DNA of 64,000 nt. It comes from Terriglobia bacterium (lineage in GTDB: Bacteria; Acidobacteriota; Terriglobia; Terriglobales; Acidobacteriaceae). Positions 1 to 64,000 of the stretch are shown here, one piece after another. The notes beneath the pieces are model-generated. The model searched no databases, had not been told where the DNA came from, and worked only from the letters and a program-made list of their open reading frames with translations. The stretch is from positions 248,001 through 312,000 of the forward strand of contig JAIQFP010000002.1 in NCBI GenBank assembly GCA_020073165.1, in the 5' to 3' direction. The number at the start of each line of letters is the position of its first letter. The stretch's first letter is position 1. Position numbers and translations under genes: made by a program.

Positions 1-1040
1 GACGCGATGTGATCGTTCTCGAACGCCGCGCCCACCTGGGCGGCAACGTTCACGATCACAAGCATCCCAGTGGTGTCCGCATCCACACTTACGGCCCGCA
101 CTACTTCCGTACCGGGTCGGAAGAAATCTGGGAGTTCGTTAACCGCTTCGCCTCCTTTTATAAGTACGAAGCTATCGTTAAGTCCCAGGTCGACGGCCGG
201 ATCGAAAACTGGCCTATCGCCGCCAGCTACATCCGCCGCTCTGTGGGCAAGGATTGGAAGCCGTCGTTCACCGGTACTCCCACCAACTTCGAAGAGGCTT
301 CGCTGGCCATGATGCCCGAACTGGTCTATCGCAAGTTCGTCAAGGGCTACAGCGAAAAACAGTGGGGCGTGAAAGCCACCGAACTGTCCGCCGATCTGGC
401 CCGCCGCTTCGATGTGCGCGAAGATGATGAGCCCCGCCTCATGCGCCACAAGTATCAGGGCATTCCCCGCGAGGGCTACGCGGAATTCACCAAGAGCATC
501 TTGTCCGGCATTCCTGTGGTGCTGCACTTCGATTATCTGAAGCACCGGGACCGCATCAAGGCGCGCAAGCTGCTGGTCTTCACCGGACCCATTGACGAGT
601 TCTTCGGCTACGACATGGGCCGGCTGCGTTACCGCGGTCAGCGCCGTGAGCATTCTTACCTGGCAGGCCACGACCTAGTACAACCCTGCGGCCAGGTCAA
701 CAACCCGGATGTCTCCAACGGCCCCTACATCCGCACCCTGGAATGGAAACACATGATGCCGCCCGAGGAGATTCCCCACATCAAGGGAACCGTGCTGACC
801 CGTGAATACACCTACACTCCGGAGAACCCCAACCACCAGGAGTACCCCTTCCCGGACCGGCAGAATCAGCAACTCTACCAGCAGTACCGGGCGCGGGCCG
901 AGGCCATCCCCGGCTTACTGGTGTGCGGACGCCTCGGGGAATACCGCTACTACGACATGGACCAGGCGATCGGACGCGCCATGATGCTGGCACGCCAACT
1001 GCTCGCGCAGGAACCGATGCGCGCCGCCTGTGCCGATTGA
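1..1040 (+). CDS. glf: UDP-galactopyranose mutase, 5'-truncated by window edge
   Basis: Converts UDP-galactopyranose to UDP-galactofuranose, the donor for galactofuranose in surface glycans; a cytoplasmic FAD enzyme. The reading frame is already open at base 3, so the true start and the Rossmann GxGxxG lie upstream; 345 codons are visible. What remains begins with the end of the FAD beta-alpha-beta fold (VIVLERRAHLGGN) followed by the family hallmark HTYGPHYFRT. The conserved C-terminal part (GRLGEYRYYDMDQAIGRA) is intact. Sugar-transferase and sulfotransferase genes follow on the same strand and galE lies 14 kb on, which fits a role in polysaccharide synthesis. A related FAD-dependent amine-oxidase-like protein is the only alternative considered. 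Confidence 0.88.
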   Translation, partial: RDVIVLERRAHLGGNVHDHKHPSGVRIHTYGPHYFRTGSEEIWEFVNRFASFYKYEAIVKSQVDGRIENWPIAASYIRRSVGKDWKPSFTGTPTNFEEASLAMMPELVYRKFVKGYSEKQWGVKATELSADLARRFDVREDDEPRLMRHKYQGIPREGYAEFTKSILSGIPVVLHFDYLKHRDRIKARKLLVFTGPIDEFFGYDMGRLRYRGQRREHSYLAGHDLVQPCGQVNNPDVSNGPYIRTLEWKHMMPPEEIPHIKGTVLTREYTYTPENPNHQEYPFPDRQNQQLYQQYRARAEAIPGLLVCGRLGEYRYYDMDQAIGRAMMLARQLLAQEPMRAACAD

Positions 1041-1174
1041 AGTGTCTGCCCCGCGTACACAGTATGAATTTGTGCATGTGATGTCTTGATGGTCGCGGCT
1101 CTCGTGAGAGGACAGGAGCAGCGGCTGAACGTCAGGCCTGTTGAACAAATTTGTCTGATGGGGACCAAGGGATC

Positions 1175-1960
1175 ATGGCCATTGAACCGATGAAAACCGC
1201 AGCACCGGACAGTGCCGTTGCGAACTCCGGTTCGGAGTACTTCTACTCAACCGCTTCGGTCATTGAAAGTGACCGCTATCGCTGGTTCATGCAAGACCTC
1301 GACCGGGTCGAGGCCCAACTGCGCCACAAGTTCGAGAACGACGCCTGGACTGGCATTCAGCTGGCGATCAAGCGGCTCATCGACATCGTCGGCAGCTTTT
1401 GCCTGATCGTTCTGCTCACCCCCGTGTTTTTGCTTACTTCCTTGGCGGTGCGCCTGACCTCGCCCGGCCCCATTATGTTCAGCCATAAGCGCTGGGCGCT
1501 GCATCAGGGCCACTTCATCTGCCTGAAGTTCCGCTCCATGCGGACCGATCAGCAAAAGATCATGAACACCGCGGAAGTTCAGGAAATGCAGAAGACCGGC
1601 GTCCTGCTCAAGTTAAAGAAAGATCCGCGCCTGACTCCCATCGGCTCCTTCATCCGCAAGACCAGCATCGACGAATTGCCCCAGCTCTTCAATGTGCTCA
1701 AAGGCGACATGAGCCTGGTCGGTCCCCGTCCCCTGGTTTTGCACATGATGCAGCCCTATCCCAAGGTCCGGCGTGTACGCTGCATGATGCGCCCGGGGAT
1801 CAGCGGCCTGTGGCAGATTCGCGATCGTGAGAACAACACCAGCGTGATCGGCATGATGCCGCACGACATCGAATATCTGCTCAACTTCAATCTCTGGCTC
1901 GACATCAGGATTTTGCTCTCGACCCTGCCCGCGGTGTTGTGGGGCACGGGCGCTTGCTGA
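1175..1960 (+). CDS. Single-membrane-span polyprenyl-phosphate sugar-phosphate transferase
   Basis: Bacterial sugar transferase (WcaJ/PglC C-terminal family). It moves a sugar-1-phosphate onto undecaprenyl phosphate to start a repeat unit at the inner membrane. The 261-aa product has about 75 residues of unassigned N-terminus, one hydrophobic segment ([21 protein letters not shown]), then the family motifs [34 protein letters not shown] and [13 protein letters not shown]. It lacks the four-helix N-terminal domain of full-length WcaJ/WbaP, so it is the minimal type. The ATG at 1175 has AAGGG 4 bases upstream and is preferred to the in-frame TTG at 1151. It sits between glf and a sulfotransferase, as expected in an exopolysaccharide locus. 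Confidence 0.9.
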
Positions 1961-1993
1961 AGTGAACCCGAAACCGGGCCTCGGAGCTCTTTG

Positions 1994-2851
1994 ATGCCTT
2001 CCACCTATCGCAAAATTCGCCACAAAGCTTCAAAGACGTTTTTGCGCGCCCCCATCATCTGGATGCGCCATCGCGGCATCGATCGCAATGACGTCATGGT
2101 CGCCTCCTATCCCCGTTCAGGCAACACCTGGTTGCGCTTCCTGCTGACCAGGATCCTGACCGGCAAGTCCGCCGGCTTCGACAACGTCAACAGCGTCATC
2201 GCCGAGATCGGAATTCACAAAGATGCGCTTCCCCTGCTGCCCGGGGAAGGCCGCCTGATCAAGACCCACGAACTCTACCGTCCCACTTACAAGCGTGCCA
2301 TTTACCTCATCCGCGATGTGCGTGACGTCCTGCTTTCCCAGTACTCCCGTGAGAACGAGCTTGGCCTGGTCTGGTGGGGGAATTTCGACAGCTACATCAA
2401 GGCTTTTCTGGATGGCACCATCAACGGTTTCGGCCCCTGGCAGGAGCATATCCCGCTGTGGCTCGATTCCCCCCTGGCCAAACGTGGTGACGTGCTGGCG
2501 GTGAAGTTTGCCGACATGCGCCGCAACACCCAGGAGACCCTGGAACGCATCGTGGACTTCCTCGGCCTTGAGGTGCAATCCAGGGTGATTGCCGAAGCCA
2601 TCGCCGACAACACGGTCGAGAAAATGCGCGCCCGCGAAGAGCGCTCGCAGAAACTGCACAAGAGCACTCGCGAGGAAGGCCGCTTCGTCCGCAAGGGGGC
2701 CATCATGGGCTGGCGCGAGAAGTTCACCGAACCCCAACTGGAACTTATCGAGCAGTACGCCGGAGAAACCATGGCGCGCATGGGATTCCCCAGTTGGAAA
2801 ACCGTACTAAGAAAAGACGCCGAACCCGAGCTCACCGGCGCCAATGCGTAA
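1994..2851 (+). CDS. PAPS-dependent sulfotransferase
   Basis: Sulfotransferase-domain protein (285 aa), likely cytoplasmic, transferring sulfate from PAPS to a hydroxyl group. The 5'-phosphosulfate loop is visible as SYPRSGNTWLRFLLTRIL near residue 35, and the 3'-phosphate site as IRDVRDVLLSQYSREN near residue 100. Near the C-terminus GRFVRKGAIMGWREKFTEPQ matches the conserved RKGxxGDWKNxFT block. The start is the ATG at 1994 with GGAG 7 bases upstream, 3 bases inside the longest frame. Its position directly after the glycan-initiating transferase suggests a glycan or lipid-linked sugar substrate; this is inference. The substrate cannot be read from sequence. Confidence 0.88.
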   Translation: MPSTYRKIRHKASKTFLRAPIIWMRHRGIDRNDVMVASYPRSGNTWLRFLLTRILTGKSAGFDNVNSVIAEIGIHKDALPLLPGEGRLIKTHELYRPTYKRAIYLIRDVRDVLLSQYSRENELGLVWWGNFDSYIKAFLDGTINGFGPWQEHIPLWLDSPLAKRGDVLAVKFADMRRNTQETLERIVDFLGLEVQSRVIAEAIADNTVEKMRAREERSQKLHKSTREEGRFVRKGAIMGWREKFTEPQLELIEQYAGETMARMGFPSWKTVLRKDAEPELTGANA

Positions 2852-2855
2852 CTCG

Positions 2856-2922
2856 CCACGGAGACATAGAGTCACTGAGAAACCGGTTCTTTCGTTTTTT
2901 CCGTGCCTCTGCGCCTACGTGG
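2856..2922. repeat. Imperfect inverted repeat between sulfotransferase and SGNH genes
   Basis: Left arm from 2856 (CCACGGAGACATAGAGTCAC) and right arm ending at 2922 (reverse complement CCACGTAGGCGCAGAGGCAC) pair with several mismatches around a short loop. It fills nearly all of the 89-base gap between the two genes. It looks like a dispersed intergenic hairpin rather than a clean terminator, since the T run lies inside the structure. Confidence 0.6.
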
Positions 2923-2940
2923 TGAAAAGGTTTTCTCAGA

Positions 2941-4245
2941 ATGCTTGACACTGAACTGAAGGCCCCGGAACAGCACGCCATGGTGTCCCCGCCCCAGCAG
3001 TCCGCCTCGCGCCTGCCCTTTGCCTTGTTCGTGCTCTCCATCCTGGTGGTGGTTTTCAATCGCGCCTACATCCGCAATATCCACTACGACTGGCTGAATC
3101 TCATCCCTGTGCTGGCCACTCTTTACATTGGCTATGCGGTGGTGGCATTGAACAAAACGTGCGGCCATATCAGCTACGTCGCGCGCTGCCTCTCGGAAGA
3201 CGAGACTGTCCGTAAGCCCTTCGGATCTTTTCTCTTTTCGCCCTACTTCCGTTCCATGCTGCTGATGGTGCTGCTGCTGGTTGCGGCCGAGTTCGGTTTG
3301 CGCTGTGTCAGCTACAACCGCGCCCTGCTCTATGAGCGCCAGGGAGATCTGCTCTTTACCCCTGTGCCCAACCAGGAATACGTCGAGAAGATTTCCCTGA
3401 CCCACTCTCAGATCAATGATCTCGGCCTGCGCGGTGGGCCGGTTGACACAACCGGCAAGCAGATCGTGCTTTGCCTGGGGGACTCCGTAACCTACGGGTA
3501 CGGCGTCGATGACAATCACACCTATCCAGCCGAACTGCAGCGTGCCCTTGACCGTGCGTATCCCGGCCGCTTCGCGGTGCTGAACGGCGGTGTCGACGCC
3601 TATCCCATACCTTTCATGCGGCAAAAGTTCCTCTATCTGTGGAACCGCGGCGTCCGTCCCGACCTCGTCATCGTCGGCTATAGCTTTAACGAGGGCGGGC
3701 TCGGTGCTCTAGTGAGCGGCGATGCGCAACTGAAAGACAAATTTGCTGCCGCCGTGCGCTTCAAGAACCAGGTACGCAGCTTCGCGCTCTACAACCTCAT
3801 CGTGGAGAACTGGGCCCGCGCTTCTTACAACCGCATGAAGAAGTACATGGTTCCGGGCACCAACTTCCGCACCCTGTCAAAGGAAGATGTGGAAACCCGC
3901 TACCAGAAATCCATGCAGGACTTCTCCGACGACCTGGCCGCCCACCATGTGAAAACCGTGTTCCTGCTGTTTACGGGTTTTGACGGCCGCACCGGCGTCT
4001 ATGACAACAAGGGGCCATTCCAGGTCCAGTTCGGTGGCTTTGCCGAGCAGCATGGAATCCCCTTGCTGCGCAGCAGCCAGTTGTTGATGGGCCAGCCGTC
4101 CTCGACCTCCGAGATCCAGAAGTTTTTCCTCGATCAGTGCCACATGAATGAGGCGGGCACGCAGACCGTCGGCCAAGCTGTGGCCGGATTTCTGCCCTCG
4201 ATCCTGGAAAAGCCGTCCTTAAGCACCGTTTCCGGAAACCAATAG
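2941..4245 (+). CDS. Membrane-anchored SGNH/GDSL hydrolase
   Basis: 434-aa protein with three hydrophobic segments in the first 125 residues (about 22-41, 50-70 and 97-118) followed by an SGNH-hydrolase domain, probably periplasmic. Block I is LCLGDSVTYGYGV near residue 180, carrying the nucleophile Ser. The C-terminal catalytic pair is DQCHMNEAG near residue 398. SGNH enzymes of this layout add or remove acyl groups on polysaccharides or lipids. The position among glycan genes favours O-acyl editing of the same surface polymer, but esterase and acyltransferase roles cannot be separated here. The next gene starts 45 bases after the stop, so co-transcription is likely. Confidence 0.8.
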   Translation: MLDTELKAPEQHAMVSPPQQSASRLPFALFVLSILVVVFNRAYIRNIHYDWLNLIPVLATLYIGYAVVALNKTCGHISYVARCLSEDETVRKPFGSFLFSPYFRSMLLMVLLLVAAEFGLRCVSYNRALLYERQGDLLFTPVPNQEYVEKISLTHSQINDLGLRGGPVDTTGKQIVLCLGDSVTYGYGVDDNHTYPAELQRALDRAYPGRFAVLNGGVDAYPIPFMRQKFLYLWNRGVRPDLVIVGYSFNEGGLGALVSGDAQLKDKFAAAVRFKNQVRSFALYNLIVENWARASYNRMKKYMVPGTNFRTLSKEDVETRYQKSMQDFSDDLAAHHVKTVFLLFTGFDGRTGVYDNKGPFQVQFGGFAEQHGIPLLRSSQLLMGQPSSTSEIQKFFLDQCHMNEAGTQTVGQAVAGFLPSILEKPSLSTVSGNQ

Positions 4246-4290
4246 ACAAAACCAACCATCATGCCAAGACCACGCACGGGAGATGTCGTT

Positions 4291-7200
4291 ATGCAGTGTT
4301 CGACTCCAGTCCATTTTCTTCCCTCTCGGGTTGCCCATTCCGTTGTCCGCATCGGCCTGCTCGCCGTATGCATTGCCATGGCAATGGGGGCACTCGGCCA
4401 GTCCGCCTGGGCCCAGCAGAGCCGCCCTGCCGCCAGGCAGCAGACTTTTCCCATCACCCACATCGTCTTCATGATTAAGGAGAACCGGTCCTTCGACAAT
4501 ATTTTCGGGACTTTCCCTGGGGCCAACGGCGCTACCAGCGGCAAGATCTCGACCGGCCAAGTCCTCCAGTTGCAGCACGCTCCCGATGTGACGCCGCGCG
4601 ATTTTTGCCACACCTGGAATTGCAACATCGTGGCCTTTGATGGTGGCCGCATGGACAAGTGGGACCTTACCGTGGGCGACGCCACCTTCGCCTGCAATCT
4701 CAATGGCGACTACGCCTGCTACTCCCAGTACCAGCAGCAGGACATCCCCAATTACTTCACCTACGCCAGCACCTTTACGCTGGCCGACATGTATTTCTCC
4801 TCCATTCACGGTACCAGTAATCCCAACCACATCTACACGGTTGCCGCCACTTCCAATGGCGTGATCGGCCAGGCCCACCTGCAAGGCAGCAGCCTAACGG
4901 GCGAGGCCGGTTGCATGTCCGATCCCGGTTCCAGTGTGAACGTGATCGCGGCCAATGGCGACGTCACCGGCCCCTTCCCCTGCTTCGATTTCACCTCCCT
5001 GGTGGACAGCCTCGATGATGCCGGGGTCTCCTGGGCCTATTACACACCGAGCGGCAGCTCGTACAACCCCCTGGAGGAAATCAATCACATTCGTAACAAC
5101 CCAGGGGAGTGGAATTCGCATATCAAGGAGGAACACCAGTTCGTCCAGGATGCGCAATCGGGTAATCTGCCGGCCGTCACCTGGCTGGTGACCGACGACA
5201 ACTTCAGCGAGCATCCCCCGAACAGCGTCTGCAACGGAGAAAACTGGGATGTGCAGCAGCTCAACGCCATCATGGCCGGAGATTGGTTGCATACCGCCGT
5301 CTTCCTGCTTTGGGACGACAGTGGCGGTCTCTACGACCACGTAGCTCCGCCGGTCCTTGATCAGTTCGGTCCTGGACCACGCGTGCCGCTCGTCATCATC
5401 TCGCCCTATGCGCTCCCCAACCACATCTCCAGTACCCTGTACGAACATTCCTCGTTGCTCAAGTTTGCCGAGACCATCTTCGGCCTGCCCGCGATCCATG
5501 AGCGGGATGCAAACCCGCTAATCGGCGACATGACCGATGCTTTCGATTTCGGCCAGACGCCGCTGCCGCCGCTCTCCCTGGCGACGCACTCTTGCTCTCC
5601 GGCGTCACAGACCTCGCTCAACTTCCCGTCTCAGGCTGTAGGAACTACCAGCGCGGCCAAGACGGTCACCGTCTCGAACTTCAGTGCGGCCACTCTGACC
5701 ATCAACAGCATTACCACCGGCAGCCCCGAATTCCTCCAGACCAACACCTGCTCCATTCCCCTTCAGGGGTTCACCGGCACGGGCAAGATTCACACCTGCA
5801 CCATCAACGTGACCTTTAAGCCCAACGCCACGGGCAACCGGGCGGCCACACTCACCATCGCCGACACCGATGCCTCCAGCCCTCAGCTGGTCGCGCTCAC
5901 GGGAGTTGGCAGCAAGGTCAGCATCACCCCCAGTCTCTTGAGTTTCGGTACACTGCCAATTCTTTCCACCAAGGTGATGACCTCCACCTTGAAGAACCTG
6001 GGCACCTCAACCCTCTCCATCTCGAACATTGCCGCATCCGGGGATTACACCCAGACCAACAACTGTGGCAGCAGCCTTGGTGGCGGCGCCAGTTGCACGC
6101 TCACGGTCACCTTCAGGCCGACGGTGGACGGCGTGCGATACGGCACCATGGCCATAACGGACAGCGACGGCAGCAGTCCGCAAGTGCTCAACTTGACGGG
6201 CCTCGGCTCGGCACTCACCATCTCCCCTGCCAGTCTGAGCTTCCCCACCATCAGCCTGGGCAACACCAGCGCGCCCAAGACGGTGACCCTTACCAACAAC
6301 GGCGGCACTTCCCTGGCCATCACTAACATCACGACCCAAGGCACCTTGCAGCAGACCGAGTCCGATTTCTCGCAGACCAACACTTGTGGCAGCAACCTCG
6401 GAGCCGGCGCCAGCTGCAGCGTCAGAGTCAGCTTCACCCCGACCGAAACCGGCTCTCGCCTGGGAGACTTGGTCTTCTTTGATTCCGAGGACGGCACCAG
6501 CCCGCAGAGCATACCGCTAACAGGCGTAGGCTCGTCCAATCCGACACCTTGGATCAGCGATCCGTTGGTGCCCACCCGTGCCGCCCCGGGAGGAGCCAGC
6601 TTCACGCTTGCGGTCAACGGCTCTGGATTCGTTTCTGGCGCTACGGTGAACTGGAACGCAGTTCCCCTGGCAACCACATTCGTCAGTGCTTCCACCTTGA
6701 CCGCCACCGTACCTGCGTCCGATATCGCAACTGCAGGGACAGCTTTCATCACGGTGACCAACCCGACTCCCGGAGGTGGCATCTCCAATGTCGCTCTCTT
6801 CCATGTCACCTCAGGTGGCACGCCGGGCACTCTGATCAAGACGGACTTTGCCACTGGCACCGCTCCTTTGGGGATTGCCAGAGGCGACTTCAACGGGGAC
6901 GGCATCCTCGACCTGGCGGTGGTGAATAGCGCAAGCAACACCGTCTCGATCTTGACGGGCAGCGGTACTGGCACCTTTACCCTCAAGTCCACTCCGGCCA
7001 CCGGCATCGCCCCCACTGCCGTCGCGACCGGCGATTTCAACAACGACGGCAAGCTCGACTTGGCGGTCACCTTCCTGGGAAGCTCAACCTCGGTTCCACC
7101 GGTCCTGCCCGCCGTCTCTATCCTGCTGGGTAACGGGGATGGAACTTTCACGCCAGCGGCCGGAGCTGCCCCACAGGTCGGCGACGGCCCCGTGGCGGTC

Positions 7201-8529
7201 GCTGCGGCTGACTTCCACATGAACAGCCGGCTCAACCTTGTGACCGCCAACAATATTGAGAATCTGGGCTCCGTCCTCGAAGGGCTTGGCGATGGCACCT
7301 TCAACACCGATGCCACCGGCCCCAACACCAGCATCGGCCCCATCGCCGTTACGGTCGGCGATTTCAACGGCGACGGCAATCTCGACGTCGCCGTCGCCAA
7401 CAATCTCGACAACACCTTTTCCATCTTGCCCGGCAACGGGGATGGAACCTTCACCTGGACTGCCGACATCGCCACCGGTCAAGGCCCGAGCGCGCTTGCA
7501 GCCGCCGACTTCACTGGGGACGGCAAGCTTGATTTGGCCGTTGCCAACAAGGCCGCCAACAACGTCTCAATCTTTACCGGGGTTGGTGATGGGACCTTCA
7601 CTCTCAAGTCCTCCTTCGCCACCGGGACCGGACCGAACGCGGTTACGTTTGGCGACTTCAACGGAGATGGCAAACTTGATTTGGCTACCGCCAACTCCGT
7701 TGCCAACACCGTTTCCATCCTGTTGGGGAATGGGGACGGCACATTCCAGAGTAATGCCGATTCTCCCACCAGCTCGACGCCGGCTGGCATCGTCGCGGGA
7801 GACTTCAACCAGGATGGCAGACTCGATCTGGCTGTGACCAACACCGCGTCGAATACCGTTTCCATCTTGCTGCAGCCTGGATCTGGCAGCCCCGTAGTCT
7901 CGCTGTCACCAACCAGCCTGAACTTCCCCACTCAACTCGTGAACACAACCAGCGCCGGCCAGACTGTCACCCTGACCAACACCGGAACCGCGACGCTGCT
8001 GATCACCAGCATTGCGATTGGCGGCACCAACGCCGCGGACTTCACCCAGACCGGCACTACCTGCGGAGGATCCGTCAATCCGGGCGCCAGCTGCACCGTC
8101 ACCGTGGCGTTCGCGCCGAAGGCCCGGGGCACTCGCAGCGCCAGCCTGAACTTCACGGACAATGCCCCCAACAGCCCGCAGGCTGTGCCGTTGACCGGTA
8201 CGGGTACAGTGGTGAAACTGGTACCACCCAGCCTCGGCTTCGGCAACCAACAGGTCGGCACCCAGAGTCCTCCGCAAAGCGTGACGCTGACGAACACCGG
8301 AGGCCAACCGCTGAACATCACCAGCATCAATCTCACCGGTGCCAACCGTGGTGACTTCGGCAAGGGCACGACTTGCAGCACCACCACGGCCCTGGCCGCA
8401 GGCGCAAGCTGTAAAATAAAGGTGTCATTCAAACCCACAGCCACCGGAGCCAGGTCTGCTTCCGTCAGCATCAGCGACGACGGCGGCGGCAGCCCGCAAC
8501 TTGTGCCTCTCTCTGGAAACGGCACCTAG
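4291..8529 (+). CDS. Secreted phosphoesterase fused to anchor-D, TIG and seven-bladed FG-GAP propeller modules
   Basis: 1412-aa exported protein. The signal peptide ends near AWA-QQ. Residues about 45-430 form a phospholipase C/acid phosphatase-type phosphoesterase of the alkaline phosphatase superfamily: [23 protein letters not shown], and the metal-binding block [14 protein letters not shown]. Three choice-of-anchor D Ig-like domains follow (about 430-740), then an IPT/TIG domain (about 745-840), seven FG-GAP/VCBS repeats (about 850-1195, DxNxDGxxD-type calcium loops) and two more anchor-D domains. It likely hydrolyses phosphodiesters or phosphomonoesters outside the cell while the repeats hold it to a surface polymer; the holding role is inference. 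The ATG at 4291 has GGGAG 8 bases upstream and is chosen over the ATG at 4261. The third repeat has a degenerate calcium loop ([10 protein letters not shown]). Confidence 0.88.
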
Positions 8530-8540
8530 TAGGATTAAGG

Positions 8541-9302
8541 ATGTTGGAACCCAAGGCGAATCGAAAGCCCAGGCGGCAGGTCTTGCTGCTGCCTGGGCTA
8601 CTTCTGGGCTTGGCTTTCGCGGGGATCGCGTCGCCGGCCCGGGCGCAGGAACCCTACGCTACCGAACCCATCGCCGCCAAAGCTTCGGTTTACCTGCCGC
8701 AATCGCTGGTGGACGGCCTGGATCCCAACGGCTTGCGGCTGACCATTCCGGTCAACGGCCTGAAAACTACCGTTTGTGAACTCTGGCTGGCCAAGACGGT
8801 TTCCACCCACGAGAGTTCACCAGGCCCCGGAATTCTCTACGGCAATCTGAAGGTCGGGGAGTTCGTCGGGGTCATTCACTATGTTCCAGAAAGCAGTGAG
8901 GACATCCGGGAAGATTTTCGCGACCAGAAACTGCGTGCCGGCTATTACACCATGCGCTACGCCCAGATGCCCGAGGACAAGGCCCACAAGGACGTGAATC
9001 CTTACCGCGACTTTGTCCTGCTTAGTCCGGTCAGCGTGGACCGTGACCCCGCTGCCGTCCCCGGCATGGATGAACTGCTGCGTTTGAGCCGTTTCGCCTC
9101 GCGCACCCGCCACCCCGCGGTCATGAGTCTGGTGCCGGTTGACCCCAGCCAAAAGCAGTCCCCCGCGTTGCGTACCGATGACGCGGGCACGTGCATCTTG
9201 CAGGTCAAGCTGCACGCTCAACCAGACACGGGTGGCTCGTCACAGGATCTCTCGCTGGCCATGATTCTGGTTACCCCGGTAAAGGAGACGGGAGAGTCGT
9301 AG
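8541..9302 (+). CDS. Exported protein of unknown function
   Basis: 253 aa with a signal peptide (LLLPGLLLGLAFAGIASPARA, cleavage near ARA-QE). The mature part has no motif I recognise. It contains GILYGNLKVGEFVGVIHY and KLRAGYYTMRYAQMPEDKAHKDVNPYRDFVLL, a compact beta-rich layout with a single cysteine in the middle and one near the end. It starts 11 bases after the stop of the phosphoesterase-propeller gene, with AGGA 6 bases before the ATG, so the two are probably co-transcribed. A candidate Rho-independent terminator lies about 110 bases downstream. Confidence 0.75.
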   Translation: MLEPKANRKPRRQVLLLPGLLLGLAFAGIASPARAQEPYATEPIAAKASVYLPQSLVDGLDPNGLRLTIPVNGLKTTVCELWLAKTVSTHESSPGPGILYGNLKVGEFVGVIHYVPESSEDIREDFRDQKLRAGYYTMRYAQMPEDKAHKDVNPYRDFVLLSPVSVDRDPAAVPGMDELLRLSRFASRTRHPAVMSLVPVDPSQKQSPALRTDDAGTCILQVKLHAQPDTGGSSQDLSLAMILVTPVKETGES

Positions 9303-9411
9303 CCGCGTAGCCCCGGCATCGTTATCGGAACTGATATAGGAGAGGCAGCCTGGCGGGGCATCGAGGGCACAAATTTATCCCCTATCAGCAACCGCCTTAT
9401 GACTATGGCCG

Positions 9412-9443
9412 CACAAGCCCTCGCTTGTGTCTTTCTTTTCTTA
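9412..9443 (+). terminator. Candidate Rho-independent terminator
   Basis: CACAAGC (9412-9418) and GCTTGTG (9423-9429) form a 7-bp stem around a 4-base loop, followed by the T-rich tract TCTTTCTTTTCTTA. It lies downstream of the exported unknown protein and would end that transcript. Confidence 0.55.
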
Positions 9444-9553
9444 TAGTTACTGATGCTCCTAAACGTCCTGCGTGGCAGCCAAATTGCCCCATTCTTGCCC
9501 ATTAGGGTGGCAGCTCCAATGTGGGTCTGTCCTGACTCTATTCGAGGATCGCT

Positions 9554-9817
9554 ATGAAAACCCAACCAGCCAATCACGAATCAACCCAACCCGGCATTTG
9601 GCCGGTCAAGGACAAACTCACGGTCTCTTGCCTGCGCTGCAACGCCGAGCTCACCGACTATCGGCCCACTCGGTTTACCTTTCTGCCCTACGGTATCAGC
9701 CGGGCCCACGCCATGGTGGTCTGCCCCAAGTGCGGACACGTGGAATTTCTCGCCAAGGAAAGTCTGCTGCTGCATGAACTCGATCCCATTGCCAGCGATG
9801 GTGGCGACGACGATTAA
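9554..9817 (+). CDS. Small zinc-ribbon-like protein with two CxxC knuckles
   Basis: 87 aa. Two pairs of cysteines, CLRC near residue 25 and CPKC near residue 56, could bind one zinc ion in a ribbon fold. Between them is DYRPTRFTFLPYGISRAHAM. There is no signal peptide, so it is probably cytoplasmic. GAGG stands about 7 bases before the ATG. It is isolated between the upstream terminator and a hairpin repeat at 9835, so it is probably its own transcription unit. No family is recognised with confidence and the function is unknown. Confidence 0.65.
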   Translation: MKTQPANHESTQPGIWPVKDKLTVSCLRCNAELTDYRPTRFTFLPYGISRAHAMVVCPKCGHVEFLAKESLLLHELDPIASDGGDDD

Positions 9818-9834
9818 CCTCCTCCAAACCTATT

Positions 9835-9870
9835 GCCGTAGAGACGCAGCTTACTGTGTCTCCGGTCTGG
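9835..9870. repeat. Short hairpin element, copy 1
   Basis: GAGACGCAGCTTACTGTGTCTC forms a hairpin (GAGACGCAG pairing with CTGTGTCTC, one G-T pair). A second copy at 29801-29835 has the core GAAACGCAGCTTGCTGCGTCTC. Both lie just after a stop codon in a short intergenic gap. Confidence 0.6.
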
Positions 9871-9925
9871 AGCCGTCGCACGCCCTGGACCCAACTCGGT
9901 CTCAAGCGCCTCGGTTACGCCCCCT

Positions 9926-11650
9926 ATGCTGATACTGGGATTGTCATCGTTCAAGCACGACGCCGCAGCTGCCCTGCTGGACAACGGCGCCGTCCGGGCT
10001 GCCATCGAGAATGACAAGCTGGTTCGCTCTCGCACTACAGGCTTGCCGGAGAATGCGATTCGCTTCTGCCTCGACACGGCCGGCGCGCGTTGGGACGACT
10101 TGGATGCCATCGCGGTGGCCAGCCGTCCTCTCCGCGGCTGGGCTCGCCGTTCCCTGCTGCGGGCGCGCCTTTCCCCGTTTTCCCCGCTCGGGGCCGCCTA
10201 CCACGAAGCCAACGAACTCGGCATGGTTGCCCGCGAGTTGCAGCAGGTTCGCACCCTGCGCCGCAACAGTGGGAAATCCAACATCTTGCATTTCGAGCAT
10301 CACCTCTGCCACGCTGCCAACGCCTTCTACCTCTCGCCCTATGATCGCGCCCTCATCCTCACTCTTGACCGCGAAGGCGACGGCCGTTCCGGCATGCTCG
10401 CGGTAGGCGAAGAAAACCGCGTCCGCATGCTGCGCACGATTCCCTTTCCCCACTCTCTGGCATGGATCTACGAGCAAGTCACCGAACTGCTGGGCTTCCT
10501 TCCGCATCATGACGAACACAAGACCCAGTGGCTGAGCCTGGAAGGCGAGCCGGTCTTCCAGAATGTTTTCCTCGACATGCTGCGCAATCCCAAGAATCAT
10601 CTGCCCCGGCTCAACTACAGCTATGTGAATCGTGAGCTGGCGGGCCGCCTCGCTTTCTCCGCCAAGTTTTATGAGAGTGTGGGTATACGCGACCGCAAGG
10701 CCTCTCTGAGCGACGACCAGCGCCGCGCCCTTGCCAGCAGCTTGCAGGCCGCGATCACCGAGGTGATCGCCTCTCTCCTTGCCTACTTCCGCGAGCGCAC
10801 CGGTATCGAGAACGTTTGCCTGGGCGGGGGTCTCTTCCTCAACACGCTTCTGGTCGCCAGTCTGGAGCGGCGTCTCGGTCTCAACCAGGTGTTCGTACCA
10901 CCGGCTCCCGGCGACTCCGGCAACGCCGTGGGCGCCGCCGCTTTGGCCTGGCATCAAACTATGCGCCACCCGCGCACGTCCACCGCATCTCATGCCTACT
11001 GGGGACCCGCTTGCAGCCGCTCCGAAATCAAGGATGTGCTCGACAACTGCAAGGCCCGCTACTCGCTGCAAACCACCGAGGAACGCAAGCTCGATGCCGC
11101 CCTGCAACTGCTCGAGAGCGGAAAAATCGTGGGCTGGTTTCAGGGCGCTGCGGAGTTCGGCCCTCGCGCCTTGGGCAACCGCAGCCTGCTGGCTTCTCCC
11201 TGGGCCCCCTATGTGCGGGAAAATCTGAACGATTTCATCAAGCATCGCGAATGGTTCCGTCCCTTCGCTGTGGCCGTCCCCGAAGAAGATTGCGAGCGCT
11301 ACTTCGAGGCTTCCCATCTCTGTTACTCGATGAACTCGCTGGCTACTGCCCGCCACGCTAACGTCCTGCCGGAAGGTTTTCTCCTTCCAGGCAATCGCGT
11401 GCGCCTGCATGTGGTGCGGCAGCAAAGCAATCCCCTGTTCTGGCGGCTTCTGAAGCGATTTGGCGAGCGGGCTCCCGCTCCGTTGTTGGTGAACACATCT
11501 TTCAACCTGTTTGGCGAGCCTCTGGTGGTGAAACCCAGGGACGCCGTGCGTAGTTATTTCTGTTCCGGTATCGATGCTCTGGTAGTGGACAATTTTCTGC
11601 TGTCGAAGGCGGCAACGAACCATGTGTTTGCCGCCACGCGGGCCTCCTGA
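9926..11650 (+). CDS. NodU/CmcH-family carbamoyltransferase
   Basis: 574 aa, O-carbamoyltransferase family; uses carbamoyl phosphate and ATP to carbamoylate a hydroxyl, usually on a sugar or natural product. The N-terminal ASKHA-like domain shows LGLSSFKHDAAAALLDNG, metal-site histidines in FEHHLCHAANAFY, LTLDREGDG, and the CLGGGLFLNT plus PPAPGDSGNAVGAA blocks. The C-terminal YrdC-like domain has GWFQGAAEFGPRALGNRSLL and WFRPFAVAVPEED. The length matches the family. Because it sits in a glycan locus, carbamoylation of the surface polymer is the simplest reading. An antibiotic-tailoring role is less likely, since no biosynthetic core genes are adjacent. Confidence 0.9.
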   Translation: MLILGLSSFKHDAAAALLDNGAVRAAIENDKLVRSRTTGLPENAIRFCLDTAGARWDDLDAIAVASRPLRGWARRSLLRARLSPFSPLGAAYHEANELGMVARELQQVRTLRRNSGKSNILHFEHHLCHAANAFYLSPYDRALILTLDREGDGRSGMLAVGEENRVRMLRTIPFPHSLAWIYEQVTELLGFLPHHDEHKTQWLSLEGEPVFQNVFLDMLRNPKNHLPRLNYSYVNRELAGRLAFSAKFYESVGIRDRKASLSDDQRRALASSLQAAITEVIASLLAYFRERTGIENVCLGGGLFLNTLLVASLERRLGLNQVFVPPAPGDSGNAVGAAALAWHQTMRHPRTSTASHAYWGPACSRSEIKDVLDNCKARYSLQTTEERKLDAALQLLESGKIVGWFQGAAEFGPRALGNRSLLASPWAPYVRENLNDFIKHREWFRPFAVAVPEEDCERYFEASHLCYSMNSLATARHANVLPEGFLLPGNRVRLHVVRQQSNPLFWRLLKRFGERAPAPLLVNTSFNLFGEPLVVKPRDAVRSYFCSGIDALVVDNFLLSKAATNHVFAATRAS

Positions 11651-11910
11651 AAAGGCGATCCGCGTATGTTGTGCGCATGGTAGACCAGGTTTGGGGACTG
11701 CGGGCCACTCTCTCTCCCTCCGGCAGCCCCGCGCTCTGGCAGGCACTGGCTGGTGCAAACACGCGTCCCTGCGCGTCCGCCCCGAAGTTGCTGGCTCAGC
11801 CGGTTCGCACCGCTCGCGGCAGTTCTCGCGCAACCCTTCTCTCGGCTCGGGCCATGCTCTGCTCGCAAGCGCATGGCAGTGGCAAACCATCTCTGGTAGG
11901 AGATTTGATT

Positions 11911-14900
11911 ATGAATTGCAGCAAATTTCGCCCAGCTCTGCTTCCCCTGGTTTTGTTTGGCGTTCTGGGACTCCTCAGCGCCCCAGCCATGGCCCAGACC
12001 TACGCCTTTAACGCGGCAAGTTTCGCCACCGGGCACAACCCCCAGGCGGTGGTCGCCGCTGACCTCAACGGAGATGGCAGACTCGACCTGGTCACCGCCA
12101 ATTACAACGACAACACCGTCTCGGTGTTGATCGGCAATCCGGACGGGAGCTACCAACCGCGGGTGGACTACCCGGTCGGCAACAACCCCATCGCAATAGC
12201 TGTCGCCGATTTCGACGGCAACGGCAAAATGGACTTGGCCGTCGTCAACAACAATTGTCCCACCACCCCCTGCATCGCATTGGGCAGCGTTTCCGTCCTG
12301 CTGGGTAACGGAGATGGGACCTTCCAGGCCCACGTCGATACGTCGGTTGGCAACTCTCCCTATGGCCTGGTGGCTCACGATATCGACGGGGACGGCAAAC
12401 AGGATCTGGCGGTCACCAACAGCCAGGACAACACCTGCTCAATTCTGGTGGGGAAGGGCAACGGGGCCTTCAAGCTCAAGCGCAACCTGGTCACCGGCTC
12501 GAACCCCAAGGGGATTGTCAAAGGTGATTTCAACCGCGATCACCAGGAAGATCTCCTCATCGCCAACAGCGGTGAGTCCGATCTCAGCCTCTTCCGGGGC
12601 AACGCTGGGGGAAGCTTCCAACCCGTGATCCTGTTTCCCACCGGCCCCAACCCCGTCAACCTGATCGCGGCGGACCTCACCGGCGACGGCCGGGCTGATA
12701 TCGTCACCAGCAATGGCTCGGCGACCGTTTCCGTCCTCATCGCGGTCCTGCGGGGTGGCTTGTTCGAGCCCCACTTGGACCTTTCAGTTGCTGGTGTCCC
12801 CCTCTCGGTTGCGGCAGGTGACTTTAACGGGGACGGGTTCAACGACATCGTAGCCAGCGTCGCAGGCATGGACGGCATATCCATCCTGCTGAGTGTCGGC
12901 GATGGCACCTTCAGACCTCACGTGGACTTCGCCGCCGGCATCGACCCGGTATCGGTAACCACCGGCGACTTCAATGGCGACGGCAAGATCGATGTCGCCA
13001 CCGCCAACGACCTCGATAACTCGGTGATCATCCTTCCCGGCAAAGGCACTGGCGGCTTCCAAAGCTTGTTTGGTACATCGGTCGGCGTTATGCCTGACGG
13101 CCTCGATGCTGCCGACTTCAACCATGATGGCATCAAGGATCTGGTGGTAGCCGATCGCTCGGACAGCAATCTGCTCATCCTGCAGGGGAATGGTGACGGT
13201 ACCTTCACCGCGTCTCCGAACCTTGTTCTTACCGGCAACAAGCCCTCCGCAGCGCTTGCCGTTGACCTTACAGGGGACGGCTTCCCCGATGTCGTCGCCA
13301 CCAATTCCGCCGACAACACCATTACGGTCGCGGTCAACAATCAGGTTGGTGGGTTCCAGTCCCCTCTGACCTTCTCGGTCAGCGCCCGCCCGGTTGCTGT
13401 GGCGGCAGGCGACTTTGACAACAACGGCAAAATGGACCTGGCGGTTCTCAACCAGGCCACCATGAATGTTTCTATCCTTCTGGGCAACGGCGATGGTACT
13501 TTCCAGCCAGCCCAGACCTTTGTGACCGGAGCCGGGACGTCTCCGTCCGCGATCGCGGTAGGCGATTTCATCGGCAACGGCAAGCTCGATCTCGCCGTAG
13601 CTGCGACCGCGAGCGGAACCGTGGCCGTGCTCCTGGGAGTTGGTGACGGTACCTTCACCTTGCCCGTTCAATACACCGCCGGCACCGGCCCGTCGGGCGT
13701 CGCTGCCGCCGATTTCAACGGTGACGGCAAGCTCGATCTCGCGGTCACCAACGCCACCAGCAGCACGGTTTCCATCCTTATTGGTCTGGGCAACGGTACC
13801 TTCCCGACCCACGTCGATTACCCCGTGGCCAAGAATCCCTTCTCGGTGGTCGCCGCTGACTTCAACGGTGATGGCAAGAAGGATCTTGCCATCGGCTCTT
13901 CCAGTTCCACCATCAATCGCATTGACGTTATGCTGGGCAATGGCGACGGAACCTTCCAACCTCCCACCTATCACGCCACCAAGCTCAACGCCGGAAGCCC
14001 CAGTGAAGCCATCACCTTCGCCGATTTCAACGGCGACGGGGCTCTTGACGTGGCCTCGGCTGACCAGGTGACCAACTCGATCTCCGTGTACCTGAACTCC
14101 CCCCTGCCCTCGGCTTCCCCCGGAAGCCTCGACTTCCACTCCGTCCCCATCGGCACACCCAGTTCGCCGCAGACCGTAACTCTCTTCAATTCTGGCAGCG
14201 CCCTGCTGAGCAATCTGGTCGTTTCCTCCAGCCCAAGCGACTATACCCAGGCCTCCACCTGCGGCTCCAGCCTTGACATTGGTGCCAGTTGCGCCACCCA
14301 GGTGACCTTCACGCCTGCCGGCGGTGGTACGCGGGCGGGAGATCTCACCTTCACCGACAATGGTCTGGGCACAGCACAGAACATAGCCTTGACCGGTATC
14401 GGGGCCGGCCCCGACGCTGTGTTGTCGGTCACCAGTCTGACCTTCCCAACCACCACGATCAACCTCAGCAGTGCGCGCCAAACCGTGGTCCTCACCAACC
14501 CCGGCACTGAGACTCTCAACATCAGCAGCGTCAGCATTGACAACAGTCTCAATTTCAAGTTGCAAAACGGCTGCGGTAGCACTTTGGGCGCCGGACAGTC
14601 GTGCAACATCGGCGTGACCTTCACCCCTAAGTCGAGCGGCACCCTCACCGGGACCTTGACCGTCACCGATGATGCTCTCAACAGCCCGCAGACGGTCTCG
14701 CTCACCGGCACCGGTACCGTCGTGAAACTTGCGCCCAGCGCTCTGAACTTTGGCGACCAGACTGTTGGCACCAGCAGCACACCGCAAACCGTGACTCTGA
14801 CCAACGTCGGCAACGTGCAGCTGAACTTCACCAGTCCTATCACCATCACCGGCACCAACCCCGACGACTTCACGCAGACCAGCACCTGCGGCACCAGCCT

Positions 14901-15036
14901 GGGGGCTCATCAGAGTTGCACCATCGCCGTTACCTTCTCACCCAAGGCGAAGGGTGCCCGCAGTGCCGACGTCTCCATCAGCGACGATGGTGGCGGAAGC
15001 CCGCAACTTGTTCCACTGAGTGGGAACGGCACCTAG
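11911..15036 (+). CDS. Secreted FG-GAP propeller and choice-of-anchor D protein (14 repeats)
   Basis: 1041-aa exported protein. The ATG at 11911 has TAGGAG 8 bases upstream and opens a clean signal peptide (LLPLVLFGVLGLLSAPAMA-QT). The frame stays open upstream to 11671, but that stretch is not protein-like. Residues about 30-730 contain 14 FG-GAP/VCBS repeats with calcium-loop motifs such as DLNGDGRLD and LGNGDGTF, enough for two seven-bladed propellers. Three anchor-D Ig-like domains follow to the C-terminus, ending [15 protein letters not shown], nearly identical to the tail of the 4291-8529 protein. No catalytic domain is seen. Probably a surface adhesin, scaffold or glycan-binding protein (inference). 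Confidence 0.88.
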   Translation: MNCSKFRPALLPLVLFGVLGLLSAPAMAQTYAFNAASFATGHNPQAVVAADLNGDGRLDLVTANYNDNTVSVLIGNPDGSYQPRVDYPVGNNPIAIAVADFDGNGKMDLAVVNNNCPTTPCIALGSVSVLLGNGDGTFQAHVDTSVGNSPYGLVAHDIDGDGKQDLAVTNSQDNTCSILVGKGNGAFKLKRNLVTGSNPKGIVKGDFNRDHQEDLLIANSGESDLSLFRGNAGGSFQPVILFPTGPNPVNLIAADLTGDGRADIVTSNGSATVSVLIAVLRGGLFEPHLDLSVAGVPLSVAAGDFNGDGFNDIVASVAGMDGISILLSVGDGTFRPHVDFAAGIDPVSVTTGDFNGDGKIDVATANDLDNSVIILPGKGTGGFQSLFGTSVGVMPDGLDAADFNHDGIKDLVVADRSDSNLLILQGNGDGTFTASPNLVLTGNKPSAALAVDLTGDGFPDVVATNSADNTITVAVNNQVGGFQSPLTFSVSARPVAVAAGDFDNNGKMDLAVLNQATMNVSILLGNGDGTFQPAQTFVTGAGTSPSAIAVGDFIGNGKLDLAVAATASGTVAVLLGVGDGTFTLPVQYTAGTGPSGVAAADFNGDGKLDLAVTNATSSTVSILIGLGNGTFPTHVDYPVAKNPFSVVAADFNGDGKKDLAIGSSSSTINRIDVMLGNGDGTFQPPTYHATKLNAGSPSEAITFADFNGDGALDVASADQVTNSISVYLNSPLPSASPGSLDFHSVPIGTPSSPQTVTLFNSGSALLSNLVVSSSPSDYTQASTCGSSLDIGASCATQVTFTPAGGGTRAGDLTFTDNGLGTAQNIALTGIGAGPDAVLSVTSLTFPTTTINLSSARQTVVLTNPGTETLNISSVSIDNSLNFKLQNGCGSTLGAGQSCNIGVTFTPKSSGTLTGTLTVTDDALNSPQTVSLTGTGTVVKLAPSALNFGDQTVGTSSTPQTVTLTNVGNVQLNFTSPITITGTNPDDFTQTSTCGTSLGAHQSCTIAVTFSPKAKGARSADVSISDDGGGSPQLVPLSGNGT

Positions 15037-15045
15037 ACTGAACTG

Positions 15046-15076
15046 CGGCACGAAAGCCCGCAGAAGTGGGCTGTGC
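15046..15076. other. Hairpin downstream of propeller gene
   Basis: GGCAC ... GTGCC outer arms and AGCCC ... GGGCT inner arms form a hairpin 10 bases after the stop codon, just ahead of the clearer terminator at 15095. It may help stabilise the 3' end of the mRNA. Confidence 0.4.
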
Positions 15077-15094
15077 CGCTCAACGTCTTGCTCG

Positions 15095-15126
15095 GGAGGC
15101 TCCACCCCGGAGCCTCCTCGTTTCTT
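15095..15126 (+). terminator. Rho-independent terminator
   Basis: GGAGGCTCC (15095-15103), a 5-base loop and GGAGCCTCC (15109-15117) form a perfect 9-bp stem followed by TCGTTTCTT. It ends the transcript of the 14-repeat propeller gene before the convergent galE. Confidence 0.75.
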
Positions 15127-15234
15127 GCGTCAAGGTAACCAGTGTTTGGTCGTGCGCGTTGCCGGAATTGCGTTAAGGCGGGTACGGTAGCGGAAGACGC
15201 TGCTAACTTCTCAATCTCTCGGCTCTCTGCGCGA

Positions 15235-16200
15235 CTAGTGCTTGCCCTGCCGGCTCGCCCAATTCCACGCCGTCGAGACGATCTGGTTCAGGGACCGCTG
15301 AGCCTTCCAGCGCAGCAATTCCTCTGCGCGGCTCGGGTCGGCGACCAATTCCGCCGGATCGCCCGGCCGCCTTGGCGCCATCCGTTTGGGAACCTCACGC
15401 CCCGTGATTCGCTCGATGCTTGAAATCACTTCGCGGACGGAATGGCCCTGTCCCGTCCCCAGGTTCATCGCGGTAGATTCTCCGCGGTCGAGATACTCTA
15501 GGCCTAGCACGTGCGCCTCAGCCAGATCGTTCACGTGGATGTAATCGCGAACACAAGTGCCGTCGGGCGTCGGATAGTCCTCACCGAAGATCTCCAGCGC
15601 CGGACGTTCTCCCTTGATGGCTTCGAACGCTGACGGAATCAGGTGGGTCTCCGGCGAGTGAAGCTCTCCAATTCCGCCGCTCTCATCCGCTCCTGCGGCA
15701 TTGAAGTAACGGAAGCTCACGAAGCGCAACCCGTAGGCCCGGCCATACGCCTCGAGTGCGTGTTCGAACGCTAGTTTCGTATCGCCGTAGGGATTCACCG
15801 GCAAACGCGGCGTATCTTCCCTGATCGGCAGCTTCGCCGGTATTCCGTACACCGCACAGGTTGAGGAAAAAATTAACTTTCGTACTTTGGAGTCCAGCAC
15901 CGCATTCAGCAGCGCAACTCCACCCAGCACGTTGTTGTGGAAATATTTTCGCGGGTCGACTACGGATTCGCCCACATACGCGTGCGCGGCAAAGTGCATG
16001 ACCGCGTCCACCCGCTTGAGCACCGCCGCCAGTTTCGCGGAATCCGCGACGTCGCCGACCACCAGTTCGAAACCTTTGGCTAGCTCAGCGTGTCCGGTGG
16101 ACAAGTTGTCATAAATGATGGGCTCATACCCTCGGCGCTTGAGCGTATGAGCGGCGTGACTTCCGATGTATCCCGCACCTCCCACGACCAGGACCGGCAA
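15235..16200 (-). CDS. galE: UDP-glucose 4-epimerase
   Basis: 321-aa extended short-chain dehydrogenase that interconverts UDP-glucose and UDP-galactose using tightly bound NAD. GGAGYIGS (residues 7-14) is the NAD-binding glycine motif. FSSTCAVYG carries the catalytic Ser/Thr near residue 113, and Y138xxxK142 in NPYGDTKLAFE is the catalytic pair. NLGTGQGHSVREVI near residue 250 is also typical of GalE. It supplies UDP-galactose, which the mutase at the start of the window can turn into UDP-galactofuranose. It lies on the opposite strand between two propeller genes, so it is not in their operon. Confidence 0.93.
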   Translation of the reverse strand: MPVLVVGGAGYIGSHAAHTLKRRGYEPIIYDNLSTGHAELAKGFELVVGDVADSAKLAAVLKRVDAVMHFAAHAYVGESVVDPRKYFHNNVLGGVALLNAVLDSKVRKLIFSSTCAVYGIPAKLPIREDTPRLPVNPYGDTKLAFEHALEAYGRAYGLRFVSFRYFNAAGADESGGIGELHSPETHLIPSAFEAIKGERPALEIFGEDYPTPDGTCVRDYIHVNDLAEAHVLGLEYLDRGESTAMNLGTGQGHSVREVISSIERITGREVPKRMAPRRPGDPAELVADPSRAEELLRWKAQRSLNQIVSTAWNWASRQGKH

Positions 16201-16388
16201 TAGAACCTCTCTCTGACGTCTTGGATGTTCTTACTAAGGTGTAGCGGAAACGACCCGAGGCACGTGGATTCTAGCAGAACTCCGGCACGCTCGCCGCACG
16301 CGCTGTGGGCTCTGAGCCGGATTGCGGAATCCTTGCCTCACAGTTTGCTTTTTGGTACCCGGCACCACAGGATGGAGGAGTTGTTGTG

Positions 16389-19300
16389 ATGCGTTTGCCC
16401 CAGGGCCTCCCCGTTAAAATCGCTTCGCTCGTGCTCTGTCTCCTCGACTTTGCCGCGTTGTCGTCTGCAGCGGGGTTCCGCACCGCCACTGCGTACGGCA
16501 CCGCCACCAACGCCTATTCCATCGCGGTCGGCGACTTCAATCAGGACGGAATCCTTGACCAATGCGTAGTCAACTATAACAACGGCGGCACTGGAGTCGT
16601 GAGCATGCTCCTGGGCAACGGCGATGGCACCTTCCAACCCGCGGTCAACTACAACGCCGGGTTGGGACCGCGGTTCATTGCCGAAGGCGACTTCAATAAC
16701 GACGGCAAACTTGACGTTGTCATTGCCAATCAGTTGAGCAACAACGTCAGCGTTCTTCTCGGCAATGGCAACGGCACCCTGCAAGCCCCCGTCAACTTTG
16801 CCGTCGGCAGCGCACCCTGGAACGTGCAGGTCGCAGATTTCAACGGCGACCACAAGCCCGACCTCGTCGTCGCTAACAATGAGGGAAACAACGTCAGCAT
16901 CCTGATCGGCAATGGGGACGGCACCTTCCAGATCCCCGTGAACTACGGCACCGGCATCGGGCCCATCTTCACTCGCGTCGCCGACCTCAACAACGACAGC
17001 AAGTTCGATCTCGTCGTCGCCAACTTCGCCCCCGTCTCCAATACCATCAGCGTCCTCATGGGCAACGGCGACGGGACCTTTCAGCCGGCTGTGACCTATG
17101 CCACGAACAGCTTCGGCACGGTTTCCATCGTCGCCCTGGATCTTAGCGGTGACAATAAGGTTGACCTGGCCGTCGCCAACGAACTGGGCGACACCGTCAG
17201 CATTTTCCTTGGGAACGGCGATGGGACCTTTCAATTCCCGGTGAACTACCCCCTGGACCCCCATCCGCGCTCGGTGGCCGCAGACGACTTTAATAAGGAC
17301 GGTAAACTTGATCTGGCTGTCGCCAACTCTGGCGGCGACGACGTGGACATTCTTTTCGGCAATGGAGACGGGACTTTCCAGCCCGCTGTCAGGTATGGCG
17401 CCGGCTTCCAGCCTCGCTTCATCGCCATCGCCGATTTCGATGATGACGGCAATTTAGATCTCTCTGTGGCCAATTTCGGCAGCAACAACATCACAATCCT
17501 CCCGGGATTCGGAGATGGCACCTTCCGTTCCAGCTTCGCCTCCGGCGCCGGGAGTCAACCCACGTCCGTGGTCCTCGCCGACTTTGACCAAGACGGCAAA
17601 CTCGATCAAGCCGTGGTTAATTCCCTTTCCAATAACGTCGGCATTGAGCTCGGCAACGGCGATGGCACCTTCAAGCCGCCGGCAAACTTTTCCACCGGCA
17701 TTCTGCCGGTGTATGCGGCTGTCGGCGACTTCAACGCCGATACCAAGCCCGACTTGGCCGTGGTCAATCAGAGCAGCAATTCTGTCACCGTCCTGCTGGG
17801 CAATGGTGACGGCACATTTCATGCTGCCGCCAGCCTCAACACTGGCACCCGGCCCCAGGCGATCGTTGCCGCCGATTTCAACGGTGACGGCAAGATCGAT
17901 CTCGCCGTCGCCAGCAACAGCGGCGTCAATGTCTATCGCGGCAACGGCGACGGCACCTTTGGCGCTGGTTCCAACTTCCCCGCCGGATCGCATCCACAAT
18001 CCCTTGTGGTCGGTGACTTCAACGGAGACAGCAAGCTCGACTTGGCCGTGGCCAACAACACCGGAAATAACGTCAGCATCCTGCTGGGCAACGGCAACGG
18101 CGCATTCCAGACACCGCTGAACTTCAATGTTGGGACCGCGCCCTTCTCCGTCACCGCCGGGGACTTCGACGGCAACGGCACGCTCGATGTTGCCGTCGCC
18201 AACTCCGGAAGCAACAACATCAGCGTCCTGCTCGGCAACGGAAACGGAAGCTTGCAGCCCGCTGTGAACTACCCCGTCGGCACTACGCCAGAATTCGTCG
18301 CAGTCGCTGACTTCACTGGAGACGGAAAGCTCGACCTGGCAGTCGCCAATGAAGGCGAAGCCACCGTCAGTATTCTCGCCGGAAACGGGGATGGTTCCTT
18401 CCAGCCGGCGGCAAATTATCAGGCTGGGACCAACCCCATGGCGATCGCCCTCGCCGACGTCAATGGGGATGGCGCCCCCGATTTCACCACCGCTAATCTG
18501 GGCAGCAACACGGTCTCCACTTTGCTCAACACGGGTGGCACTTTCCTGGCGACCACCAGTTCGGTAAATCCCTCGAACTCTAGCCAGCCGGTCATGTTTA
18601 CGACTACGATCGCCGCTGGATTGCGCGACGGTGGCGTGCCCACTGGCACCATCACCTTTAAAGATGGAAACACCGTCATCGGCAGTTCGGGCATCAGTGC
18701 GGGACAGGCCAGCGTTACTACCTCCTCTCTGTCCGTCGGCGTGCACACCATTAGCGCGGCTTATTCGGGCGACGCCAACTTCAATCCCAACACCGCGCCG
18801 CCGTTTACCCAAACTGTGCTCGAAGGCCCGTCAGCGACTCTTTCTCCTTCCAGCCTCATGTTCCCGGTTCGCCGCGTCGGAAGCCCCAGTCCTTCCAAAG
18901 CCATCACCCTGACCAACACCGGCAACGTAACCCTGACGATCAGCAGCATCACAATCACCGGTGCCAGCGCCGGCGACTTTTCTCAGACCAATAATTGTGG
19001 CTCCAGCGTCGGCGCGGGCGCGAGCTGCACCATCAACGTCACCTTCCTCCCCACCGCCGCAGGGTCTCGCACCGCTGCCGTTTCCGTCGCCGATAACGCC
19101 CCCGACAGCCCGCAATCGGCTGCGCTGTCCGGCACAGGGACGGTGGTAGTACTTGCTCCCGCATCCTTGAACTTCGGCGCCCAGCAAGTCGGCACTCGGA
19201 GTCCGGCAAAGAGCGTGACCCTGACCAACATCGGTAGCTCCGCTCTGAATATCACCAGCATCACCCTCAGCGGAGTCAATGCCGCCGACTTCTTCCAGAC

Positions 19301-19457
19301 CAACAACTGCGGCTCCAGCGTCGCCGGCGGCGCCAGTTGTACCATTAGGGTGACGTTCAGGCCTTCAGCCACCGGTGCGCGTTCGGCCTCGATTAGCATC
19401 ACCGACGACGGCGGAGGCAGCCCGCAGAAGGTCCAACTCAGCGGTACCGGCACCTAG
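16389..19457 (+). CDS. Secreted FG-GAP propeller protein with Ig-like and anchor-D domains (14 repeats)
   Basis: 1022-aa exported protein. The ATG at 16389 has GGAGGAG 8 bases upstream and begins a signal peptide (KIASLVLCLLDFAALSSAA). Fourteen FG-GAP/VCBS repeats of about 48 residues fill roughly residues 30-715, again a multiple of seven. A bacterial Ig-like domain follows (about 720-810: VPTGTITFKDGNTVIGSS ... AAYSGDANFNPNTAPP), then two choice-of-anchor D domains to the end (GGGSPQKVQLSGTGT). It shares repeat type and tail with the proteins at 4291 and 11911 but has an extra Ig domain and a more divergent tail. Likely a surface or secreted binding protein. A perfect terminator follows. 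Confidence 0.88.
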   Translation: MRLPQGLPVKIASLVLCLLDFAALSSAAGFRTATAYGTATNAYSIAVGDFNQDGILDQCVVNYNNGGTGVVSMLLGNGDGTFQPAVNYNAGLGPRFIAEGDFNNDGKLDVVIANQLSNNVSVLLGNGNGTLQAPVNFAVGSAPWNVQVADFNGDHKPDLVVANNEGNNVSILIGNGDGTFQIPVNYGTGIGPIFTRVADLNNDSKFDLVVANFAPVSNTISVLMGNGDGTFQPAVTYATNSFGTVSIVALDLSGDNKVDLAVANELGDTVSIFLGNGDGTFQFPVNYPLDPHPRSVAADDFNKDGKLDLAVANSGGDDVDILFGNGDGTFQPAVRYGAGFQPRFIAIADFDDDGNLDLSVANFGSNNITILPGFGDGTFRSSFASGAGSQPTSVVLADFDQDGKLDQAVVNSLSNNVGIELGNGDGTFKPPANFSTGILPVYAAVGDFNADTKPDLAVVNQSSNSVTVLLGNGDGTFHAAASLNTGTRPQAIVAADFNGDGKIDLAVASNSGVNVYRGNGDGTFGAGSNFPAGSHPQSLVVGDFNGDSKLDLAVANNTGNNVSILLGNGNGAFQTPLNFNVGTAPFSVTAGDFDGNGTLDVAVANSGSNNISVLLGNGNGSLQPAVNYPVGTTPEFVAVADFTGDGKLDLAVANEGEATVSILAGNGDGSFQPAANYQAGTNPMAIALADVNGDGAPDFTTANLGSNTVSTLLNTGGTFLATTSSVNPSNSSQPVMFTTTIAAGLRDGGVPTGTITFKDGNTVIGSSGISAGQASVTTSSLSVGVHTISAAYSGDANFNPNTAPPFTQTVLEGPSATLSPSSLMFPVRRVGSPSPSKAITLTNTGNVTLTISSITITGASAGDFSQTNNCGSSVGAGASCTINVTFLPTAAGSRTAAVSVADNAPDSPQSAALSGTGTVVVLAPASLNFGAQQVGTRSPAKSVTLTNIGSSALNITSITLSGVNAADFFQTNNCGSSVAGGASCTIRVTFRPSATGARSASISITDDGGGSPQKVQLSGTGT

Positions 19458-19480
19458 CAAGAACCTGTTTCAGGGAAGAC

Positions 19481-19511
19481 ACGGCGCTACCTTCGGGTAG
19501 CGCCGTTTTTG
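19481..19511 (+). terminator. Rho-independent terminator with TTCG tetraloop
   Basis: ACGGCGCTACC (19481-19491), TTCG loop, and GGTAGCGCCGT (19496-19506) form a perfect 11-bp stem followed by TTTTG. It closes the 14-repeat propeller gene 24 bases after its stop. Confidence 0.9.
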
Positions 19512-19654
19512 TTTGTCGCAGAACGACCGAGCGCTGCGATTCTCGAGGATGGCCGCAGCCAGAGAAGTGCTGTCTGTGGACCATGCCCTTGTCGCCGGTG
19601 ACGGACCACTTCTGGACAGAGACCGGGATAATCACTAGACCCGGATGTCAGTTC

Positions 19655-19996
19655 CTACTTCTTTCTTTTCTCCGCGGACGTTTTTCCGGCTTCGTAGGGC
19701 GGCTTGTCGGTAGGAAAGTTCGTGCTCAGGTATTCGATGAATCCATCTCGGTCGGCGGCATCCACCACCGCGCCCCATTTGATCATCTTGTCTACTTCCT
19801 TGGTCCAGGCGGCCTTGCTCAGGCGCTGCTGCAGGATGATGCGCGACTCGTGACATTCGGTGCAGGCGGTCGTCACCTTGCCTTGCATCGGGCCCGGCGG
19901 CAGCTCGGGAGATTGGGCGCGAAGCAACGGCACACAGGTCATCGCGAGCACGGTCAGGACAAGGACGGCGAGGACGAGCCGGCTACGCTGCGACAT
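19655..19996 (-). CDS. Small monoheme cytochrome c, partner of sulfite dehydrogenase
   Basis: 113 aa with an N-terminal export signal (LVLAVLVLTVLAMTCVPLLRA) and one heme-attachment motif C45-T-E-C48-H49. The rest (AAWTKEVDKMIKWGAVVDAADRDGFIEYLSTNF) resembles the small cytochromes that take electrons from periplasmic sulfite dehydrogenases (SorB/SorU type). Its start overlaps the end of the molybdoenzyme gene by 14 bases, so the two are translationally linked. It probably passes electrons from sulfite oxidation to the respiratory chain. The lysine-rich C-terminus is a plausible docking surface, which is inference. Confidence 0.82.
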   Translation of the reverse strand: MSQRSRLVLAVLVLTVLAMTCVPLLRAQSPELPPGPMQGKVTTACTECHESRIILQQRLSKAAWTKEVDKMIKWGAVVDAADRDGFIEYLSTNFPTDKPPYEAGKTSAEKRKK

Positions 19997-21146
19997 GGAT
20001 CTTCACCTGGTCGATGGCGTTGTACAGATATCCGCTGGGATTCCAGACCGCGGTTGCGGGCTGGGTGCGGCCCTGAGTGTCGGTGGCGCGTGACAGGATG
20101 GTGTAGGTTCCGGCCTTCGGCGCTTTCCACGTGTGGCTCCACAGCCGCCACGCGTAGTGGGCATGCTCTTTCCCCAACTGTGCCGATTGCCAGGTGGCGC
20201 CGTCATCGGTGGAGATCTCGACGCGCGCGATGTCAGTCTCGCCTGCCCAGGCCGCGCCCTGAATATGGACGGAGCGCGACTCCAGGCTGGCCCCATCGCT
20301 GGGGCTGGCAATCAGTGATTTCACGTTCAGCGCCGTCACCGGATGCGTCTCCTCGGGCCTGACCGCCTCTCCGGGCTTGATTGGCTGGTTGGGCATGCGG
20401 TAGCCCGGATTCATGAAGTTGCCCTCGAATTCCTTATCCAACACTTTAACTTCAGCCAGCCACTTGCACGAAGCCGCGCCGACCCACCCCGGCACCAAGG
20501 CTCGTGCGGGGAATCCGTGATGCTTGGTCAGCGCAGCGCCGTTCATCTGCAGGGCGATGAGCGTGTCGGCGTCCGTGGCCTTGTCGAGCGGGATGCTGCG
20601 GATAAACGGCGGCACCTTGCCGGGAACTTCGTCGAGGCCGTGAAACATGACGTGCTTGCCTGCAGGTTTCACCCCCGCCCGCTCAAGCAGGTCGCGCAGG
20701 CGTGGCCCGCTGAAGCGCGCGGTACCCACAGCTCCCCTTTGCCATTGGACACCGGGGACGTGCGGGGTGTGGAAGGCGCGGCCATTGCCGGCGCACTCCA
20801 GCGTGTTGGTCACCGTGTGCGGCTCGAGCTTCGCCAGGTCCGCGAGGGAGAGCGTCATGGGCTTCTCGACCTCTCCGCCAATAGCGAGCCGCCACTCCGC
20901 TGCGTCCAGCGTGCTGGGTTCGTGCATGTGGTCGCGTACGAAAAAATGCGGCACCGGCGTGATAAACAAGTTGGCATACTCGGGCGGCATTTCCAGATCG
21001 AGGAAGCGGAACGACCGCACGATCATTCCTTCCTTGCCCGGAATCACCCCGCTGTCCTCTGTGGCCCAGCCGAGCAGCGGCTGAATCGCTCCAGCCGCGG
21101 CAATCGCTGCCGATGTCCGCTTGAGAAAGTCGCGTCGCGAGATCAT
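19983..21146 (-). CDS. Tat-exported sulfite oxidase-family molybdoenzyme (SorA/SorT-like)
   Basis: 387 aa. Oxidises sulfite to sulfate in the periplasm using a molybdopterin cofactor. A twin-arginine signal (SRRDFLKRTSAAIAAAGA) begins at the ATG at 21146; the longer frame from 21209 would bury it, so it is rejected. The Mo-ligand cysteine is C118 in TNTLECAGNGRAF. GFPARALVPGWVGAASCKWL is the conserved substrate and cofactor region. The C-terminal dimerisation domain contains the ARVEISTDDGATWQ motif. Pairing with a cytochrome c gene and with modA upstream supports a periplasmic dehydrogenase rather than the heme-b-fused animal type or MsrP. MsrP is the main alternative, but the cytochrome c partner and the C-terminal Ig-like domain argue against it. 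Confidence 0.9.
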   Translation of the reverse strand: MISRRDFLKRTSAAIAAAGAIQPLLGWATEDSGVIPGKEGMIVRSFRFLDLEMPPEYANLFITPVPHFFVRDHMHEPSTLDAAEWRLAIGGEVEKPMTLSLADLAKLEPHTVTNTLECAGNGRAFHTPHVPGVQWQRGAVGTARFSGPRLRDLLERAGVKPAGKHVMFHGLDEVPGKVPPFIRSIPLDKATDADTLIALQMNGAALTKHHGFPARALVPGWVGAASCKWLAEVKVLDKEFEGNFMNPGYRMPNQPIKPGEAVRPEETHPVTALNVKSLIASPSDGASLESRSVHIQGAAWAGETDIARVEISTDDGATWQSAQLGKEHAHYAWRLWSHTWKAPKAGTYTILSRATDTQGRTQPATAVWNPSGYLYNAIDQVKIHVAA

Positions 21147-21246
21147 AGGGCTGACCGCTCCGTACTGTAGGCTCCTGCGGGCTGCGTGGTCAAGACCCCC
21201 AGCCCGCAAGTCTGAACGATGCCCCGGACAGGTTTGTCGAGCGCCG

Positions 21247-22944
21247 TCAGAACGAGTAAATCAAGTCAAACTGGTAACGGTTCAGGTACGGCTCCTCCTG
21301 GCCCGCCGTCTTGATCGCGCCCTGGATCAAGGCAGCATTGTTTTCCAGCCCGGTGTTCAGTGTGCGCCCGCGCCACCAGTTAAAGCTGGCTATTGTATTC
21401 GAGCGCAGCTTCCACAAGGCGTAGATGCGATGCTCCACGATATTGGTGGAAGCCCTCTGTTCGCTCTCGGAGAAGGTAGCCAGAATCGCATCCTGCTCCT
21501 GGCGCCAGAACCCGTATCCAAATTGCAGGTCGTTCTTGTTCTTGGTCTGGCCCAGGCTCACATCCACCATGTATCCCTTACCTTGGCTGCCCAAGTCCGG
21601 GATGACTTTGCCATTGGTGTCCAAGGGATGGCTAGCTGCATCCAGATTCTGCTGGAATTCCAGCAGCACGTTCAGCGGCAGGTCCTCGCGTCCTGTTTTG
21701 ATTTCGTTGTTGAGGATGTAATCGGTATAGAAGAATCCCGACAGGAACTTTGGCAGGCCGGTGGCGGGATCCGTGTATACCGCGTTGGTCATGCCGTTCG
21801 AAGCCAGCGCGCAGGGTGCCGAAGATGGCAGCTTGGTGCTGCCCGCGGACCCGCTGGCGCAGCCCGGCCCCTCGCCGGGCAGGAAGATGGTCTTGCCTCC
21901 GCTGTCGGTCGCTTTCGTCGCCTGCGCCGCGAAGGCGCTGGCTTGCAGAATGGCGCTGGGGTTGTTCCACTTCATGGCGAAGAATTGTGGCGTGGCAGTC
22001 CACGGCCCGTATTGCAGCTTGGCGGATGCATGTGCCCCCAGCGAGTAGGAGTCGGTGCCTGCCGACATCTCGCTGTACAGGAGCTGCACTCCGCCCAAAC
22101 TGAAGTTCTTCAAGATCCCCTCGTTCATATTCCAGGAGAGTTTTTCGCTGAAGCCTTCCGGATTGATGTCCGGGTCGAAGGTCAGCGAGGTTCGGCTCCA
22201 GGTGTAGGCAAATTTTCCGCCGGTCACTTGGAGCCAGTTGTGGGCCACTGGCTGGTAGGTGATGAACGCCCGGTCCAGTCCGATGGTCTTGCGATTGAAG
22301 AAGTTGGTGAGCGACTCGTTCGCAGACGTCAGATCACCGAGCGAACCAGTCGCGATGAAAACCCCGGCGCTGAAATCCTCGTTCAGCTTGCTCTCAAATC
22401 CAAACCGGGCACGGATGCGGGCACGGTTGCGATCGGCCAAGCCGGATGCGCCCTGGAAAATGCTCTCTCCCCGCAGGCGCACGTCGCCGCTGAAGCGGAA
22501 GCGGCCCAGCGCGTCGGATAGAGCACTGATCTTCTTGGCTTCGTCTTGGGATTTGTTGTTCACCAAGGACAGCGCAGTCTTGGCTTCCACCGCGTTGGCG
22601 GACGCCTGGTCCGCCAGACGCTGCGCTTCTGCCGCTGACTGTTGCGCCTGCGCGGCCGTACTCTGCGCCTGGTCGGCGCTGCTTTGGCCCTTCTGTGCGG
22701 CGGCATTCGCCTGCTGCGTGGCATCCAGCAGTTGCTGCAACTGCGACTTCAGTTGCTCCATCTGCTGCCGCTGCTGCTCCATTTGCTCCTGCTGCGCGGT
22801 CAGAGCATCGCGGAGCTGCTGTATCTCACTTGGGCCGCCGGTTTTGGTTACCTTCTGGGCAGCGGCCTTGGGTTTAGAACTGGTCTGCCCTGCCGCGAAA
22901 GCTGCCGCCAGCACCACCACATGAAACCAGACAAGCGTTTTCAT
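21247..22944 (-). CDS. Outer-membrane porin with N-terminal coiled coil
   Basis: 565 aa. The ATG at 22944 is chosen because GGAGAAGAG stands directly upstream and a signal peptide follows (TLVWFHVVVLAAAFAAG). Residues about 35-140 are Gln/Ala-rich and heptad-like (QQEQMEQQRQQMEQLKSQLQ), a probable periplasmic trimeric coiled coil. The remainder alternates like a beta barrel (RFRFSGDVRLRGE, DRAFITYQPVAHNWLQVTGGKF) and ends with aromatic residues FDLIYSF, the usual barrel-assembly signal. It matches putative porins of Acidobacteria. It lies 31 bases after modA and 100 bases before the sulfite dehydrogenase gene, suggesting passage of molybdate, sulfite or sulfonate through the outer membrane (inference). 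Confidence 0.82.
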   Translation of the reverse strand: MKTLVWFHVVVLAAAFAAGQTSSKPKAAAQKVTKTGGPSEIQQLRDALTAQQEQMEQQRQQMEQLKSQLQQLLDATQQANAAAQKGQSSADQAQSTAAQAQQSAAEAQRLADQASANAVEAKTALSLVNNKSQDEAKKISALSDALGRFRFSGDVRLRGESIFQGASGLADRNRARIRARFGFESKLNEDFSAGVFIATGSLGDLTSANESLTNFFNRKTIGLDRAFITYQPVAHNWLQVTGGKFAYTWSRTSLTFDPDINPEGFSEKLSWNMNEGILKNFSLGGVQLLYSEMSAGTDSYSLGAHASAKLQYGPWTATPQFFAMKWNNPSAILQASAFAAQATKATDSGGKTIFLPGEGPGCASGSAGSTKLPSSAPCALASNGMTNAVYTDPATGLPKFLSGFFYTDYILNNEIKTGREDLPLNVLLEFQQNLDAASHPLDTNGKVIPDLGSQGKGYMVDVSLGQTKNKNDLQFGYGFWRQEQDAILATFSESEQRASTNIVEHRIYALWKLRSNTIASFNWWRGRTLNTGLENNAALIQGAIKTAGQEEPYLNRYQFDLIYSF

Positions 22945-22975
22945 CTCTTCTCCTGTCGTTCTTACAGCGGGGCTT

Positions 22976-23755
22976 CTATTTCGCACTTGCGCGACCACTT
23001 GGAACTGAAAAACCATATGTGCGCAAAAGGTCCAGCATCGGGGAAGTCTTCAAAAAAGCCATGAACTGGCGCGCGATCTCCCGGTTCTGCGAAGACTTGA
23101 GGATTACCGCTGCCTGCTCGATGGGGGGATATTCGCCTTTGGGGACTTCGAAGTACCGTCCCTTCTCCTTCATGGCAGGAGCCAAAGTCAGGGACAAGGC
23201 CACAATGCCGATATCAGCGCTGCCCGACACCACAAACGACGCGGTCTGGGAGATGTTCTCGCCGAGCACGAACTTGGACGCAAGTGCGTCGTAGAGTTTC
23301 TCGTGTTGCAAAGCGGCAACCGCGGCGCGGCCATAGGGCGCGTGGGCCGGATTGGCGATCGCAATCTTGTGAATACCCGGCTCGAGCAGAACCTGCAGGC
23401 CACGGCCCAGGTCCAGTTTCGATTCGTTTGGCACCCACAGCACGATTTTTCCCGTGGCGTAGGGATAGAGCGTCCCAGCTTCCGCCAGCCCGGCCGCTTC
23501 CAGTTTTCTGGGGTACTCGATGTCCGCGGAAAAGAAGACATCGAACGGCGCTCCGTTCTGAATCTGGGCAAAGAAGTTGCCGGAGGATCCGAAGATCAAT
23601 TTGACCTTCTTGCCGGTCTCTTTCTCGAACCGGGCAGCAACATCCTGAAACGCGAACTGCAGGTCAGCAGCGGCGGCGACCGTGATCTCCTGCGCGGCGC
23701 CCCGCCCAACCGTAAATGCCAACAGCAAAGCTGCACACACACCTTTGAATCTCAT
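22976..23755 (-). CDS. modA: Molybdate ABC transporter substrate-binding protein
   Basis: 259 aa with a signal peptide ending near GAA-QE. The ModA fold markers are ITVAAAADLQFAF, LIFGSSGNFFAQIQNGAPFDVFFSAD, and the late block SADIGIVALSL. It binds molybdate or tungstate in the periplasm and delivers it to a ModBC permease. No modB or modC gene is present nearby, so it must use a transporter encoded elsewhere or the neighbouring permease. It heads the series modA-porin-sulfite dehydrogenase-cytochrome, so metal capture and the molybdoenzyme that uses the metal are expressed together. A candidate sigma-70 promoter lies about 165 bases upstream. Confidence 0.88.
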   Translation of the reverse strand: MRFKGVCAALLLAFTVGRGAAQEITVAAAADLQFAFQDVAARFEKETGKKVKLIFGSSGNFFAQIQNGAPFDVFFSADIEYPRKLEAAGLAEAGTLYPYATGKIVLWVPNESKLDLGRGLQVLLEPGIHKIAIANPAHAPYGRAAVAALQHEKLYDALASKFVLGENISQTASFVVSGSADIGIVALSLTLAPAMKEKGRYFEVPKGEYPPIEQAAVILKSSQNREIARQFMAFLKTSPMLDLLRTYGFSVPSGRASAK

Positions 23756-24144
23756 GCCTCGCCCCCAGTGCGGAAATTGGTTGTTTCACACGTCTGGCCT
23801 GTGGCTGATGGGGAAAGAAATCGCCTGAGGCAGGCGGTGGCAAGGATCGAGATCCAGCAGGAGGCTGCGCGAAAGCAGGCCCGCCGTGAACCCTTGTCTA
23901 CTCTCTTCCGAGATGTTTTATTTACCCCATCAGAGAATTGCCTGTCAAGGGCAACCCGGCCGCGATGTGCGCGCGGGGACACCTTCACCCCCTCACGCGC
24001 CGGTGCAGCAAATAGATTTGCAGTGTGCATTTTTTATCTCTAGTAACCCTATCTATTCACTTGTGATTATCGCCCGGACCTCCCTGCAGGAGATCCGCCT
24101 CTGACGCGTTCCGAACCTATGGGAGCAACTTGGGCCTTGCCGCT
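23756..24144. other. Non-coding region upstream of modA
   Basis: 389 bases between ssuC-like and modA, both on the minus strand. It contains the candidate promoter at 23920-23948 and a leader of about 160 bases. I see no convincing gene. I looked for SAM-type and molybdenum-cofactor riboswitch features and could not make a confident match by eye. Confidence 0.5.
23920..23948 (-). promoter_or_regulatory. Candidate sigma-70 promoter for the modA-porin-sulfite dehydrogenase operon
   Basis: Read on the minus strand: a perfect -35 TTGACA (23948-23943), a 17-base spacer, then GTAAAT (23925-23920) as -10. Transcription would begin near 23913, leaving a leader of about 160 bases before modA. Confidence 0.6.
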
Positions 24145-24906
24145 CTAGGTAGCCGGCAACAGGCCCCACTTATGCTGCAGGTGGCGTTCGATGCCCTTGA
24201 ACACCAGGCCGTCTACGATATAGCCAATGGTGATGATCAGAAGCATCACCGCGATGACGGCGCTCATGTCGTTCAGGTCGCGACCCATCATCAGTACCTG
24301 CCCCAGTCCCAAGCTCATGTACAGCATCTCGGCGGTAATCAGTGAGCGCCAGGCAAAAGCCCAACCCTGCTTCAGGCCGCTGACGATGTAGGGGAGACTG
24401 GCGGGCAGCAGTACGTGCCAGAACAGTTGGAATCCGCTCGCGCCGAGATTGCGCCCCGCCATACTGTAGATCTTGGGCATCTGCTTGCGCCCGTCTTCCA
24501 TGGCGATGGTGACCGACAGCAGCGATCCCATGACCACCACAAACAGTATGGCGTTCTGATTGAGGCCAAACCACAGCAGGGCCAGGGGCCACCAGCAGAT
24601 ACTCGGCAGGCTCTGGAGACTCACCAGCAGCCCACCTACGGTTTCTTCCAGAAATTTGTTGCTGGCCACGCCCAGTCCAAGAATCATGCCCAACACCACA
24701 GAGATTCCGTAACCGATCAATACCCGCCGCATGCTGACGGCAATGGCGATCCAGAAGCTGTGATCCTGGAAGCCCGCGTAGAGCGCCTCGCCGACACCCC
24801 ACGGCGTGGGGAACAAATACGGCGGCCAAATCTTCAGCTCGGCGAGCAGCGTCCACAGTCCGAACAATCCGCCGTAGAAAATCACGTAGCGACCAACCCG
24901 TTTCAT
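24145..24906 (-). CDS. ssuC: Sulfonate/taurine-type ABC transporter permease
   Basis: 253 aa, inner-membrane permease of the SsuC/TauC/NrtB type with about six helices. The EAA loop that contacts the ATPase is visible as IYSMAGRNLGASGFQLFWHVLLPASLPYIVSGLKQG (about residues 145-180). WPLALLWFGLNQNAILF is also family-typical. Its start overlaps the stop of the ATPase gene by 4 bases (ATGA), so the three transporter genes form one operon. The substrate class is deduced from the family and the sulfur-related neighbours. Nitrate, cyanate or pyrimidine precursors remain possible. Confidence 0.87.
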   Translation of the reverse strand: MKRVGRYVIFYGGLFGLWTLLAELKIWPPYLFPTPWGVGEALYAGFQDHSFWIAIAVSMRRVLIGYGISVVLGMILGLGVASNKFLEETVGGLLVSLQSLPSICWWPLALLWFGLNQNAILFVVVMGSLLSVTIAMEDGRKQMPKIYSMAGRNLGASGFQLFWHVLLPASLPYIVSGLKQGWAFAWRSLITAEMLYMSLGLGQVLMMGRDLNDMSAVIAVMLLIITIGYIVDGLVFKGIERHLQHKWGLLPAT

Positions 24907-25826
24907 TGTTCTGCCCCCGGTTCCACGTGTGGTCTGACTCCTTCGTTGTACTCGACTTCAAGTGAGCGGTTGATTTCTTCGCGCAGTTCTTTGAGGACCT
25001 CACCCGCCGTTTGGGCCACGGTGGCATCTTCCAGGTGGCGAGGGCGCGGCAGGTCGATGAGAAACTCGCGCTTGATTCGTCCCGGACGGAAAGTAAACAG
25101 CACCACCCGATCGCCCAGCCGGACCGCCTCGCGCACGTTGTGCGTCACAAAGATGATGGTGCGGCCGGTCTCGGCCCAAATGCGCTCCAGTTCGTCGTGC
25201 AGCAGGTCGCGGGTCTGCGCGTCCAGCGCCGCGAAGGGCTCATCCATCAGCAGGACATCCGGTTCGGTGGCCAGCGCCCGGGCCAGGGCCACACGCTGCC
25301 GCATGCCGCCCGACAATTGGTGTGTGTAGCTGTCTTTGAACTGTGACAAGTGCACCAGCCGCAGGTAATACTCCGTCTTCTCCCTCCGCTCCGCCTTCGA
25401 CATCCCCTTCATCTTCATGCCGAACTCAACGTTCTCCCCCACCTTCAGCCAGGGAAAAAGGCCGAGATCCTGGAAGATGAGAATGCGGTCCGTACCCGGT
25501 CCCTCCACCCGGTTGTCATCCACCAGAACACAGCCTGAGGTCGGCGGCTGCAGGCCGGCAATCAAATGCAGCAGCGTGGACTTGCCGCAGCCCGACGGCC
25601 CCACGATGCAGACAAACTCCCCAGGATTAACCTTGAGATCAATGTGGTCGAGCGCCAGCAGCCGCTGTCCACTGCTCGTCTTGTAGCTGAGAGAAATCTC
25701 TTGTAGCGACACCTTGGGAATACTGTTGGTAGAGAGCGGATGCAGCGGCAGCGTCGCCACAGATTTCCTGCCGTTCGTAGGCGGTCTGCCATGATCGCTG
25801 GACAAGACTTGCGGCGCGGTTGTCAT
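24903..25826 (-). CDS. ssuB: Sulfonate/taurine-type ABC transporter ATPase
   Basis: 307 aa. Walker A GPSGCGKSTLLHLIAGL, Q-loop region IFQDLGLFPWLKVGENVEFG, signature LSGGMRQRVALARAL, Walker B LLMDEPFAALD, and H-loop FVTHNVREA are all present. The first 45 residues are an extra low-complexity stretch not typical of SsuB, and the C-terminus extends past the nucleotide domain. Overlaps of 4 bases with both the binding-protein gene upstream and the permease gene downstream indicate strict co-translation. Confidence 0.9.
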   Translation of the reverse strand: MTTAPQVLSSDHGRPPTNGRKSVATLPLHPLSTNSIPKVSLQEISLSYKTSSGQRLLALDHIDLKVNPGEFVCIVGPSGCGKSTLLHLIAGLQPPTSGCVLVDDNRVEGPGTDRILIFQDLGLFPWLKVGENVEFGMKMKGMSKAERREKTEYYLRLVHLSQFKDSYTHQLSGGMRQRVALARALATEPDVLLMDEPFAALDAQTRDLLHDELERIWAETGRTIIFVTHNVREAVRLGDRVVLFTFRPGRIKREFLIDLPRPRHLEDATVAQTAGEVLKELREEINRSLEVEYNEGVRPHVEPGAEQ

Positions 25827-26833
25827 TGGATGGCCTTCTTTCCCTTTTCCGCCAGCACCTGGTTCAACAGGGTCAAGTCATACAGCCCGGACAAATCCGG
25901 CATCTGCCGGCCGAGGAAGCCGGCTTCGAACGCCGAGCGCGCCGAGGTCAGCAAGGTATTGCGCAAGGGATCATAGGTGACCTCGATGCGATTGAATGCC
26001 TCGTCGAGCACGCCCTGGGAAAGCGCTTTGCCGGTTTCTTTCTGAATCTGCTGGTTGAGCAGTTTCTTGGCTTCCGGCAGATGTCCATTGATCCAATCGG
26101 TCAGTTCCACATTGGCGCGCAGCCAGTTCTTCACCAGGTCGGAATGCTCCTGCAGGAATTTCTTGCTTACGATCAGATTGGTGACCACGAACTGCCCTTT
26201 CGGCCACAGATCGCGTTCATCCAGAAACAAGCGTCCGTTGCCATCGTGGATCAGGCGGGTCGCCCAGGGCTCTGGAGCCCAGGCTGCATCGAGCTCCTTC
26301 TTAAGGAAGAGCGTGAGCTGGTCAGGATTGGCCATCGGCATGACCTGCACGTCGCCACCCTTGTCGGTGGACTTCATGCCATGAGCTTTCAGCCACGCCC
26401 GCAACGCTACGTCTTGCGTATTTCCCTGCTGCGGCGATGCCACCTTCTTGCCGTGAAAGTCTTCCGGCTTCTCAATGCCGGAATCGGCGCGCACTACCAA
26501 CGCGGCCCCGCCGCTGGCCGCTCCTCCAATTACCCGCAGGGCTTCCCCCTGGGAGCGCACATAGCCGCTGATGGTGGGATTAGGGCCGATGTACGTCATG
26601 TCAATCGCGCCGGCAAACAGCGCTTCGATGGCTGATGGCCCGGCATTGAAGCTCTTCCAGTCGATCTTCACGTTCGGGCCCATGGCTTTTTCGAAATACC
26701 CGTTGGCCTTGCCCACCATGGCTTGCGCATGGGTGATGTTGGGAAAGGCCCCCACGTGGATCACCGTCTGTGCGAACCCTTGCATTGCAAAAACGAGAAT
26801 GAAACCCAGTGCCGCCAGGACCCTTTTAGTCAT
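25823..26833 (-). CDS. ssuA: Sulfonate-type ABC transporter substrate-binding protein
   Basis: 336 aa, NMT1/SsuA-like periplasmic binding protein with a signal peptide (VLAALGFILVFAMQGFA-QT). Family features are IHVGAFPNITHAQAMVGKANGYFEKAMG, EALFAGAIDMTYIGPNPTISGY and GKKVASPQQGNTQDVALRAWL. Binding is expected for an alkanesulfonate or similar small anion, but family resemblance does not fix the ligand. Its first 8 bases overlap the end of the rrf2 gene, so the regulator and transporter share a transcript. No SsuD monooxygenase gene is present in the window. Confidence 0.85.
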   Translation of the reverse strand: MTKRVLAALGFILVFAMQGFAQTVIHVGAFPNITHAQAMVGKANGYFEKAMGPNVKIDWKSFNAGPSAIEALFAGAIDMTYIGPNPTISGYVRSQGEALRVIGGAASGGAALVVRADSGIEKPEDFHGKKVASPQQGNTQDVALRAWLKAHGMKSTDKGGDVQVMPMANPDQLTLFLKKELDAAWAPEPWATRLIHDGNGRLFLDERDLWPKGQFVVTNLIVSKKFLQEHSDLVKNWLRANVELTDWINGHLPEAKKLLNQQIQKETGKALSQGVLDEAFNRIEVTYDPLRNTLLTSARSAFEAGFLGRQMPDLSGLYDLTLLNQVLAEKGKKAIQ

Positions 26834-27332
26834 CTTTTCCCCTGTTCACGTTCCCGTGGACCACCATCGGCAAAACCCCCGCTCCTTCCCCCTTTTTCCT
26901 GCGCCGCTTCCCCGGCTGCGATGATTTCGGGCCCACGATGTCGGCCAGCGTCGTGTGCTCCAGGATTTTGGCGGCAGCGTCGCGCACTTCCAGGAACACC
27001 TTGTACAGCGCACGGTGCTCGGCGTCGCGATCGATCAGGCTGCGTAGTTGCTCGGCGTCGGCAAACGGCGCCAGCGGCCCGTCAATCAGACGAATGATCT
27101 CGCTGAGGTGAATTTCATTCGGAGGCCGCCGCAACTGGTAGCCGCCCTTGGCTCCACGCACACTTTCCACCATGCGCGCGTTCTTCATTTCCAGCAGGAT
27201 CAGCTCCAGAAACTTCTCCGGCAGTCCTTCTTCGTAAGCGATGTCGCGAATCCGGATGGCGCCCTGGTTGTGGTGGCGGGCCAGCATCATCATGGCTTGC
27301 AGCGCGTACAGTCCTTTTTGCGAGATCTTCAT
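26826..27332 (-). CDS. Rrf2-family transcriptional regulator (cysteine-free, CymR-like)
   Basis: 168 aa. Starts at the family-typical MKISQKGLYALQAMMMLARHH, with the winged-helix recognition region IRIRDIAYEEGLPEKFLELILLEMKNARMVESVRGAKGGYQL. There are no cysteines anywhere, so it cannot hold an iron-sulfur cluster as IscR or NsrR do. That points to the CymR-like branch, which senses sulfur status through a partner protein or small molecule. The C-terminal tail (GKRRRKKGEG) is basic and probably disordered. It leads the sulfonate transporter operon and has a palindrome over its own promoter, so autoregulation and control of ssuABC are likely. Confidence 0.87.
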   Translation of the reverse strand: MKISQKGLYALQAMMMLARHHNQGAIRIRDIAYEEGLPEKFLELILLEMKNARMVESVRGAKGGYQLRRPPNEIHLSEIIRLIDGPLAPFADAEQLRSLIDRDAEHRALYKVFLEVRDAAAKILEHTTLADIVGPKSSQPGKRRRKKGEGAGVLPMVVHGNVNRGKDD

Positions 27333-27347
27333 GACGACTATATTCTC

Positions 27348-27376
27348 ATAAAGTCTATTCATTCGATAGACTTTAT
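27348..27376 (-). promoter_or_regulatory. Perfect 11-bp inverted repeat, probable Rrf2 operator
   Basis: ATAAAGTCTAT (27348-27358), 7-base spacer TCATTCG, ATAGACTTTAT (27366-27376). The repeat ends 15 bases before the rrf2 ATG. Its distal arm covers the putative -10 element, the right geometry for autorepression. Confidence 0.75.
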
Positions 27377-27397
27377 TGACATAGCAGGGATTAGCAA
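27370..27397 (-). promoter_or_regulatory. Candidate promoter of the rrf2-ssuABC operon
   Basis: On the minus strand, TTGCTA (27397-27392) as -35, a 16-base spacer and TAAAGT (27375-27370) as -10, four of six consensus matches each. The -10 lies inside the inverted repeat. Confidence 0.45.
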
Positions 27398-27572
27398 TCT
27401 CGATGCCAGCCCCATTCGCTCGCTGAGTTGGCACAACTTCCTTTGTATCAGTTAGTTACGGGAAAGGCCTGACTTCGCCCGGAGGCGGGGGATGTGCAGC
27501 CACTTGCAGCTTGGCCGCAGGGTTTTGCTGTGGCAGCACCCGCCTGGAAAGGAATTACAGGGACAGAATCTT

Positions 27573-27609
27573 TTCGCGTACTTCGCGTCCCTTTGCGATC
27601 TTTGCGGTG
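27573..27609. repeat. Four near-tandem 9-mers
   Basis: TTCGCGTAC, TTCGCGTCC, (one extra C), TTTGCGATC and TTTGCGGTG follow each other directly. They lie downstream of the PP2C gene in a non-coding gap. Function unknown. Confidence 0.55.
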
Positions 27610-27638
27610 ACCTTCTTTCTTTGCTGGGTTGGAAGTGT

Positions 27639-28454
27639 CTACCGGCTGCCGTCAGTGCCCACGCGCAGAATCTGCATGGTGATGTTATCAGGGCCACCGC
27701 GCTGTCTCGCAGTCTCGACCAGTTCGCGGCAAGCATCGTGCGGATTTTTCGTGCTGACCACGCCCCGGATCTCGTCATCGTTCACCACACCCCACAGGCC
27801 ATCGGTACACAGCACCAGCACATCTCCCGCGTCGAGCGACACGGGTTGCTCGGGAGTATCCGGCGTGATTTCCGTGCCCGCTCCCAGGGCCGCGGTAAGA
27901 ATGTGCCGTTGCGGATGAGACTCGGCTTCTTCCGAACTGATGACCCCATGTTCAACCAGGCGGCTGACATAGGAGTGATCGTGGGTTAGTTGGGAGATGC
28001 TGCCATTCCGTACCAGGTACAAACGGCTGTCGCCGACGTGCGCATAATAAAGATGATGGCCGAGCAATGCGATCGCGGTGCAGGTCGTCCCCATGCCGTG
28101 TAGAGCCGAGCGTTCCCTTGCGTGTTCCTGAATGCGCTCGTGCGCCGCCTGGAATGCGCTCACCAGCAAAGCTTGTGGTTCGGAGTCGGGAGTATCGGCG
28201 TACACCGCTTCGACGGTCTCCACCGCCAGGCGGCTGGCTTCCTGGCCACCCTCATAACCGCCCATGCCGTCGGCGATAATGGCCAGCCTGCCCTTGGTCT
28301 GGAACTGGCCCTCGTCGGCCGGCTCCCAATAGGAGCACCGATCCTCGTTGTTTTCTCGGTGGCAGCCCACATCACTCAGGCTGCCCAGTTCAATCCCGTG
28401 ACGAATCCGCATCAGACCTTTTGCACTCTCTCCTTGTTTCTTCCAGGACAGCAT
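27639..28454 (-). CDS. PP2C-family protein serine/threonine phosphatase
   Basis: 271 aa, metal-dependent phosphatase expected to oppose Ser/Thr kinases in the cytoplasm. Motifs: SDVGCHRENNEDRC (N-terminal metal Asp), IIADGMGGYEGGQEAS, GTTCTAIALLGHHLYYAHVGDSRLYL, LCTDGLWGVVNDDEI, and the final GGPDNITMQIL. The catalytic domain accounts for the whole protein; there is no membrane segment. Two starts are possible: 28454 (GAGG 5 bases upstream) and the internal ATG at 28412. A Ser/Thr kinase with a very similar -10 region lies 13 kb away and could be a functional partner (inference). Confidence 0.9.
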   Translation of the reverse strand: MLSWKKQGESAKGLMRIRHGIELGSLSDVGCHRENNEDRCSYWEPADEGQFQTKGRLAIIADGMGGYEGGQEASRLAVETVEAVYADTPDSEPQALLVSAFQAAHERIQEHARERSALHGMGTTCTAIALLGHHLYYAHVGDSRLYLVRNGSISQLTHDHSYVSRLVEHGVISSEEAESHPQRHILTAALGAGTEITPDTPEQPVSLDAGDVLVLCTDGLWGVVNDDEIRGVVSTKNPHDACRELVETARQRGGPDNITMQILRVGTDGSR

Positions 28455-28589
28455 TGTGCCTCACCGCTGACTGCCAACCGGGGAGAGACAACAGGGAGCG
28501 AGGCTAACCGATCCGTTTGGCCGGGAGAAGCCAAGCTACACACCTGCAGCCAGGCTGGAGCGCCGCCCCGCGCACAGCAATCGCTTTGG

Positions 28590-28595
28590 ATTATA
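28590..28595 (-). promoter_or_regulatory. -10 element for the PP2C gene
   Basis: Perfect TATAAT on the minus strand within GGTATAATCCA, about 135 bases before the start. No clear -35 is seen. The GGTATAATCCA context is the same as before the Ser/Thr kinase gene (43933-43938) and its relic (47546-47551). Confidence 0.5.
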
Positions 28596-28726
28596 CCGGA
28601 CATTGCAGTTTCGCTCACTACCCGCCCCGGACGCTAGTTGTGCAGCTGGCCTGCCTCGTTGATGACATCATCTCTGGAGCCCTCCGTACTCCCCCCGGTC
28701 AGGGATCCCGCGCCGTGGTACATAGG

Positions 28727-28742
28727 GTGACATTTGTCACCC
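28727..28742. promoter_or_regulatory. Palindrome GGTGAC-ATTT-GTCACC, probable operator
   Basis: Perfect 6-bp arms around ATTT, about 100 bases before the ABC ATPase start. Short palindromes of this kind are bound by NarL/DesR-type response regulators, and such a regulator is encoded at the end of the same operon. Confidence 0.55.
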
Positions 28743-28841
28743 GCCCGCAGTGATGATCTCCACTGGTGCAGAAACTGTGGTTCCGCGATCATGGGCTCAC
28801 TTGCGGGACGGGATTGTCCGGCAAGTTCGAGGGAATCGAAG

Positions 28842-29789
28842 ATGATCGCGACTTTGCAGGAAAGCTCAGCCAGAGAACACGCCGCCGGCGCAGCCGTGGT
28901 CGCCCGCCTGCATGGCGTCAGCAAGAACTATGGAGACATCAAGGCCCTCCGCCAGGTGGACTTCAACATCCACGCGGGAGAGCTGGTCGCGCTTCTGGGA
29001 CCCAACGGCGCCGGCAAGACCACGGCCGTCAAACTGCTTCTCGGACTGGCGCACCCCAATCAGGGCAAGGTCAGCGTGTTCGGCGGAAACCCCGTTCACC
29101 CCGAGGTGCGGGTGCGGACTGGCGCTATGCTGCAAGTGTCTCGCGTGCCGGAGACGCTGCGCGTGCGTGAGCATATTGACCTGTTCTCCACCTACTATCC
29201 GGCGCCGTTACCCATCTCTGAGACCCTGGCCATCGCCGGCCTGGAAACCATCAAAGATCGTCTTTTTGGCGACCTCTCCGGCGGCCAGAGACAGCGGGTG
29301 CTGTTTGCGCTGGCGCTCTGCGGTGATCCCGACCTCCTGTTCCTCGACGAACCCACGGTCGGTCTGGACGTGGAAGCCAGACGAGTCCTCTGGGACCAGA
29401 TCCGTAAGCTGGTGGCCCGCGGCAAGAGCGTGCTGCTCACCACCCACTATCTCGAGGAAGCCGACGCCCTGGCCGACCGCATCGTCGTGATCCATCAGGG
29501 CGCCATCATCGCGGAAGGCACCCCCTCCGAGGTCAAAGCTCAGACCGCCGGAAAGAAGATTCGCTGCGTGACCCGGCTTGAGCTGGATGTGGTACGCCGC
29601 CTAACCGGAGTGCTCGAAGTACGCCGGGATCGCGAGGCTCTGGAGATTCACACCGCCGTGGCCGAGCCCGTCATCCGGGAACTCCTGGCCCGTGATCCGC
29701 AACTATCCGGCATCGAGGTCACCAGCGCTGGCCTGGAAGAAGCGTTCCTGGCCCTGACCCGGGACGACAACGGTAAAACCGCCGCCTGA
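28842..29789 (+). CDS. ABC-2 type transporter ATPase
   Basis: 315-aa cytoplasmic ATPase of the drug/lipid exporter type. Walker A GPNGAGKTT (53-61), signature LSGGQRQRV (145-153), Walker B LLFLDEPTVGLD (165-176), H-loop TTHYLEEADALADRI. The C-terminal 80 residues are the extra domain usual in this group. The ATG at 28842 is preceded by GAGGGAA at a good distance; the longer frame from 28734 runs through the upstream palindrome and is rejected. It is the first gene of an operon with its permease, a small membrane protein and a two-component system, a layout often seen for envelope-stress or membrane-fluidity responses. Confidence 0.9.
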   Translation: MIATLQESSAREHAAGAAVVARLHGVSKNYGDIKALRQVDFNIHAGELVALLGPNGAGKTTAVKLLLGLAHPNQGKVSVFGGNPVHPEVRVRTGAMLQVSRVPETLRVREHIDLFSTYYPAPLPISETLAIAGLETIKDRLFGDLSGGQRQRVLFALALCGDPDLLFLDEPTVGLDVEARRVLWDQIRKLVARGKSVLLTTHYLEEADALADRIVVIHQGAIIAEGTPSEVKAQTAGKKIRCVTRLELDVVRRLTGVLEVRRDREALEIHTAVAEPVIRELLARDPQLSGIEVTSAGLEEAFLALTRDDNGKTAA

Positions 29790-29800
29790 CCGCACGGCGT

Positions 29801-29835
29801 TGCGGTAGAAACGCAGCTTGCTGCGTCTCCGTGCG
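29801..29835. repeat. Short hairpin element, copy 2
   Basis: GAAACGCAGCTTGCTGCGTCTC forms a hairpin (ACGCAG pairing with CTGCGT) in the 76-base gap between the ATPase and permease genes. Copy 1 is at 9835-9870. It lies inside a presumed operon, so it may act on the mRNA. Confidence 0.6.
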
Positions 29836-29865
29836 GCCCCTCAACCGCTTAGAAAGGTGATAACA

Positions 29866-30678
29866 ATGGCCACTGCTTCGACAATATTGATAAGCGCCAC
29901 CGTCCACCGCCCGCTCGGCCACATGCTGAAGATCTACCTCAAGGAAGCCAAATACGAGTTCCTGAAAAACCTGCGCCTGCGCGCCTATTCGGTCTCCACC
30001 ATCTTCTTCCCGGTGATGTTCTACATCCTCTTCGGCCTGGTGCTGGGGAGAAACACCATCGGGGGCCTGAGCACCAGCGCCTACTTGATCGCCACCTACG
30101 GCACCTTCGGAGTGATGGGCGCGTCGCTTTTTGGCACAGCGGCGGCGCTGGCGGCAGAGCGCGGCCTGGGATGGCTGCAAGTGAAACGTGCCAGCCCCAT
30201 GCCTCCCTTTGCCTACTTCGCCGGCAAGGTCATCATGAGCATGATATTCAGCACAGCCGTCGTGATGTTGCTGCTCTTCCTGGGATTCACCTTCGGCGGG
30301 GTGCACATGGGCCTGGCCCAGACCGTACAGCTGGTAGCCACGTTGGTCGTGGGCTCACTTCCCTTCTGCGCCATGGGTCTGGCGATTGGCTATTTCGCCG
30401 GTCCAAATTCCGCGCCCGCCACCATCAACATGATTTACTTGCCGCTGTCTTTCTGCTCCGGCCTGTGGGTTCCGTTGATGTTTCTGCCCAAGCTGATGCG
30501 TGATTTCGCCAGATTTCTCCCGCCGTATCACCTCTCCCAGCTGGCTCTGGGCATCGTGGGCGCCGGGCGGCACGAGTCGAACTGGACCCACTGGGAGTAC
30601 CTGATTGGATTCAGCGTGCTCTGCCTGGGCGTGGCCCGCTTCGGCTTCCAGCGCGACGAGGGGAAGATGTATGGTTAA
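29866..30678 (+). CDS. ABC-2 type transporter permease
   Basis: 270-aa inner-membrane protein with six predicted helices (for example IFFPVMFYILFGLVLG, MIFSTAVVMLLLFLGFTFGG and MIYLPLSFCSGLWVPLMFL), the normal ABC-2 permease pattern. AKYEFLKNLRLRAYSVSTIFFP before the first helix and the PLSFCSGLWVPLMFLPKLMRDFARFLPPYHLSQL region are family-typical. The ATG at 29866 has AAAGGTGA upstream. It pairs with the ATPase before it. Exported substrate unknown; lipids or toxic amphiphiles are usual for this class. Confidence 0.88.
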   Translation: MATASTILISATVHRPLGHMLKIYLKEAKYEFLKNLRLRAYSVSTIFFPVMFYILFGLVLGRNTIGGLSTSAYLIATYGTFGVMGASLFGTAAALAAERGLGWLQVKRASPMPPFAYFAGKVIMSMIFSTAVVMLLLFLGFTFGGVHMGLAQTVQLVATLVVGSLPFCAMGLAIGYFAGPNSAPATINMIYLPLSFCSGLWVPLMFLPKLMRDFARFLPPYHLSQLALGIVGAGRHESNWTHWEYLIGFSVLCLGVARFGFQRDEGKMYG

Positions 30679-30850
30679 CCAGACACTAGCAGGCTGGATC
30701 CTGGTTGTGATCGCCCTCGTCCTTCTGCTGGCCTTCGGTAACCTCGCCCTGCTTGCCATTCTGGTGCCCGTCTCCATTGTCGTGGGTTACGGAATCGCAA
30801 GATTAGGCGAAAATAGGGGCAGGCTGACCCCCGGCCTGAAAAAGGGGTAG
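30671..30850 (+). CDS. 59-aa membrane protein in ABC/two-component operon
   Basis: MVNQTLAGWILVVIALVLLL opens the protein and one or two hydrophobic helices fill residues 6-44; the tail (RLGENRGRLTPGLKKG) is positively charged. GAGGGGAAG precedes the ATG, which overlaps the permease stop by 8 bases, and the kinase gene starts 12 bases after its stop. Position and size suggest an accessory subunit of the transporter or a link to the sensor kinase. No family recognised. Confidence 0.7.
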   Translation: MVNQTLAGWILVVIALVLLLAFGNLALLAILVPVSIVVGYGIARLGENRGRLTPGLKKG

Positions 30851-30862
30851 CCCGGAGCTGCA

Positions 30863-31954
30863 ATGGCATATAGCGTCCGAAAAGGAGACTTCGGCTGGAC
30901 GCCATTTATCTGGCTGTTCTACCTGGTTTTCTTTTTCTTCCATCCGATCTACGACCACGTCGGCTGGAAAGAATGGACGGCGACGTCCGTCGCCGCTGTG
31001 GTGTTCGTCGCTCTGTACTTCGCCGTGTTCTTTACTAACCAGCGGTACTGGAAGTTTCTCAGCATCGCTGCCATCGTTCTGCTGGGCATGGGATTCGCCC
31101 CCTTCAACCAGGGCGCATCGGTCTTTTTTATTTATGCCGCCAGCTTCCTCGCCTTCGTTACCGAGGCCCGCACCGCCATCAAGCTGCTGGTCGCGCTGGT
31201 GGCCTTGGCAGCAGCGGAAGCCTGGCTCCTCCATCTGCCCAGCCCGTCCTTGATTACGGTCATCATCATTTCGATTCCGGTGGGTGCCGCCAATATCTAC
31301 TTCGCCCAGAGAAATCGAGCCAACGAAAAGCTGCGGCTGGCGCAGGAAGAAATTGAGCACCTGGCCAAAGTCGCCGAGCGCGAGCGCATCGCCCGTGACC
31401 TGCACGACGTGCTCGGCCACACCCTCTCGGTAATCATCCTGAAGTCCGAGCTGGCCAGCAAACTGATTGATCTCGATCCCGCCCGCGCCAAAGCGGAAAT
31501 TCGCGATGTGGAGCAGACCTCCCGCGAGGCCCTGGCCGAAGTGCGTAGCACCATCCGCGGCTACCGTGCTCACAGCCTCGAAGAAGAACTCAAGCAAGCC
31601 CGCTCCGCCCTGGAAACCGCCGGGGTCACCGTGAGGGCCGAGTCCGCCGCCGTAGCCCTCACCCCAGCCCAGGAGAGTGTGGTCGCGCTGGTGGTGCGCG
31701 AGGCCATCACCAATGTTGTGCGCCACGCCCACGCTCGAAATTGCACGCTGCGCCTGGCGCCGAGCAACGGAAACTGCCAGCTGGAAATTCAGGACGACGG
31801 TCGCGGCGGCTTTCAAATTGAGGGCAACGGCCTGCGCGGCATGCGCGAACGCATCGAAGCCCTGGGCGGCACCCTGGTGCGCGAAACCAGCGCCGGGACC
31901 CGCTTGATGATCGAGTTCCCGCTGACTCCACTCAAAGAGAACCGCAGCCATTGA
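30863..31954 (+). CDS. DesK-like sensor histidine kinase
   Basis: 363 aa. Four to five membrane helices fill residues 12-147, without a large periplasmic loop, as in sensors that read the membrane itself. A short coiled coil leads to the HisKA_3 box ERERIARDLHDVLGHTLS, with the phosphorylated H181. The ATPase domain shows REAITNVVRHAHA, IQDDGRG and GNGLRGMRERIEALGG. The 3' end overlaps the response-regulator gene by 4 bases. With the ABC exporter upstream, it probably senses membrane or cell-wall stress and controls the operon. Confidence 0.9.
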   Translation: MAYSVRKGDFGWTPFIWLFYLVFFFFHPIYDHVGWKEWTATSVAAVVFVALYFAVFFTNQRYWKFLSIAAIVLLGMGFAPFNQGASVFFIYAASFLAFVTEARTAIKLLVALVALAAAEAWLLHLPSPSLITVIIISIPVGAANIYFAQRNRANEKLRLAQEEIEHLAKVAERERIARDLHDVLGHTLSVIILKSELASKLIDLDPARAKAEIRDVEQTSREALAEVRSTIRGYRAHSLEEELKQARSALETAGVTVRAESAAVALTPAQESVVALVVREAITNVVRHAHARNCTLRLAPSNGNCQLEIQDDGRGGFQIEGNGLRGMRERIEALGGTLVRETSAGTRLMIEFPLTPLKENRSH

Positions 31955-32583
31955 ATCCCTCGGTCAAAGACGCCCGCAAAGCCATCCGCGTGGTGATCGC
32001 CGAGGACCAGGGCATGGTGCTCGGAGCTCTCGCCGCCCTGCTGGAGATCGAAAGCGACATTGCCGTCGTCGGTCAGTTCCGCAACGGAAAAGAAGCTCTG
32101 GCCGCCGTGCTCGCCCAGAAGCCCGACGTCTTCATCACCGATATCGAAATGCCGGAGATGACTGGCCTCGACGTCGCCGCCGAACTCAAGCGCCGCCGCA
32201 CCCCCACCCGCGTCATCATCCTGACCACCTTCGCCCGCGCCGGATATCTCCGCCGCGCGCTCGAAGCCGGGGCGTCAGGATATTTGTTAAAAGACATGCG
32301 CGCCGAAGAACTCGCCGACGCCGTCCGCCGCGTACAGCGAGGTCTGCGCGTGATCGACCCGGAACTCGCCGCCGAAGCCTGGGTCGAACCCGACCCGCTC
32401 ACCGATCGTGAGCGCCAGGTCCTCCGCCTCGCGGGAGACGGCATGGCCAGCACCGACATCGCCGGAGAACTCGGCCTCTCCGAAGGGACAGTACGCAATT
32501 ACTTGTCTGAAGCCATCAGCAAAATGGGAGCCAGCAACCGCGTAGAAGCCGCCCGTATTGCTCGCACCAAGGGCTGGCTATGA
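31951..32583 (+). CDS. NarL/DesR-family response regulator
   Basis: 210 aa. Receiver domain with acidic pocket VVIAEDQ and phospho-acceptor D64 in FITDIEMPEM; Thr and Lys switch residues are in ILTTFARAGY and YLLKDMRAEE. The C-terminal LuxR-type helix-turn-helix is visible as LTDRERQVLRLAGDGMASTDIAGELGLSEGTVRNYLSEAISKMGASNRVEA. It starts within the kinase gene (TTG start, 4-base overlap). The palindrome at 28727-28742 is the likely binding site. Confidence 0.92.
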   Translation: MNPSVKDARKAIRVVIAEDQGMVLGALAALLEIESDIAVVGQFRNGKEALAAVLAQKPDVFITDIEMPEMTGLDVAAELKRRRTPTRVIILTTFARAGYLRRALEAGASGYLLKDMRAEELADAVRRVQRGLRVIDPELAAEAWVEPDPLTDRERQVLRLAGDGMASTDIAGELGLSEGTVRNYLSEAISKMGASNRVEAARIARTKGWL

Positions 32584-32592
32584 ACCGCACCG

Positions 32593-33348
32593 CTACAACA
32601 CCACCCCAAACTCCTCTCGCAATACCCGCCCGCACTCTTCTTCGCTCAACACCCTTTCCGACCGCTGCCCGGCCCGCGTCACAATCAATTTTCTGTCCGC
32701 CAAAGTAATCCGCCCATCCGCCGTCGCCCGGGTGCACACGCTCTTCCGCGTGAACGGAGACTCCGCTGAAGTTTGGTGGTAGTGGCACATCGCAGAAAAA
32801 TCTTCCAGCCTCCGCGCCACCAGGCTGAACGAATACTCCCGCTTCCACTGCCCCCCGGCCTCCATCCTTTCGACGTGCAGCGACCCATCTTCATCCACGA
32901 TGCGGAAGCTGCGCCCATCCTGCGCCTGTTCCCTGCCTACCTCCAGCCGCAGGGGATCGAGGAACGAGTCACCAAAACCCACGTCGGCGAGCCAGGGTTC
33001 GTTGAGATCTACGCGCAAGGTCAAATGATCGAACTCCGGCCCATTGCCGCCGTCCTCGCGCGGCACTCGCGCCGAGAGCAGCGTGACCTCGAATCCCAAA
33101 GCCCGCAGCAGCGCCGCGAACGCCCCATTCATCTCATAGCAGAACCCGCCGCGTCTCTGCCCGACGATTTTCTCCAGAATCTTGTCCTCGGCGCAGACGA
33201 TTTCGCATTTGCGCGCAATGTCAAGGTTCTCAAACGGGACTACCATCAAGTGAGCGCGATGCAGCCCGCGCAGGCTCTCCGCCCCGACCGCAAGTGGCCC
33301 GGTACAGCCGATGCGCGCGAGATAGTTGCTGAGAATCTCCGGCTTCAC
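32593..33348 (-). CDS. nat: Arylamine N-acetyltransferase
   Basis: 251 aa. Transfers acetyl (or propionyl) from CoA to arylamines or arylhydrazines in the cytoplasm. The catalytic triad is plain and at canonical spacing: C70 in QRRGGFCYE, H108 in EFDHLTL and D122 in LADVGFGD. Slightly shorter than the usual 270-280 residues, mostly in the C-terminal lid. Convergent with the response regulator gene, 9 bases apart, and not obviously in an operon. The 145-base gap after it contains a hairpin repeat. Physiological substrate unknown. Confidence 0.92.
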   Translation of the reverse strand: MKPEILSNYLARIGCTGPLAVGAESLRGLHRAHLMVVPFENLDIARKCEIVCAEDKILEKIVGQRRGGFCYEMNGAFAALLRALGFEVTLLSARVPREDGGNGPEFDHLTLRVDLNEPWLADVGFGDSFLDPLRLEVGREQAQDGRSFRIVDEDGSLHVERMEAGGQWKREYSFSLVARRLEDFSAMCHYHQTSAESPFTRKSVCTRATADGRITLADRKLIVTRAGQRSERVLSEEECGRVLREEFGVVL

Positions 33349-33405
33349 AGTCTCAAGATGCAGTCTTCGGCCTCTCGGATGCGAGCCCTACCCCGCCGAG
33401 ACCAC

Positions 33406-33433
33406 GTAGGGACGGCCGCCTCGGCTGTCCGGG
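33406..33433. repeat. Hairpin repeat GTAGGGAC..CGGCTGTCC, copy 1
   Basis: GTAGGGACGGCCGCCTCGGCTGTCC: GGACGGCCG can pair with CGGCTGTCC. A close copy is at 39461-39489. An adjacent GTAGCGCCGGCGCTAC palindrome lies at about 33442-33457. All are between the acetyltransferase and holA genes. Confidence 0.6.
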
Positions 33434-33493
33434 GTCCGGACCGTAGCGCCGGCGCTACAGCTTTCGCTGACGTCCGAAGACCGACGCCCACCC

Positions 33494-34618
33494 CTACACC
33501 GGCAATTCTTCCTGCAACCAGCCCGCCACCTCGGGCTTGGGCTCCGCCGTCAAGTCCAGTACCAGCTTTTCCAGCACCAGACGCTTGCTCGGAGGATTGG
33601 AGCGCAGCGCGAGATCAGTCTTGGCCACCAAGCGGATGGCCCGCGTCAGTTCGCGCTTCGACTTGTAGCGGCGGGCTTGCTTGATGATGTCGTCCGCCGC
33701 AAACGGAGGCACGCGGAAACCCTGCCACAGCGCCGCCCACAGCATGCGCTGGTCGTGCACATTGCGCTCCAGAATTACCAGCATCTGGCGAAATGTCTTG
33801 GCTAGCATGTAGAGGTGGCCGATGGCAGCCTCGTCGCCGTCGCCGGTGCTCAGGATCGCATCGAGCATTTCCAGGGCCCGCACCCGGTCTTTGGAGGAGA
33901 TAGCGTCCGTCAGTTCGTACAAGGTCCGCTGCTTCGCCGCCAGCACCATGGTTTCCACGTCGCCCAGCGTGATCTTCTTTTTCTCCCCTACATAAAGAAT
34001 GAGCTTCTCCAGTTCATTGGAGACCATCATCATGTCGCCGCCGAGCGCGTCCACCAGCTCGCGCGCGGCGTCCGCGTCCATCTTAATGCCGCGGGTGCCG
34101 CAGTATTCCCCGATCCAGCGCACCGCCTCGCCTTCTTCCACCCGCGCTAGTTCCACAATTCCGCAATATTCGCCAAGCGTTTCCCGTATCCGCTCGTAGC
34201 GGTCTTTGTCGGTCAGGTCCATGCGGCGCGAGTCGGCGGGAATGCTGATGTGGTCGGCCACGAAGATTAGCACCGCGTCGGGATTGGGATCCTTGCAGTA
34301 GGCCTCGATGGCCGCGAGTTTCTCGTCGTTCGACCCGCGCCCAAACAGGTTCTTGACTCCACGGACAAAGAACACCTGGAACGGCGCCATCAGCGAAGGC
34401 GTGCGCGCCCGGTCGAGAATCTCCGCCAGGTCGGTTTCGGCGAGGTCGAAGTCAAACAGGCTGAAGTCACGCAGGTCGGGCGGAACCAGGTGCTCGAGGA
34501 TGGCCTCGCGGCAGCGCTTCCTGAAAAAGACCTCATCGCCGACGAACACGTATGCAGGACGCAGCTTGCGCGCCTGCACCTCGGAGACGAAGCGGTCGGC
34601 CTGCGCAAACGCCCGCAT
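33494..34618 (-). CDS. holA: DNA polymerase III delta subunit
   Basis: 374 aa, clamp-loader subunit that opens the sliding clamp. Recognised by the N-terminal YVFVGDEVFFRKRCREAI, LFDFDLAETDLAEIL, RARTPSLMAPFQVFFVRG and the middle AAKQRTLYELTDAISSKDRVRALEML region. Length is close to the family norm of about 340. Its ATG overlaps the lptE stop by one base (TGATG), so it is translated with the lipid and LPS genes upstream. Coupling of lptE and holA is common in Gram-negative bacteria. Confidence 0.9.
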   Translation of the reverse strand: MRAFAQADRFVSEVQARKLRPAYVFVGDEVFFRKRCREAILEHLVPPDLRDFSLFDFDLAETDLAEILDRARTPSLMAPFQVFFVRGVKNLFGRGSNDEKLAAIEAYCKDPNPDAVLIFVADHISIPADSRRMDLTDKDRYERIRETLGEYCGIVELARVEEGEAVRWIGEYCGTRGIKMDADAARELVDALGGDMMMVSNELEKLILYVGEKKKITLGDVETMVLAAKQRTLYELTDAISSKDRVRALEMLDAILSTGDGDEAAIGHLYMLAKTFRQMLVILERNVHDQRMLWAALWQGFRVPPFAADDIIKQARRYKSKRELTRAIRLVAKTDLALRSNPPSKRLVLEKLVLDLTAEPKPEVAGWLQEELPV

Positions 34619-35145
34619 CAGAAGCCCTCCAGGATGTTGCTCACCAGCGTGCGGGCGAACGTGTTGGATAGGCGCTGCAGCGCAGGTGAGTCCTCCTCGA
34701 AGAAGCTGGAGAGTTCGCGCGACACCTGGTACTGCTCGCGGAACACATACGAAGGGTTCTCGTACAGGATCTTGCCCTGCTTGTCGGTGAGAGAGACCTT
34801 CATTGCCACCACCACCAGCACACTGGCGGCGCGCCCGGTGTGGGAATCATAGGTTAGCGGCGACGTGTAGATGGAAGTCACGGTGCCGTGCAGCGTGGCG
34901 TCGGCTGCGTCGCTGGCCTGATTGACGATGCGGTAATGGGTGCGCGTGACCATCTCCCGCACCACTGCAGCGGTGAGCGTCTGCTCGATTTTGTAGGTCT
35001 CGGTCTGGTTGACGAAGCTTGGGATGGCGATGGTGCGGACGTTCTCAGGAATGGTAACCGCTTTGCCCGCGGTGTGGTAGCCGCAGGCGGCGCTGAACAG
35101 GCAGAGCACCGCTGTCAGCGCTGTGGCCGGTCGCGTCATGGTCAT
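34618..35145 (-). CDS. lptE: LPS-assembly lipoprotein LptE
   Basis: 175 aa. Lipobox LFSAACG with the acylated Cys near residue 20. The LptE fold pattern CGYHTAGKAVTIPENVRTIAIPSFVNQT is followed by LTAAVVREMVTRTHYRIVNQASDADATLHGTV-type spacing. It plugs the LptD barrel that places LPS in the outer leaflet. The ATG at 35145 has GGGGAAAGA upstream; 45 in-frame bases upstream (to 35190) are discarded. Overlaps the preceding gene by 4 bases. Evidence that the organism makes LPS, together with lpxB. Confidence 0.85.
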   Translation of the reverse strand: MTMTRPATALTAVLCLFSAACGYHTAGKAVTIPENVRTIAIPSFVNQTETYKIEQTLTAAVVREMVTRTHYRIVNQASDAADATLHGTVTSIYTSPLTYDSHTGRAASVLVVVAMKVSLTDKQGKILYENPSYVFREQYQVSRELSSFFEEDSPALQRLSNTFARTLVSNILEGF

Positions 35146-36218
35146 TGGATCTTTCCCCGCGGACGAGTCGCCGCCATGGTCTCCGCGCACTCGACAGCGG
35201 TCGAGGCCGCCACCCGCAGATTATCCGCTGCCGCCCACAGCCACAAGCCGTTGACATGATTCGCATCGGGGACAATCGACACCAGGATATCCCCCTGCCC
35301 CGCAGCGTTCACATTGCTGGGACCGTCGTCGGCCATATGCGTGATGTTGACATGTTCACCCGCCAACGCCTGCGACATGGCCTCTACCTCCGCCGCCCCA
35401 GCCATCTCCAGGTGAATGGCAAAAGCGTGCCCGTGGAAGATGGGTGCCTGCACCAACAACAGCGCGGGCACCGGTGCATCTTTGCCTGAGATCAGCCGGT
35501 AATGTTTCAGCATCCGCTGCTCCACGCTGGCCATCGGCGGGACCGCCCGGTCCCCTAGCCGGTTCACCATGTTGAAGGCCACCTGCGTGTCGAACACCGT
35601 CTTGGGCAGTTGCTGGAAGGAGAGCAGGTTCACGGTTTGCTCGTGGAGCTCATCCATGCCTTTCTGGCCGTGCTCCGACGCCGGTTCGAAGACCGAGGCC
35701 ACCGCCTGCCGGACCGCGCCGGCTTTCTGCGCCCGCAACAGCAACAAAGCCAACACGACCGACGCAGGATGCGCGATCACCGACGGCCCGGGCTGCAACT
35801 CCGGGGTCAACCCCTTGCCCAGTTGCCGCTCGACCCAAGGAGAGCGCACTACCGCATCGGGCTCATCCTCCAGGGCGAAGGAGAGATCCACGATGGCGCT
35901 ACCCGACTTCTGCGCCGCCTTCCAGTTCTTGCGAGTACACTCCTGGTCGGAGGCGAAGAAGGTGAAATCCACATTCTCGAACTGCTCCGCGCGCACGCTC
36001 TGAATGAACGATATCTCGTCCCCCACAGACTCGAGTTGCCCCAGGGACTCGTCGTCGTCGAGCAGCTTGACGTCAACCGACGGAAAGTTCCGGTCGCTGA
36101 GCACCTCTGCGACATCCTTCCCCTTGAGCGTACTGGCGCCGACAATGGCAACGCGGTACAGGTTGCCTGCGCGTACCGGTTCGGTGTGCGAGACCACGGT
36201 CTTGACATTGGAACTCAT
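35142..36218 (-). CDS. Aspartate-semialdehyde dehydrogenase-like protein lacking the catalytic cysteine (Usg-1-like)
   Basis: 358 aa, Asd superfamily: N-terminal NAD(P) fold RVAIVGASTLKGKDVAEVL, FFASDQECTRKNW and the C-terminal QAPIFHGHAFAIHLEM. True Asd enzymes carry the nucleophile in a PNCST-type motif; here the equivalent region reads VIAHPASVVLALLL, with Ala where Cys is expected. E. coli Usg-1 is a known relative of this kind. It is therefore probably not an active dehydrogenase. The ATG at 36218 overlaps the pssA stop (ATGA). It sits in a phospholipid and LPS operon, so an envelope role is possible but unproven. Confidence 0.78.
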   Translation of the reverse strand: MSSNVKTVVSHTEPVRAGNLYRVAIVGASTLKGKDVAEVLSDRNFPSVDVKLLDDDESLGQLESVGDEISFIQSVRAEQFENVDFTFFASDQECTRKNWKAAQKSGSAIVDLSFALEDEPDAVVRSPWVERQLGKGLTPELQPGPSVIAHPASVVLALLLLRAQKAGAVRQAVASVFEPASEHGQKGMDELHEQTVNLLSFQQLPKTVFDTQVAFNMVNRLGDRAVPPMASVEQRMLKHYRLISGKDAPVPALLLVQAPIFHGHAFAIHLEMAGAAEVEAMSQALAGEHVNITHMADDGPSNVNAAGQGDILVSIVPDANHVNGLWLWAAADNLRVAASTAVECAETMAATRPRGKIQ

Positions 36219-37096
36219 GAGGTCAGCGAGGCCTCTTTGTACGCCGGAGGTGGAGGATTTCTCTTGCGCCGGAACATCCATTGCAATCGCCACACTACGC
36301 CCGAAAACATGTAGAGCAGCGCGATCAGAAACAACACCCACTGCGAGAAAAACCAGATAGCGGCGAACAGCCCACCAAACAGGATAATGAGCCGGAAGGG
36401 TTGGCGGTTGCGGAAATCAATGTCCTTGAAACTGTAGAACCGCCAGGTACTAACCATCAGGTAGCCCACCGCGACCATCATGAGCATCCAGACCACCGCG
36501 GTGTACCAGAAAGCGATGGGTTCGCCGCCGGAAAAGTGCACCACCGCGGCAATCACTCCCGCGCCCGCCGGAATGGGCATGCCGACAAAATACTTTTTTC
36601 CGGGACGGCCCGGGTTGGAGGGCTGCGGGTTGGTCGTGATGTTGAAGCGTGCCAGGCGGCTGGTTCCGGCCATCAGGAACAGGAAGCTGATGATGGCTCC
36701 GACCTGCACCAGCCGGGCATACAACAGACCCAGGCTCTCGGCCGGCAGCATGCGGAATCCCCACATCCAGGCCAGCATGGCGGGGGCCACGCCAAAGGTG
36801 ATGACATCGGCCAGCGAGTCCAGTTCCCGGCCGAAATCGCTGCTGGTCTTGGTCAGGCGCGCGATGCGGCCATCCAGGCCGTCGAACAGCACCGCAAAGC
36901 CGATCGCCTTGGCGGCGTTGTCAAAATGCCAGGGCTCCGCCAGGGTGGCGTGCGTGACTTGCAGGATGGCGTAGTATCCCGCCGCGATGTTCGCCGTGGT
37001 AAACAGCGAAGGCAGGATATACAGGCCTTTGCGCAGCCGTCGCGGAGACTGGTCTTCCTTGCGCCGCCTGGGAATGTCCGGCACGTCCGGATTCAT
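36215..37096 (-). CDS. pssA: CDP-diacylglycerol-serine O-phosphatidyltransferase
   Basis: 293 aa, inner-membrane enzyme making phosphatidylserine. The CDP-alcohol phosphotransferase signature is DGLDGRIARLTKTSSDFGRELDSLADV, with the metal-binding Asp residues at the expected spacing. About six to seven helices follow. The N-terminal [16 protein letters not shown] stretch is polar and cytoplasmic. Its start overlaps the psd stop (position 37096 is shared), and psd uses its product, so the two steps to phosphatidylethanolamine are translated together. Confidence 0.92.
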   Translation of the reverse strand: MNPDVPDIPRRRKEDQSPRRLRKGLYILPSLFTTANIAAGYYAILQVTHATLAEPWHFDNAAKAIGFAVLFDGLDGRIARLTKTSSDFGRELDSLADVITFGVAPAMLAWMWGFRMLPAESLGLLYARLVQVGAIISFLFLMAGTSRLARFNITTNPQPSNPGRPGKKYFVGMPIPAGAGVIAAVVHFSGGEPIAFWYTAVVWMLMMVAVGYLMVSTWRFYSFKDIDFRNRQPFRLIILFGGLFAAIWFFSQWVLFLIALLYMFSGVVWRLQWMFRRKRNPPPPAYKEASLTS

Positions 37097-37764
37097 CAGA
37101 GTGCTCCTTGCCGGGTCGGTTCGGCGCCCGCGGCTGCGAACTGCCTCGCTTCAGGGCGCAGGTAGGCCAGCACGCTGGATCCGCCCTTCACCCGGTCGCC
37201 AATCTTGACTTGCGGGTTTGCGGAGGCGTCGAGCACCACATCCACTCGCGAGCCAAACTTGATTAACCCAATGCGCTCTCCGCGTTGCACCGTTTCTCCT
37301 ACCTTCTTGTTGAACACAATGCGTCGCGCCAGCAGACCGGCGATCTGCTTGAAGACCACGCTGTGGCCGTCGCCCTCAACCGTGACCACGTTCTGCTCAT
37401 TCTGTTCGGCCGACGCTGCGTTCATGGCGTTGAGGAACTTCCCTTTCTGGTATCGAACGTCGCGAATCACGCCAGCCACGGGCGAGCGGTTGACGTGCAC
37501 GTCGAAGACGCTGAGGAAAATGCTGACGCGAGTATGCCGCACGCCAGCGACCGTCAGCGGTGAAACGTCGGTGACTTTGCCATCGGCGGGCGAAACCACC
37601 GCGCCCGGGGCATCCGGAATCGCTCGCTCCGGGTCGCGAAAAAACCATAGGAAAAAGCCCGCCAGGAGCAAGCCAGGAAGCGCCCAAGGCGCACTCGCAA
37701 GCCAGCCCACGAGTACGGCAGCGCCCACCAGCGGAAGCGCGTAATAGTAGCCGTCAGGAACCAT
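37096..37764 (-). CDS. psd: Phosphatidylserine decarboxylase (short proenzyme type)
   Basis: 222 aa. Converts phosphatidylserine to phosphatidylethanolamine with a pyruvoyl group made by self-cleavage. Visible residues: two N-terminal helices (8-24, 27-42), [23 protein letters not shown] with the conserved His90, and the cleavage site G171-S172 in [12 protein letters not shown]. First gene of the operon psd-pssA-usg-like-lptE-holA. TATAAT stands 14 bases before the ATG, so its mRNA leader is probably very short. Confidence 0.93.
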
Positions 37765-37778
37765 CAGGAGATAGGAGG

Positions 37779-37784
37779 ATTATA
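37779..37784 (-). promoter_or_regulatory. -10 element of the psd operon
   Basis: TATAAT on the minus strand, ending 14 bases before the psd ATG. No good -35 seen. Implies a leader of about 8 bases. Confidence 0.5.
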
Positions 37785-37827
37785 GTGCAGGCCCGGCCAT
37801 CAGGCCGGCCTTTCATGTTAAACGTAA

Positions 37828-37852
37828 ATAAAAAAAGGCGCTTACACGCGCC
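37828..37852 (-). terminator. Rho-independent terminator after the DUF465 gene
   Basis: On the minus strand GGCGC-GTGTAA-GCGCC followed by TTTTTTTATTTACG. Stem 5 bp, excellent U tract, 58 bases after the stop of the 77-aa gene. Confidence 0.8.
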
Positions 37853-37909
37853 ACACTTTGAAGCGTATAAACCCGTAGGCGGCGCGAGCCGCGCCACGTT
37901 GGGCGGGGA

Positions 37910-38143
37910 TTAGGCGACTTGGTGCTGATGTACCTGTTGCCGGAACTGCCGCTCGATGGATTCCATCTGGTCCTTGAGGCGCAGCTTCAGCTTCTTCAGC
38001 CTGACTTCCTCTAATTTTTCGTCTTCGGTGAGGTAACGCTTCTGGGTGAGTGAGTCGAGACGTTGTGCATACTGCGTGTGCTCCTGCGCCAACTTGCGGA
38101 ATTCGTCGTGATTGGCCAGGAGTTGGTCCCTAGGAGTTAGCAT
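37910..38143 (-). CDS. DUF465/YdcH-like small coiled-coil protein
   Basis: 77 aa, almost entirely charged helix: DEFRKLAQEHTQYAQRLDSLTQKRYLTEDEKLEEVRLKKLKLRLKDQ is the DUF465 pattern, including the conserved LT..E...LK.KKL.LKD. Two helices would form an antiparallel hairpin. It stands alone between two gaps and has its own terminator. Function of the family is not established. Confidence 0.82.
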   Translation of the reverse strand: MLTPRDQLLANHDEFRKLAQEHTQYAQRLDSLTQKRYLTEDEKLEEVRLKKLKLRLKDQMESIERQFRQQVHQHQVA

Positions 38144-38278
38144 CCATCAGACCTCCAACCCGATTTTCAACCTAAAAGTACCACAGCCCCTACCGCGCTT
38201 CAATCCCATTTTTCACAGATTGGATGGCTTTAGTCATCCCGCCAGAATGACTGTTGTGGATGAAGATATTCTTGCAAA

Positions 38279-38743
38279 TTAAGGAAAACACAGGCGATAA
38301 ACAATGGCATCCTCCTCTGGCTCGCGGTAGTAGCGCGGCCTACGGCCACTCTCCAGAAACGCCCATTTCTCATAGAGTGCCCGGGCTGCTCCGTTGGACT
38401 CGCGGACTTCCAGGAACACAGCTTGTGCCCCCTGCGTGCGGGCAAGATTGAGAAACTCCCCGACCAGCCGCGTGCCCAGCCCGCGGCGGCGGGCCGAGCC
38501 GGCAACCGCAATGTTCTCGATTTCCCATTCAAGATCCATAGCGCTGGCAATGAGGCAGCCCTGGACCACGCTCTCTTCTTCGATCAACAGTGCTAGGCGG
38601 CGCGGGCTGCGTTGGCTGAAGATCGTGTCGTACTGCTGACGCGACCAGTGAGCAGCAGTCACGGAGTGCTTCTCCAGGCCCATCATTGCGGGGATGTCAG
38701 CGGCGATCGCAGGACGGATTTTCACACGGTTCCCACACCTCAT
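38279..38743 (-). CDS. rimI: RimI-like ribosomal-protein/protein N-terminal acetyltransferase
   Basis: 154-aa GNAT enzyme. The acetyl-CoA pyrophosphate loop is IAVAGSARRRGLGTRLVGEFL (Q/RxxGxG/A pattern), preceded by the substrate strand WEIENIAV and followed by VFLEVRESNGAARALYEKWAF. These are RimI signatures. The ATG at 38743 has GGGAG 8 bases upstream and is preferred to the GTG at 38767 that directly abuts the tsaB stop. The pairing tsaB-rimI is common and supports the assignment. Confidence 0.88.
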   Translation of the reverse strand: MRCGNRVKIRPAIAADIPAMMGLEKHSVTAAHWSRQQYDTIFSQRSPRRLALLIEEESVVQGCLIASAMDLEWEIENIAVAGSARRRGLGTRLVGEFLNLARTQGAQAVFLEVRESNGAARALYEKWAFLESGRRPRYYREPEEDAIVYRLCFP

Positions 38744-38767
38744 CCCCCCGGCTCCCAGAGCTGGCAC

Positions 38768-39442
38768 CTAAGAGCCGCTTTTCGAAAAAATCTCCGCGTC
38801 CGATCGGCGAATGTAGTTCGCTTCCAAGGCCTCGGGCGAAACCGTATCGCCACACAAGATCTTCTTCCATCCCAGCCGGGCGATGGCATCACTGTGTGGA
38901 CGCTCGATTTCCTCCACCTGGCAGCCCTGGACGCGGGCCGCGTCGGCTACGCTTTTATCGGGAGTCATGATGGTTGTGCCGCCCGCCAGTGCTGCCATCT
39001 CCGGGCGGGTGACCAGCCGTTCGTTGATCAATCGTGCGCTGGAATCGGTGACGTCATATTCGCCCAGGTAAACTTCGTTCCGCCCCGCGTCAAGTGCAGC
39101 GAAAACCTGCCTTCGCCGCGACGCTGCTACGGCGAGCACCTCCAGTAACGACACCGCCGCAATCGGCTTCTGCAGCACTTCAGCCAGTGCCTTGATCGCC
39201 GCCAGCCCCACCCGCAAGCCAGTGAAAGAACCCGGCCCCGAGGCCACCGCAAAGGCACCGATGTCTTCCTTGTGAAATCCATGCTTGCCGAGGAGGGCCG
39301 CGATCTGCGGTACCAGCAGGGCGGAGAACGTTCCCCCACTTAACGGGACCACCTCGATCACCTCACAGCTTCCGTCAGGATTGCCGCGCGCCAGCGCGAT
39401 GCTGCCGTGCTTCCCCGAAGTGTCGGTGGCGAGAATAAGCAT
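38768..39442 (-). CDS. tsaB: tRNA threonylcarbamoyladenosine biosynthesis protein TsaB
   Basis: 224 aa, ASKHA-fold partner of TsaD in making t6A37 on ANN-decoding tRNAs. Starts at MLILATDTSGKHGSIAL (39442); 57 more in-frame bases upstream contain a hairpin repeat and are rejected. The hallmark block is IGAFAVASGPGSFTGLRVGLAAIKALAE, followed by PIAAVSLLEVLA. The downstream rimI begins within 25 bases, so the two form an operon. Confidence 0.92.
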   Translation of the reverse strand: MLILATDTSGKHGSIALARGNPDGSCEVIEVVPLSGGTFSALLVPQIAALLGKHGFHKEDIGAFAVASGPGSFTGLRVGLAAIKALAEVLQKPIAAVSLLEVLAVAASRRRQVFAALDAGRNEVYLGEYDVTDSSARLINERLVTRPEMAALAGGTTIMTPDKSVADAARVQGCQVEEIERPHSDAIARLGWKKILCGDTVSPEALEANYIRRSDAEIFSKSGS

Positions 39443-39460
39443 GGTTTCAATTGAGCATGC

Positions 39461-39489
39461 GTAGGGACAGCCGCCCTCGGCTGTCCGGC
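39461..39489. repeat. Hairpin repeat GTAGGGAC..CGGCTGTCC, copy 2
   Basis: GTAGGGACAGCCGCCCTCGGCTGTCCGG: GGACAGCCG pairs perfectly with CGGCTGTCC around a short loop. Copy 1 is at 33406-33433. Two further short hairpins (CCGCTGG-type near 39538 and GTGCCGTAGGCAC near 39577) follow before the epimerase gene. Confidence 0.65.
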
Positions 39490-39618
39490 GGAGCGCCAAC
39501 TCCGCCCACCGCCCCGGAGGGGCGACTGATAATAGCCCGCTGGTTCACTGGCGGGTAACCGCTGAAAGATGACCGAGTGCCGTAGGCACGACCGAAACCC
39601 GGCATGAGCCCCTGCAAC

Positions 39619-40017
39619 CTAGCGTCCCGCTTCCACCAATTCCAGCAACACCCCGCCCGCGCTCGAGGGATGCACAAACACGTAGCGATGTCCGCCGGCG
39701 CCGACCTTGATCTCCTCCGACACCAGGCGCACTCCGTCTTTCTTGAGCCGCGCGACCGCCGCCGCGAGGTCGGGCACCCGCAACGAAACATGGTGCAGGC
39801 CCTCGCCGCGCTTGGCGATGAACTTTGCGATCGCGGATCTTTCCGAGGTCGCCACCAGCAATTCCAGGCGGCTTTCGCCCACCGGCACCATGACCAGCCG
39901 TACCTGCTCGGCTTCAACCGTCTCTTCGGGAGAGACGGTCAAACCCAGCTTTTCGTAGATGCCCTTCGCCGCTGCCAGCGACTTCACCGCAATACCTAGA
40001 TGATCAATCGTTATCAT
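39619..40017 (-). CDS. mce: Methylmalonyl-CoA epimerase
   Basis: 132 aa, vicinal-oxygen-chelate fold. Interconverts the two epimers of methylmalonyl-CoA in propionate or odd-chain metabolism. Metal ligands are visible: H6 in IDHLGIAV, the His pair of LHHVSLRV near 75-76, and E126 in VLLELVEAGR. Length is standard. Overlaps the upstream 104-aa gene by 14 bases and sits next to the MeaB GTPase, which protects methylmalonyl-CoA mutase. The mutase itself is not in the window. Confidence 0.92.
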   Translation of the reverse strand: MITIDHLGIAVKSLAAAKGIYEKLGLTVSPEETVEAEQVRLVMVPVGESRLELLVATSERSAIAKFIAKRGEGLHHVSLRVPDLAAAVARLKKDGVRLVSEEIKVGAGGHRYVFVHPSSAGGVLLELVEAGR

Positions 40018-40318
40018 GCGTCTCCACGGTCCAGGCTTTGAGCGCGCGATGTCCGAACCACCAAAGAACTATCAAAGAGAGTGCGGTCGTACCGAACGGG
40101 TGCTCCAAGACACGTCTTAGCAGTTCGAATTCGCAATACTCCCATAGTCTGAACCCCGCAACCATCAACACCGCAACCGCCACGAGCATGCAAGCCGTCT
40201 TTACCCCCGACCATCCTCCGCTTCGGTAAGCGGTGCGCAGGTAGAAGAAGACAGCAACCGGAAGGGCTGCCAGAGCGGTTAGTAGAAGCCCCAGCAGAAT
40301 CCGGTCGGATAATTCCAT
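40004..40318 (-). CDS. Small three-helix membrane protein
   Basis: 104 aa with three hydrophobic segments (about 6-26, 39-56 and 75-90). No family recognised. Wedged between meaB (9 bases upstream) and mce (14-base overlap), so it is part of the methylmalonyl-CoA operon. A link to that pathway is not obvious from the sequence. Confidence 0.7.
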   Translation of the reverse strand: MELSDRILLGLLLTALAALPVAVFFYLRTAYRSGGWSGVKTACMLVAVAVLMVAGFRLWEYCEFELLRRVLEHPFGTTALSLIVLWWFGHRALKAWTVETHDND

Positions 40319-40327
40319 AAGGGTTCT

Positions 40328-41281
40328 CTAGCGCTTACCCAGTTTATCCACAATCCCTTCGACCAGCGAATAGGGATCGCGCTTGTGCTCGGCTACCTCG
40401 GCGGCATATTTCTTCAGATTTCCGTCGCTGATGTGCTCCCGCGCTTGCTCTAACATCGCCTCCCGCAGCATCTCGACGATCCGTTGCTGCCAGTTTTCGA
40501 CACTGCGCTTTAGCGCGAGGTTGTCCTTTTGCAGGTACACCTCGTACCCGGCAATCGCCTTGGCCAGATCCTCGGTCCCAACGCCCTCGCTGGCCACGGT
40601 CTTCACGATCGGAGGCGTCCAGTGGTCGCTGCGCACCGCCAGCGATTGCAGGGCGCGAATCTCGCGCTCCACCCGCTCCGCGCCTTCACGGTCGCTCTTG
40701 TTGATCACGAAAATGTCGGCGATCTCCATGATCCCGGCCTTGATCGTCTGCACGTCGTCGCCCATCCCGGGGACGAGGATCACCACGGTGATGTCAGCGA
40801 GCCGCACGATGTCCACTTCATCCTGGCCCACACCAACTGTCTCGATCATAATCAGGTCGCGACCAGAGGCATCGAGCACAGTGGCGACGTCCGCCGTGGT
40901 ACGCGACAGCCCGCCGAGCGAGCCGCGCGTCGCCATGCTGCGAATGTAAATCCCCGGGTCGGAGAAATGATCCTGCATGCGAATGCGGTCCCCCAGGATT
41001 GCACCGCCAGTGTACGGACTGGTGGGATCGACGGCGATGATTCCAACGCTGCGGTTCTCTTTGCGGTAATGCTTGGCCAGCTGGTCAACCAGCGTGCTCT
41101 TCCCCGCTCCGGGTGCTCCCGTCAGGCCCAGAATGCGGGCGTGGCCGGTGTGCGCGAACAAGGACTTGAGCAGATCCGCCCAGCCCGGCGCGCGGTTCTC
41201 CACGGTGCTGATGGCGCGTGCCAGCGCGCGGGGGTCGCCCGCACGCAACCGTTCCATCCAGGCGTGAGTTTCGGGGTTCAA
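40328..41281 (-). CDS. meaB: MeaB/ArgK-family GTPase, methylmalonyl-CoA mutase chaperone
   Basis: 317 aa. G-protein motifs: P-loop GAPGAGKST (55-63), VDPTSPYTGGAILGDRIRM switch region, ETVGVGQDE, and NKSD for guanine specificity. MeaB loads and protects the B12 cofactor of methylmalonyl-CoA mutase. The C-terminal dimerisation arm is present. The adjacent epimerase gene supports a methylmalonyl-CoA role rather than the isobutyryl-CoA variant. Confidence 0.92.
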   Translation of the reverse strand: MNPETHAWMERLRAGDPRALARAISTVENRAPGWADLLKSLFAHTGHARILGLTGAPGAGKSTLVDQLAKHYRKENRSVGIIAVDPTSPYTGGAILGDRIRMQDHFSDPGIYIRSMATRGSLGGLSRTTADVATVLDASGRDLIMIETVGVGQDEVDIVRLADITVVILVPGMGDDVQTIKAGIMEIADIFVINKSDREGAERVEREIRALQSLAVRSDHWTPPIVKTVASEGVGTEDLAKAIAGYEVYLQKDNLALKRSVENWQQRIVEMLREAMLEQAREHISDGNLKKYAAEVAEHKRDPYSLVEGIVDKLGKR

Positions 41282-41341
41282 ACTGTTCAGTGTAAAGCAG
41301 AGGCGCGACTGGAGGAAACAACGGACACTAGCACCGCCCGC

Positions 41342-43921
41342 CTACCTCAACCCCTCCACCACGTAGAGGTATGACAGGGTGCGCGCCACGTCGTAAATGT
41401 AGAAGCTTCCATCCGGTGTGATCTCTCCGCCGCCCACACCCGGGACACCTGAAAGATCTGCGGGAGCGTTTTCATGGTGCAGCTTTTGTTGTCCCGTCTT
41501 CAGATTCATGAGATAAACCTTGGCGGGCACCGCGACCTCATCCGCCACGTAGATCGAATTGCCCTCAGCCGCCCACCCTGCCACCCGCTCGTCGGGTTTC
41601 ACGAACGGGAGGGGTTGCCCCGCTTGTTCACCGGAAAATGGGGTGATCCAGAAAGCTCTGTCCTTCCGCCCGATCACACTCTTGCTGTCAGGTGAGACCA
41701 AAATGCCGCGAAAGTCCTCCGGCCCGAGGGCCCGTGGGGCACTGCCGTCCAGCATCTGGATGTAGGTGCGGGGAGCATGCCCGGGTTCTGCAGCGATCAT
41801 GATGACACCCTTGCCATCAGGGAGAAAATGCAGGTTTTGAGAATGGAACAGCCCACCATCGCCCAACGTCAGGGGTTGACCCGCGCCGGTCGGCAATAGC
41901 ACCGTGGGCGCCGGTTGCCTTACGCTGGTGGACGCCACCCACTGAGCGTCGGGAGAAATATCCAGCCCCATCCCGCTCCCCAGGCGAATGGCGGGAGAGC
42001 CATCGGTCTTGCGCAGGAAAATCGAATACTGCGGTCCCCCACCTTCTCCGTCTTCCTCCAGCACCGCCCACTGTCCGTCTTTGGAAATGCTCCGTGCAAT
42101 GGTCCAATCGAACCAGGAGAGGTCAATGTCCTTATCCTGACCTGCGCGCCGGCCATAGGCCTCCAGACGCGTGGCCTCGTTGGTGATCAACACCTGTCCA
42201 TCCTTGCTGATGTCAAACAGGTGCAATCGCCCAGGAATGTGCAGCAGGTCGCGCAGCTTGCCGTTCAGGTCCACCGCGTACAAGGCGCTGTTGATGCCGG
42301 CATCGCTGCCCGTGAACCAGACCTCATCCCCGGAGCGCGACCACGCCAGCCCGGTCAGGTCACTCCACTCCTTGGTCAGCCTTGTTGCCTTGCCGGAAAG
42401 GTCGGTTACCGCCACATAGCCACGCGTGTCCCCGTTCTGGGGATGGTCGAAGTAGGCAATCCATTTGCCGTCAGGCGACACCGCCACATTGGTGATGTTG
42501 CCCGTGCTCGTGGTGAGAATGGTTTTTCCAATCGGATATTCCAGGCGGTTCTCCCCGGACACGATGTGGACCGCGGCCAAGGTATCTCCGCCCGGACCCC
42601 AGGCTGCGTCAATCACATCGCCCAGCAACTCGCGCGGCGCACCCCCGGTCAATGGCACCACCGAGAGCATCCCGCGAGGCACCAGTCCGCGCTGGGTTGC
42701 CTGGCGGATGGCCATCTCTCCCTTGGAGGAGATGCTCAGGACCTCGCTGTCCATCAGGTCAATCGGCCGCGACATCAGGGCATCCGTCCGTGTGGTATAC
42801 ACCTGCTCCTTGGGAGCGCCGTTCCACGCCGCGCTGAACAGGATGCTCTGGCCATCGGGGGCGAACCTTGCTCCGTAAATCGTCCCCCGCTGGAAGGTGA
42901 GCTGATGAAAACGCGGGGTGAGCGGGGGCGCGCTGCTTCTGGCTGCGAAGTATGTACCGGCCAGCGCGGCTATCACCACCAGCGCGCCCATTGCCTGTTT
43001 CCAGTACGACCGCCGCTCGGCCGCGACCGCCTTCAACCGCGAACCCGTGGCCGACTGGTTGGAAATCGTCTCCAGGTCAAAAGCAACGTCGCTGGCCGAC
43101 TGAAAACGCTGCGCCGGATTCTTCTCCAGGCAATGCCGCACCACGCGATCCAGACCCGGCGTGAGGCTCGGAGCGATTTCTTCCAGCTCCGCAGGCTCTT
43201 CCTTCAGGATGGCGTTCATGGTCTCCACGCTGGAGTCGCGTTTGAACGCCCGCTTCCCGCTGAGCATCTCGTACAGAATGGCGCCGAAGGCAAAGATATC
43301 GGTGCGATGATCGGTCGCCTGACCCCGCACCTGCTCCGGCGACATGTAGCCTACCGTGCCCACCACCTGTCCGGGGGTAGTGGCGGTATGCGGTTGATCG
43401 ACCGTCTGCAAGTCGGGCGTTCCCGACGCGAACAAATCGTCCTGCCGCAGTTTTGCCAGACCGAAGTCCAGGATCTTGATGCGGCCGTCGTTCAGCACAA
43501 AGACGTTGTCGGGCTTCAGATCGCGATGCACCACACCTTTCTCGTGCGCCGCCGCCAGCCCCCGCGCAATCTGCATCCCGTAGTCCACCGCTTTGCGCTG
43601 CGACGGGGCTCCACCCTGCATGTGCTGGCGCAGGCTCTGCCCTTCCAGCAACTCGGAAACGAGATAAGGCGCACCGTCCTGGGTGCCAACATCAAAGATG
43701 GCCAGGATATTGGGATGGTTGAGCGCGCCCACCGCCCGCGCTTCCTGCTCAAAACGCCGTAGGCGATCTGCGTCCTGGGCAAACGACGGCGGCAGAATCT
43801 TGATCGCCACTTCCCGCCGCAGGCGGGAATCGCGAGCTTTGTACACTTCGCCCATTCCGCCCGCGCCCAGCAGGGACAGGATTTCGTACGGGCCAATCTT
43901 GGTGCCTGAGGCCAGTGCCAT
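41342..43921 (-). CDS. Transmembrane Ser/Thr protein kinase with extracytoplasmic PD40/TolB-like propeller
   Basis: 859 aa. Hanks-type kinase domain 10-285: glycine loop LLGAGGMGEVYKARD, K41, catalytic VHRDLKPDN (132-139), DFG 152-154, and GTVGYMSPEQ activation segment. One membrane helix at about 308-326 follows. The remaining 530 residues carry PD40-like repeats (GRHFAPDGQSILFSA-like, VSPDGKWIAYF, ISPDAQWVAS, VSPDSKSVIG) that should form a propeller outside the membrane. This layout is very common in Acidobacteria. The start has no Shine-Dalgarno sequence; a TATAAT ends 11 bases before the ATG, suggesting a leaderless or nearly leaderless mRNA. Confidence 0.92.
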   Translation of the reverse strand: MALASGTKIGPYEILSLLGAGGMGEVYKARDSRLRREVAIKILPPSFAQDADRLRRFEQEARAVGALNHPNILAIFDVGTQDGAPYLVSELLEGQSLRQHMQGGAPSQRKAVDYGMQIARGLAAAHEKGVVHRDLKPDNVFVLNDGRIKILDFGLAKLRQDDLFASGTPDLQTVDQPHTATTPGQVVGTVGYMSPEQVRGQATDHRTDIFAFGAILYEMLSGKRAFKRDSSVETMNAILKEEPAELEEIAPSLTPGLDRVVRHCLEKNPAQRFQSASDVAFDLETISNQSATGSRLKAVAAERRSYWKQAMGALVVIAALAGTYFAARSSAPPLTPRFHQLTFQRGTIYGARFAPDGQSILFSAAWNGAPKEQVYTTRTDALMSRPIDLMDSEVLSISSKGEMAIRQATQRGLVPRGMLSVVPLTGGAPRELLGDVIDAAWGPGGDTLAAVHIVSGENRLEYPIGKTILTTSTGNITNVAVSPDGKWIAYFDHPQNGDTRGYVAVTDLSGKATRLTKEWSDLTGLAWSRSGDEVWFTGSDAGINSALYAVDLNGKLRDLLHIPGRLHLFDISKDGQVLITNEATRLEAYGRRAGQDKDIDLSWFDWTIARSISKDGQWAVLEEDGEGGGPQYSIFLRKTDGSPAIRLGSGMGLDISPDAQWVASTSVRQPAPTVLLPTGAGQPLTLGDGGLFHSQNLHFLPDGKGVIMIAAEPGHAPRTYIQMLDGSAPRALGPEDFRGILVSPDSKSVIGRKDRAFWITPFSGEQAGQPLPFVKPDERVAGWAAEGNSIYVADEVAVPAKVYLMNLKTGQQKLHHENAPADLSGVPGVGGGEITPDGSFYIYDVARTLSYLYVVEGLR

Positions 43922-43932
43922 AGGTGGGCTGG

Positions 43933-43938
43933 ATTATA
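43933..43938 (-). promoter_or_regulatory. -10 element of the Ser/Thr kinase gene
   Basis: TATAAT on the minus strand in the context GACGGTATAATCCA, 11 bases before the ATG. The surrounding 80 bases, including the gene start, are duplicated in degenerate form at 47500-47581. Confidence 0.6.
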
Positions 43939-44059
43939 CCGTCTTGGCGGGAGATCACCGAAGGGAATCGATCTGCACGGACTGGTTGATGAATAGCAAA
44001 ACATCAATTGCCGCCTGCTCCATTGGGTTGTAGATTAAACGGGTAGCTGCAGGATCGAG

Positions 44060-44980
44060 TTGCCATCAGACCTAAAAACCAGCTTGGTAGCCAGGCCGCA
44101 TGACGCTGCGAAACCTATCGTTATCATCGGCTGGGCGCCTCTCTTCATTCTGACTTCGGCAGTTGTCTCGCTTCGCTCCCAGTTTCCCGCCTGGGTATTC
44201 ATGTGGCTGCTCGCGGTCGCCATCTTCTCTGGTCTGAAATGGGTGACATGGTGGAGAGCTCGGACAATTGTTCCCCACAAAGCCTGGCGCTCTGCCGCAT
44301 ATCTGCTGGCATGGCCGGGTATGGAGGCCGACTCTTTCCTGAACGCACGCTGCATGCCACCGAAGCCGAGTCTGGCACAGTGGCTTTACGCCGTGATCGA
44401 AACATCGTTTGGGGCGCTTCTCATTTGGGGTTTAGCTCGCCTTGTGCCCGGCGATTGGGGTTTACTCCAAGGTTGGGTCGGTATGATGGGGCTGATCTTC
44501 CTGCTGCACTTCGGCGGCTTCCAGTTGCTGGCTTTCTTTTGGCAATCCGTCGGCGTGGTGGCGAAACCAATCATGGACGCTCCATTGCTTTCACTGTCAC
44601 TGAGTGAGTTTTGGGGAAGGCGCTGGAACCTTGGCTTCCGGCAGCTTGCCCACGAACTCATCTTCCGCCCGCTCTACAGGCGCATCGGGGTCGGCGCAGC
44701 CGGCTTGCTGGTGTTCGTAGCTTCTGGTCTGATTCATGACCTTGTGATTTCCCTTCCAGCACATGGCGGCTATGGCCTTCCGACCGGCTATTTTGTGCTG
44801 CAGGGAATCGGCGTTAGCGTGGAACGATCATTGGTCGGCGAACGGCTTGGTCTGCGAGGAGGGTGGCCCGGCTGGGTTTTCATGGCCGCCTTCACGGCGG
44901 GCCCTGCCTTCTGGCTATTTCATCCGCCGTTTGTCACGCGAGTGATGGTCCCGTTTCTCCACGTGATTCGAGCTCTATGA
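44060..44980 (+). CDS. MBOAT/wax-synthase-like membrane acyltransferase
   Basis: 306 aa with about seven to eight helices. The block FWGRRWNLGFRQLAHELIFRPLYRRIG near residue 195, followed by VFVASGLIHDLVIS with the probable catalytic His, matches the wax-synthase-like MBOAT group known from plants and some bacteria. It would move an acyl chain to a long-chain alcohol or other hydroxyl. The start is a TTG at 44060 with AGGA 5 bases upstream; a later start would cut the first helix. The next gene overlaps by 4 bases. Substrate unknown. Confidence 0.78.
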   Translation: MPSDLKTSLVARPHDAAKPIVIIGWAPLFILTSAVVSLRSQFPAWVFMWLLAVAIFSGLKWVTWWRARTIVPHKAWRSAAYLLAWPGMEADSFLNARCMPPKPSLAQWLYAVIETSFGALLIWGLARLVPGDWGLLQGWVGMMGLIFLLHFGGFQLLAFFWQSVGVVAKPIMDAPLLSLSLSEFWGRRWNLGFRQLAHELIFRPLYRRIGVGAAGLLVFVASGLIHDLVISLPAHGGYGLPTGYFVLQGIGVSVERSLVGERLGLRGGWPGWVFMAAFTAGPAFWLFHPPFVTRVMVPFLHVIRAL

Positions 44981-45426
44981 CGAACCTCCCCCTGTACCGG
45001 CTCTTCGATCTGGCCATGTGGCTCGCCGGACTCGGGCACTTCGTCATACTCCTTGCCAGCTTTCAAGTTCCCTCCCGCATGCGCTGGAAGCAGGACTTGG
45101 CTCAGCTCATGCCCCTAAACCGCAAGCTGCTCTGGGTACAGAGCAGTTTTACGGTACTCACCATTGTTGCATTCGGCACACTGACGCTTGCGTTGCACAC
45201 GGAATTGCTTCGCGGCGACCGTGCCGCCCTGGGGTTAGCTTGCTTTATCGGGACGTACTGGACGGCACGCATCCTCGTGGACGCGTTCTACTTCTCCCAC
45301 GAGGACTGGCCGAAAGGGTGGAAGTTTGTCGTCGGACATATCCTGTTGACCTGCTTATTCGTGGCGCTTGCTTGCAGCTATCTGGGCTTGTTCGCCTGGC
45401 AAGTATGGTCAAAGGCCGGAAGCTAA
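44977..45426 (+). CDS. Four-helix membrane protein coupled to the MBOAT acyltransferase
   Basis: 149 aa. Hydrophobic segments at about 9-27, 52-71, 80-100 and 117-140. Start at the ATG of an ATGA overlap with the acyltransferase stop, so the two are co-translated. Charged loops contain SRMRWKQDLAQLMPLNRKLLW and FSHEDWPKGWK. No family recognised. Perhaps a partner or lipid-handling subunit of the acyltransferase (inference). Confidence 0.72.
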   Translation: MTNLPLYRLFDLAMWLAGLGHFVILLASFQVPSRMRWKQDLAQLMPLNRKLLWVQSSFTVLTIVAFGTLTLALHTELLRGDRAALGLACFIGTYWTARILVDAFYFSHEDWPKGWKFVVGHILLTCLFVALACSYLGLFAWQVWSKAGS

Positions 45427-45444
45427 GAGTCCAGATCCGATCTC

Positions 45445-46158
45445 TCAGCGGCGGCGGCTGCTTCGTCCCTTCAACAGGACCGCAAACAGCCGCCCGCGTA
45501 GCGTGTCCTGTAGTGACCCGAAGCGATCGAAGACTTCGTCTCGAGTGTCGAAAGTACCTTCGTTCGCGACAACAAACCTCGACAGATTATGTTCCGATTT
45601 TGCGCAAGCCAGACCGCAGGTCTTACCGAGGAAATCGATAGGCGTATGTTGCACTGCCTCGAATAGAGATTCGCCCTCGTTGGTGAAGGCACCGGCCGAC
45701 ATCACAACCAATCGAGACATGGAAGCATAAAGTTCATCAAAATCCACCCAGTGATTTTCGAGCAGAAACTGCGGCCAGACGAGCAAGACACGCCTGGGAA
45801 TGAACACATGAACAAGCGGAAAACGGGGAAACCAAAACCTTCCGTCAACATAAAGAGCGCGCACCCGGGTCGCGATACCGCCAGCCCGGGCTAGTGCTTC
45901 CAGGCAAGCCATTCGCTGACTGCAAGAACCATGCCCCTTTTCAAGCGTAACCGACGCCGGCTGTCGCTCATCCAAATCGTAGACCGGTTGAATCGCTTCA
46001 GTCAGCCGCCGATGCGCGGCCTGTACCAACTCGCGTGTCGAGAGATGATAGCTTTGCAGTTGGCATGCAAGCGAGCGGAGACCAGGGGCTTGCCAATCCA
46101 GGATGGGAGTGGCCATCAGGTTTGCCGGACTGAATGGTTGTTCGGGCGATTGTTGCAT
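45445..46158 (-). CDS. Transglutaminase-like cysteine protease-fold protein
   Basis: 237 aa, no signal peptide. The transglutaminase-core pattern is KGHGSCSQRMACLEALARAGGIATRVRALYVDG with the nucleophile Cys, LVHVFIP with the His, and NHWVDFDELYAS with the Asp. Such proteins in bacteria are proteases, amidases or cross-linking enzymes. The start is uncertain: ATG at 46158 is chosen, but GTG or TTG codons up to 46176 are possible and none has a good Shine-Dalgarno sequence. It lies downstream of the MFS gene and a 14-codon frame, convergent with the MBOAT pair. Confidence 0.75.
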   Translation of the reverse strand: MQQSPEQPFSPANLMATPILDWQAPGLRSLACQLQSYHLSTRELVQAAHRRLTEAIQPVYDLDERQPASVTLEKGHGSCSQRMACLEALARAGGIATRVRALYVDGRFWFPRFPLVHVFIPRRVLLVWPQFLLENHWVDFDELYASMSRLVVMSAGAFTNEGESLFEAVQHTPIDFLGKTCGLACAKSEHNLSRFVVANEGTFDTRDEVFDRFGSLQDTLRGRLFAVLLKGRSSRRR

Positions 46159-46191
46159 TTCGTTCACATAGAGCAAAAGTAGGGCGGCACC

Positions 46192-46236
46192 TCATCTGGC
46201 AGAAGTGGCCGTATGCGCATCAATCTCGGTAGGCAT
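46192..46236 (-). CDS. Possible 14-aa peptide (leader or small peptide)
   Basis: ATG at 46236 encodes MPTEIDAHTATSAR and then TGA. It has one of the strongest Shine-Dalgarno runs in the window (AGAGGAGGA, ending about 8 bases before the ATG) and begins 22 bases after the MFS stop. Translation is plausible; function and even reality are uncertain. Confidence 0.35.
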   Translation of the reverse strand: MPTEIDAHTATSAR

Positions 46237-46258
46237 ATGAGCGATCCTCCTCTTGTAA

Positions 46259-47464
46259 TCAAAGCGCGGCGACTCGCCGTTGCACTAGCAGAAAATATAG
46301 AGCCATCAGAATCAGGGCCAGTCCATTTACCCCGAGTACCACAGGTGCCGTAAACATGGGAACCAGCCATCCCGACAGCAGGTTCCCCATGGGCATGCCC
46401 CCGCGGAAGGCGCAGTTGTAAACGCTCATCACCCGCCCCCGCATCTCGTTGGTGGTAATCAATTGCACCAGCGAATTCACCGTGGCAAAGACCGCCATCA
46501 TGGAAGCACCCACTAGCACCAGCATGGCATAGCTCAAGGGCAACGATCGCGAGAGAGAGAAAACTGCGATGCCTGCACCCAGAGTGATCAGCGTCGTGAG
46601 GGCGAGGCGCCCCTTGTAGTGTATGTTGCCCATCCCTGCCACAATCAGCGAGCCGCAGATCGAACCGATTCCCATCATGGAAAGCAGGTTCCCGTAGGTT
46701 TCCGGGCCACGATGGAAAAAGTCTTTGACGAACACCGGAAGGTAGGTGCGCATGGGCATGCTCAAAGCGGTCATGCAGAACGCCAGCACGATCAGCGCCT
46801 CCATGGACCCCTGCCGGCGCACGAACTTGATGCCTTGCTTCAGGCTGCCGAAGATCGAGTCGGTGGTTTTCTCCGGCAGGTATCGGGCCGTGATGATGGA
46901 GAGGGAGATGATCGGTGCCAGGAAGGAAAGCGCATTCAGCCCAAAGCACCACTGCTCGCCCAACTTCGCTAACGCCTGTCCCGCGAGCGCGGGTCCAATC
47001 GTCACCGCGGTGTTGAACTGGATCGAATTCAGCGCAATCGCATTCGGCATGTCCTCTCGGTCAACCAGGCTTGGAATCAGCGCCTGATACGCCGGTCCGC
47101 CAAAGGCCTGCGCCAGGCCGGAAATGAAGGAGCAGGAAAGCATGTGCCACACCCGTATGTGTCCGGTTGCCACGAGCACGGTGAGCACGGTCGCGCAGGC
47201 CATCTGCACGTATTGGGAGCCGAGAAGGATCTTCCTTCGCTCCGCTCGGTCAGCTACCACGCCGCCGATCAAGGAAAAAAGAAAGATAGGAATGCCGCCG
47301 AGAAACTGATCCAACGCGAGCAAAAAGGCCGAATGGCTCAACCGGTAGATGAGCCAGCCCTGCGCCACGATCTGCATCCAGGTGCCAATGCTGGACATGC
47401 AGGCGCCGAACCACATCAGACGGAAATCGCGATATTGAAATGCCTTGAATACCCTGCGAAAAAT
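46259..47464 (-). CDS. MFS transporter (EntS/MFS_3-like), probable ATT start
   Basis: Twelve-helix exporter-type MFS protein. Typical N-terminal blocks are GTWMQIVAQGWLIYRLS, VADRAERRKILLGSQ between helices 2 and 3, and ALIPSLVDREDMPNAIALNSIQFNTAVTIGPALAG. The first ATG (47416) has no Shine-Dalgarno sequence and would remove the conserved AFQYRDFRL lead-in. The open frame runs further upstream with no ATG, GTG or TTG. AGGGAG stands 6 bases before an ATT at 47464, giving 401 aa, so ATT is proposed as the start. A degenerate kinase-gene promoter lies just upstream and may drive it. Substrate unknown. Confidence 0.8.
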   Translation of the reverse strand: MFRRVFKAFQYRDFRLMWFGACMSSIGTWMQIVAQGWLIYRLSHSAFLLALDQFLGGIPIFLFSLIGGVVADRAERRKILLGSQYVQMACATVLTVLVATGHIRVWHMLSCSFISGLAQAFGGPAYQALIPSLVDREDMPNAIALNSIQFNTAVTIGPALAGQALAKLGEQWCFGLNALSFLAPIISLSIITARYLPEKTTDSIFGSLKQGIKFVRRQGSMEALIVLAFCMTALSMPMRTYLPVFVKDFFHRGPETYGNLLSMMGIGSICGSLIVAGMGNIHYKGRLALTTLITLGAGIAVFSLSRSLPLSYAMLVLVGASMMAVFATVNSLVQLITTNEMRGRVMSVYNCAFRGGMPMGNLLSGWLVPMFTAPVVLGVNGLALILMALYFLLVQRRVAAL

Positions 47465-47499
47465 TGCCTTCTCCCTGTGCTCCGCGAGTCCGGCGTCCG

Positions 47500-47581
47500 G
47501 ACCACCCAGTTTTCGGGCCGGAGGTCAGCGCCAGAGGTGGGGTGGATTATACCGTCTCGTGGGGTATCACCGGCGGAATCG
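47500..47581 (-). pseudogene. Relic of a Ser/Thr kinase promoter and gene start
   Basis: Reading the minus strand, GAGACGGTATAATCCACCCCACCTCTGGCGCTGACCTC-type sequence aligns with the kinase promoter and start at 43890-43970. The relic decodes as LALTSGPKTG where the kinase begins MALASGTKIG; the ATG has become CTG. The similarity fades after about ten codons. It lies upstream of, and in the same direction as, the MFS gene. Confidence 0.65.
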
Positions 47582-47663
47582 TGCCCCGGACTCGGTGGGG
47601 CAGCACGTCGAACACTTGGTGTACTCTGAAGCCGCCACCTGCTGGCTTCTTCCAGAGGCGAGG

Positions 47664-48839
47664 ATGGAGAATCCGAATACTGTGCGCGATCGCGTTGCTC
47701 TTGCCGCGTTGAAATATGGAATTGCCGCCATTTCAGTAGCCTTGGCGCTTCTGATCACGCAATCGCTTCAGCCCACGGTTTTTCCGACCCCCTTGTTTTT
47801 TGCCGCCATCGTAATCAGCACATGGTTTGGCGGCATCGGCACGGGACTTTTCGCCGTTTTGTTCGCCACCCTCCTGCTGGATTACTACTTCGTTTCTCCC
47901 ACCCGGACGTTTTCCATTCATCCCGCCGCGCTGCTGTACCTGGCACAGTTTTCCTTGCCCGCACTACTGAGCAGTTGGTTTGTGAAGAAAAGAAAAGACG
48001 CAGAGCGGGCGCTCAAGGAGGCGCGGGACCAGTTGGACGTGAAGGTCCAGCAGCGCACGGCCGAATTGCAGTCGGAAATTGCGGAGCGCAAACGCGCGGA
48101 AGAGGCGTTTCACAAAACCCAGGCCGATCTCGCTCACCTGACGCGGGTGATGACGATGAGCGAACTGGCTACGTCCATAGCGCACGAGGTAAATCAGCCT
48201 CTGGCTGCCATCGTGACCACGGGAGATGCATGCGCCCGTTGGCTTGCGCTCGATCCGCCCAACCTGGGAAGAGCCAGAGAATCTGTAGGCCGAATCATTA
48301 CCGAAGGAAATCGCGCCAGTGAAGTGGTCAAGCGAATTCGCGCGCTGTCGAAGAAGACGACGGTGCAAAAATCTGCCCTGCACATGAACGAACTCATTCA
48401 TGAGGTCATCGCCCTGATGAATGTGGAATTGGCCAAGAACCAGGTCCGCTTGCGGACCGATCTGGAGTCCGAACTTCCCCTGGTCTACGGAGACCGGGTA
48501 CAACTTCAGCAAGTGATCCTGAACTTGGTGGTGAACGCTATCGAGGCAATGAACGAGATCCGCGACCGCGGGCGCGAACTGGTGCTCAGGTCGGAGAAGG
48601 TTGGGCCCGATCGCGTGCAGGTGAGTGTCCGGGATTGTGGCTGTGGGCTGGAAGCCAGCCCGGTTGAGCATCTGTTCGAGGCGTTCTTCACGACCAAGCC
48701 CGGGGGAATTGGCATGGGCCTGTCCATCAGCCGAACGATTATCGAATCGCACGGCGGCCGGTTGTGGGCGACCTCAAATCCGGACCACGGCGCGACCTTC
48801 CATTTCGCCTTGCCCATTGCGGACGGGAGTGACTCGTGA
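47664..48839 (+). CDS. FixL/DctB-like sensor histidine kinase with DUF4118 membrane domain
   Basis: 391 aa. Residues 12-108 are a KdpD-like DUF4118 membrane domain ([49 protein letters not shown]). A coiled coil (110-150) leads to the HisKA box [19 protein letters not shown] with H174. The ATPase domain shows [49 protein letters not shown]. The ATG at 47664 has GAGGCGAGG upstream; the longer frame from 47445 crosses the relic and is rejected. Overlaps the regulator gene by 4 bases. Confidence 0.9.
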
Positions 48840-49462
48840 CCCCTGCGGAAGCCGTGGTGTACGTCATCGACGACGACGAAGCGGTCCGGGTTTCCCTCAA
48901 GGATCTTCTAGAATCCGTCGGACTCCGCGCCGCGACCTACTCATCTGGCCAGGAGTTCTTGCAGGCACAGCGCGCCGATATCCCCTCCTGCCTGATTCTG
49001 GACGTTCGTCTTCCCGGCCTCAGCGGCCTGGATTTCCAGCGGGAACTGGCGGCGGCCAGGATCGAGATCCCGATCATCTTCATTACCGGCCACGGTGACA
49101 TTCCCATGACCGTGCAGGCTATGAAAGCTGGTGCCGTGGACTTCCTAACCAAGCCTTTTCGCGATCAGGAGCTGCTCGATGCCATTCACAAGGCTCTGGA
49201 TCGCGATCGGGGAAAGCGCGAGCAACAGTCGGAAGTCTCAGAACTGCGCCGCCGCTATGATGACCTGACTCCACGCGAGCGGGAGGTAATGGTCCTGGTC
49301 GTCCAGGGTCTGCTCAATAAACAGATCGCCGCCGACCTTGGTACCAGCGAGACCACAGTCAAGATCCATCGCGGGCAGGTGATGCGAAAGATGCAGGCAG
49401 AGTCCTTGCCAGACCTGGTCCGCATGGCTGAAAAACTTTGCATACCTTCCCAAAGGTATTAG
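48836..49462 (+). CDS. FixJ-family response regulator
   Basis: 208 aa, GTG start in a GTGA overlap with the kinase stop. Receiver: [10 protein letters not shown] acidic pocket, phospho-acceptor D56 in [39 protein letters not shown]. The C-terminal LuxR-type helix-turn-helix is [43 protein letters not shown]. Likely controls the antiporter and porin genes that follow on the same strand. Confidence 0.92.
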
Positions 49463-49595
49463 TGAACCGTCCAAGCGTGCAATAGATTCCTGCCCCTCAC
49501 CAGAGATACCTTCTTGCCCAGCAAGAGCGGGACCAAGTCTTTCATCGGTGACCGCTACTCCCCCTGCTATCAGACACAGCAATTCAGGAGCAAAG

Positions 49596-50087
49596 GTGCC
49601 ACATTCGAACAGGAACTTCGCAATCGCGTATGTATTTTTGGTAGCTCTGCCCATCACCGGACTGGTTGGTGTACTAAGAAGCGGCCGAAACCTGAAAGCC
49701 CCGACCTCAGTGGACGGTGCGTGGAAAGTTCGAACTGGCGCGGCCACGGGGGACCCTTCTTCCTGCCCAAGCCTGCTTGCCCTCTACGCGGACGCGCCGG
49801 TCACGATTTCACAATCCGGAACGAACTTTGGGATCAGCAGCGGACAAACTGGGGGCACTGGCGTAATTGAGGGCGTGAGGCTGCATGCGTCGCTTCGCCC
49901 GTCGGGTGGCGCTCCTCTTGCAAACTGCGCGGGTGGAGGTTCTGTGTCGCTTGCAGCCACCTTGGACGCCGACACCAATCCCCGGGTGATGTCCGGCATT
50001 CTCTCGGTTGCTGGCTGCCCCTCCTGCGAGTCAGTCGAGTTTCAGGCGGTAAGGCAGAACCCAACCCAGAAGAAAGGTGCCCAATAA
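49596..50087 (+). CDS. Membrane-anchored or exported protein of unknown function
   Basis: 163 aa from a GTG at 49596 with AGGAG 5 bases upstream; the longer frame from 49548 lacks a ribosome site. One hydrophobic segment (AIAYVFLVALPITGLVGVL) near residue 10 acts as a signal or anchor. The outer part has VDGAWKVRT, a Gly/Ser-rich stretch and four cysteines (DPSSCPSL, LANCAGGG, and the pair CPSC) that could form disulfides. The stop overlaps the antiporter start by one base (TAATG). It resembles small beta-sheet lipocalin- or META-like domains only vaguely; function unknown. Confidence 0.65.
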   Translation: MPHSNRNFAIAYVFLVALPITGLVGVLRSGRNLKAPTSVDGAWKVRTGAATGDPSSCPSLLALYADAPVTISQSGTNFGISSGQTGGTGVIEGVRLHASLRPSGGAPLANCAGGGSVSLAATLDADTNPRVMSGILSVAGCPSCESVEFQAVRQNPTQKKGAQ

Positions 50088-51379
50088 TGCCCAACCTCTT
50101 CATTTTGGTGCTGCAGATCGCGGTAGTTCTGGTGATATGCCGTGTCGCTGGAACCCTGTTCCAAAAGATCCACCAGCCACGCGTGGTGGGAGAGATGTTT
50201 GCCGGCATAATGCTGGGGCCGTCCCTGCTGGGCTGGGTGGCGCCGCACTTTTCAGCCTACCTGTTTCCCGCATCCAGCTTGGGATTCCTGAATGCGCTGA
50301 GCCAGGTTGGCGTCATCATTTTCATGTTCCTGGTGGGATTGGGCATTAATCCGCGGGAACTGAAGAGTCAGGGTCACGCTGCGGTATTGACCAGCCACGT
50401 GAGTATCACCGCTCCGTTCGTGCTGGCCACGTTTCTGGCGCTGTATTTGTACCCTCGGCTTTCGGATAACAGTGTCGCGTTCACCAGTTTCGCGCTCTTC
50501 ATGGGCGCGGCCATGAGCATCACGGCTTTCCCGGTGCTGGAGCGCATTCTGAACGAACGGAACATGCTGCAAAGCCGGCTGGGCACGGTGGCGATTGCCT
50601 GTGCCGCCGTGGATGACGTTACCGGCTGGTGCATTCTGGCGTACATCGTGGTGCTGATTCGTTCCGCCAGTTCGGAAACGTCGATCTGGGTAACGCTCGG
50701 CGGAGTTGTCCTGTTTGCTCTGATCATGATCTATGGCGTGCAGCGCCTGCTGAAACGCTTTGCCACCATTTTTGAGGCGCAGGGCGGCCTCAGCGAGAAC
50801 ATCGTTGCCTTCGTGCTCATCCTGGTGCTGGCGTCGGCGTTGTGTACAGAATCGCTGGGCATTCACCTGCTGTTCGGTTCTTTCCTGATGGGCGCGATCA
50901 TGCCCAAGAAACAGAGATTTGTGCGGTACCTGCTCGATCGGTTCGAGACCGTCACTGTCACTCTGCTTCTGCCTCTTTTCTTTGCGTTCACCGGCCTGCG
51001 AACCAACATCGCCCTGGTGAAAGGTTCGGAGATGTGGATGTATTGCGCACTGATCCTGCTGGTTGCGACCGCCGGCAAGCTGGGTGGCTCGATGCTCGCA
51101 TCCTGGATCACGGGTATGCCGGCAAGAGAGGCCGCCGGCCTGGGGACGCTGATGAACACTCGCGGGCTGATGGAACTGGTGATCCTGAACATTGGCCTCG
51201 ATATCAAAGTCATCTCGCCAGCCCTTTTTTCCATGATGGTGATGATGGCCTTGATCACGACCTTCATGACCTCACCCGTTCTGGAACTGCTCTGTCCGGA
51301 TGTGATGAAGCGGAAACCGGTGCAGGCCGAAGGCTCGCGAGATGTTCCTTTAGAGCCGGCGGCCGCTGCTGGCGATTGA
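50087..51379 (+). CDS. CPA2-family cation:proton antiporter
   Basis: 430 aa, about twelve to thirteen helices, Na+/H+ exchanger (Kef/NapA-type) membrane domain with no TrkA-N nucleotide domain. QPRVVGEMFAGIMLGPSLLG, FLVGLGINPRELKSQG, AAMSITAFPVLERIL and CAAVDDVTGWCILA (the DD pair is the ion-binding site) are family hallmarks, as is GTLMNTRGLMELVILNIGLD near the C-terminus. Translationally linked to the small anchored protein before it and followed by a porin gene 135 bases on. Confidence 0.9.
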   Translation: MPNLFILVLQIAVVLVICRVAGTLFQKIHQPRVVGEMFAGIMLGPSLLGWVAPHFSAYLFPASSLGFLNALSQVGVIIFMFLVGLGINPRELKSQGHAAVLTSHVSITAPFVLATFLALYLYPRLSDNSVAFTSFALFMGAAMSITAFPVLERILNERNMLQSRLGTVAIACAAVDDVTGWCILAYIVVLIRSASSETSIWVTLGGVVLFALIMIYGVQRLLKRFATIFEAQGGLSENIVAFVLILVLASALCTESLGIHLLFGSFLMGAIMPKKQRFVRYLLDRFETVTVTLLLPLFFAFTGLRTNIALVKGSEMWMYCALILLVATAGKLGGSMLASWITGMPAREAAGLGTLMNTRGLMELVILNIGLDIKVISPALFSMMVMMALITTFMTSPVLELLCPDVMKRKPVQAEGSRDVPLEPAAAAGD

Positions 51380-51514
51380 GTTGGCAGAAACCGGCAGACG
51401 GGATTCCCCAGATACATTGCGACTTTCCCGGCACGCGCCGATCCACTGACAAACAAAAGTGCGCAGCAACTTGGGGAAAGAACTACCCAAAAAAAGAAAC
51501 GGAGAACGAAATCC

Positions 51515-53215
51515 ATGAGGACGCACCTGTGGTGGGTGGTACTGCTTTTGGCGCCGGGTTTGATGGCCCAGAGCGCGGCAAACTCCAAGCATGCTCGCCC
51601 GGAGGCGGCCGCCAGTGTGAGCGTTAAAGATTTTGAAGAAATGCAACGGGCACTGGCTGCCCAGCAGGAAGAGCTGACGAATCTCAGACAAGAACTGCAG
51701 CAGGCCGTTGGACAGGTAAAGCAAATGGCGCTGGAGGCCCAACAAAAGGCGGCCTCCTTGGAAGGCACTGCCGAGCAAGACAGGGCGAGGAATGAAGTCA
51801 CTGCGCTTCAGGCTGACGTTTCGCAGCTGAAGACGGCCACCGCCAGTGTCGCCCTGGGCCTGCAGGAGCAACAGAAGGAGACGAAAGCTCTCGAGAGCCC
51901 CCTCGCGATCCACTACAAAGGCATCACCATTACGCCCGGTGGCTTTCTGGAAGCGGCCTCAATCTACCGCACCCACAATGAAAACGGGGACGTAACCAGC
52001 ACTTTTGCCAACATTCCTTTGGGCGGCTCGGCCAACTCGCAGCTCAGCGAGTTTCGTGGCACCGGGCGCCAGTCCCGCATTGCGCTGTTGGGCGAGGGAA
52101 AGGCTGGCGACTGGAAGCTCTCTGGCTACTACGAGGCTGACTTCCTGGGCGCCGCTCCTACCGCAAACGAACTCGAAAGCAGCAGTTTCAACTTGCGCCA
52201 GCGCCAACTCTGGGCACAAGCCGAGTCCAGCGGCGGCTTCTCTTTTCTCGGGGGCCAGTCATGGAGTTTGCTGACCACCAGCCGGAAAGGTATGACCGTG
52301 CGCCAGGAGTTCATTCCTCTTACCATCGACTCCCAATACGTGGTCGGCTACAACTGGGCACGCCAGTGGGGCGCGCGCTTCACCAAGAACTTCAACAATG
52401 GCATCTGGGCGGCCGTTTCCGTAGAGAATCCTGAGACCAATCTCAGCGTCGTGAATCCGCCGCCGGGCGTGTTTGGATTCAACAACAGCCCCAACGCAAC
52501 TTCGCCCGGCTCACAATTCACCCTGAACAATACTCCGGGCGCCAACGGAATTTCCACCGACGTCGCTCCCGATCTGATCGCGAAACTGGCATTCGAGCCC
52601 GGTTTTGGACACTACGAGATCAAAGCTGTCGGACGCTTCTTCCGCGACCGGATCGGCGGCAACAACAACCTTCAGGGAGGGGGCGGTGCGGGATTCGGCG
52701 CGATCCTTCCCGCCACAAAAAAGGTCGATGTCATTCTGGAAGCGTTGGCTGGCCGGGGAATCGGCCGTTATGCCTCAGGACTTGGGCCCGACGTAACTCT
52801 GCGACCGACCGGCACGATCATGCCCATTCAAACCCTCCAGACCATGGCCGGCATCGAAGCGCACCCATCTCCCAAACTGGATCTCTACATCTACGGCGGC
52901 GATGAATACTATGGGCGTTCCGCCTATGTGGACGCGAACGGTAAAGGGGTTGGCTACGGTTCGCCAAGAAATGATGTTTCCGGTTGCTCCGTGGAAAGTC
53001 CTTCCTCTTCACAGCCTTGTCAGGCGCAAACCCGCACCCTGTGGCAGATCCAACCAGGCTACTGGTACCGTTTCTACAAAGGCCCCGTGGGGACGATGCA
53101 GTTCGGTATGTCGTACTCCTACACCTATAAGAATGTGTGGGCGGCTTCGAACGGTCCTTTACCCAAGGGAGTCGAGAATATGATCATGACTTCATTCCGA
53201 TACTACTTGCCCTAG
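51515..53215 (+). CDS. Outer-membrane porin with N-terminal coiled coil
   Basis: 566 aa. Signal peptide LWWVVLLLAPGLMA-QS, then a heptad-rich coiled coil (about 38-125: MQRALAAQQEELTNLRQELQQAVGQ). A beta barrel follows, with ITPGGFLEAASIYR, GDWKLSGYYEADFLGAAP, and NLRQRQLWAQAESSGGFSFLGGQSWSLLT. It ends FRYYLP; the final Pro differs from the usual terminal Phe, but the aromatic strand is kept. Related in plan to the porin at 21247. GGAG lies 10 bases before the ATG. Probably part of the antiporter and two-component module. Confidence 0.82.
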   Translation: MRTHLWWVVLLLAPGLMAQSAANSKHARPEAAASVSVKDFEEMQRALAAQQEELTNLRQELQQAVGQVKQMALEAQQKAASLEGTAEQDRARNEVTALQADVSQLKTATASVALGLQEQQKETKALESPLAIHYKGITITPGGFLEAASIYRTHNENGDVTSTFANIPLGGSANSQLSEFRGTGRQSRIALLGEGKAGDWKLSGYYEADFLGAAPTANELESSSFNLRQRQLWAQAESSGGFSFLGGQSWSLLTTSRKGMTVRQEFIPLTIDSQYVVGYNWARQWGARFTKNFNNGIWAAVSVENPETNLSVVNPPPGVFGFNNSPNATSPGSQFTLNNTPGANGISTDVAPDLIAKLAFEPGFGHYEIKAVGRFFRDRIGGNNNLQGGGGAGFGAILPATKKVDVILEALAGRGIGRYASGLGPDVTLRPTGTIMPIQTLQTMAGIEAHPSPKLDLYIYGGDEYYGRSAYVDANGKGVGYGSPRNDVSGCSVESPSSSQPCQAQTRTLWQIQPGYWYRFYKGPVGTMQFGMSYSYTYKNVWAASNGPLPKGVENMIMTSFRYYLP

Positions 53216-53348
53216 CAGACGCGGGGGTTCCTGAGTGGCAGAGCCCGAGGAATCTCCCCCTGGACTCCCAGGAAGTCACATCTGTATGCGGATCCGTCAG
53301 GTAGGAGCATGGATGGTCGGCGTAACCTGCTCTGCAGTCCCGGCGAAC

Positions 53349-54491
53349 CTAATCCTTCAGCAACTGCCTTGCAATCACCAGCCGCTGAATCTCGCTGGTC
53401 CCTTCGCCGATGGTGCACAGCTTCACATCGCGGTAGAACTTCTCCGCCGGATAGTCCTTGATGAATCCATAGCCGCCGTGAATCTGCACGCCCTCGTTGG
53501 CACAGCGCACCGCCACCTCGCTGGCGTAGAGCTTGGCCATTGACGATTCCTGGGTAGTCTTCAGCCCGGCGTCTTTCATGGATGCGGCGCGGAAGGTCAG
53601 CAGCTTGGCTGCCTCGATCTCGGTGGCCATGTCGGCCAGCTTCCACTGGATCCCCTGGAATTCACTGATAGGCTTGCCGAACTGCTGCCGCTGCTTGGAG
53701 TACTTCAACGCGGCTTCGTATGCGCCCTCGGCGATGCCCAGCGCCAAGGCAGCGATCGAGATACGGCCTCCGTCCAGCACCCGCATGGCGTCGACGAAGC
53801 CGTCACCCTCCTTGCCAACCAGGTTCTCTGCCGGGACGAAACAGTCTTCAAAGATGAGCTCGGAAGTGTCGCTGGCGCGAAGACCAAGCTTGTTTTCCTT
53901 CTTGCCTGGGCGGAATCCCTTGGTTCCCTTTTCCACCACGAACGCGGAAAGGCCGTGAGTGTGGGCAGCACGGTCGGTCACTGCGATCACTACTGCGAAA
54001 TCGGCATAGTGGCCGTTGGTGATGAAGGTCTTGCTGCCGTTCAGCACCCAGCCACCCTTGCTCTTCACAGCGGTCATGCGGGCACTGCCTGCGTCCGAAC
54101 CGGAAGAGGGTTCGGTCAATCCCCACGCGCCCAGGCACTCGCCGCTCGCCAGTCGGCTGACATACTTTTTCTTCTGGGCTTCATTGCCGGCTAGAAAAAT
54201 ATGATTGCTGCAAAGCGAAGTGTGCGCCGCCACGATGATGCCCACCGAGGCATCCACCCGCGAAAGCTCTTCGATCGCGGTAACGTACTCGACATAGCCC
54301 ATCCCCGCGCCGTTGTACTCCTGCGGAAAAATCGTCCCCAGCAGACCCAGTTTGCCCAGTTCTTTGATGGTGGCCATGGGGAATTCGCTGGCCTCGTCCC
54401 ATTTCATGACGTTGGGGCCGATCTCTCGCTCGGCGAATTCGCGCACGCTCTTCTTCAGTTGAAGCTGTTCCTCGTTAAGCAGGAAATCCAA
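53349..54491 (-). CDS. Acyl-CoA dehydrogenase
   Basis: 380 aa, FAD enzyme of beta-oxidation or branched-chain amino acid catabolism. Family blocks: [52 protein letters not shown], and the C-terminal [18 protein letters not shown] with the catalytic Glu region. [20 protein letters not shown] is also diagnostic. Chain-length preference (short-chain or isovaleryl type) cannot be fixed. Single gene with no obvious operon partner. Confidence 0.93.
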
Positions 54492-54607
54492 GAGTCCTCC
54501 GCATAAATGACCCGCCGCACCGGACCGCGATATGACCTGCGATCCGCCTCGGCACAGAACTTGTCATTAGAACACAGCGGTAGGAGGAGGAAAAGTTACC
54601 GCCGGCG

Positions 54608-55792
54608 CTAGGAAGCCAGCGGCGCGGGATCGGAAACAAATCTCTCAAAGACCTCGTTAGACAGCAGCCTGCCCCGCTCCGTGAGCCGGATTCGCTCGCC
54701 CTGGTGCTCCAGCAGTCCCGTTCGCACAAACTCTGCAATCGCGCCGCAGAACCCGGTCGCGGCGTCCCGTCCGAACGCGCGCGCCACCTCTTGCAAGTCC
54801 ACCCCGCGGGTCAGTCGAAGCCCGAGAAAGAACGTCTCCTCCAGCGCCGCCTGCCCAGACACGAGGGTCCGGGTCAGCGGGCACCCGGCCATGTATTGCT
54901 CCAGCGAATCCGGAGTCGAGAAGCGCACAGCCTGGCCTGCTTCCTGCGCAAGCATCGCGTGCGCATCCACCCCAAATCCCAGATACGGCTGGCGGGTCCA
55001 GTACTTCAGATTGTGGCGGGACTCGTAACCCTCCCGGGCGAAGTTGGAGATCTCATATTGCTGCACGCCCCCAGCATTCAGGCGCTCGCAGGCCATCCCG
55101 TACAGGTCTGCGGTAAGATCTTCGTCAGGAACGAAGTGCGCGTGATATCTTGTACCGCCTGCGACCAGTTCGCGGCCGAGGCGGGAATCTTCATCCACCT
55201 CGAGCATATAGACGCTGGCATGCGGGACACCAGAAGCAACGACTTCCGCAAGCGAAAATTTCCAGCTTTCCGCGGTCTGATGGGGCAGGCCGGCGATCAG
55301 GTCAACGTTGATGTTGCTAATGCCCGCGGTTCGCAGGCGCGCGATGTCGTCCAGCACCGTGGCCCGCTTGTGCAGGCGCCCGACCGACGCTGCCTCCTGA
55401 TCCACGAACGACTGCACGCCCAGGCTTACGCGGTTCACGCCGCAGCGATGGAGCGTTTCGAGGATGGGCGGCGTGAGGGTGCCGGGAGCGCACTCGACGG
55501 TAATCTCCGCGCCTGGCTGGACCTGAAAATTTTGCGAAATGGTGACAAACAGCCGCTCCAGTTGGGTTATATCGAGTACAGTGGGGGTTCCTCCGCCCAG
55601 GTACACGGAGTCGACCGCGCGGGAAAAGCGGCCGCCCATCTGCTCGACAGTCTGGTTGGCACGTTCGATGTCAGAGCAAACACGGTCCACATAGCGCTGA
55701 AAGACCGTGCGGGAAAAGACGTCGGAGGCAAAGTTGCAGTAGCTGCACTTGGTGCGGCAGAACGGCACCGAGATATAGAGGCCCAGGGGCAT
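54608..55792 (-). CDS. hemW: HemW-like radical SAM protein
   Basis: 394 aa. The radical SAM cluster motif is C12-RTK-C16-SY-C19-N, followed by VYLGGGTPTVLD and ECAPGTLTPPILETLHRCGVNRVSLGVQSF. HemW inserts heme into respiratory enzymes; it was once annotated as oxygen-independent coproporphyrinogen III oxidase. The C-terminal HemN-like domain is complete. A GATAAT box ends 8 bases before the ATG, suggesting a very short leader. Confidence 0.9.
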   Translation of the reverse strand: MPLGLYISVPFCRTKCSYCNFASDVFSRTVFQRYVDRVCSDIERANQTVEQMGGRFSRAVDSVYLGGGTPTVLDITQLERLFVTISQNFQVQPGAEITVECAPGTLTPPILETLHRCGVNRVSLGVQSFVDQEAASVGRLHKRATVLDDIARLRTAGISNINVDLIAGLPHQTAESWKFSLAEVVASGVPHASVYMLEVDEDSRLGRELVAGGTRYHAHFVPDEDLTADLYGMACERLNAGGVQQYEISNFAREGYESRHNLKYWTRQPYLGFGVDAHAMLAQEAGQAVRFSTPDSLEQYMAGCPLTRTLVSGQAALEETFFLGLRLTRGVDLQEVARAFGRDAATGFCGAIAEFVRTGLLEHQGERIRLTERGRLLSNEVFERFVSDPAPLAS

Positions 55793-55800
55793 CCTGTAGG

Positions 55801-55806
55801 ATTATC
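55801..55806 (-). promoter_or_regulatory. -10 element of hemW
   Basis: GATAAT on the minus strand, 8 bases before the hemW ATG, inside GTGGGATAATCC. No clear -35. Fits the short-leader pattern of psd and the Ser/Thr kinase. Confidence 0.4.
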
Positions 55807-55905
55807 CCACTTCGGAGTAACCCGAGGGTAAGGCACGGCATCAGAAAGCAAATTGGCGACCCCATCAGGGGGAAGGTTCCTGATGCGCTGATGGCTTCGT
55901 ATCAG

Positions 55906-55925
55906 GGCATGCCTTCAGGCATGCC
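55906..55925. repeat. Perfect hairpin GGCATGCC-TTCA-GGCATGCC
   Basis: Eight-bp self-complementary arms with a TTCA loop in the 189-base gap between hemW and the ketosynthase gene. No T tract, so not a typical terminator; more like a dispersed palindromic repeat. Confidence 0.6.
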
Positions 55926-55981
55926 GCAGACCGCGACCGGTAAGCGCGCTCTTAGGCGCTGCGTGGTTGAACAACAAACTC

Positions 55982-57232
55982 ATGCTTCCTCGCGTCGTCA
56001 TCACCGGCCTTGGCGTGGTCAGCCCGAACGGCGTGGGCAAGGAAGCGTTCTGCCGCGCGATTCTCGCCGGAAAGTCCGGAGTGAAGCACATTTCGCGTTT
56101 CGATCCTTCCGATCTGCCCGTGCACATCGCGGGCGAGATTCCTGACTTCGACGAGCTGGCCTGGGTGGACGCGCGTGAGCGCAAGCATGTTTCCCGTGTC
56201 GTGCCGCTGGCGTTGGCAGCGTCGAGCGAAGCCATCCGCGACGCCGGCCTCGACCCCACTGCCATGTCCATGGACGAAAAACGCGAGATCGGCGTCATCC
56301 TCGGCACCGGCGGCGGCGCCCAGGAATTCTCCGAGGAGCAGTACCGGCTCTGGCACTCGGGACACGTCAAGCAGGTGAGTCTCTTCTGCATCCCCAGCGG
56401 CACCATGGGCACCATCCCCAGCGAAGTCAGCATGCGCTTCGGCTTTCGCGGCTACAGCCACGTGGTCACCACCGGCTGTACCTCCTCGACCGACGCCATT
56501 GGCTACGCCTACCAGCACATCCAGGCCGGCGTGCAGCCCCTGTTTCTGGTGGGCGGAGTGGACTCGGCCATCACCCCCGGAATCATCAAGGGCTATTCCC
56601 TGCTGCGGGCGCTGACGACTTCTTGGAATCACGCGCCGGAACGCGCCTCGCGTCCATTTTCCGCCGACCGCGATGGCTTCGTTATAGCCGAAGGTTCGTG
56701 GATGTTCATCCTGGAAGATTACGACCACGCTCGCGCCCGAGGCGCCCGCATTTACGCCGAGATTGCCGGATACGCCTCGACCTGCGAGGCCTTCCACCGC
56801 GTGCGTATGAGTGACTCCCCCGAGGAACCCGCCCGCGCCGTCACCCTGGCCCTCGAGGAAGCGCAACTCGCGCCCGAGGACGTGCAGTACGTCAACCTCC
56901 ACGGGACCTCCACCGAAATGAATGACCGCGTGGAAACCCGAGCCCTCAAGCTCGCCCTCGGAGAGCACGCCCGCAAGATTCCGATGTCCGGGCTGAAGTC
57001 GCAGATCGGACACGCCCAGGGCGCCTGCGGTTCCGCCGGCATCGCTGCCACCCTGATCGCGATGGAACACGGCAAGATTCCCCCGACGATCAATCTCGAC
57101 GTTCCCGACCCCGAGTGCGACCTGGACTACGTCCCCGATACCGGCCGCACCGCGCAAATTGAGCACGCCATCTGCAATTGCGTGGGGTTTGGATCGAAGA
57201 ATTCGGCGCTGGTCTTGCGAAAAGCGATTTAA
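55982..57232 (+). CDS. Beta-ketoacyl-ACP synthase (FabF-like)
   Basis: 416 aa. Condenses malonyl-ACP with an acyl primer. The Cys-His-His triad is intact: C166 in VTTGCTSSTDAIG, H307 in YVNLHGTSTEMND and H344 in SQIGHAQGACG. N-terminal RVVITGLGVVSPNGVGKEAF is canonical. The start is the ATG at 55982; a TTG 15 bases upstream is possible and neither has a Shine-Dalgarno sequence. No ACP, ketoreductase or other fab genes are adjacent. A P450 gene follows 38 bases later, so it may work in a specialised lipid or polyketide route rather than primary synthesis. Confidence 0.88.
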   Translation: MLPRVVITGLGVVSPNGVGKEAFCRAILAGKSGVKHISRFDPSDLPVHIAGEIPDFDELAWVDARERKHVSRVVPLALAASSEAIRDAGLDPTAMSMDEKREIGVILGTGGGAQEFSEEQYRLWHSGHVKQVSLFCIPSGTMGTIPSEVSMRFGFRGYSHVVTTGCTSSTDAIGYAYQHIQAGVQPLFLVGGVDSAITPGIIKGYSLLRALTTSWNHAPERASRPFSADRDGFVIAEGSWMFILEDYDHARARGARIYAEIAGYASTCEAFHRVRMSDSPEEPARAVTLALEEAQLAPEDVQYVNLHGTSTEMNDRVETRALKLALGEHARKIPMSGLKSQIGHAQGACGSAGIAATLIAMEHGKIPPTINLDVPDPECDLDYVPDTGRTAQIEHAICNCVGFGSKNSALVLRKAI

Positions 57233-57270
57233 CAGGGCAAGCTGTTCCCCGTTCCCCGTTCTCAGTCAGC

Positions 57271-58458
57271 ATGGAACATTCCATCAACATCATCACCCGC
57301 GAGTTCAAAGCGGATCCCTTTCCCTTCTACGCGCTCATGCGTGCCGAGAAGCCAGTTTGCTGCGTCACCGTGCCCGGCATGGGTAAGGCCTGGCTGGTCA
57401 CACGCTATGACGACGTAGCCGCCGTCCTCAAAGACAGCAGGTTTGCCAAGAACCCGCTGAATGCCTCGGAGCAGCCGTGGCTGCCGGCTTTCGCCAAGCC
57501 GCTACAACGCAACATGCTCGACCTCGATGAACCTGATCACGCCCGCCTGCGCACCTTGGTACACAAGGCATTTACTCCCGCCATGGTGGAACGGCTGCAG
57601 GAACGCATCCAAAGGATTGCGGACCATCTGCTCGATGCTGTCGAAGCCAAGGGCTCGATGGATCTGGTGCGCGCCTACGCCCTGCCCCTGCCCTTGACCG
57701 TGATCGTGGAATTGTTGGGCATTCCCGGCCAGGATCGGGACCGCTTTCACCGCTGGTCGAAAGCGTTGGTGAAGACACCCACCCGGCTCAACATGGTGTT
57801 CGCCCTCCCCTCCCTCATGGCGTTTATGCGTTATCTGCGCCAGCTCTTCCGCCAACTGCGCAGCGCACCCCAGGAGGGGCTGCTCACCGCGCTGGTGCAG
57901 GTCGAGGAGGCGGGCGACCGCTTGAGCGAAGATGAGCTGCTGGCCATGGCTTTCCTGTTATTGATTGCCGGCCACGAAACCACGGTCAACTTGATCTCTT
58001 CTGGGACACTGGCGCTACTCCAGTATCCCGACCAGTTGGAACGGCTGCGGGCTGACCCCTCGCTGATCAAATCGGCAGTCGAGGAACTCCTGCGCTACAC
58101 GAACCCGCTGGAGACCACCACCCCGCGGTATGCCCTCGAGGAAACGACCGTCGCCGACGTGACCATCCCGCGTGGCGCATTGGTGCTGGCGGCAGTGGCC
58201 TCGGCCAACCGTGACGCCACGCAGTTTGACGATCCCGACCGGCTCGACATTACCCGGCAGGCGAACCGTCATCTCGCCTTTGGGCTTGGAGCGCATTTCT
58301 GTTTGGGTGCGCCGCTGGCGCGTTTGGAGGGACAGATCGCCATCAACACGATCGTGCACCGGCTGCCGCACCTGCGGCTTGCGGTGCCGGTGGAGTCTCT
58401 GCGCTGGCGCGCTACGCCGGTCTTGCGCGGACTGGAGGCGCTGCCGGTGCGGTGGTAG
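57271..58458 (+). CDS. Cytochrome P450
   Basis: 395 aa, soluble bacterial P450. I-helix LLLIAGHETTVN (Thr at 237-238), ExxR at 272-275 in VEELLRYTN, heme loop HLAFGLGAHFCLGAPLAR with Cys344 as thiolate ligand. Length and lack of a membrane anchor fit three-component bacterial enzymes. No ferredoxin or reductase gene nearby. The ATG at 57271 gives the normal N-terminus; the extra 31 codons upstream overlap the end of the ketosynthase gene. Probably co-transcribed with it and oxidises a fatty acid- or polyketide-derived product (inference). Confidence 0.9.
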   Translation: MEHSINIITREFKADPFPFYALMRAEKPVCCVTVPGMGKAWLVTRYDDVAAVLKDSRFAKNPLNASEQPWLPAFAKPLQRNMLDLDEPDHARLRTLVHKAFTPAMVERLQERIQRIADHLLDAVEAKGSMDLVRAYALPLPLTVIVELLGIPGQDRDRFHRWSKALVKTPTRLNMVFALPSLMAFMRYLRQLFRQLRSAPQEGLLTALVQVEEAGDRLSEDELLAMAFLLLIAGHETTVNLISSGTLALLQYPDQLERLRADPSLIKSAVEELLRYTNPLETTTPRYALEETTVADVTIPRGALVLAAVASANRDATQFDDPDRLDITRQANRHLAFGLGAHFCLGAPLARLEGQIAINTIVHRLPHLRLAVPVESLRWRATPVLRGLEALPVRW

Positions 58459-58531
58459 AGGCCCAAACCTTTTCCATCCTTCCCCCTTCCACCTCCATCT
58501 ATTTAGGGTACTCTTGAGCTAGCCGATAGCC

Positions 58532-60478
58532 ATGCAGGACGAAGAAATACTGGGAAAAGCCTACGACAGCCGCCTGATGAAGCGGCTGCTCAAGTATTTG
58601 CGGCCCTACAAATGGCAGGTAGCGGTCGCTCTCGGCGCCATTGTTCTGAAGGCGGGCGCCGACATTCTCGGCCCCTATCTGACCAAGATCGCCATTGACC
58701 GCTATCTGGTTAAGGCTCCCGGTCAGCACTCGGCCTTCGATCGCTTCCTCAGTTCTGATCCTCTGGTCGGCATCGCCCAGGTGGCGGCGCTGTTCATCGG
58801 CTGTTTGGTCATCAGCTTCTTTCTCGAGTTCCTGCAGACCTACTTCATGCAGTGGACCGGGCAGAAGGTCATGTTCGACCTGCGCAGCCAGATCTTCCGC
58901 CACCTCCAGCGTATGCACATCGGGTTCTATGACAAGAACCCGGTAGGCCGCCTGGTCACCCGTGTGACCTCCGACGTGGACGCGCTCAATGAGATGTTCA
59001 CTTCCGGCGTGGTCTCGATCTTTGAGGACATCTTCGTGCTGGCCGGCATCCTGGCCATCATGCTCAACATGAACTGGAAGCTGGCCCTGATCACCTTTGC
59101 CGTGTTGCCGCTGATCGGCGTAGCCACCAAGATTTTCCGCGACAAAGTGCGCGATTCCTACCGGAGGATTCGCGTGGCCATCGCCCGCATCAACGCCTAC
59201 CTGCAGGAGCACGTCAGCGGCATGGTGGTGCTGCAGCTTTTCAACCGTGAGCAGCGCGCCTTCGACAAGTTCTCAGAAGTCAATGCCACCCACATGGACG
59301 CGTTCAAGGACGCGATCATGGCCCATGCCGTGTACTACCCGATAGTTGAAATTCTTTCCTCCATTGCCATCGCCTGCGTGATCTGGTTTGGCGGCAACGA
59401 CGTGATTCGGAAAACGGCCAGCCTGGGCATTTTGGTTGCCTTCATGCAGTATGCGCAGCGATTCTTCCGGCCCATCCAGGACCTCAGCGAGAAGTACAAC
59501 ATTCTGCAGTCGGCCATGGCTTCCAGCGAGCGCGTGTTCAAGTTGCTGGATACGCCGGTGGAGATCACCTCGCCCGCCGTAACCAAGACTCCCGAGGGCC
59601 CAGGTCGAATTCGCTTCGAGCATGTCTGGTTTGCGTACCGGAACATTCCGATTGAAAAAGCGAATGGAGGCCCGGCGCACTCGCCCAGTTCACTGCTACC
59701 AACTTCCCTGACGGGAGGGGACGCCCGTCTTCCACAGCCAGGCGATCCCGACTGGGTCCTTCGCGATGTCAGTTTCACCATCGAACCCGGCGAGACGGTT
59801 GCCATTGTCGGCCACACCGGAGCCGGGAAAACGACGATCATCTCCCTCCTCATGCGCTTCTACGACGTGCAAAAGGGCGCCATCACCATCGACGGCGTGG
59901 ACGCAAAAGACATGGACGTCGCCGAACTTCGCCGCCGCTTTGGCGTGGTGCTGCAGGACCCGTTCCTGTTCACCGGCACAGTAGAGGGCAACATTCGGCT
60001 GGGCACGGAGTGGATTGAAGACGAAGACGTGGAAAAGGCCGCCGAGGACGTCAACCTCGCCGATTTCATCCGCACCCTGCCGGGCGGCTTCAAGGAAGCG
60101 GTGCACGAGCGCGGCAGCACACTGTCCACCGGGCAGAAGCAGCTCATTTCCTTCGCTCGCGCGCTGGCCCACGACCCCAGCATCCTGATCCTGGATGAAG
60201 CCACCTCCAGCGTGGACACAGAAACGGAATTTCGCGTACGCGATGCCCTCAGCCGCATGGTGGAAGGGCGCACGTCACTGGTCATCGCGCACCGCCTCTC
60301 CACCGTGCAGCGCGCCGACAAGATCATCGTCATGCACAAAGGCCAGGTACGCGAGATGGGTACCCATCAGCAACTGCTCGCCCAGCGAGGCATCTACTAC
60401 AAGCTCTATCAACTGCAATACAAAGACCAGGAAATGGCGGCGGCCGGGCCGCAGGTCACCGCCAGCGCGGACGACTAG
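58532..60478 (+). CDS. ABC exporter half-transporter (MdlB/MsbA-like)
   Basis: 648 aa, six-helix transmembrane domain (about 20-320) fused to an ATPase. RMHIGFYDKNPVGRLVTRVTSDVDALNEMF is the characteristic intracellular loop. Walker A GHTGAGKTTI, Q-loop FGVVLQDPFLF, signature LSTGQKQLISFARAL (a Thr variant of LSGGQ), Walker B ILILDEATSSVD. A 40-residue Pro/Ser-rich insert (HSPSSLLPTSLTGGDARLP) sits early in the ATPase domain, which is unusual. Works as a homodimer or with a partner encoded elsewhere. Its last bases overlap the convergent gene by 4. Confidence 0.9.
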   Translation: MQDEEILGKAYDSRLMKRLLKYLRPYKWQVAVALGAIVLKAGADILGPYLTKIAIDRYLVKAPGQHSAFDRFLSSDPLVGIAQVAALFIGCLVISFFLEFLQTYFMQWTGQKVMFDLRSQIFRHLQRMHIGFYDKNPVGRLVTRVTSDVDALNEMFTSGVVSIFEDIFVLAGILAIMLNMNWKLALITFAVLPLIGVATKIFRDKVRDSYRRIRVAIARINAYLQEHVSGMVVLQLFNREQRAFDKFSEVNATHMDAFKDAIMAHAVYYPIVEILSSIAIACVIWFGGNDVIRKTASLGILVAFMQYAQRFFRPIQDLSEKYNILQSAMASSERVFKLLDTPVEITSPAVTKTPEGPGRIRFEHVWFAYRNIPIEKANGGPAHSPSSLLPTSLTGGDARLPQPGDPDWVLRDVSFTIEPGETVAIVGHTGAGKTTIISLLMRFYDVQKGAITIDGVDAKDMDVAELRRRFGVVLQDPFLFTGTVEGNIRLGTEWIEDEDVEKAAEDVNLADFIRTLPGGFKEAVHERGSTLSTGQKQLISFARALAHDPSILILDEATSSVDTETEFRVRDALSRMVEGRTSLVIAHRLSTVQRADKIIVMHKGQVREMGTHQQLLAQRGIYYKLYQLQYKDQEMAAAGPQVTASADD

Positions 60479-61743
60479 CGGTCGACGGCGGGTGTGTCGG
60501 GTGATGACTTGAGAGCGTCAATATAGTCCGCAACCAGGCCATCATTTAGTGACAAAGCGTTCAGTGACCAACCGGCGGCCGTGTAAACGACCCCTCGCAT
60601 GATGCTTCCGGTGACTTCCGTCGGCCTGTGGCCGGATTTCTGCATTTGCACGAAGTCGTCATAATCGCTACGCCAGGCCAGCATGGATGCTAGTGTCCGA
60701 AGTGGCTCAATACGTCCGGTCGCAAAGAAAACTGCCCATAGCATGTCCATACGGTTTGGCAGCGTTCGATCTGGCTTGAGGTCGAAAGGATCTGGTAGAT
60801 GGGTAGAACGTATTGCGGCCTTTTCGTCCTCGTTGAGCCTATTTAGCAATCTGTCAGTCGGGTAGCCGGCCTCTGACAACAAGGGCGTGCCGTATGTCCG
60901 AACCGATCGCCCTTCGGTTGGAAGTACCCGCAGAAGTTCTTCTGCTGCTACTGGGCTAGCCTTCAATGCCTCCACAAAGAAAATCATGATGTTTGGCATG
61001 GCCCTGGCTCTTTCGTCAGCCGCAACGAGTCGTAGCCCCGGCAGTAGCTCAGCTGGATCCGGTGCTGCATGATAGTGCTGTAACCACGAGCTAAACGTAC
61101 TTATGTCCTTAAACGGGGCATCCTTCCGGGAAGTCTCAAAGGTCTTCACGTCGATGCTCCTTGCGTTCAGAGGGAAGTTCTTGCCGTCCGATGTTGCCAC
61201 TGTGGCCCGAATGGTCGCAATTCCATCTTGGGCATCAAGCGGAACGCACCATTTGGCTCGTGATGCCGCGATGCTTGCCATGCTCGAAACCGGGTTCTTG
61301 ATGCCTGCCACCCCAAGCGCCTGAGTGACGAAGTCACCACCCTCCGGCTTTGCCTGCTTCACAGCCTCGGGTGGTTCTGCTGCGAAGTTCTGTTTGCGAC
61401 CTGCGAAGGCTAACTCGAAGCCAAGTTTCGCCGAGGCCAGTAGTTGATCGCGGTTATCTCCCGACGCCAAGACGCCAAAACGAACACACTGGCCTGGTTC
61501 AACTTGTTTCAAGTCCGAAGGCGGGTTCACCAGAGCCAGAGTCGCCCCCCACTGCTCCGCTACGACCTGATCAGCGACGACAAATAAGTCAGGGTATATT
61601 CTTGTTGGGGTAGGCTCCTTGGGCGGATATGCCTGGCCTTGAGTCTGAGCCACAACCACGGTGGCGAGTATGATACAGAATAAAGGAATCGCTTTAGCGC
61701 ATCGCTCGACCACCCTGCGCATCGCTATTCGTTCGTTTGGCAT
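60475..61743 (-). CDS. Exported protein of unknown function
   Basis: 422 aa with a signal peptide (AIPLFCIILATVVVAQTQG). The mature protein has two conserved-looking Cys (GQCVRFG, AKWCVPL) in an Ig-like first half that includes ATIRATVATSDGKNFPLNARSI. The helical second half contains ELLRVLPTEGRSVRTYGTPLLSEAGYP and PNRMDMLWAVFFATGRIEPLRTLASML, reminiscent of alpha-helical repeat domains. No family recognised. GC content looks a little lower than in its neighbours. The start may be the Met at 61722 instead. Confidence 0.65.
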   Translation of the reverse strand: MPNERIAMRRVVERCAKAIPLFCIILATVVVAQTQGQAYPPKEPTPTRIYPDLFVVADQVVAEQWGATLALVNPPSDLKQVEPGQCVRFGVLASGDNRDQLLASAKLGFELAFAGRKQNFAAEPPEAVKQAKPEGGDFVTQALGVAGIKNPVSSMASIAASRAKWCVPLDAQDGIATIRATVATSDGKNFPLNARSIDVKTFETSRKDAPFKDISTFSSWLQHYHAAPDPAELLPGLRLVAADERARAMPNIMIFFVEALKASPVAAEELLRVLPTEGRSVRTYGTPLLSEAGYPTDRLLNRLNEDEKAAIRSTHLPDPFDLKPDRTLPNRMDMLWAVFFATGRIEPLRTLASMLAWRSDYDDFVQMQKSGHRPTEVTGSIMRGVVYTAAGWSLNALSLNDGLVADYIDALKSSPDTPAVDR

Positions 61744-61818
61744 AGCTGAACTCTAGCCGTAGTTAGCGGCGAACGCAAACAACCCAATCCTCTTCTCGCA
61801 TGACGCACTGGCTTTACA

Positions 61819-62997
61819 ATGTTCCCCGTGCGAATCCTGATCTCCGCCGGTGAAGCCTCCGGTGAAATGTACGGTGCGCAGCTTATTCAAGCCCTGCGCC
61901 GGCGCCACCCGTCGCTCGACTTCTTTGGCGTAGGCGGGCAGCGCATGCGTGCCGCCGGGTGCGATACGGTGGTAGACGCAAGAGACCTCGCGGTGGTCGG
62001 GATCGCCGAAATCCTCAGCCATCTTCCCAAGATCTACGGCCGTTTCCGCACCCTCATCACCGAGGCCGATAAGCGGCGTCCCGACCTCGCCATCGTCATC
62101 GACTCCCCTGCCTTCAACTGGCGTGTCGCCCGGCAGATGCATAAGCGTGGCATCCCGGTCGTGTATTACGTCTGCCCGCAGTTCTGGGCCTGGCGTCAGG
62201 GCCGCGTTCGTTTGCTCCAGAAATACATCACCAAAGCCCTGGTGATTTTTCCATTCGAGGAGAAGTTCTACCGTGACCGCGGAGTGGATGCGACCTTTGT
62301 GGGTCATCCGCTCGCCGATCTCGCTCAGCCGCTGATCGATCGCGCTGAGTACGCCGGCCGCCACAAACTGGATCTGAGCAAGCCCTGGATCACGCTCATG
62401 CCCGGCAGCCGCGTGAAGGAAGTACGCATGAACGTGCCCACCATGCTGGAGTCAGCCGTGAAGCTCGGCTGGGGCTATGAATTCCTGCTGCCGGTCGCGC
62501 CCACACTCGACCGCGGCTTTCTGGAAGGTTTGGTTGGCACCCGCCGTCCCATTCACCTGGTCTCTGAAGCTCTTCCCGCGCTCGCCCACTCACGGGCGGG
62601 AATCATCGCCAGCGGCACCGCTACGGTCGAGGCCGCCATGATGGGCACGCCCTTTGTGATGGTGTACCGCGTCTCCCCGCTCACCTATCTGGTCGGACGC
62701 CCGCGCATCAAGGTTTCGCACTTCGCTATGGTCAACCTGATCGCCGGAGAGGAAATCGTCCCGGAACTCGTACAGCAGAACTTCACCGTCGAGAAGGTGG
62801 TGACCCGGCTCAACGAGATTCTGCCTTTCGGCCCCGCGCGGGACAAGATGATCGCGGGTCTAGCCACCGTGAAAACTCGCCTTCGCGGGCCGGATCGCAC
62901 CCGGGAAGACCTGCACGCCGCAGACCGCGCGGCGGAGGTGATCACCGCTCTGCTGTACGGAAGCCCGGCGCACATCTCCCAGGCTGCTAAAGAATAA
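61819..62997 (+). CDS. lpxB: Lipid-A-disaccharide synthase
   Basis: 392 aa, GT19 glycosyltransferase joining UDP-diacylglucosamine and lipid X in lipid A synthesis. LISAGEASGEMYGAQLIQAL, FFGVGGQRMRAAG, VIDSPAFNWRVARQMHKRGIPVVYYVCPQFWAW, LMPGSRVKEV and SGTATVEAAMMGTPFVMVYR are all LpxB blocks. The annotated ATG overlaps a TACAAT box; a GTG three codons later (61828), matching the usual MRILISAGE start, could be used on a leaderless mRNA. Confidence 0.93.
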   Translation: MFPVRILISAGEASGEMYGAQLIQALRRRHPSLDFFGVGGQRMRAAGCDTVVDARDLAVVGIAEILSHLPKIYGRFRTLITEADKRRPDLAIVIDSPAFNWRVARQMHKRGIPVVYYVCPQFWAWRQGRVRLLQKYITKALVIFPFEEKFYRDRGVDATFVGHPLADLAQPLIDRAEYAGRHKLDLSKPWITLMPGSRVKEVRMNVPTMLESAVKLGWGYEFLLPVAPTLDRGFLEGLVGTRRPIHLVSEALPALAHSRAGIIASGTATVEAAMMGTPFVMVYRVSPLTYLVGRPRIKVSHFAMVNLIAGEEIVPELVQQNFTVEKVVTRLNEILPFGPARDKMIAGLATVKTRLRGPDRTREDLHAADRAAEVITALLYGSPAHISQAAKE

Positions 62998-63051
62998 TGG
63001 TGGTGGGGCGCGGCGATCCAGCCGGGGTGCTGGTCTCTGGCTGCCGCAGGC

Positions 63052-64000
63052 CTACGCGTTCGCCCCGTGGCACTTCTTGTACTTCTTGCCCGATCCGCAG
63101 TGGCAGGGATCATTGCGCCCGATCTTCGTACCGCTGCGAACCACTTGCTGCACCGGCTGGAAATCCCCCGACCCGGCCATGCGGGCCTGCTCCAATTCAC
63201 GGCGTTTTCGGCGCTGGAAGGCCTCTTCGAGATCGTCCACAGACGTGGCAATTGCCCGCGGAGGACGCCGGCCGTTGCCATCCGCCCCCGGAGCTACCGG
63301 CCTCGCCTCCTCGCCCTCCGGCGTGCCACGCTCCACCGCCGCCTCATACTGCGTCTGCCGCTCCAGAATCTGCATCAGGTACAGATACCGGACCGTCTCC
63401 TCCTGGAAGCGTTGCATCATCTCTTCGAACATGTCGAAGGATTCGCGCTTGTACTCCACTAGCGGATCATGCTGGCCATAGCCGCGCAGCCCAATGCCCT
63501 CCTTCAGGTGGTCCATGTTGAGGAGGTGGTCTTTCCACTGCGAGTCGAGCACGCTCAGCATGATCATGCGCTCGTGATAGCGCATAGCATCCGGCCCGAT
63601 CAGCTTTTCCTTGGCGTCGTAGCGCTTTTTCAGGGTGTCGAAGACCGCATCGCCCAGTTCCTGGCGGTTCAGCATCTCCGGTTTCATTCCCTCGGCCAGG
63701 ATGTCCACCCCAAAGCGGGTGAACACCGCGTCCTTCAAGGCCTTCAGGTCCCAATCCTCGGGATGCACCTTGACCGCGCAGTACTGGTCCATCAAATCGC
63801 TGAGGATGCCGCCGACATAGTCCTCGAGGATCAGTTCCTTCTGGTCCACGCCCTCCAGCAACTGGCGGCGTAACCCGTATACCGCCTCGCGCTGCTTGTT
63901 CATCACGTCGTCGTATTCGAGCAGGTGTTTGCGGGCTTCGAAGTTTTGCGCTTCGACCGCCTCCTGGGCTTTCTCGATGCGCCGCGTGATCAGCCGCGAC
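63052..64000 (-). CDS. secA: Preprotein translocase ATPase SecA, C-terminal part
   Basis: The frame runs off the window edge; the visible 316 codons are the C-terminal third. They cover the helical wing and scaffold ([77 protein letters not shown]). The protein closes with a zinc-binding SEC-C tail ([14 protein letters not shown]) that binds SecB or lipid. A variable linker (residues about 190-250 of the visible part) is Ala/Pro/Gly-rich. Convergent with lpxB. Confidence 0.95.

Follow-up and report, generated by a model that had tools for sequence, protein, structure and literature searches.

Organisation of the locus

The window, a stretch of 64,000 nt from the Terriglobia bacterium GCA_020073165.1 (contig JAIQFP010000002.1, positions 248,001-312,000) to which all coordinates refer, encodes on its minus strand an Rrf2-family regulator, a sulfonate-type ABC transporter, a molybdate-binding protein, a porin, a sulfite dehydrogenase and a c-type cytochrome (Table 1); relatives are denoted by G-numbers and as SRVP_17. 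A preliminary description had reported modA, a porin, a Tat-exported enzyme of the sulfite oxidase family and its cytochrome c as four consecutive genes on one strand, and these were recovered at that place, with gaps, calculated from the coordinates, of 31 nt between modA and the porin gene and 100 nt between the latter and the sorA-like gene, which overlaps the cytochrome gene by 14 nt. The upstream part of the same locus (rrf2-ssuABC, 24145-27332) had been missed. The ssuC/ssuB, ssuB/ssuA and ssuA/rrf2 pairs overlap by 4, 4 and 8 nt, respectively, on the same strand and directly upstream of the four-gene run, and the locus therefore spans positions 27332 to 19655. A stretch of 389 nt separates ssuC from modA and is likely the boundary between two transcription units. 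Convergent with the locus, a 1050-aa repeat protein, FG-GAP-like by eye, is encoded on the plus strand (16305-19457), and a strong terminator-like hairpin is located at 19481-19506.

Table 1. Genes and predicted regulatory features of the locus, from upstream to downstream
Feature	Position	Strand	Basis
PP2C phosphatase gene	27639..28454	-	Stp1_PP2C 243.7 bits (cut-off 230)
Operator 1 (predicted)	27348..27376		Palindrome ATAAAGTCTAT-N7-ATAGACTTTAT, 16 nt before rrf2 start
rrf2, Rrf2-family regulator (168 aa)	26826..27332	-	PF02082 114.7 bits
ssuA-like, substrate-binding protein	25823..26833	-	TIGR01728 (SsuA_fam) 213.6 bits (cut-off 163.5)
ssuB-like, ABC ATPase	24903..25826	-	PF00005
ssuC-like, ABC permease	24145..24906	-	PF00528
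Operator 2 (predicted)	24042..24070		Weaker palindrome, 77 nt after ssuC, upstream of modA; score 12.5
Promoter-like box	23920..23948	-	TTGACA-N17-GTAAAT; TTGAC and TAAA invariant in 4 aligned sequences
modA leader (candidate structured RNA)	23815..23914	-	About 100 nt conserved; 4 of 398 family genomes
Terminator-like hairpin	23822..23836	-	CGCCTG-CCT-CAGGCG, then ATTTCTTTCC; inside leader
modA, molybdate-binding protein	22976..23755	-	TIGR01256 207.4 bits (cut-off 62.5)
Coiled-coil beta-barrel porin	21247..22944	-	PF16930 (Porin_5) 91.8 bits (gathering score 22)
SorA-like sulfite dehydrogenase	19983..21146	-	Tat signal SRRDFLK; PF00174 and PF03404
SorB-like c-type cytochrome	19655..19996	-	One CXXCH at residue 45 (one haem)

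The regulator, the transporter and the sulfite dehydrogenase

The regulator also scores above the cut-off of the Rrf2 model TIGR00738 (109.5 against 73.3 bits) and contains no cysteine at all. It resembles the Rrf2-family cysteine regulator CymR in its superfamily and in having no Fe-S cysteines, but differs in reaching only 108.6 bits with the CymR model NF047409, under the cut-off of 195. In many relatives the PP2C gene lies beside or upstream of rrf2, of which it is the usual upstream neighbour. The best PDB match of the SsuA-like protein is the taurine-binding 6ssy, while the nitrate-, taurine- and sulfonate-type models all scored under their cut-offs with the SsuB-like ATPase. The locus shares with the SsuABC and TauABC sulfonate importers a binding protein above the SsuA-family cut-off; unlike them, it includes no desulfonating enzyme, with no SsuD over the cut-off in the six genomes searched, and has a porin and a sulfite dehydrogenase added. 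The missing SsuD counts against the interpretation preferred below.

Both domains of the sulfite oxidase fold are found in the molybdenum enzyme above the gathering scores (PF00174, 192.7 bits; PF03404, 71.5 bits). Its best PDB match is 2blf, the SorAB structure of Starkeya novella, with whose active site its positions were aligned, and R71, H73, C118, R123 and Y249, which are presumably active-site residues, are invariant in all 17 sequences compared. The kept active-site positions and the adjacent cytochrome gene are further likenesses to SorAB. The differences lie in the scores, which for both proteins fall under the NCBI equivalog cut-offs (316.6 bits against 600 for SorA, NF052245; 32.6 bits against 93 for SorB, NF052246) and count against the interpretation preferred below; the enzyme is called SorA-like for this reason.

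The porin and the distribution of the locus in relatives

The best-matching stretch of the porin to Porin_5 covers residues 170-299. Its predicted structure is clearly a barrel, although of low confidence (mean pLDDT 59.6), and this low-confidence model matches OmpM1 with a Z score of 22.5 and OprO/OprP at Z of about 20, equally to general porins. Five arginines (R172, R174, R176, R178 and R180), invariant in 14 of 14 sequences, lie in a predicted strand of the same low-confidence model, which would fit an anion channel. The position of the porin does not depend on modA: a porin, of the Porin_5 or Porin_O_P type across relatives, holds the same position in many loci that lack modA. The porin therefore belongs to sulfur acquisition, with modA as an addition in one lineage.

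Of 200 genomes of the order, 24 encode a close SsuC (E<=1e-40). In four of these 24 ssuABC loci, those of the source genome, G181, G148 and G167, modA is found between ssuC and the porin gene. Conservation of the gene order, raised as a question in the preliminary description, was found for the modA-containing arrangement, which recurs in G148, G167 and, as seen among the SorA loci, SRVP_17. The block that recurs in relatives is PP2C-rrf2-ssuABC-porin-sorA-cytochrome, and loci without modA retain rrf2-ssuABC-porin-sorA-cytochrome or parts of it. A survey of named SorA loci, taken as the best 80 of at least 575 SorA matches, found the cytochrome gene next to sorA in 80 of the 80, rrf2 nearby in 17, ssuABC in 10 and modA in two (SRVP_17 and the G148 contig), both of which are among the 10 with ssuABC. 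In G181, modA and the porin gene are kept behind ssuC, and there is no SorA match in this genome at E<=1e-60. In G064, ssuABC is followed by genes resembling cysD, cysN and cysH (named by eye).

Predicted Rrf2 operators

Two palindromes flank the rrf2-ssuABC unit. Operator 1 is the top site in the window (score 43.0), scored with a matrix trained on rrf2-upstream sites that include operator 1 itself, and usable sites of this kind occur before rrf2 in 22 of the 24 loci. With up to three mismatches allowed, 11 of 12 genomes contain the pattern exactly once and G167 lacks it; the reversed control pattern gave one match in two of the 12. Operator 2 compares with a score of -0.0 for the next independent site of the window (one not overlapping operator 1) and of 8.1 for the best of 10 shuffled windows, and a post-ssuC palindrome at a shuffle p<=0.02 is present in 13 of the 24 loci, the window included. 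In the other modA-bearing loci this second site is weak in G148 (-4.0), moderate in G167 (6.2) and absent from G181, which counts against the preferred interpretation. Rrf2 would bind both palindromes. A palindrome directly before sorA was considered as a further operator and rejected, as it attains p<=0.02 in just four of 23 loci. In G148, a strong palindrome (26.7) lies between modA and the porin gene (L093 8593-8621), suggestive of an operator that re-formed once modA had been inserted.

The promoter-like box and the modA leader

The preliminary description had placed the four downstream genes behind a single TTGACA-17-GTAAAT promoter. The box itself is present; the view of it as the single promoter overlooks the upstream rrf2-ssuABC unit and the post-ssuC palindrome. 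Its -10 element matches at three of six positions, the window contains five TTGACA sites whose -10 is just as loose, and a promoter scan of the window did not list it.

Between the box and modA, the leader is identical to the window at 98 of 100 positions in SRVP_17, 68 of 100 in G148 and 81 of 100 in G167, as against 119 of 141, 43 of 107 and 48 of 113 modA third positions at shared residues. With a covariance model under strict filters it was found once in each of its four family genomes, always before the modA of the sulfur locus, and nhmmer over the collected loci likewise confined it to the modA-bearing sulfur loci of the source genome, SRVP_17, G148 and G167; G181 lacks it. No Rfam family, the Moco RNA included, matched positions 23700-24200 at E<=10, none reached the gathering score in the whole window, and the loci of eight relatives yielded three tRNAs only. 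The leader resembles the Moco riboswitch, in the accessible part of its description (PMC2408646), as a conserved element upstream of a molybdate-transport gene, but differs from it in its far narrower range and in having no Rfam match at E<=10.

The hairpin within the leader changes its outer pair on both sides in two of the four sequences, and terminator-like sites in the region are no more numerous than in shuffles. In the consensus fold, which derives from the same four sequences as the pair counts, 94.4% of cells are paired and four pairs change on both sides, a number reached in 26 of 500 shuffles; slid versions of the fold gave none or one. The folding energies are not below those of shuffles (z of -1.14, -0.64, -0.50 and -1.34 for the 100-nt leaders and -0.60 for a longer piece of the window). 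These leaders may have in common a fold that includes the terminator-like hairpin, towards which the pair counts lean slightly. Two other identities were rejected: a translated small ORF, as the three-frame translations gave, by eye, no convincing self-started peptide although a 92-aa frame crosses the leader, and a wider RNA family, given the restriction to four of 398 family genomes. Tentatively, and at a low probability, the leader could act as a novel cis-regulatory RNA, either an attenuator or a riboswitch. Along with the Rrf2 operator upstream of it, it would then place molybdenum capture under the control of molybdenum as well as sulfur status, leaving the molybdate transporter split between two regulons.

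Origin of the sulfur-locus modA

The score above the TIGR01256 cut-off supports the assignment of ModA as a molybdate-binding protein, and it is the only match to this profile in the source genome; each of the 11 genomes tested encodes exactly one ModA. The remark in the preliminary description that ModBC is missing is true locally, as modB and modC are located on another contig (C10). The parts of a ModABC importer are thus all present in the genome, with the difference that modA lies on a contig apart from modBC, in a sulfur locus and behind its own leader. Among the matches listed, 139 of 149 modA rows have a modB, with 121 pairs within 5 kb and 18 apart, the latter including G186, probably on account of a contig break.

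In G108 and G186, modA lies next to modB, with the same membrane-fusion gene on its other side, as far as the contig extends in G186. The source genome and G181 have modB at the same site without modA, and no native modA remnant was detected at the modBC site of the source genome, the best match (E 0.45) lying elsewhere on that locus. Between the source genome and G108, identity is 88% for ModB but only 53% for ModA. In the ModB tree the source genome, G181, G167, G108 and G186 group together (95/94); in the ModA tree G108 and G186 join the modBC-linked ModAs (99/97), while the sulfur-locus ModAs fall in another group with G116, G195, G102 and G117 (86/91). Such a split of the ModAs from genomes whose ModBs group together fits replacement of the native modA, and the trees favour the view that the gene next to modBC was so replaced. 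Several observations count against this account: support for the wider clade of orphan ModAs is just 86/91, the four sulfur-locus ModAs do not form one clade in the best tree, a single origin being recovered in 30% of bootstraps, and no modB was found in G148 at E<=1e-30, for which the replacement model does not account.

The ligand positions of Pseudomonas aeruginosa ModA are, in the accessible part of PMC9171197, Thr60, Asn33, Tyr141 and Ile168. Ser58, Tyr141 and Ile168 of the window's ModA match Thr60, Tyr141 and Ile168, so that three of the four positions are the same or conservative; Asp31 takes the place of Asn33, which counts against the preferred interpretation, although Asp31 is invariant in the 10 aligned ModAs.

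A proposed sulfur regulon producing the molybdate receptor

The locus is most readily understood as a sulfur locus under the control of Rrf2, found in soil Acidobacteriota and made up of an ABC importer of the sulfonate type, a porin of the outer membrane, and a sulfite dehydrogenase that works in the periplasm together with its cytochrome. Within a single lineage modA, with its own promoter and leader, would have been placed between ssuC and the porin gene and the native modA beside modBC lost; the only periplasmic molybdate receptor would therefore be produced from the sulfur locus, serving a ModBC encoded elsewhere. That the sulfur regulon has in this manner taken over the sole molybdate receptor of the cell, by the mechanism proposed here, is given a probability of about 0.55. 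Until sulfur becomes scarce, Rrf2 would repress the operon that encodes it and, at the second palindrome, modA-porin-sorA-cytochrome as well, the sites being observed and the binding and signal presumed. The porin would then admit small anions and SsuABC, judging from its family, import a sulfonate-like compound, while the SorA-like enzyme, given its conserved active-site residues, would oxidise sulfite and pass the electrons to the cytochrome. ModA would deliver molybdate to ModBC to supply every molybdenum enzyme, and molybdenum capture should therefore increase whenever the sulfur locus is expressed. In some soil Acidobacteria, the supply of molybdenum and the use of sulfur may thus be switched together.

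A less probable alternative is that a mobile orphan modA landed here by chance, its neighbours being irrelevant to its function. Among the matches listed, modA and modB are indeed apart in 18 of the 139 genomes compared (G186 being probably a contig break), orphan modA genes can have neighbours with no evident relation to them (for example, named by eye, metK-ahcY in G197 or a DnaG-like gene in G096), and the single modA of G102 (L128 1785-2492) lies outside the sulfur locus, on the strand of rrf2 and about 5 kb upstream of it. Against chance placement, the ssuC-modA-porin order is kept in the source genome, G181, G148, G167 and SRVP_17 despite divergence of ModA to 73-78% identity, and the leader is much more conserved than silent sites.

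Dedicated metal supply for one enzyme, as put forward in the preliminary description, would have ModA present to load the sulfite dehydrogenase. Its factual basis stands, in that a genuine modA shares one tightly spaced run with the genes for a porin, a molybdenum sulfite dehydrogenase and the cytochrome of that enzyme, the molybdenum enzyme being in the same unit as modA. The supply itself is improbable: this sole ModA serves a genome with other matches to molybdenum enzymes (five PF00384 reading frames, which presumably may include a complex I subunit, and PF02738 in six reading frames, as seven rows), modA persists in G181 in the absence of a close sorA, and sorA is kept in sulfur loci without modA.

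Substrate-binding proteins of cluster D have folds in common, and modA lies directly behind ssuC, so that ModA might have been recruited by the SsuBC permease, with molybdate or else an oxyanion of sulfur entering by that route. This is very doubtful, however, as ModBC is intact elsewhere without another ModA, SsuBC already has SsuA, the oxyanion-site positions of this ModA are those of native ModAs, and P. aeruginosa ModA does not bind sulfate according to the accessible part of PMC9171197.

Judged by titles and the opening of abstracts, no publication was recognised as describing this arrangement, which is best read as a variant of known parts with two candidate regulatory elements, an Rrf2 operator and a leader RNA, both directly testable. 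Molybdate and sulfate are chemical look-alikes. With its sole molybdate receptor inside a sulfur regulon, this bacterium would represent a natural case of the uptake of one nutrient wired to that of another, and one in which an ABC importer has exchanged its binding protein but kept its permease and ATPase in place. Other settings of modA were also observed: in G116, an orphan modA follows a gene for a small PF00174 protein, with a divergent Porin_4 gene nearby (L095 7506-9014), and in G186 and G081 genes resembling, by eye, a helix-turn-helix and TOBE regulator are located directly before modA (L152 5692-6135 and L153 4606-5007).
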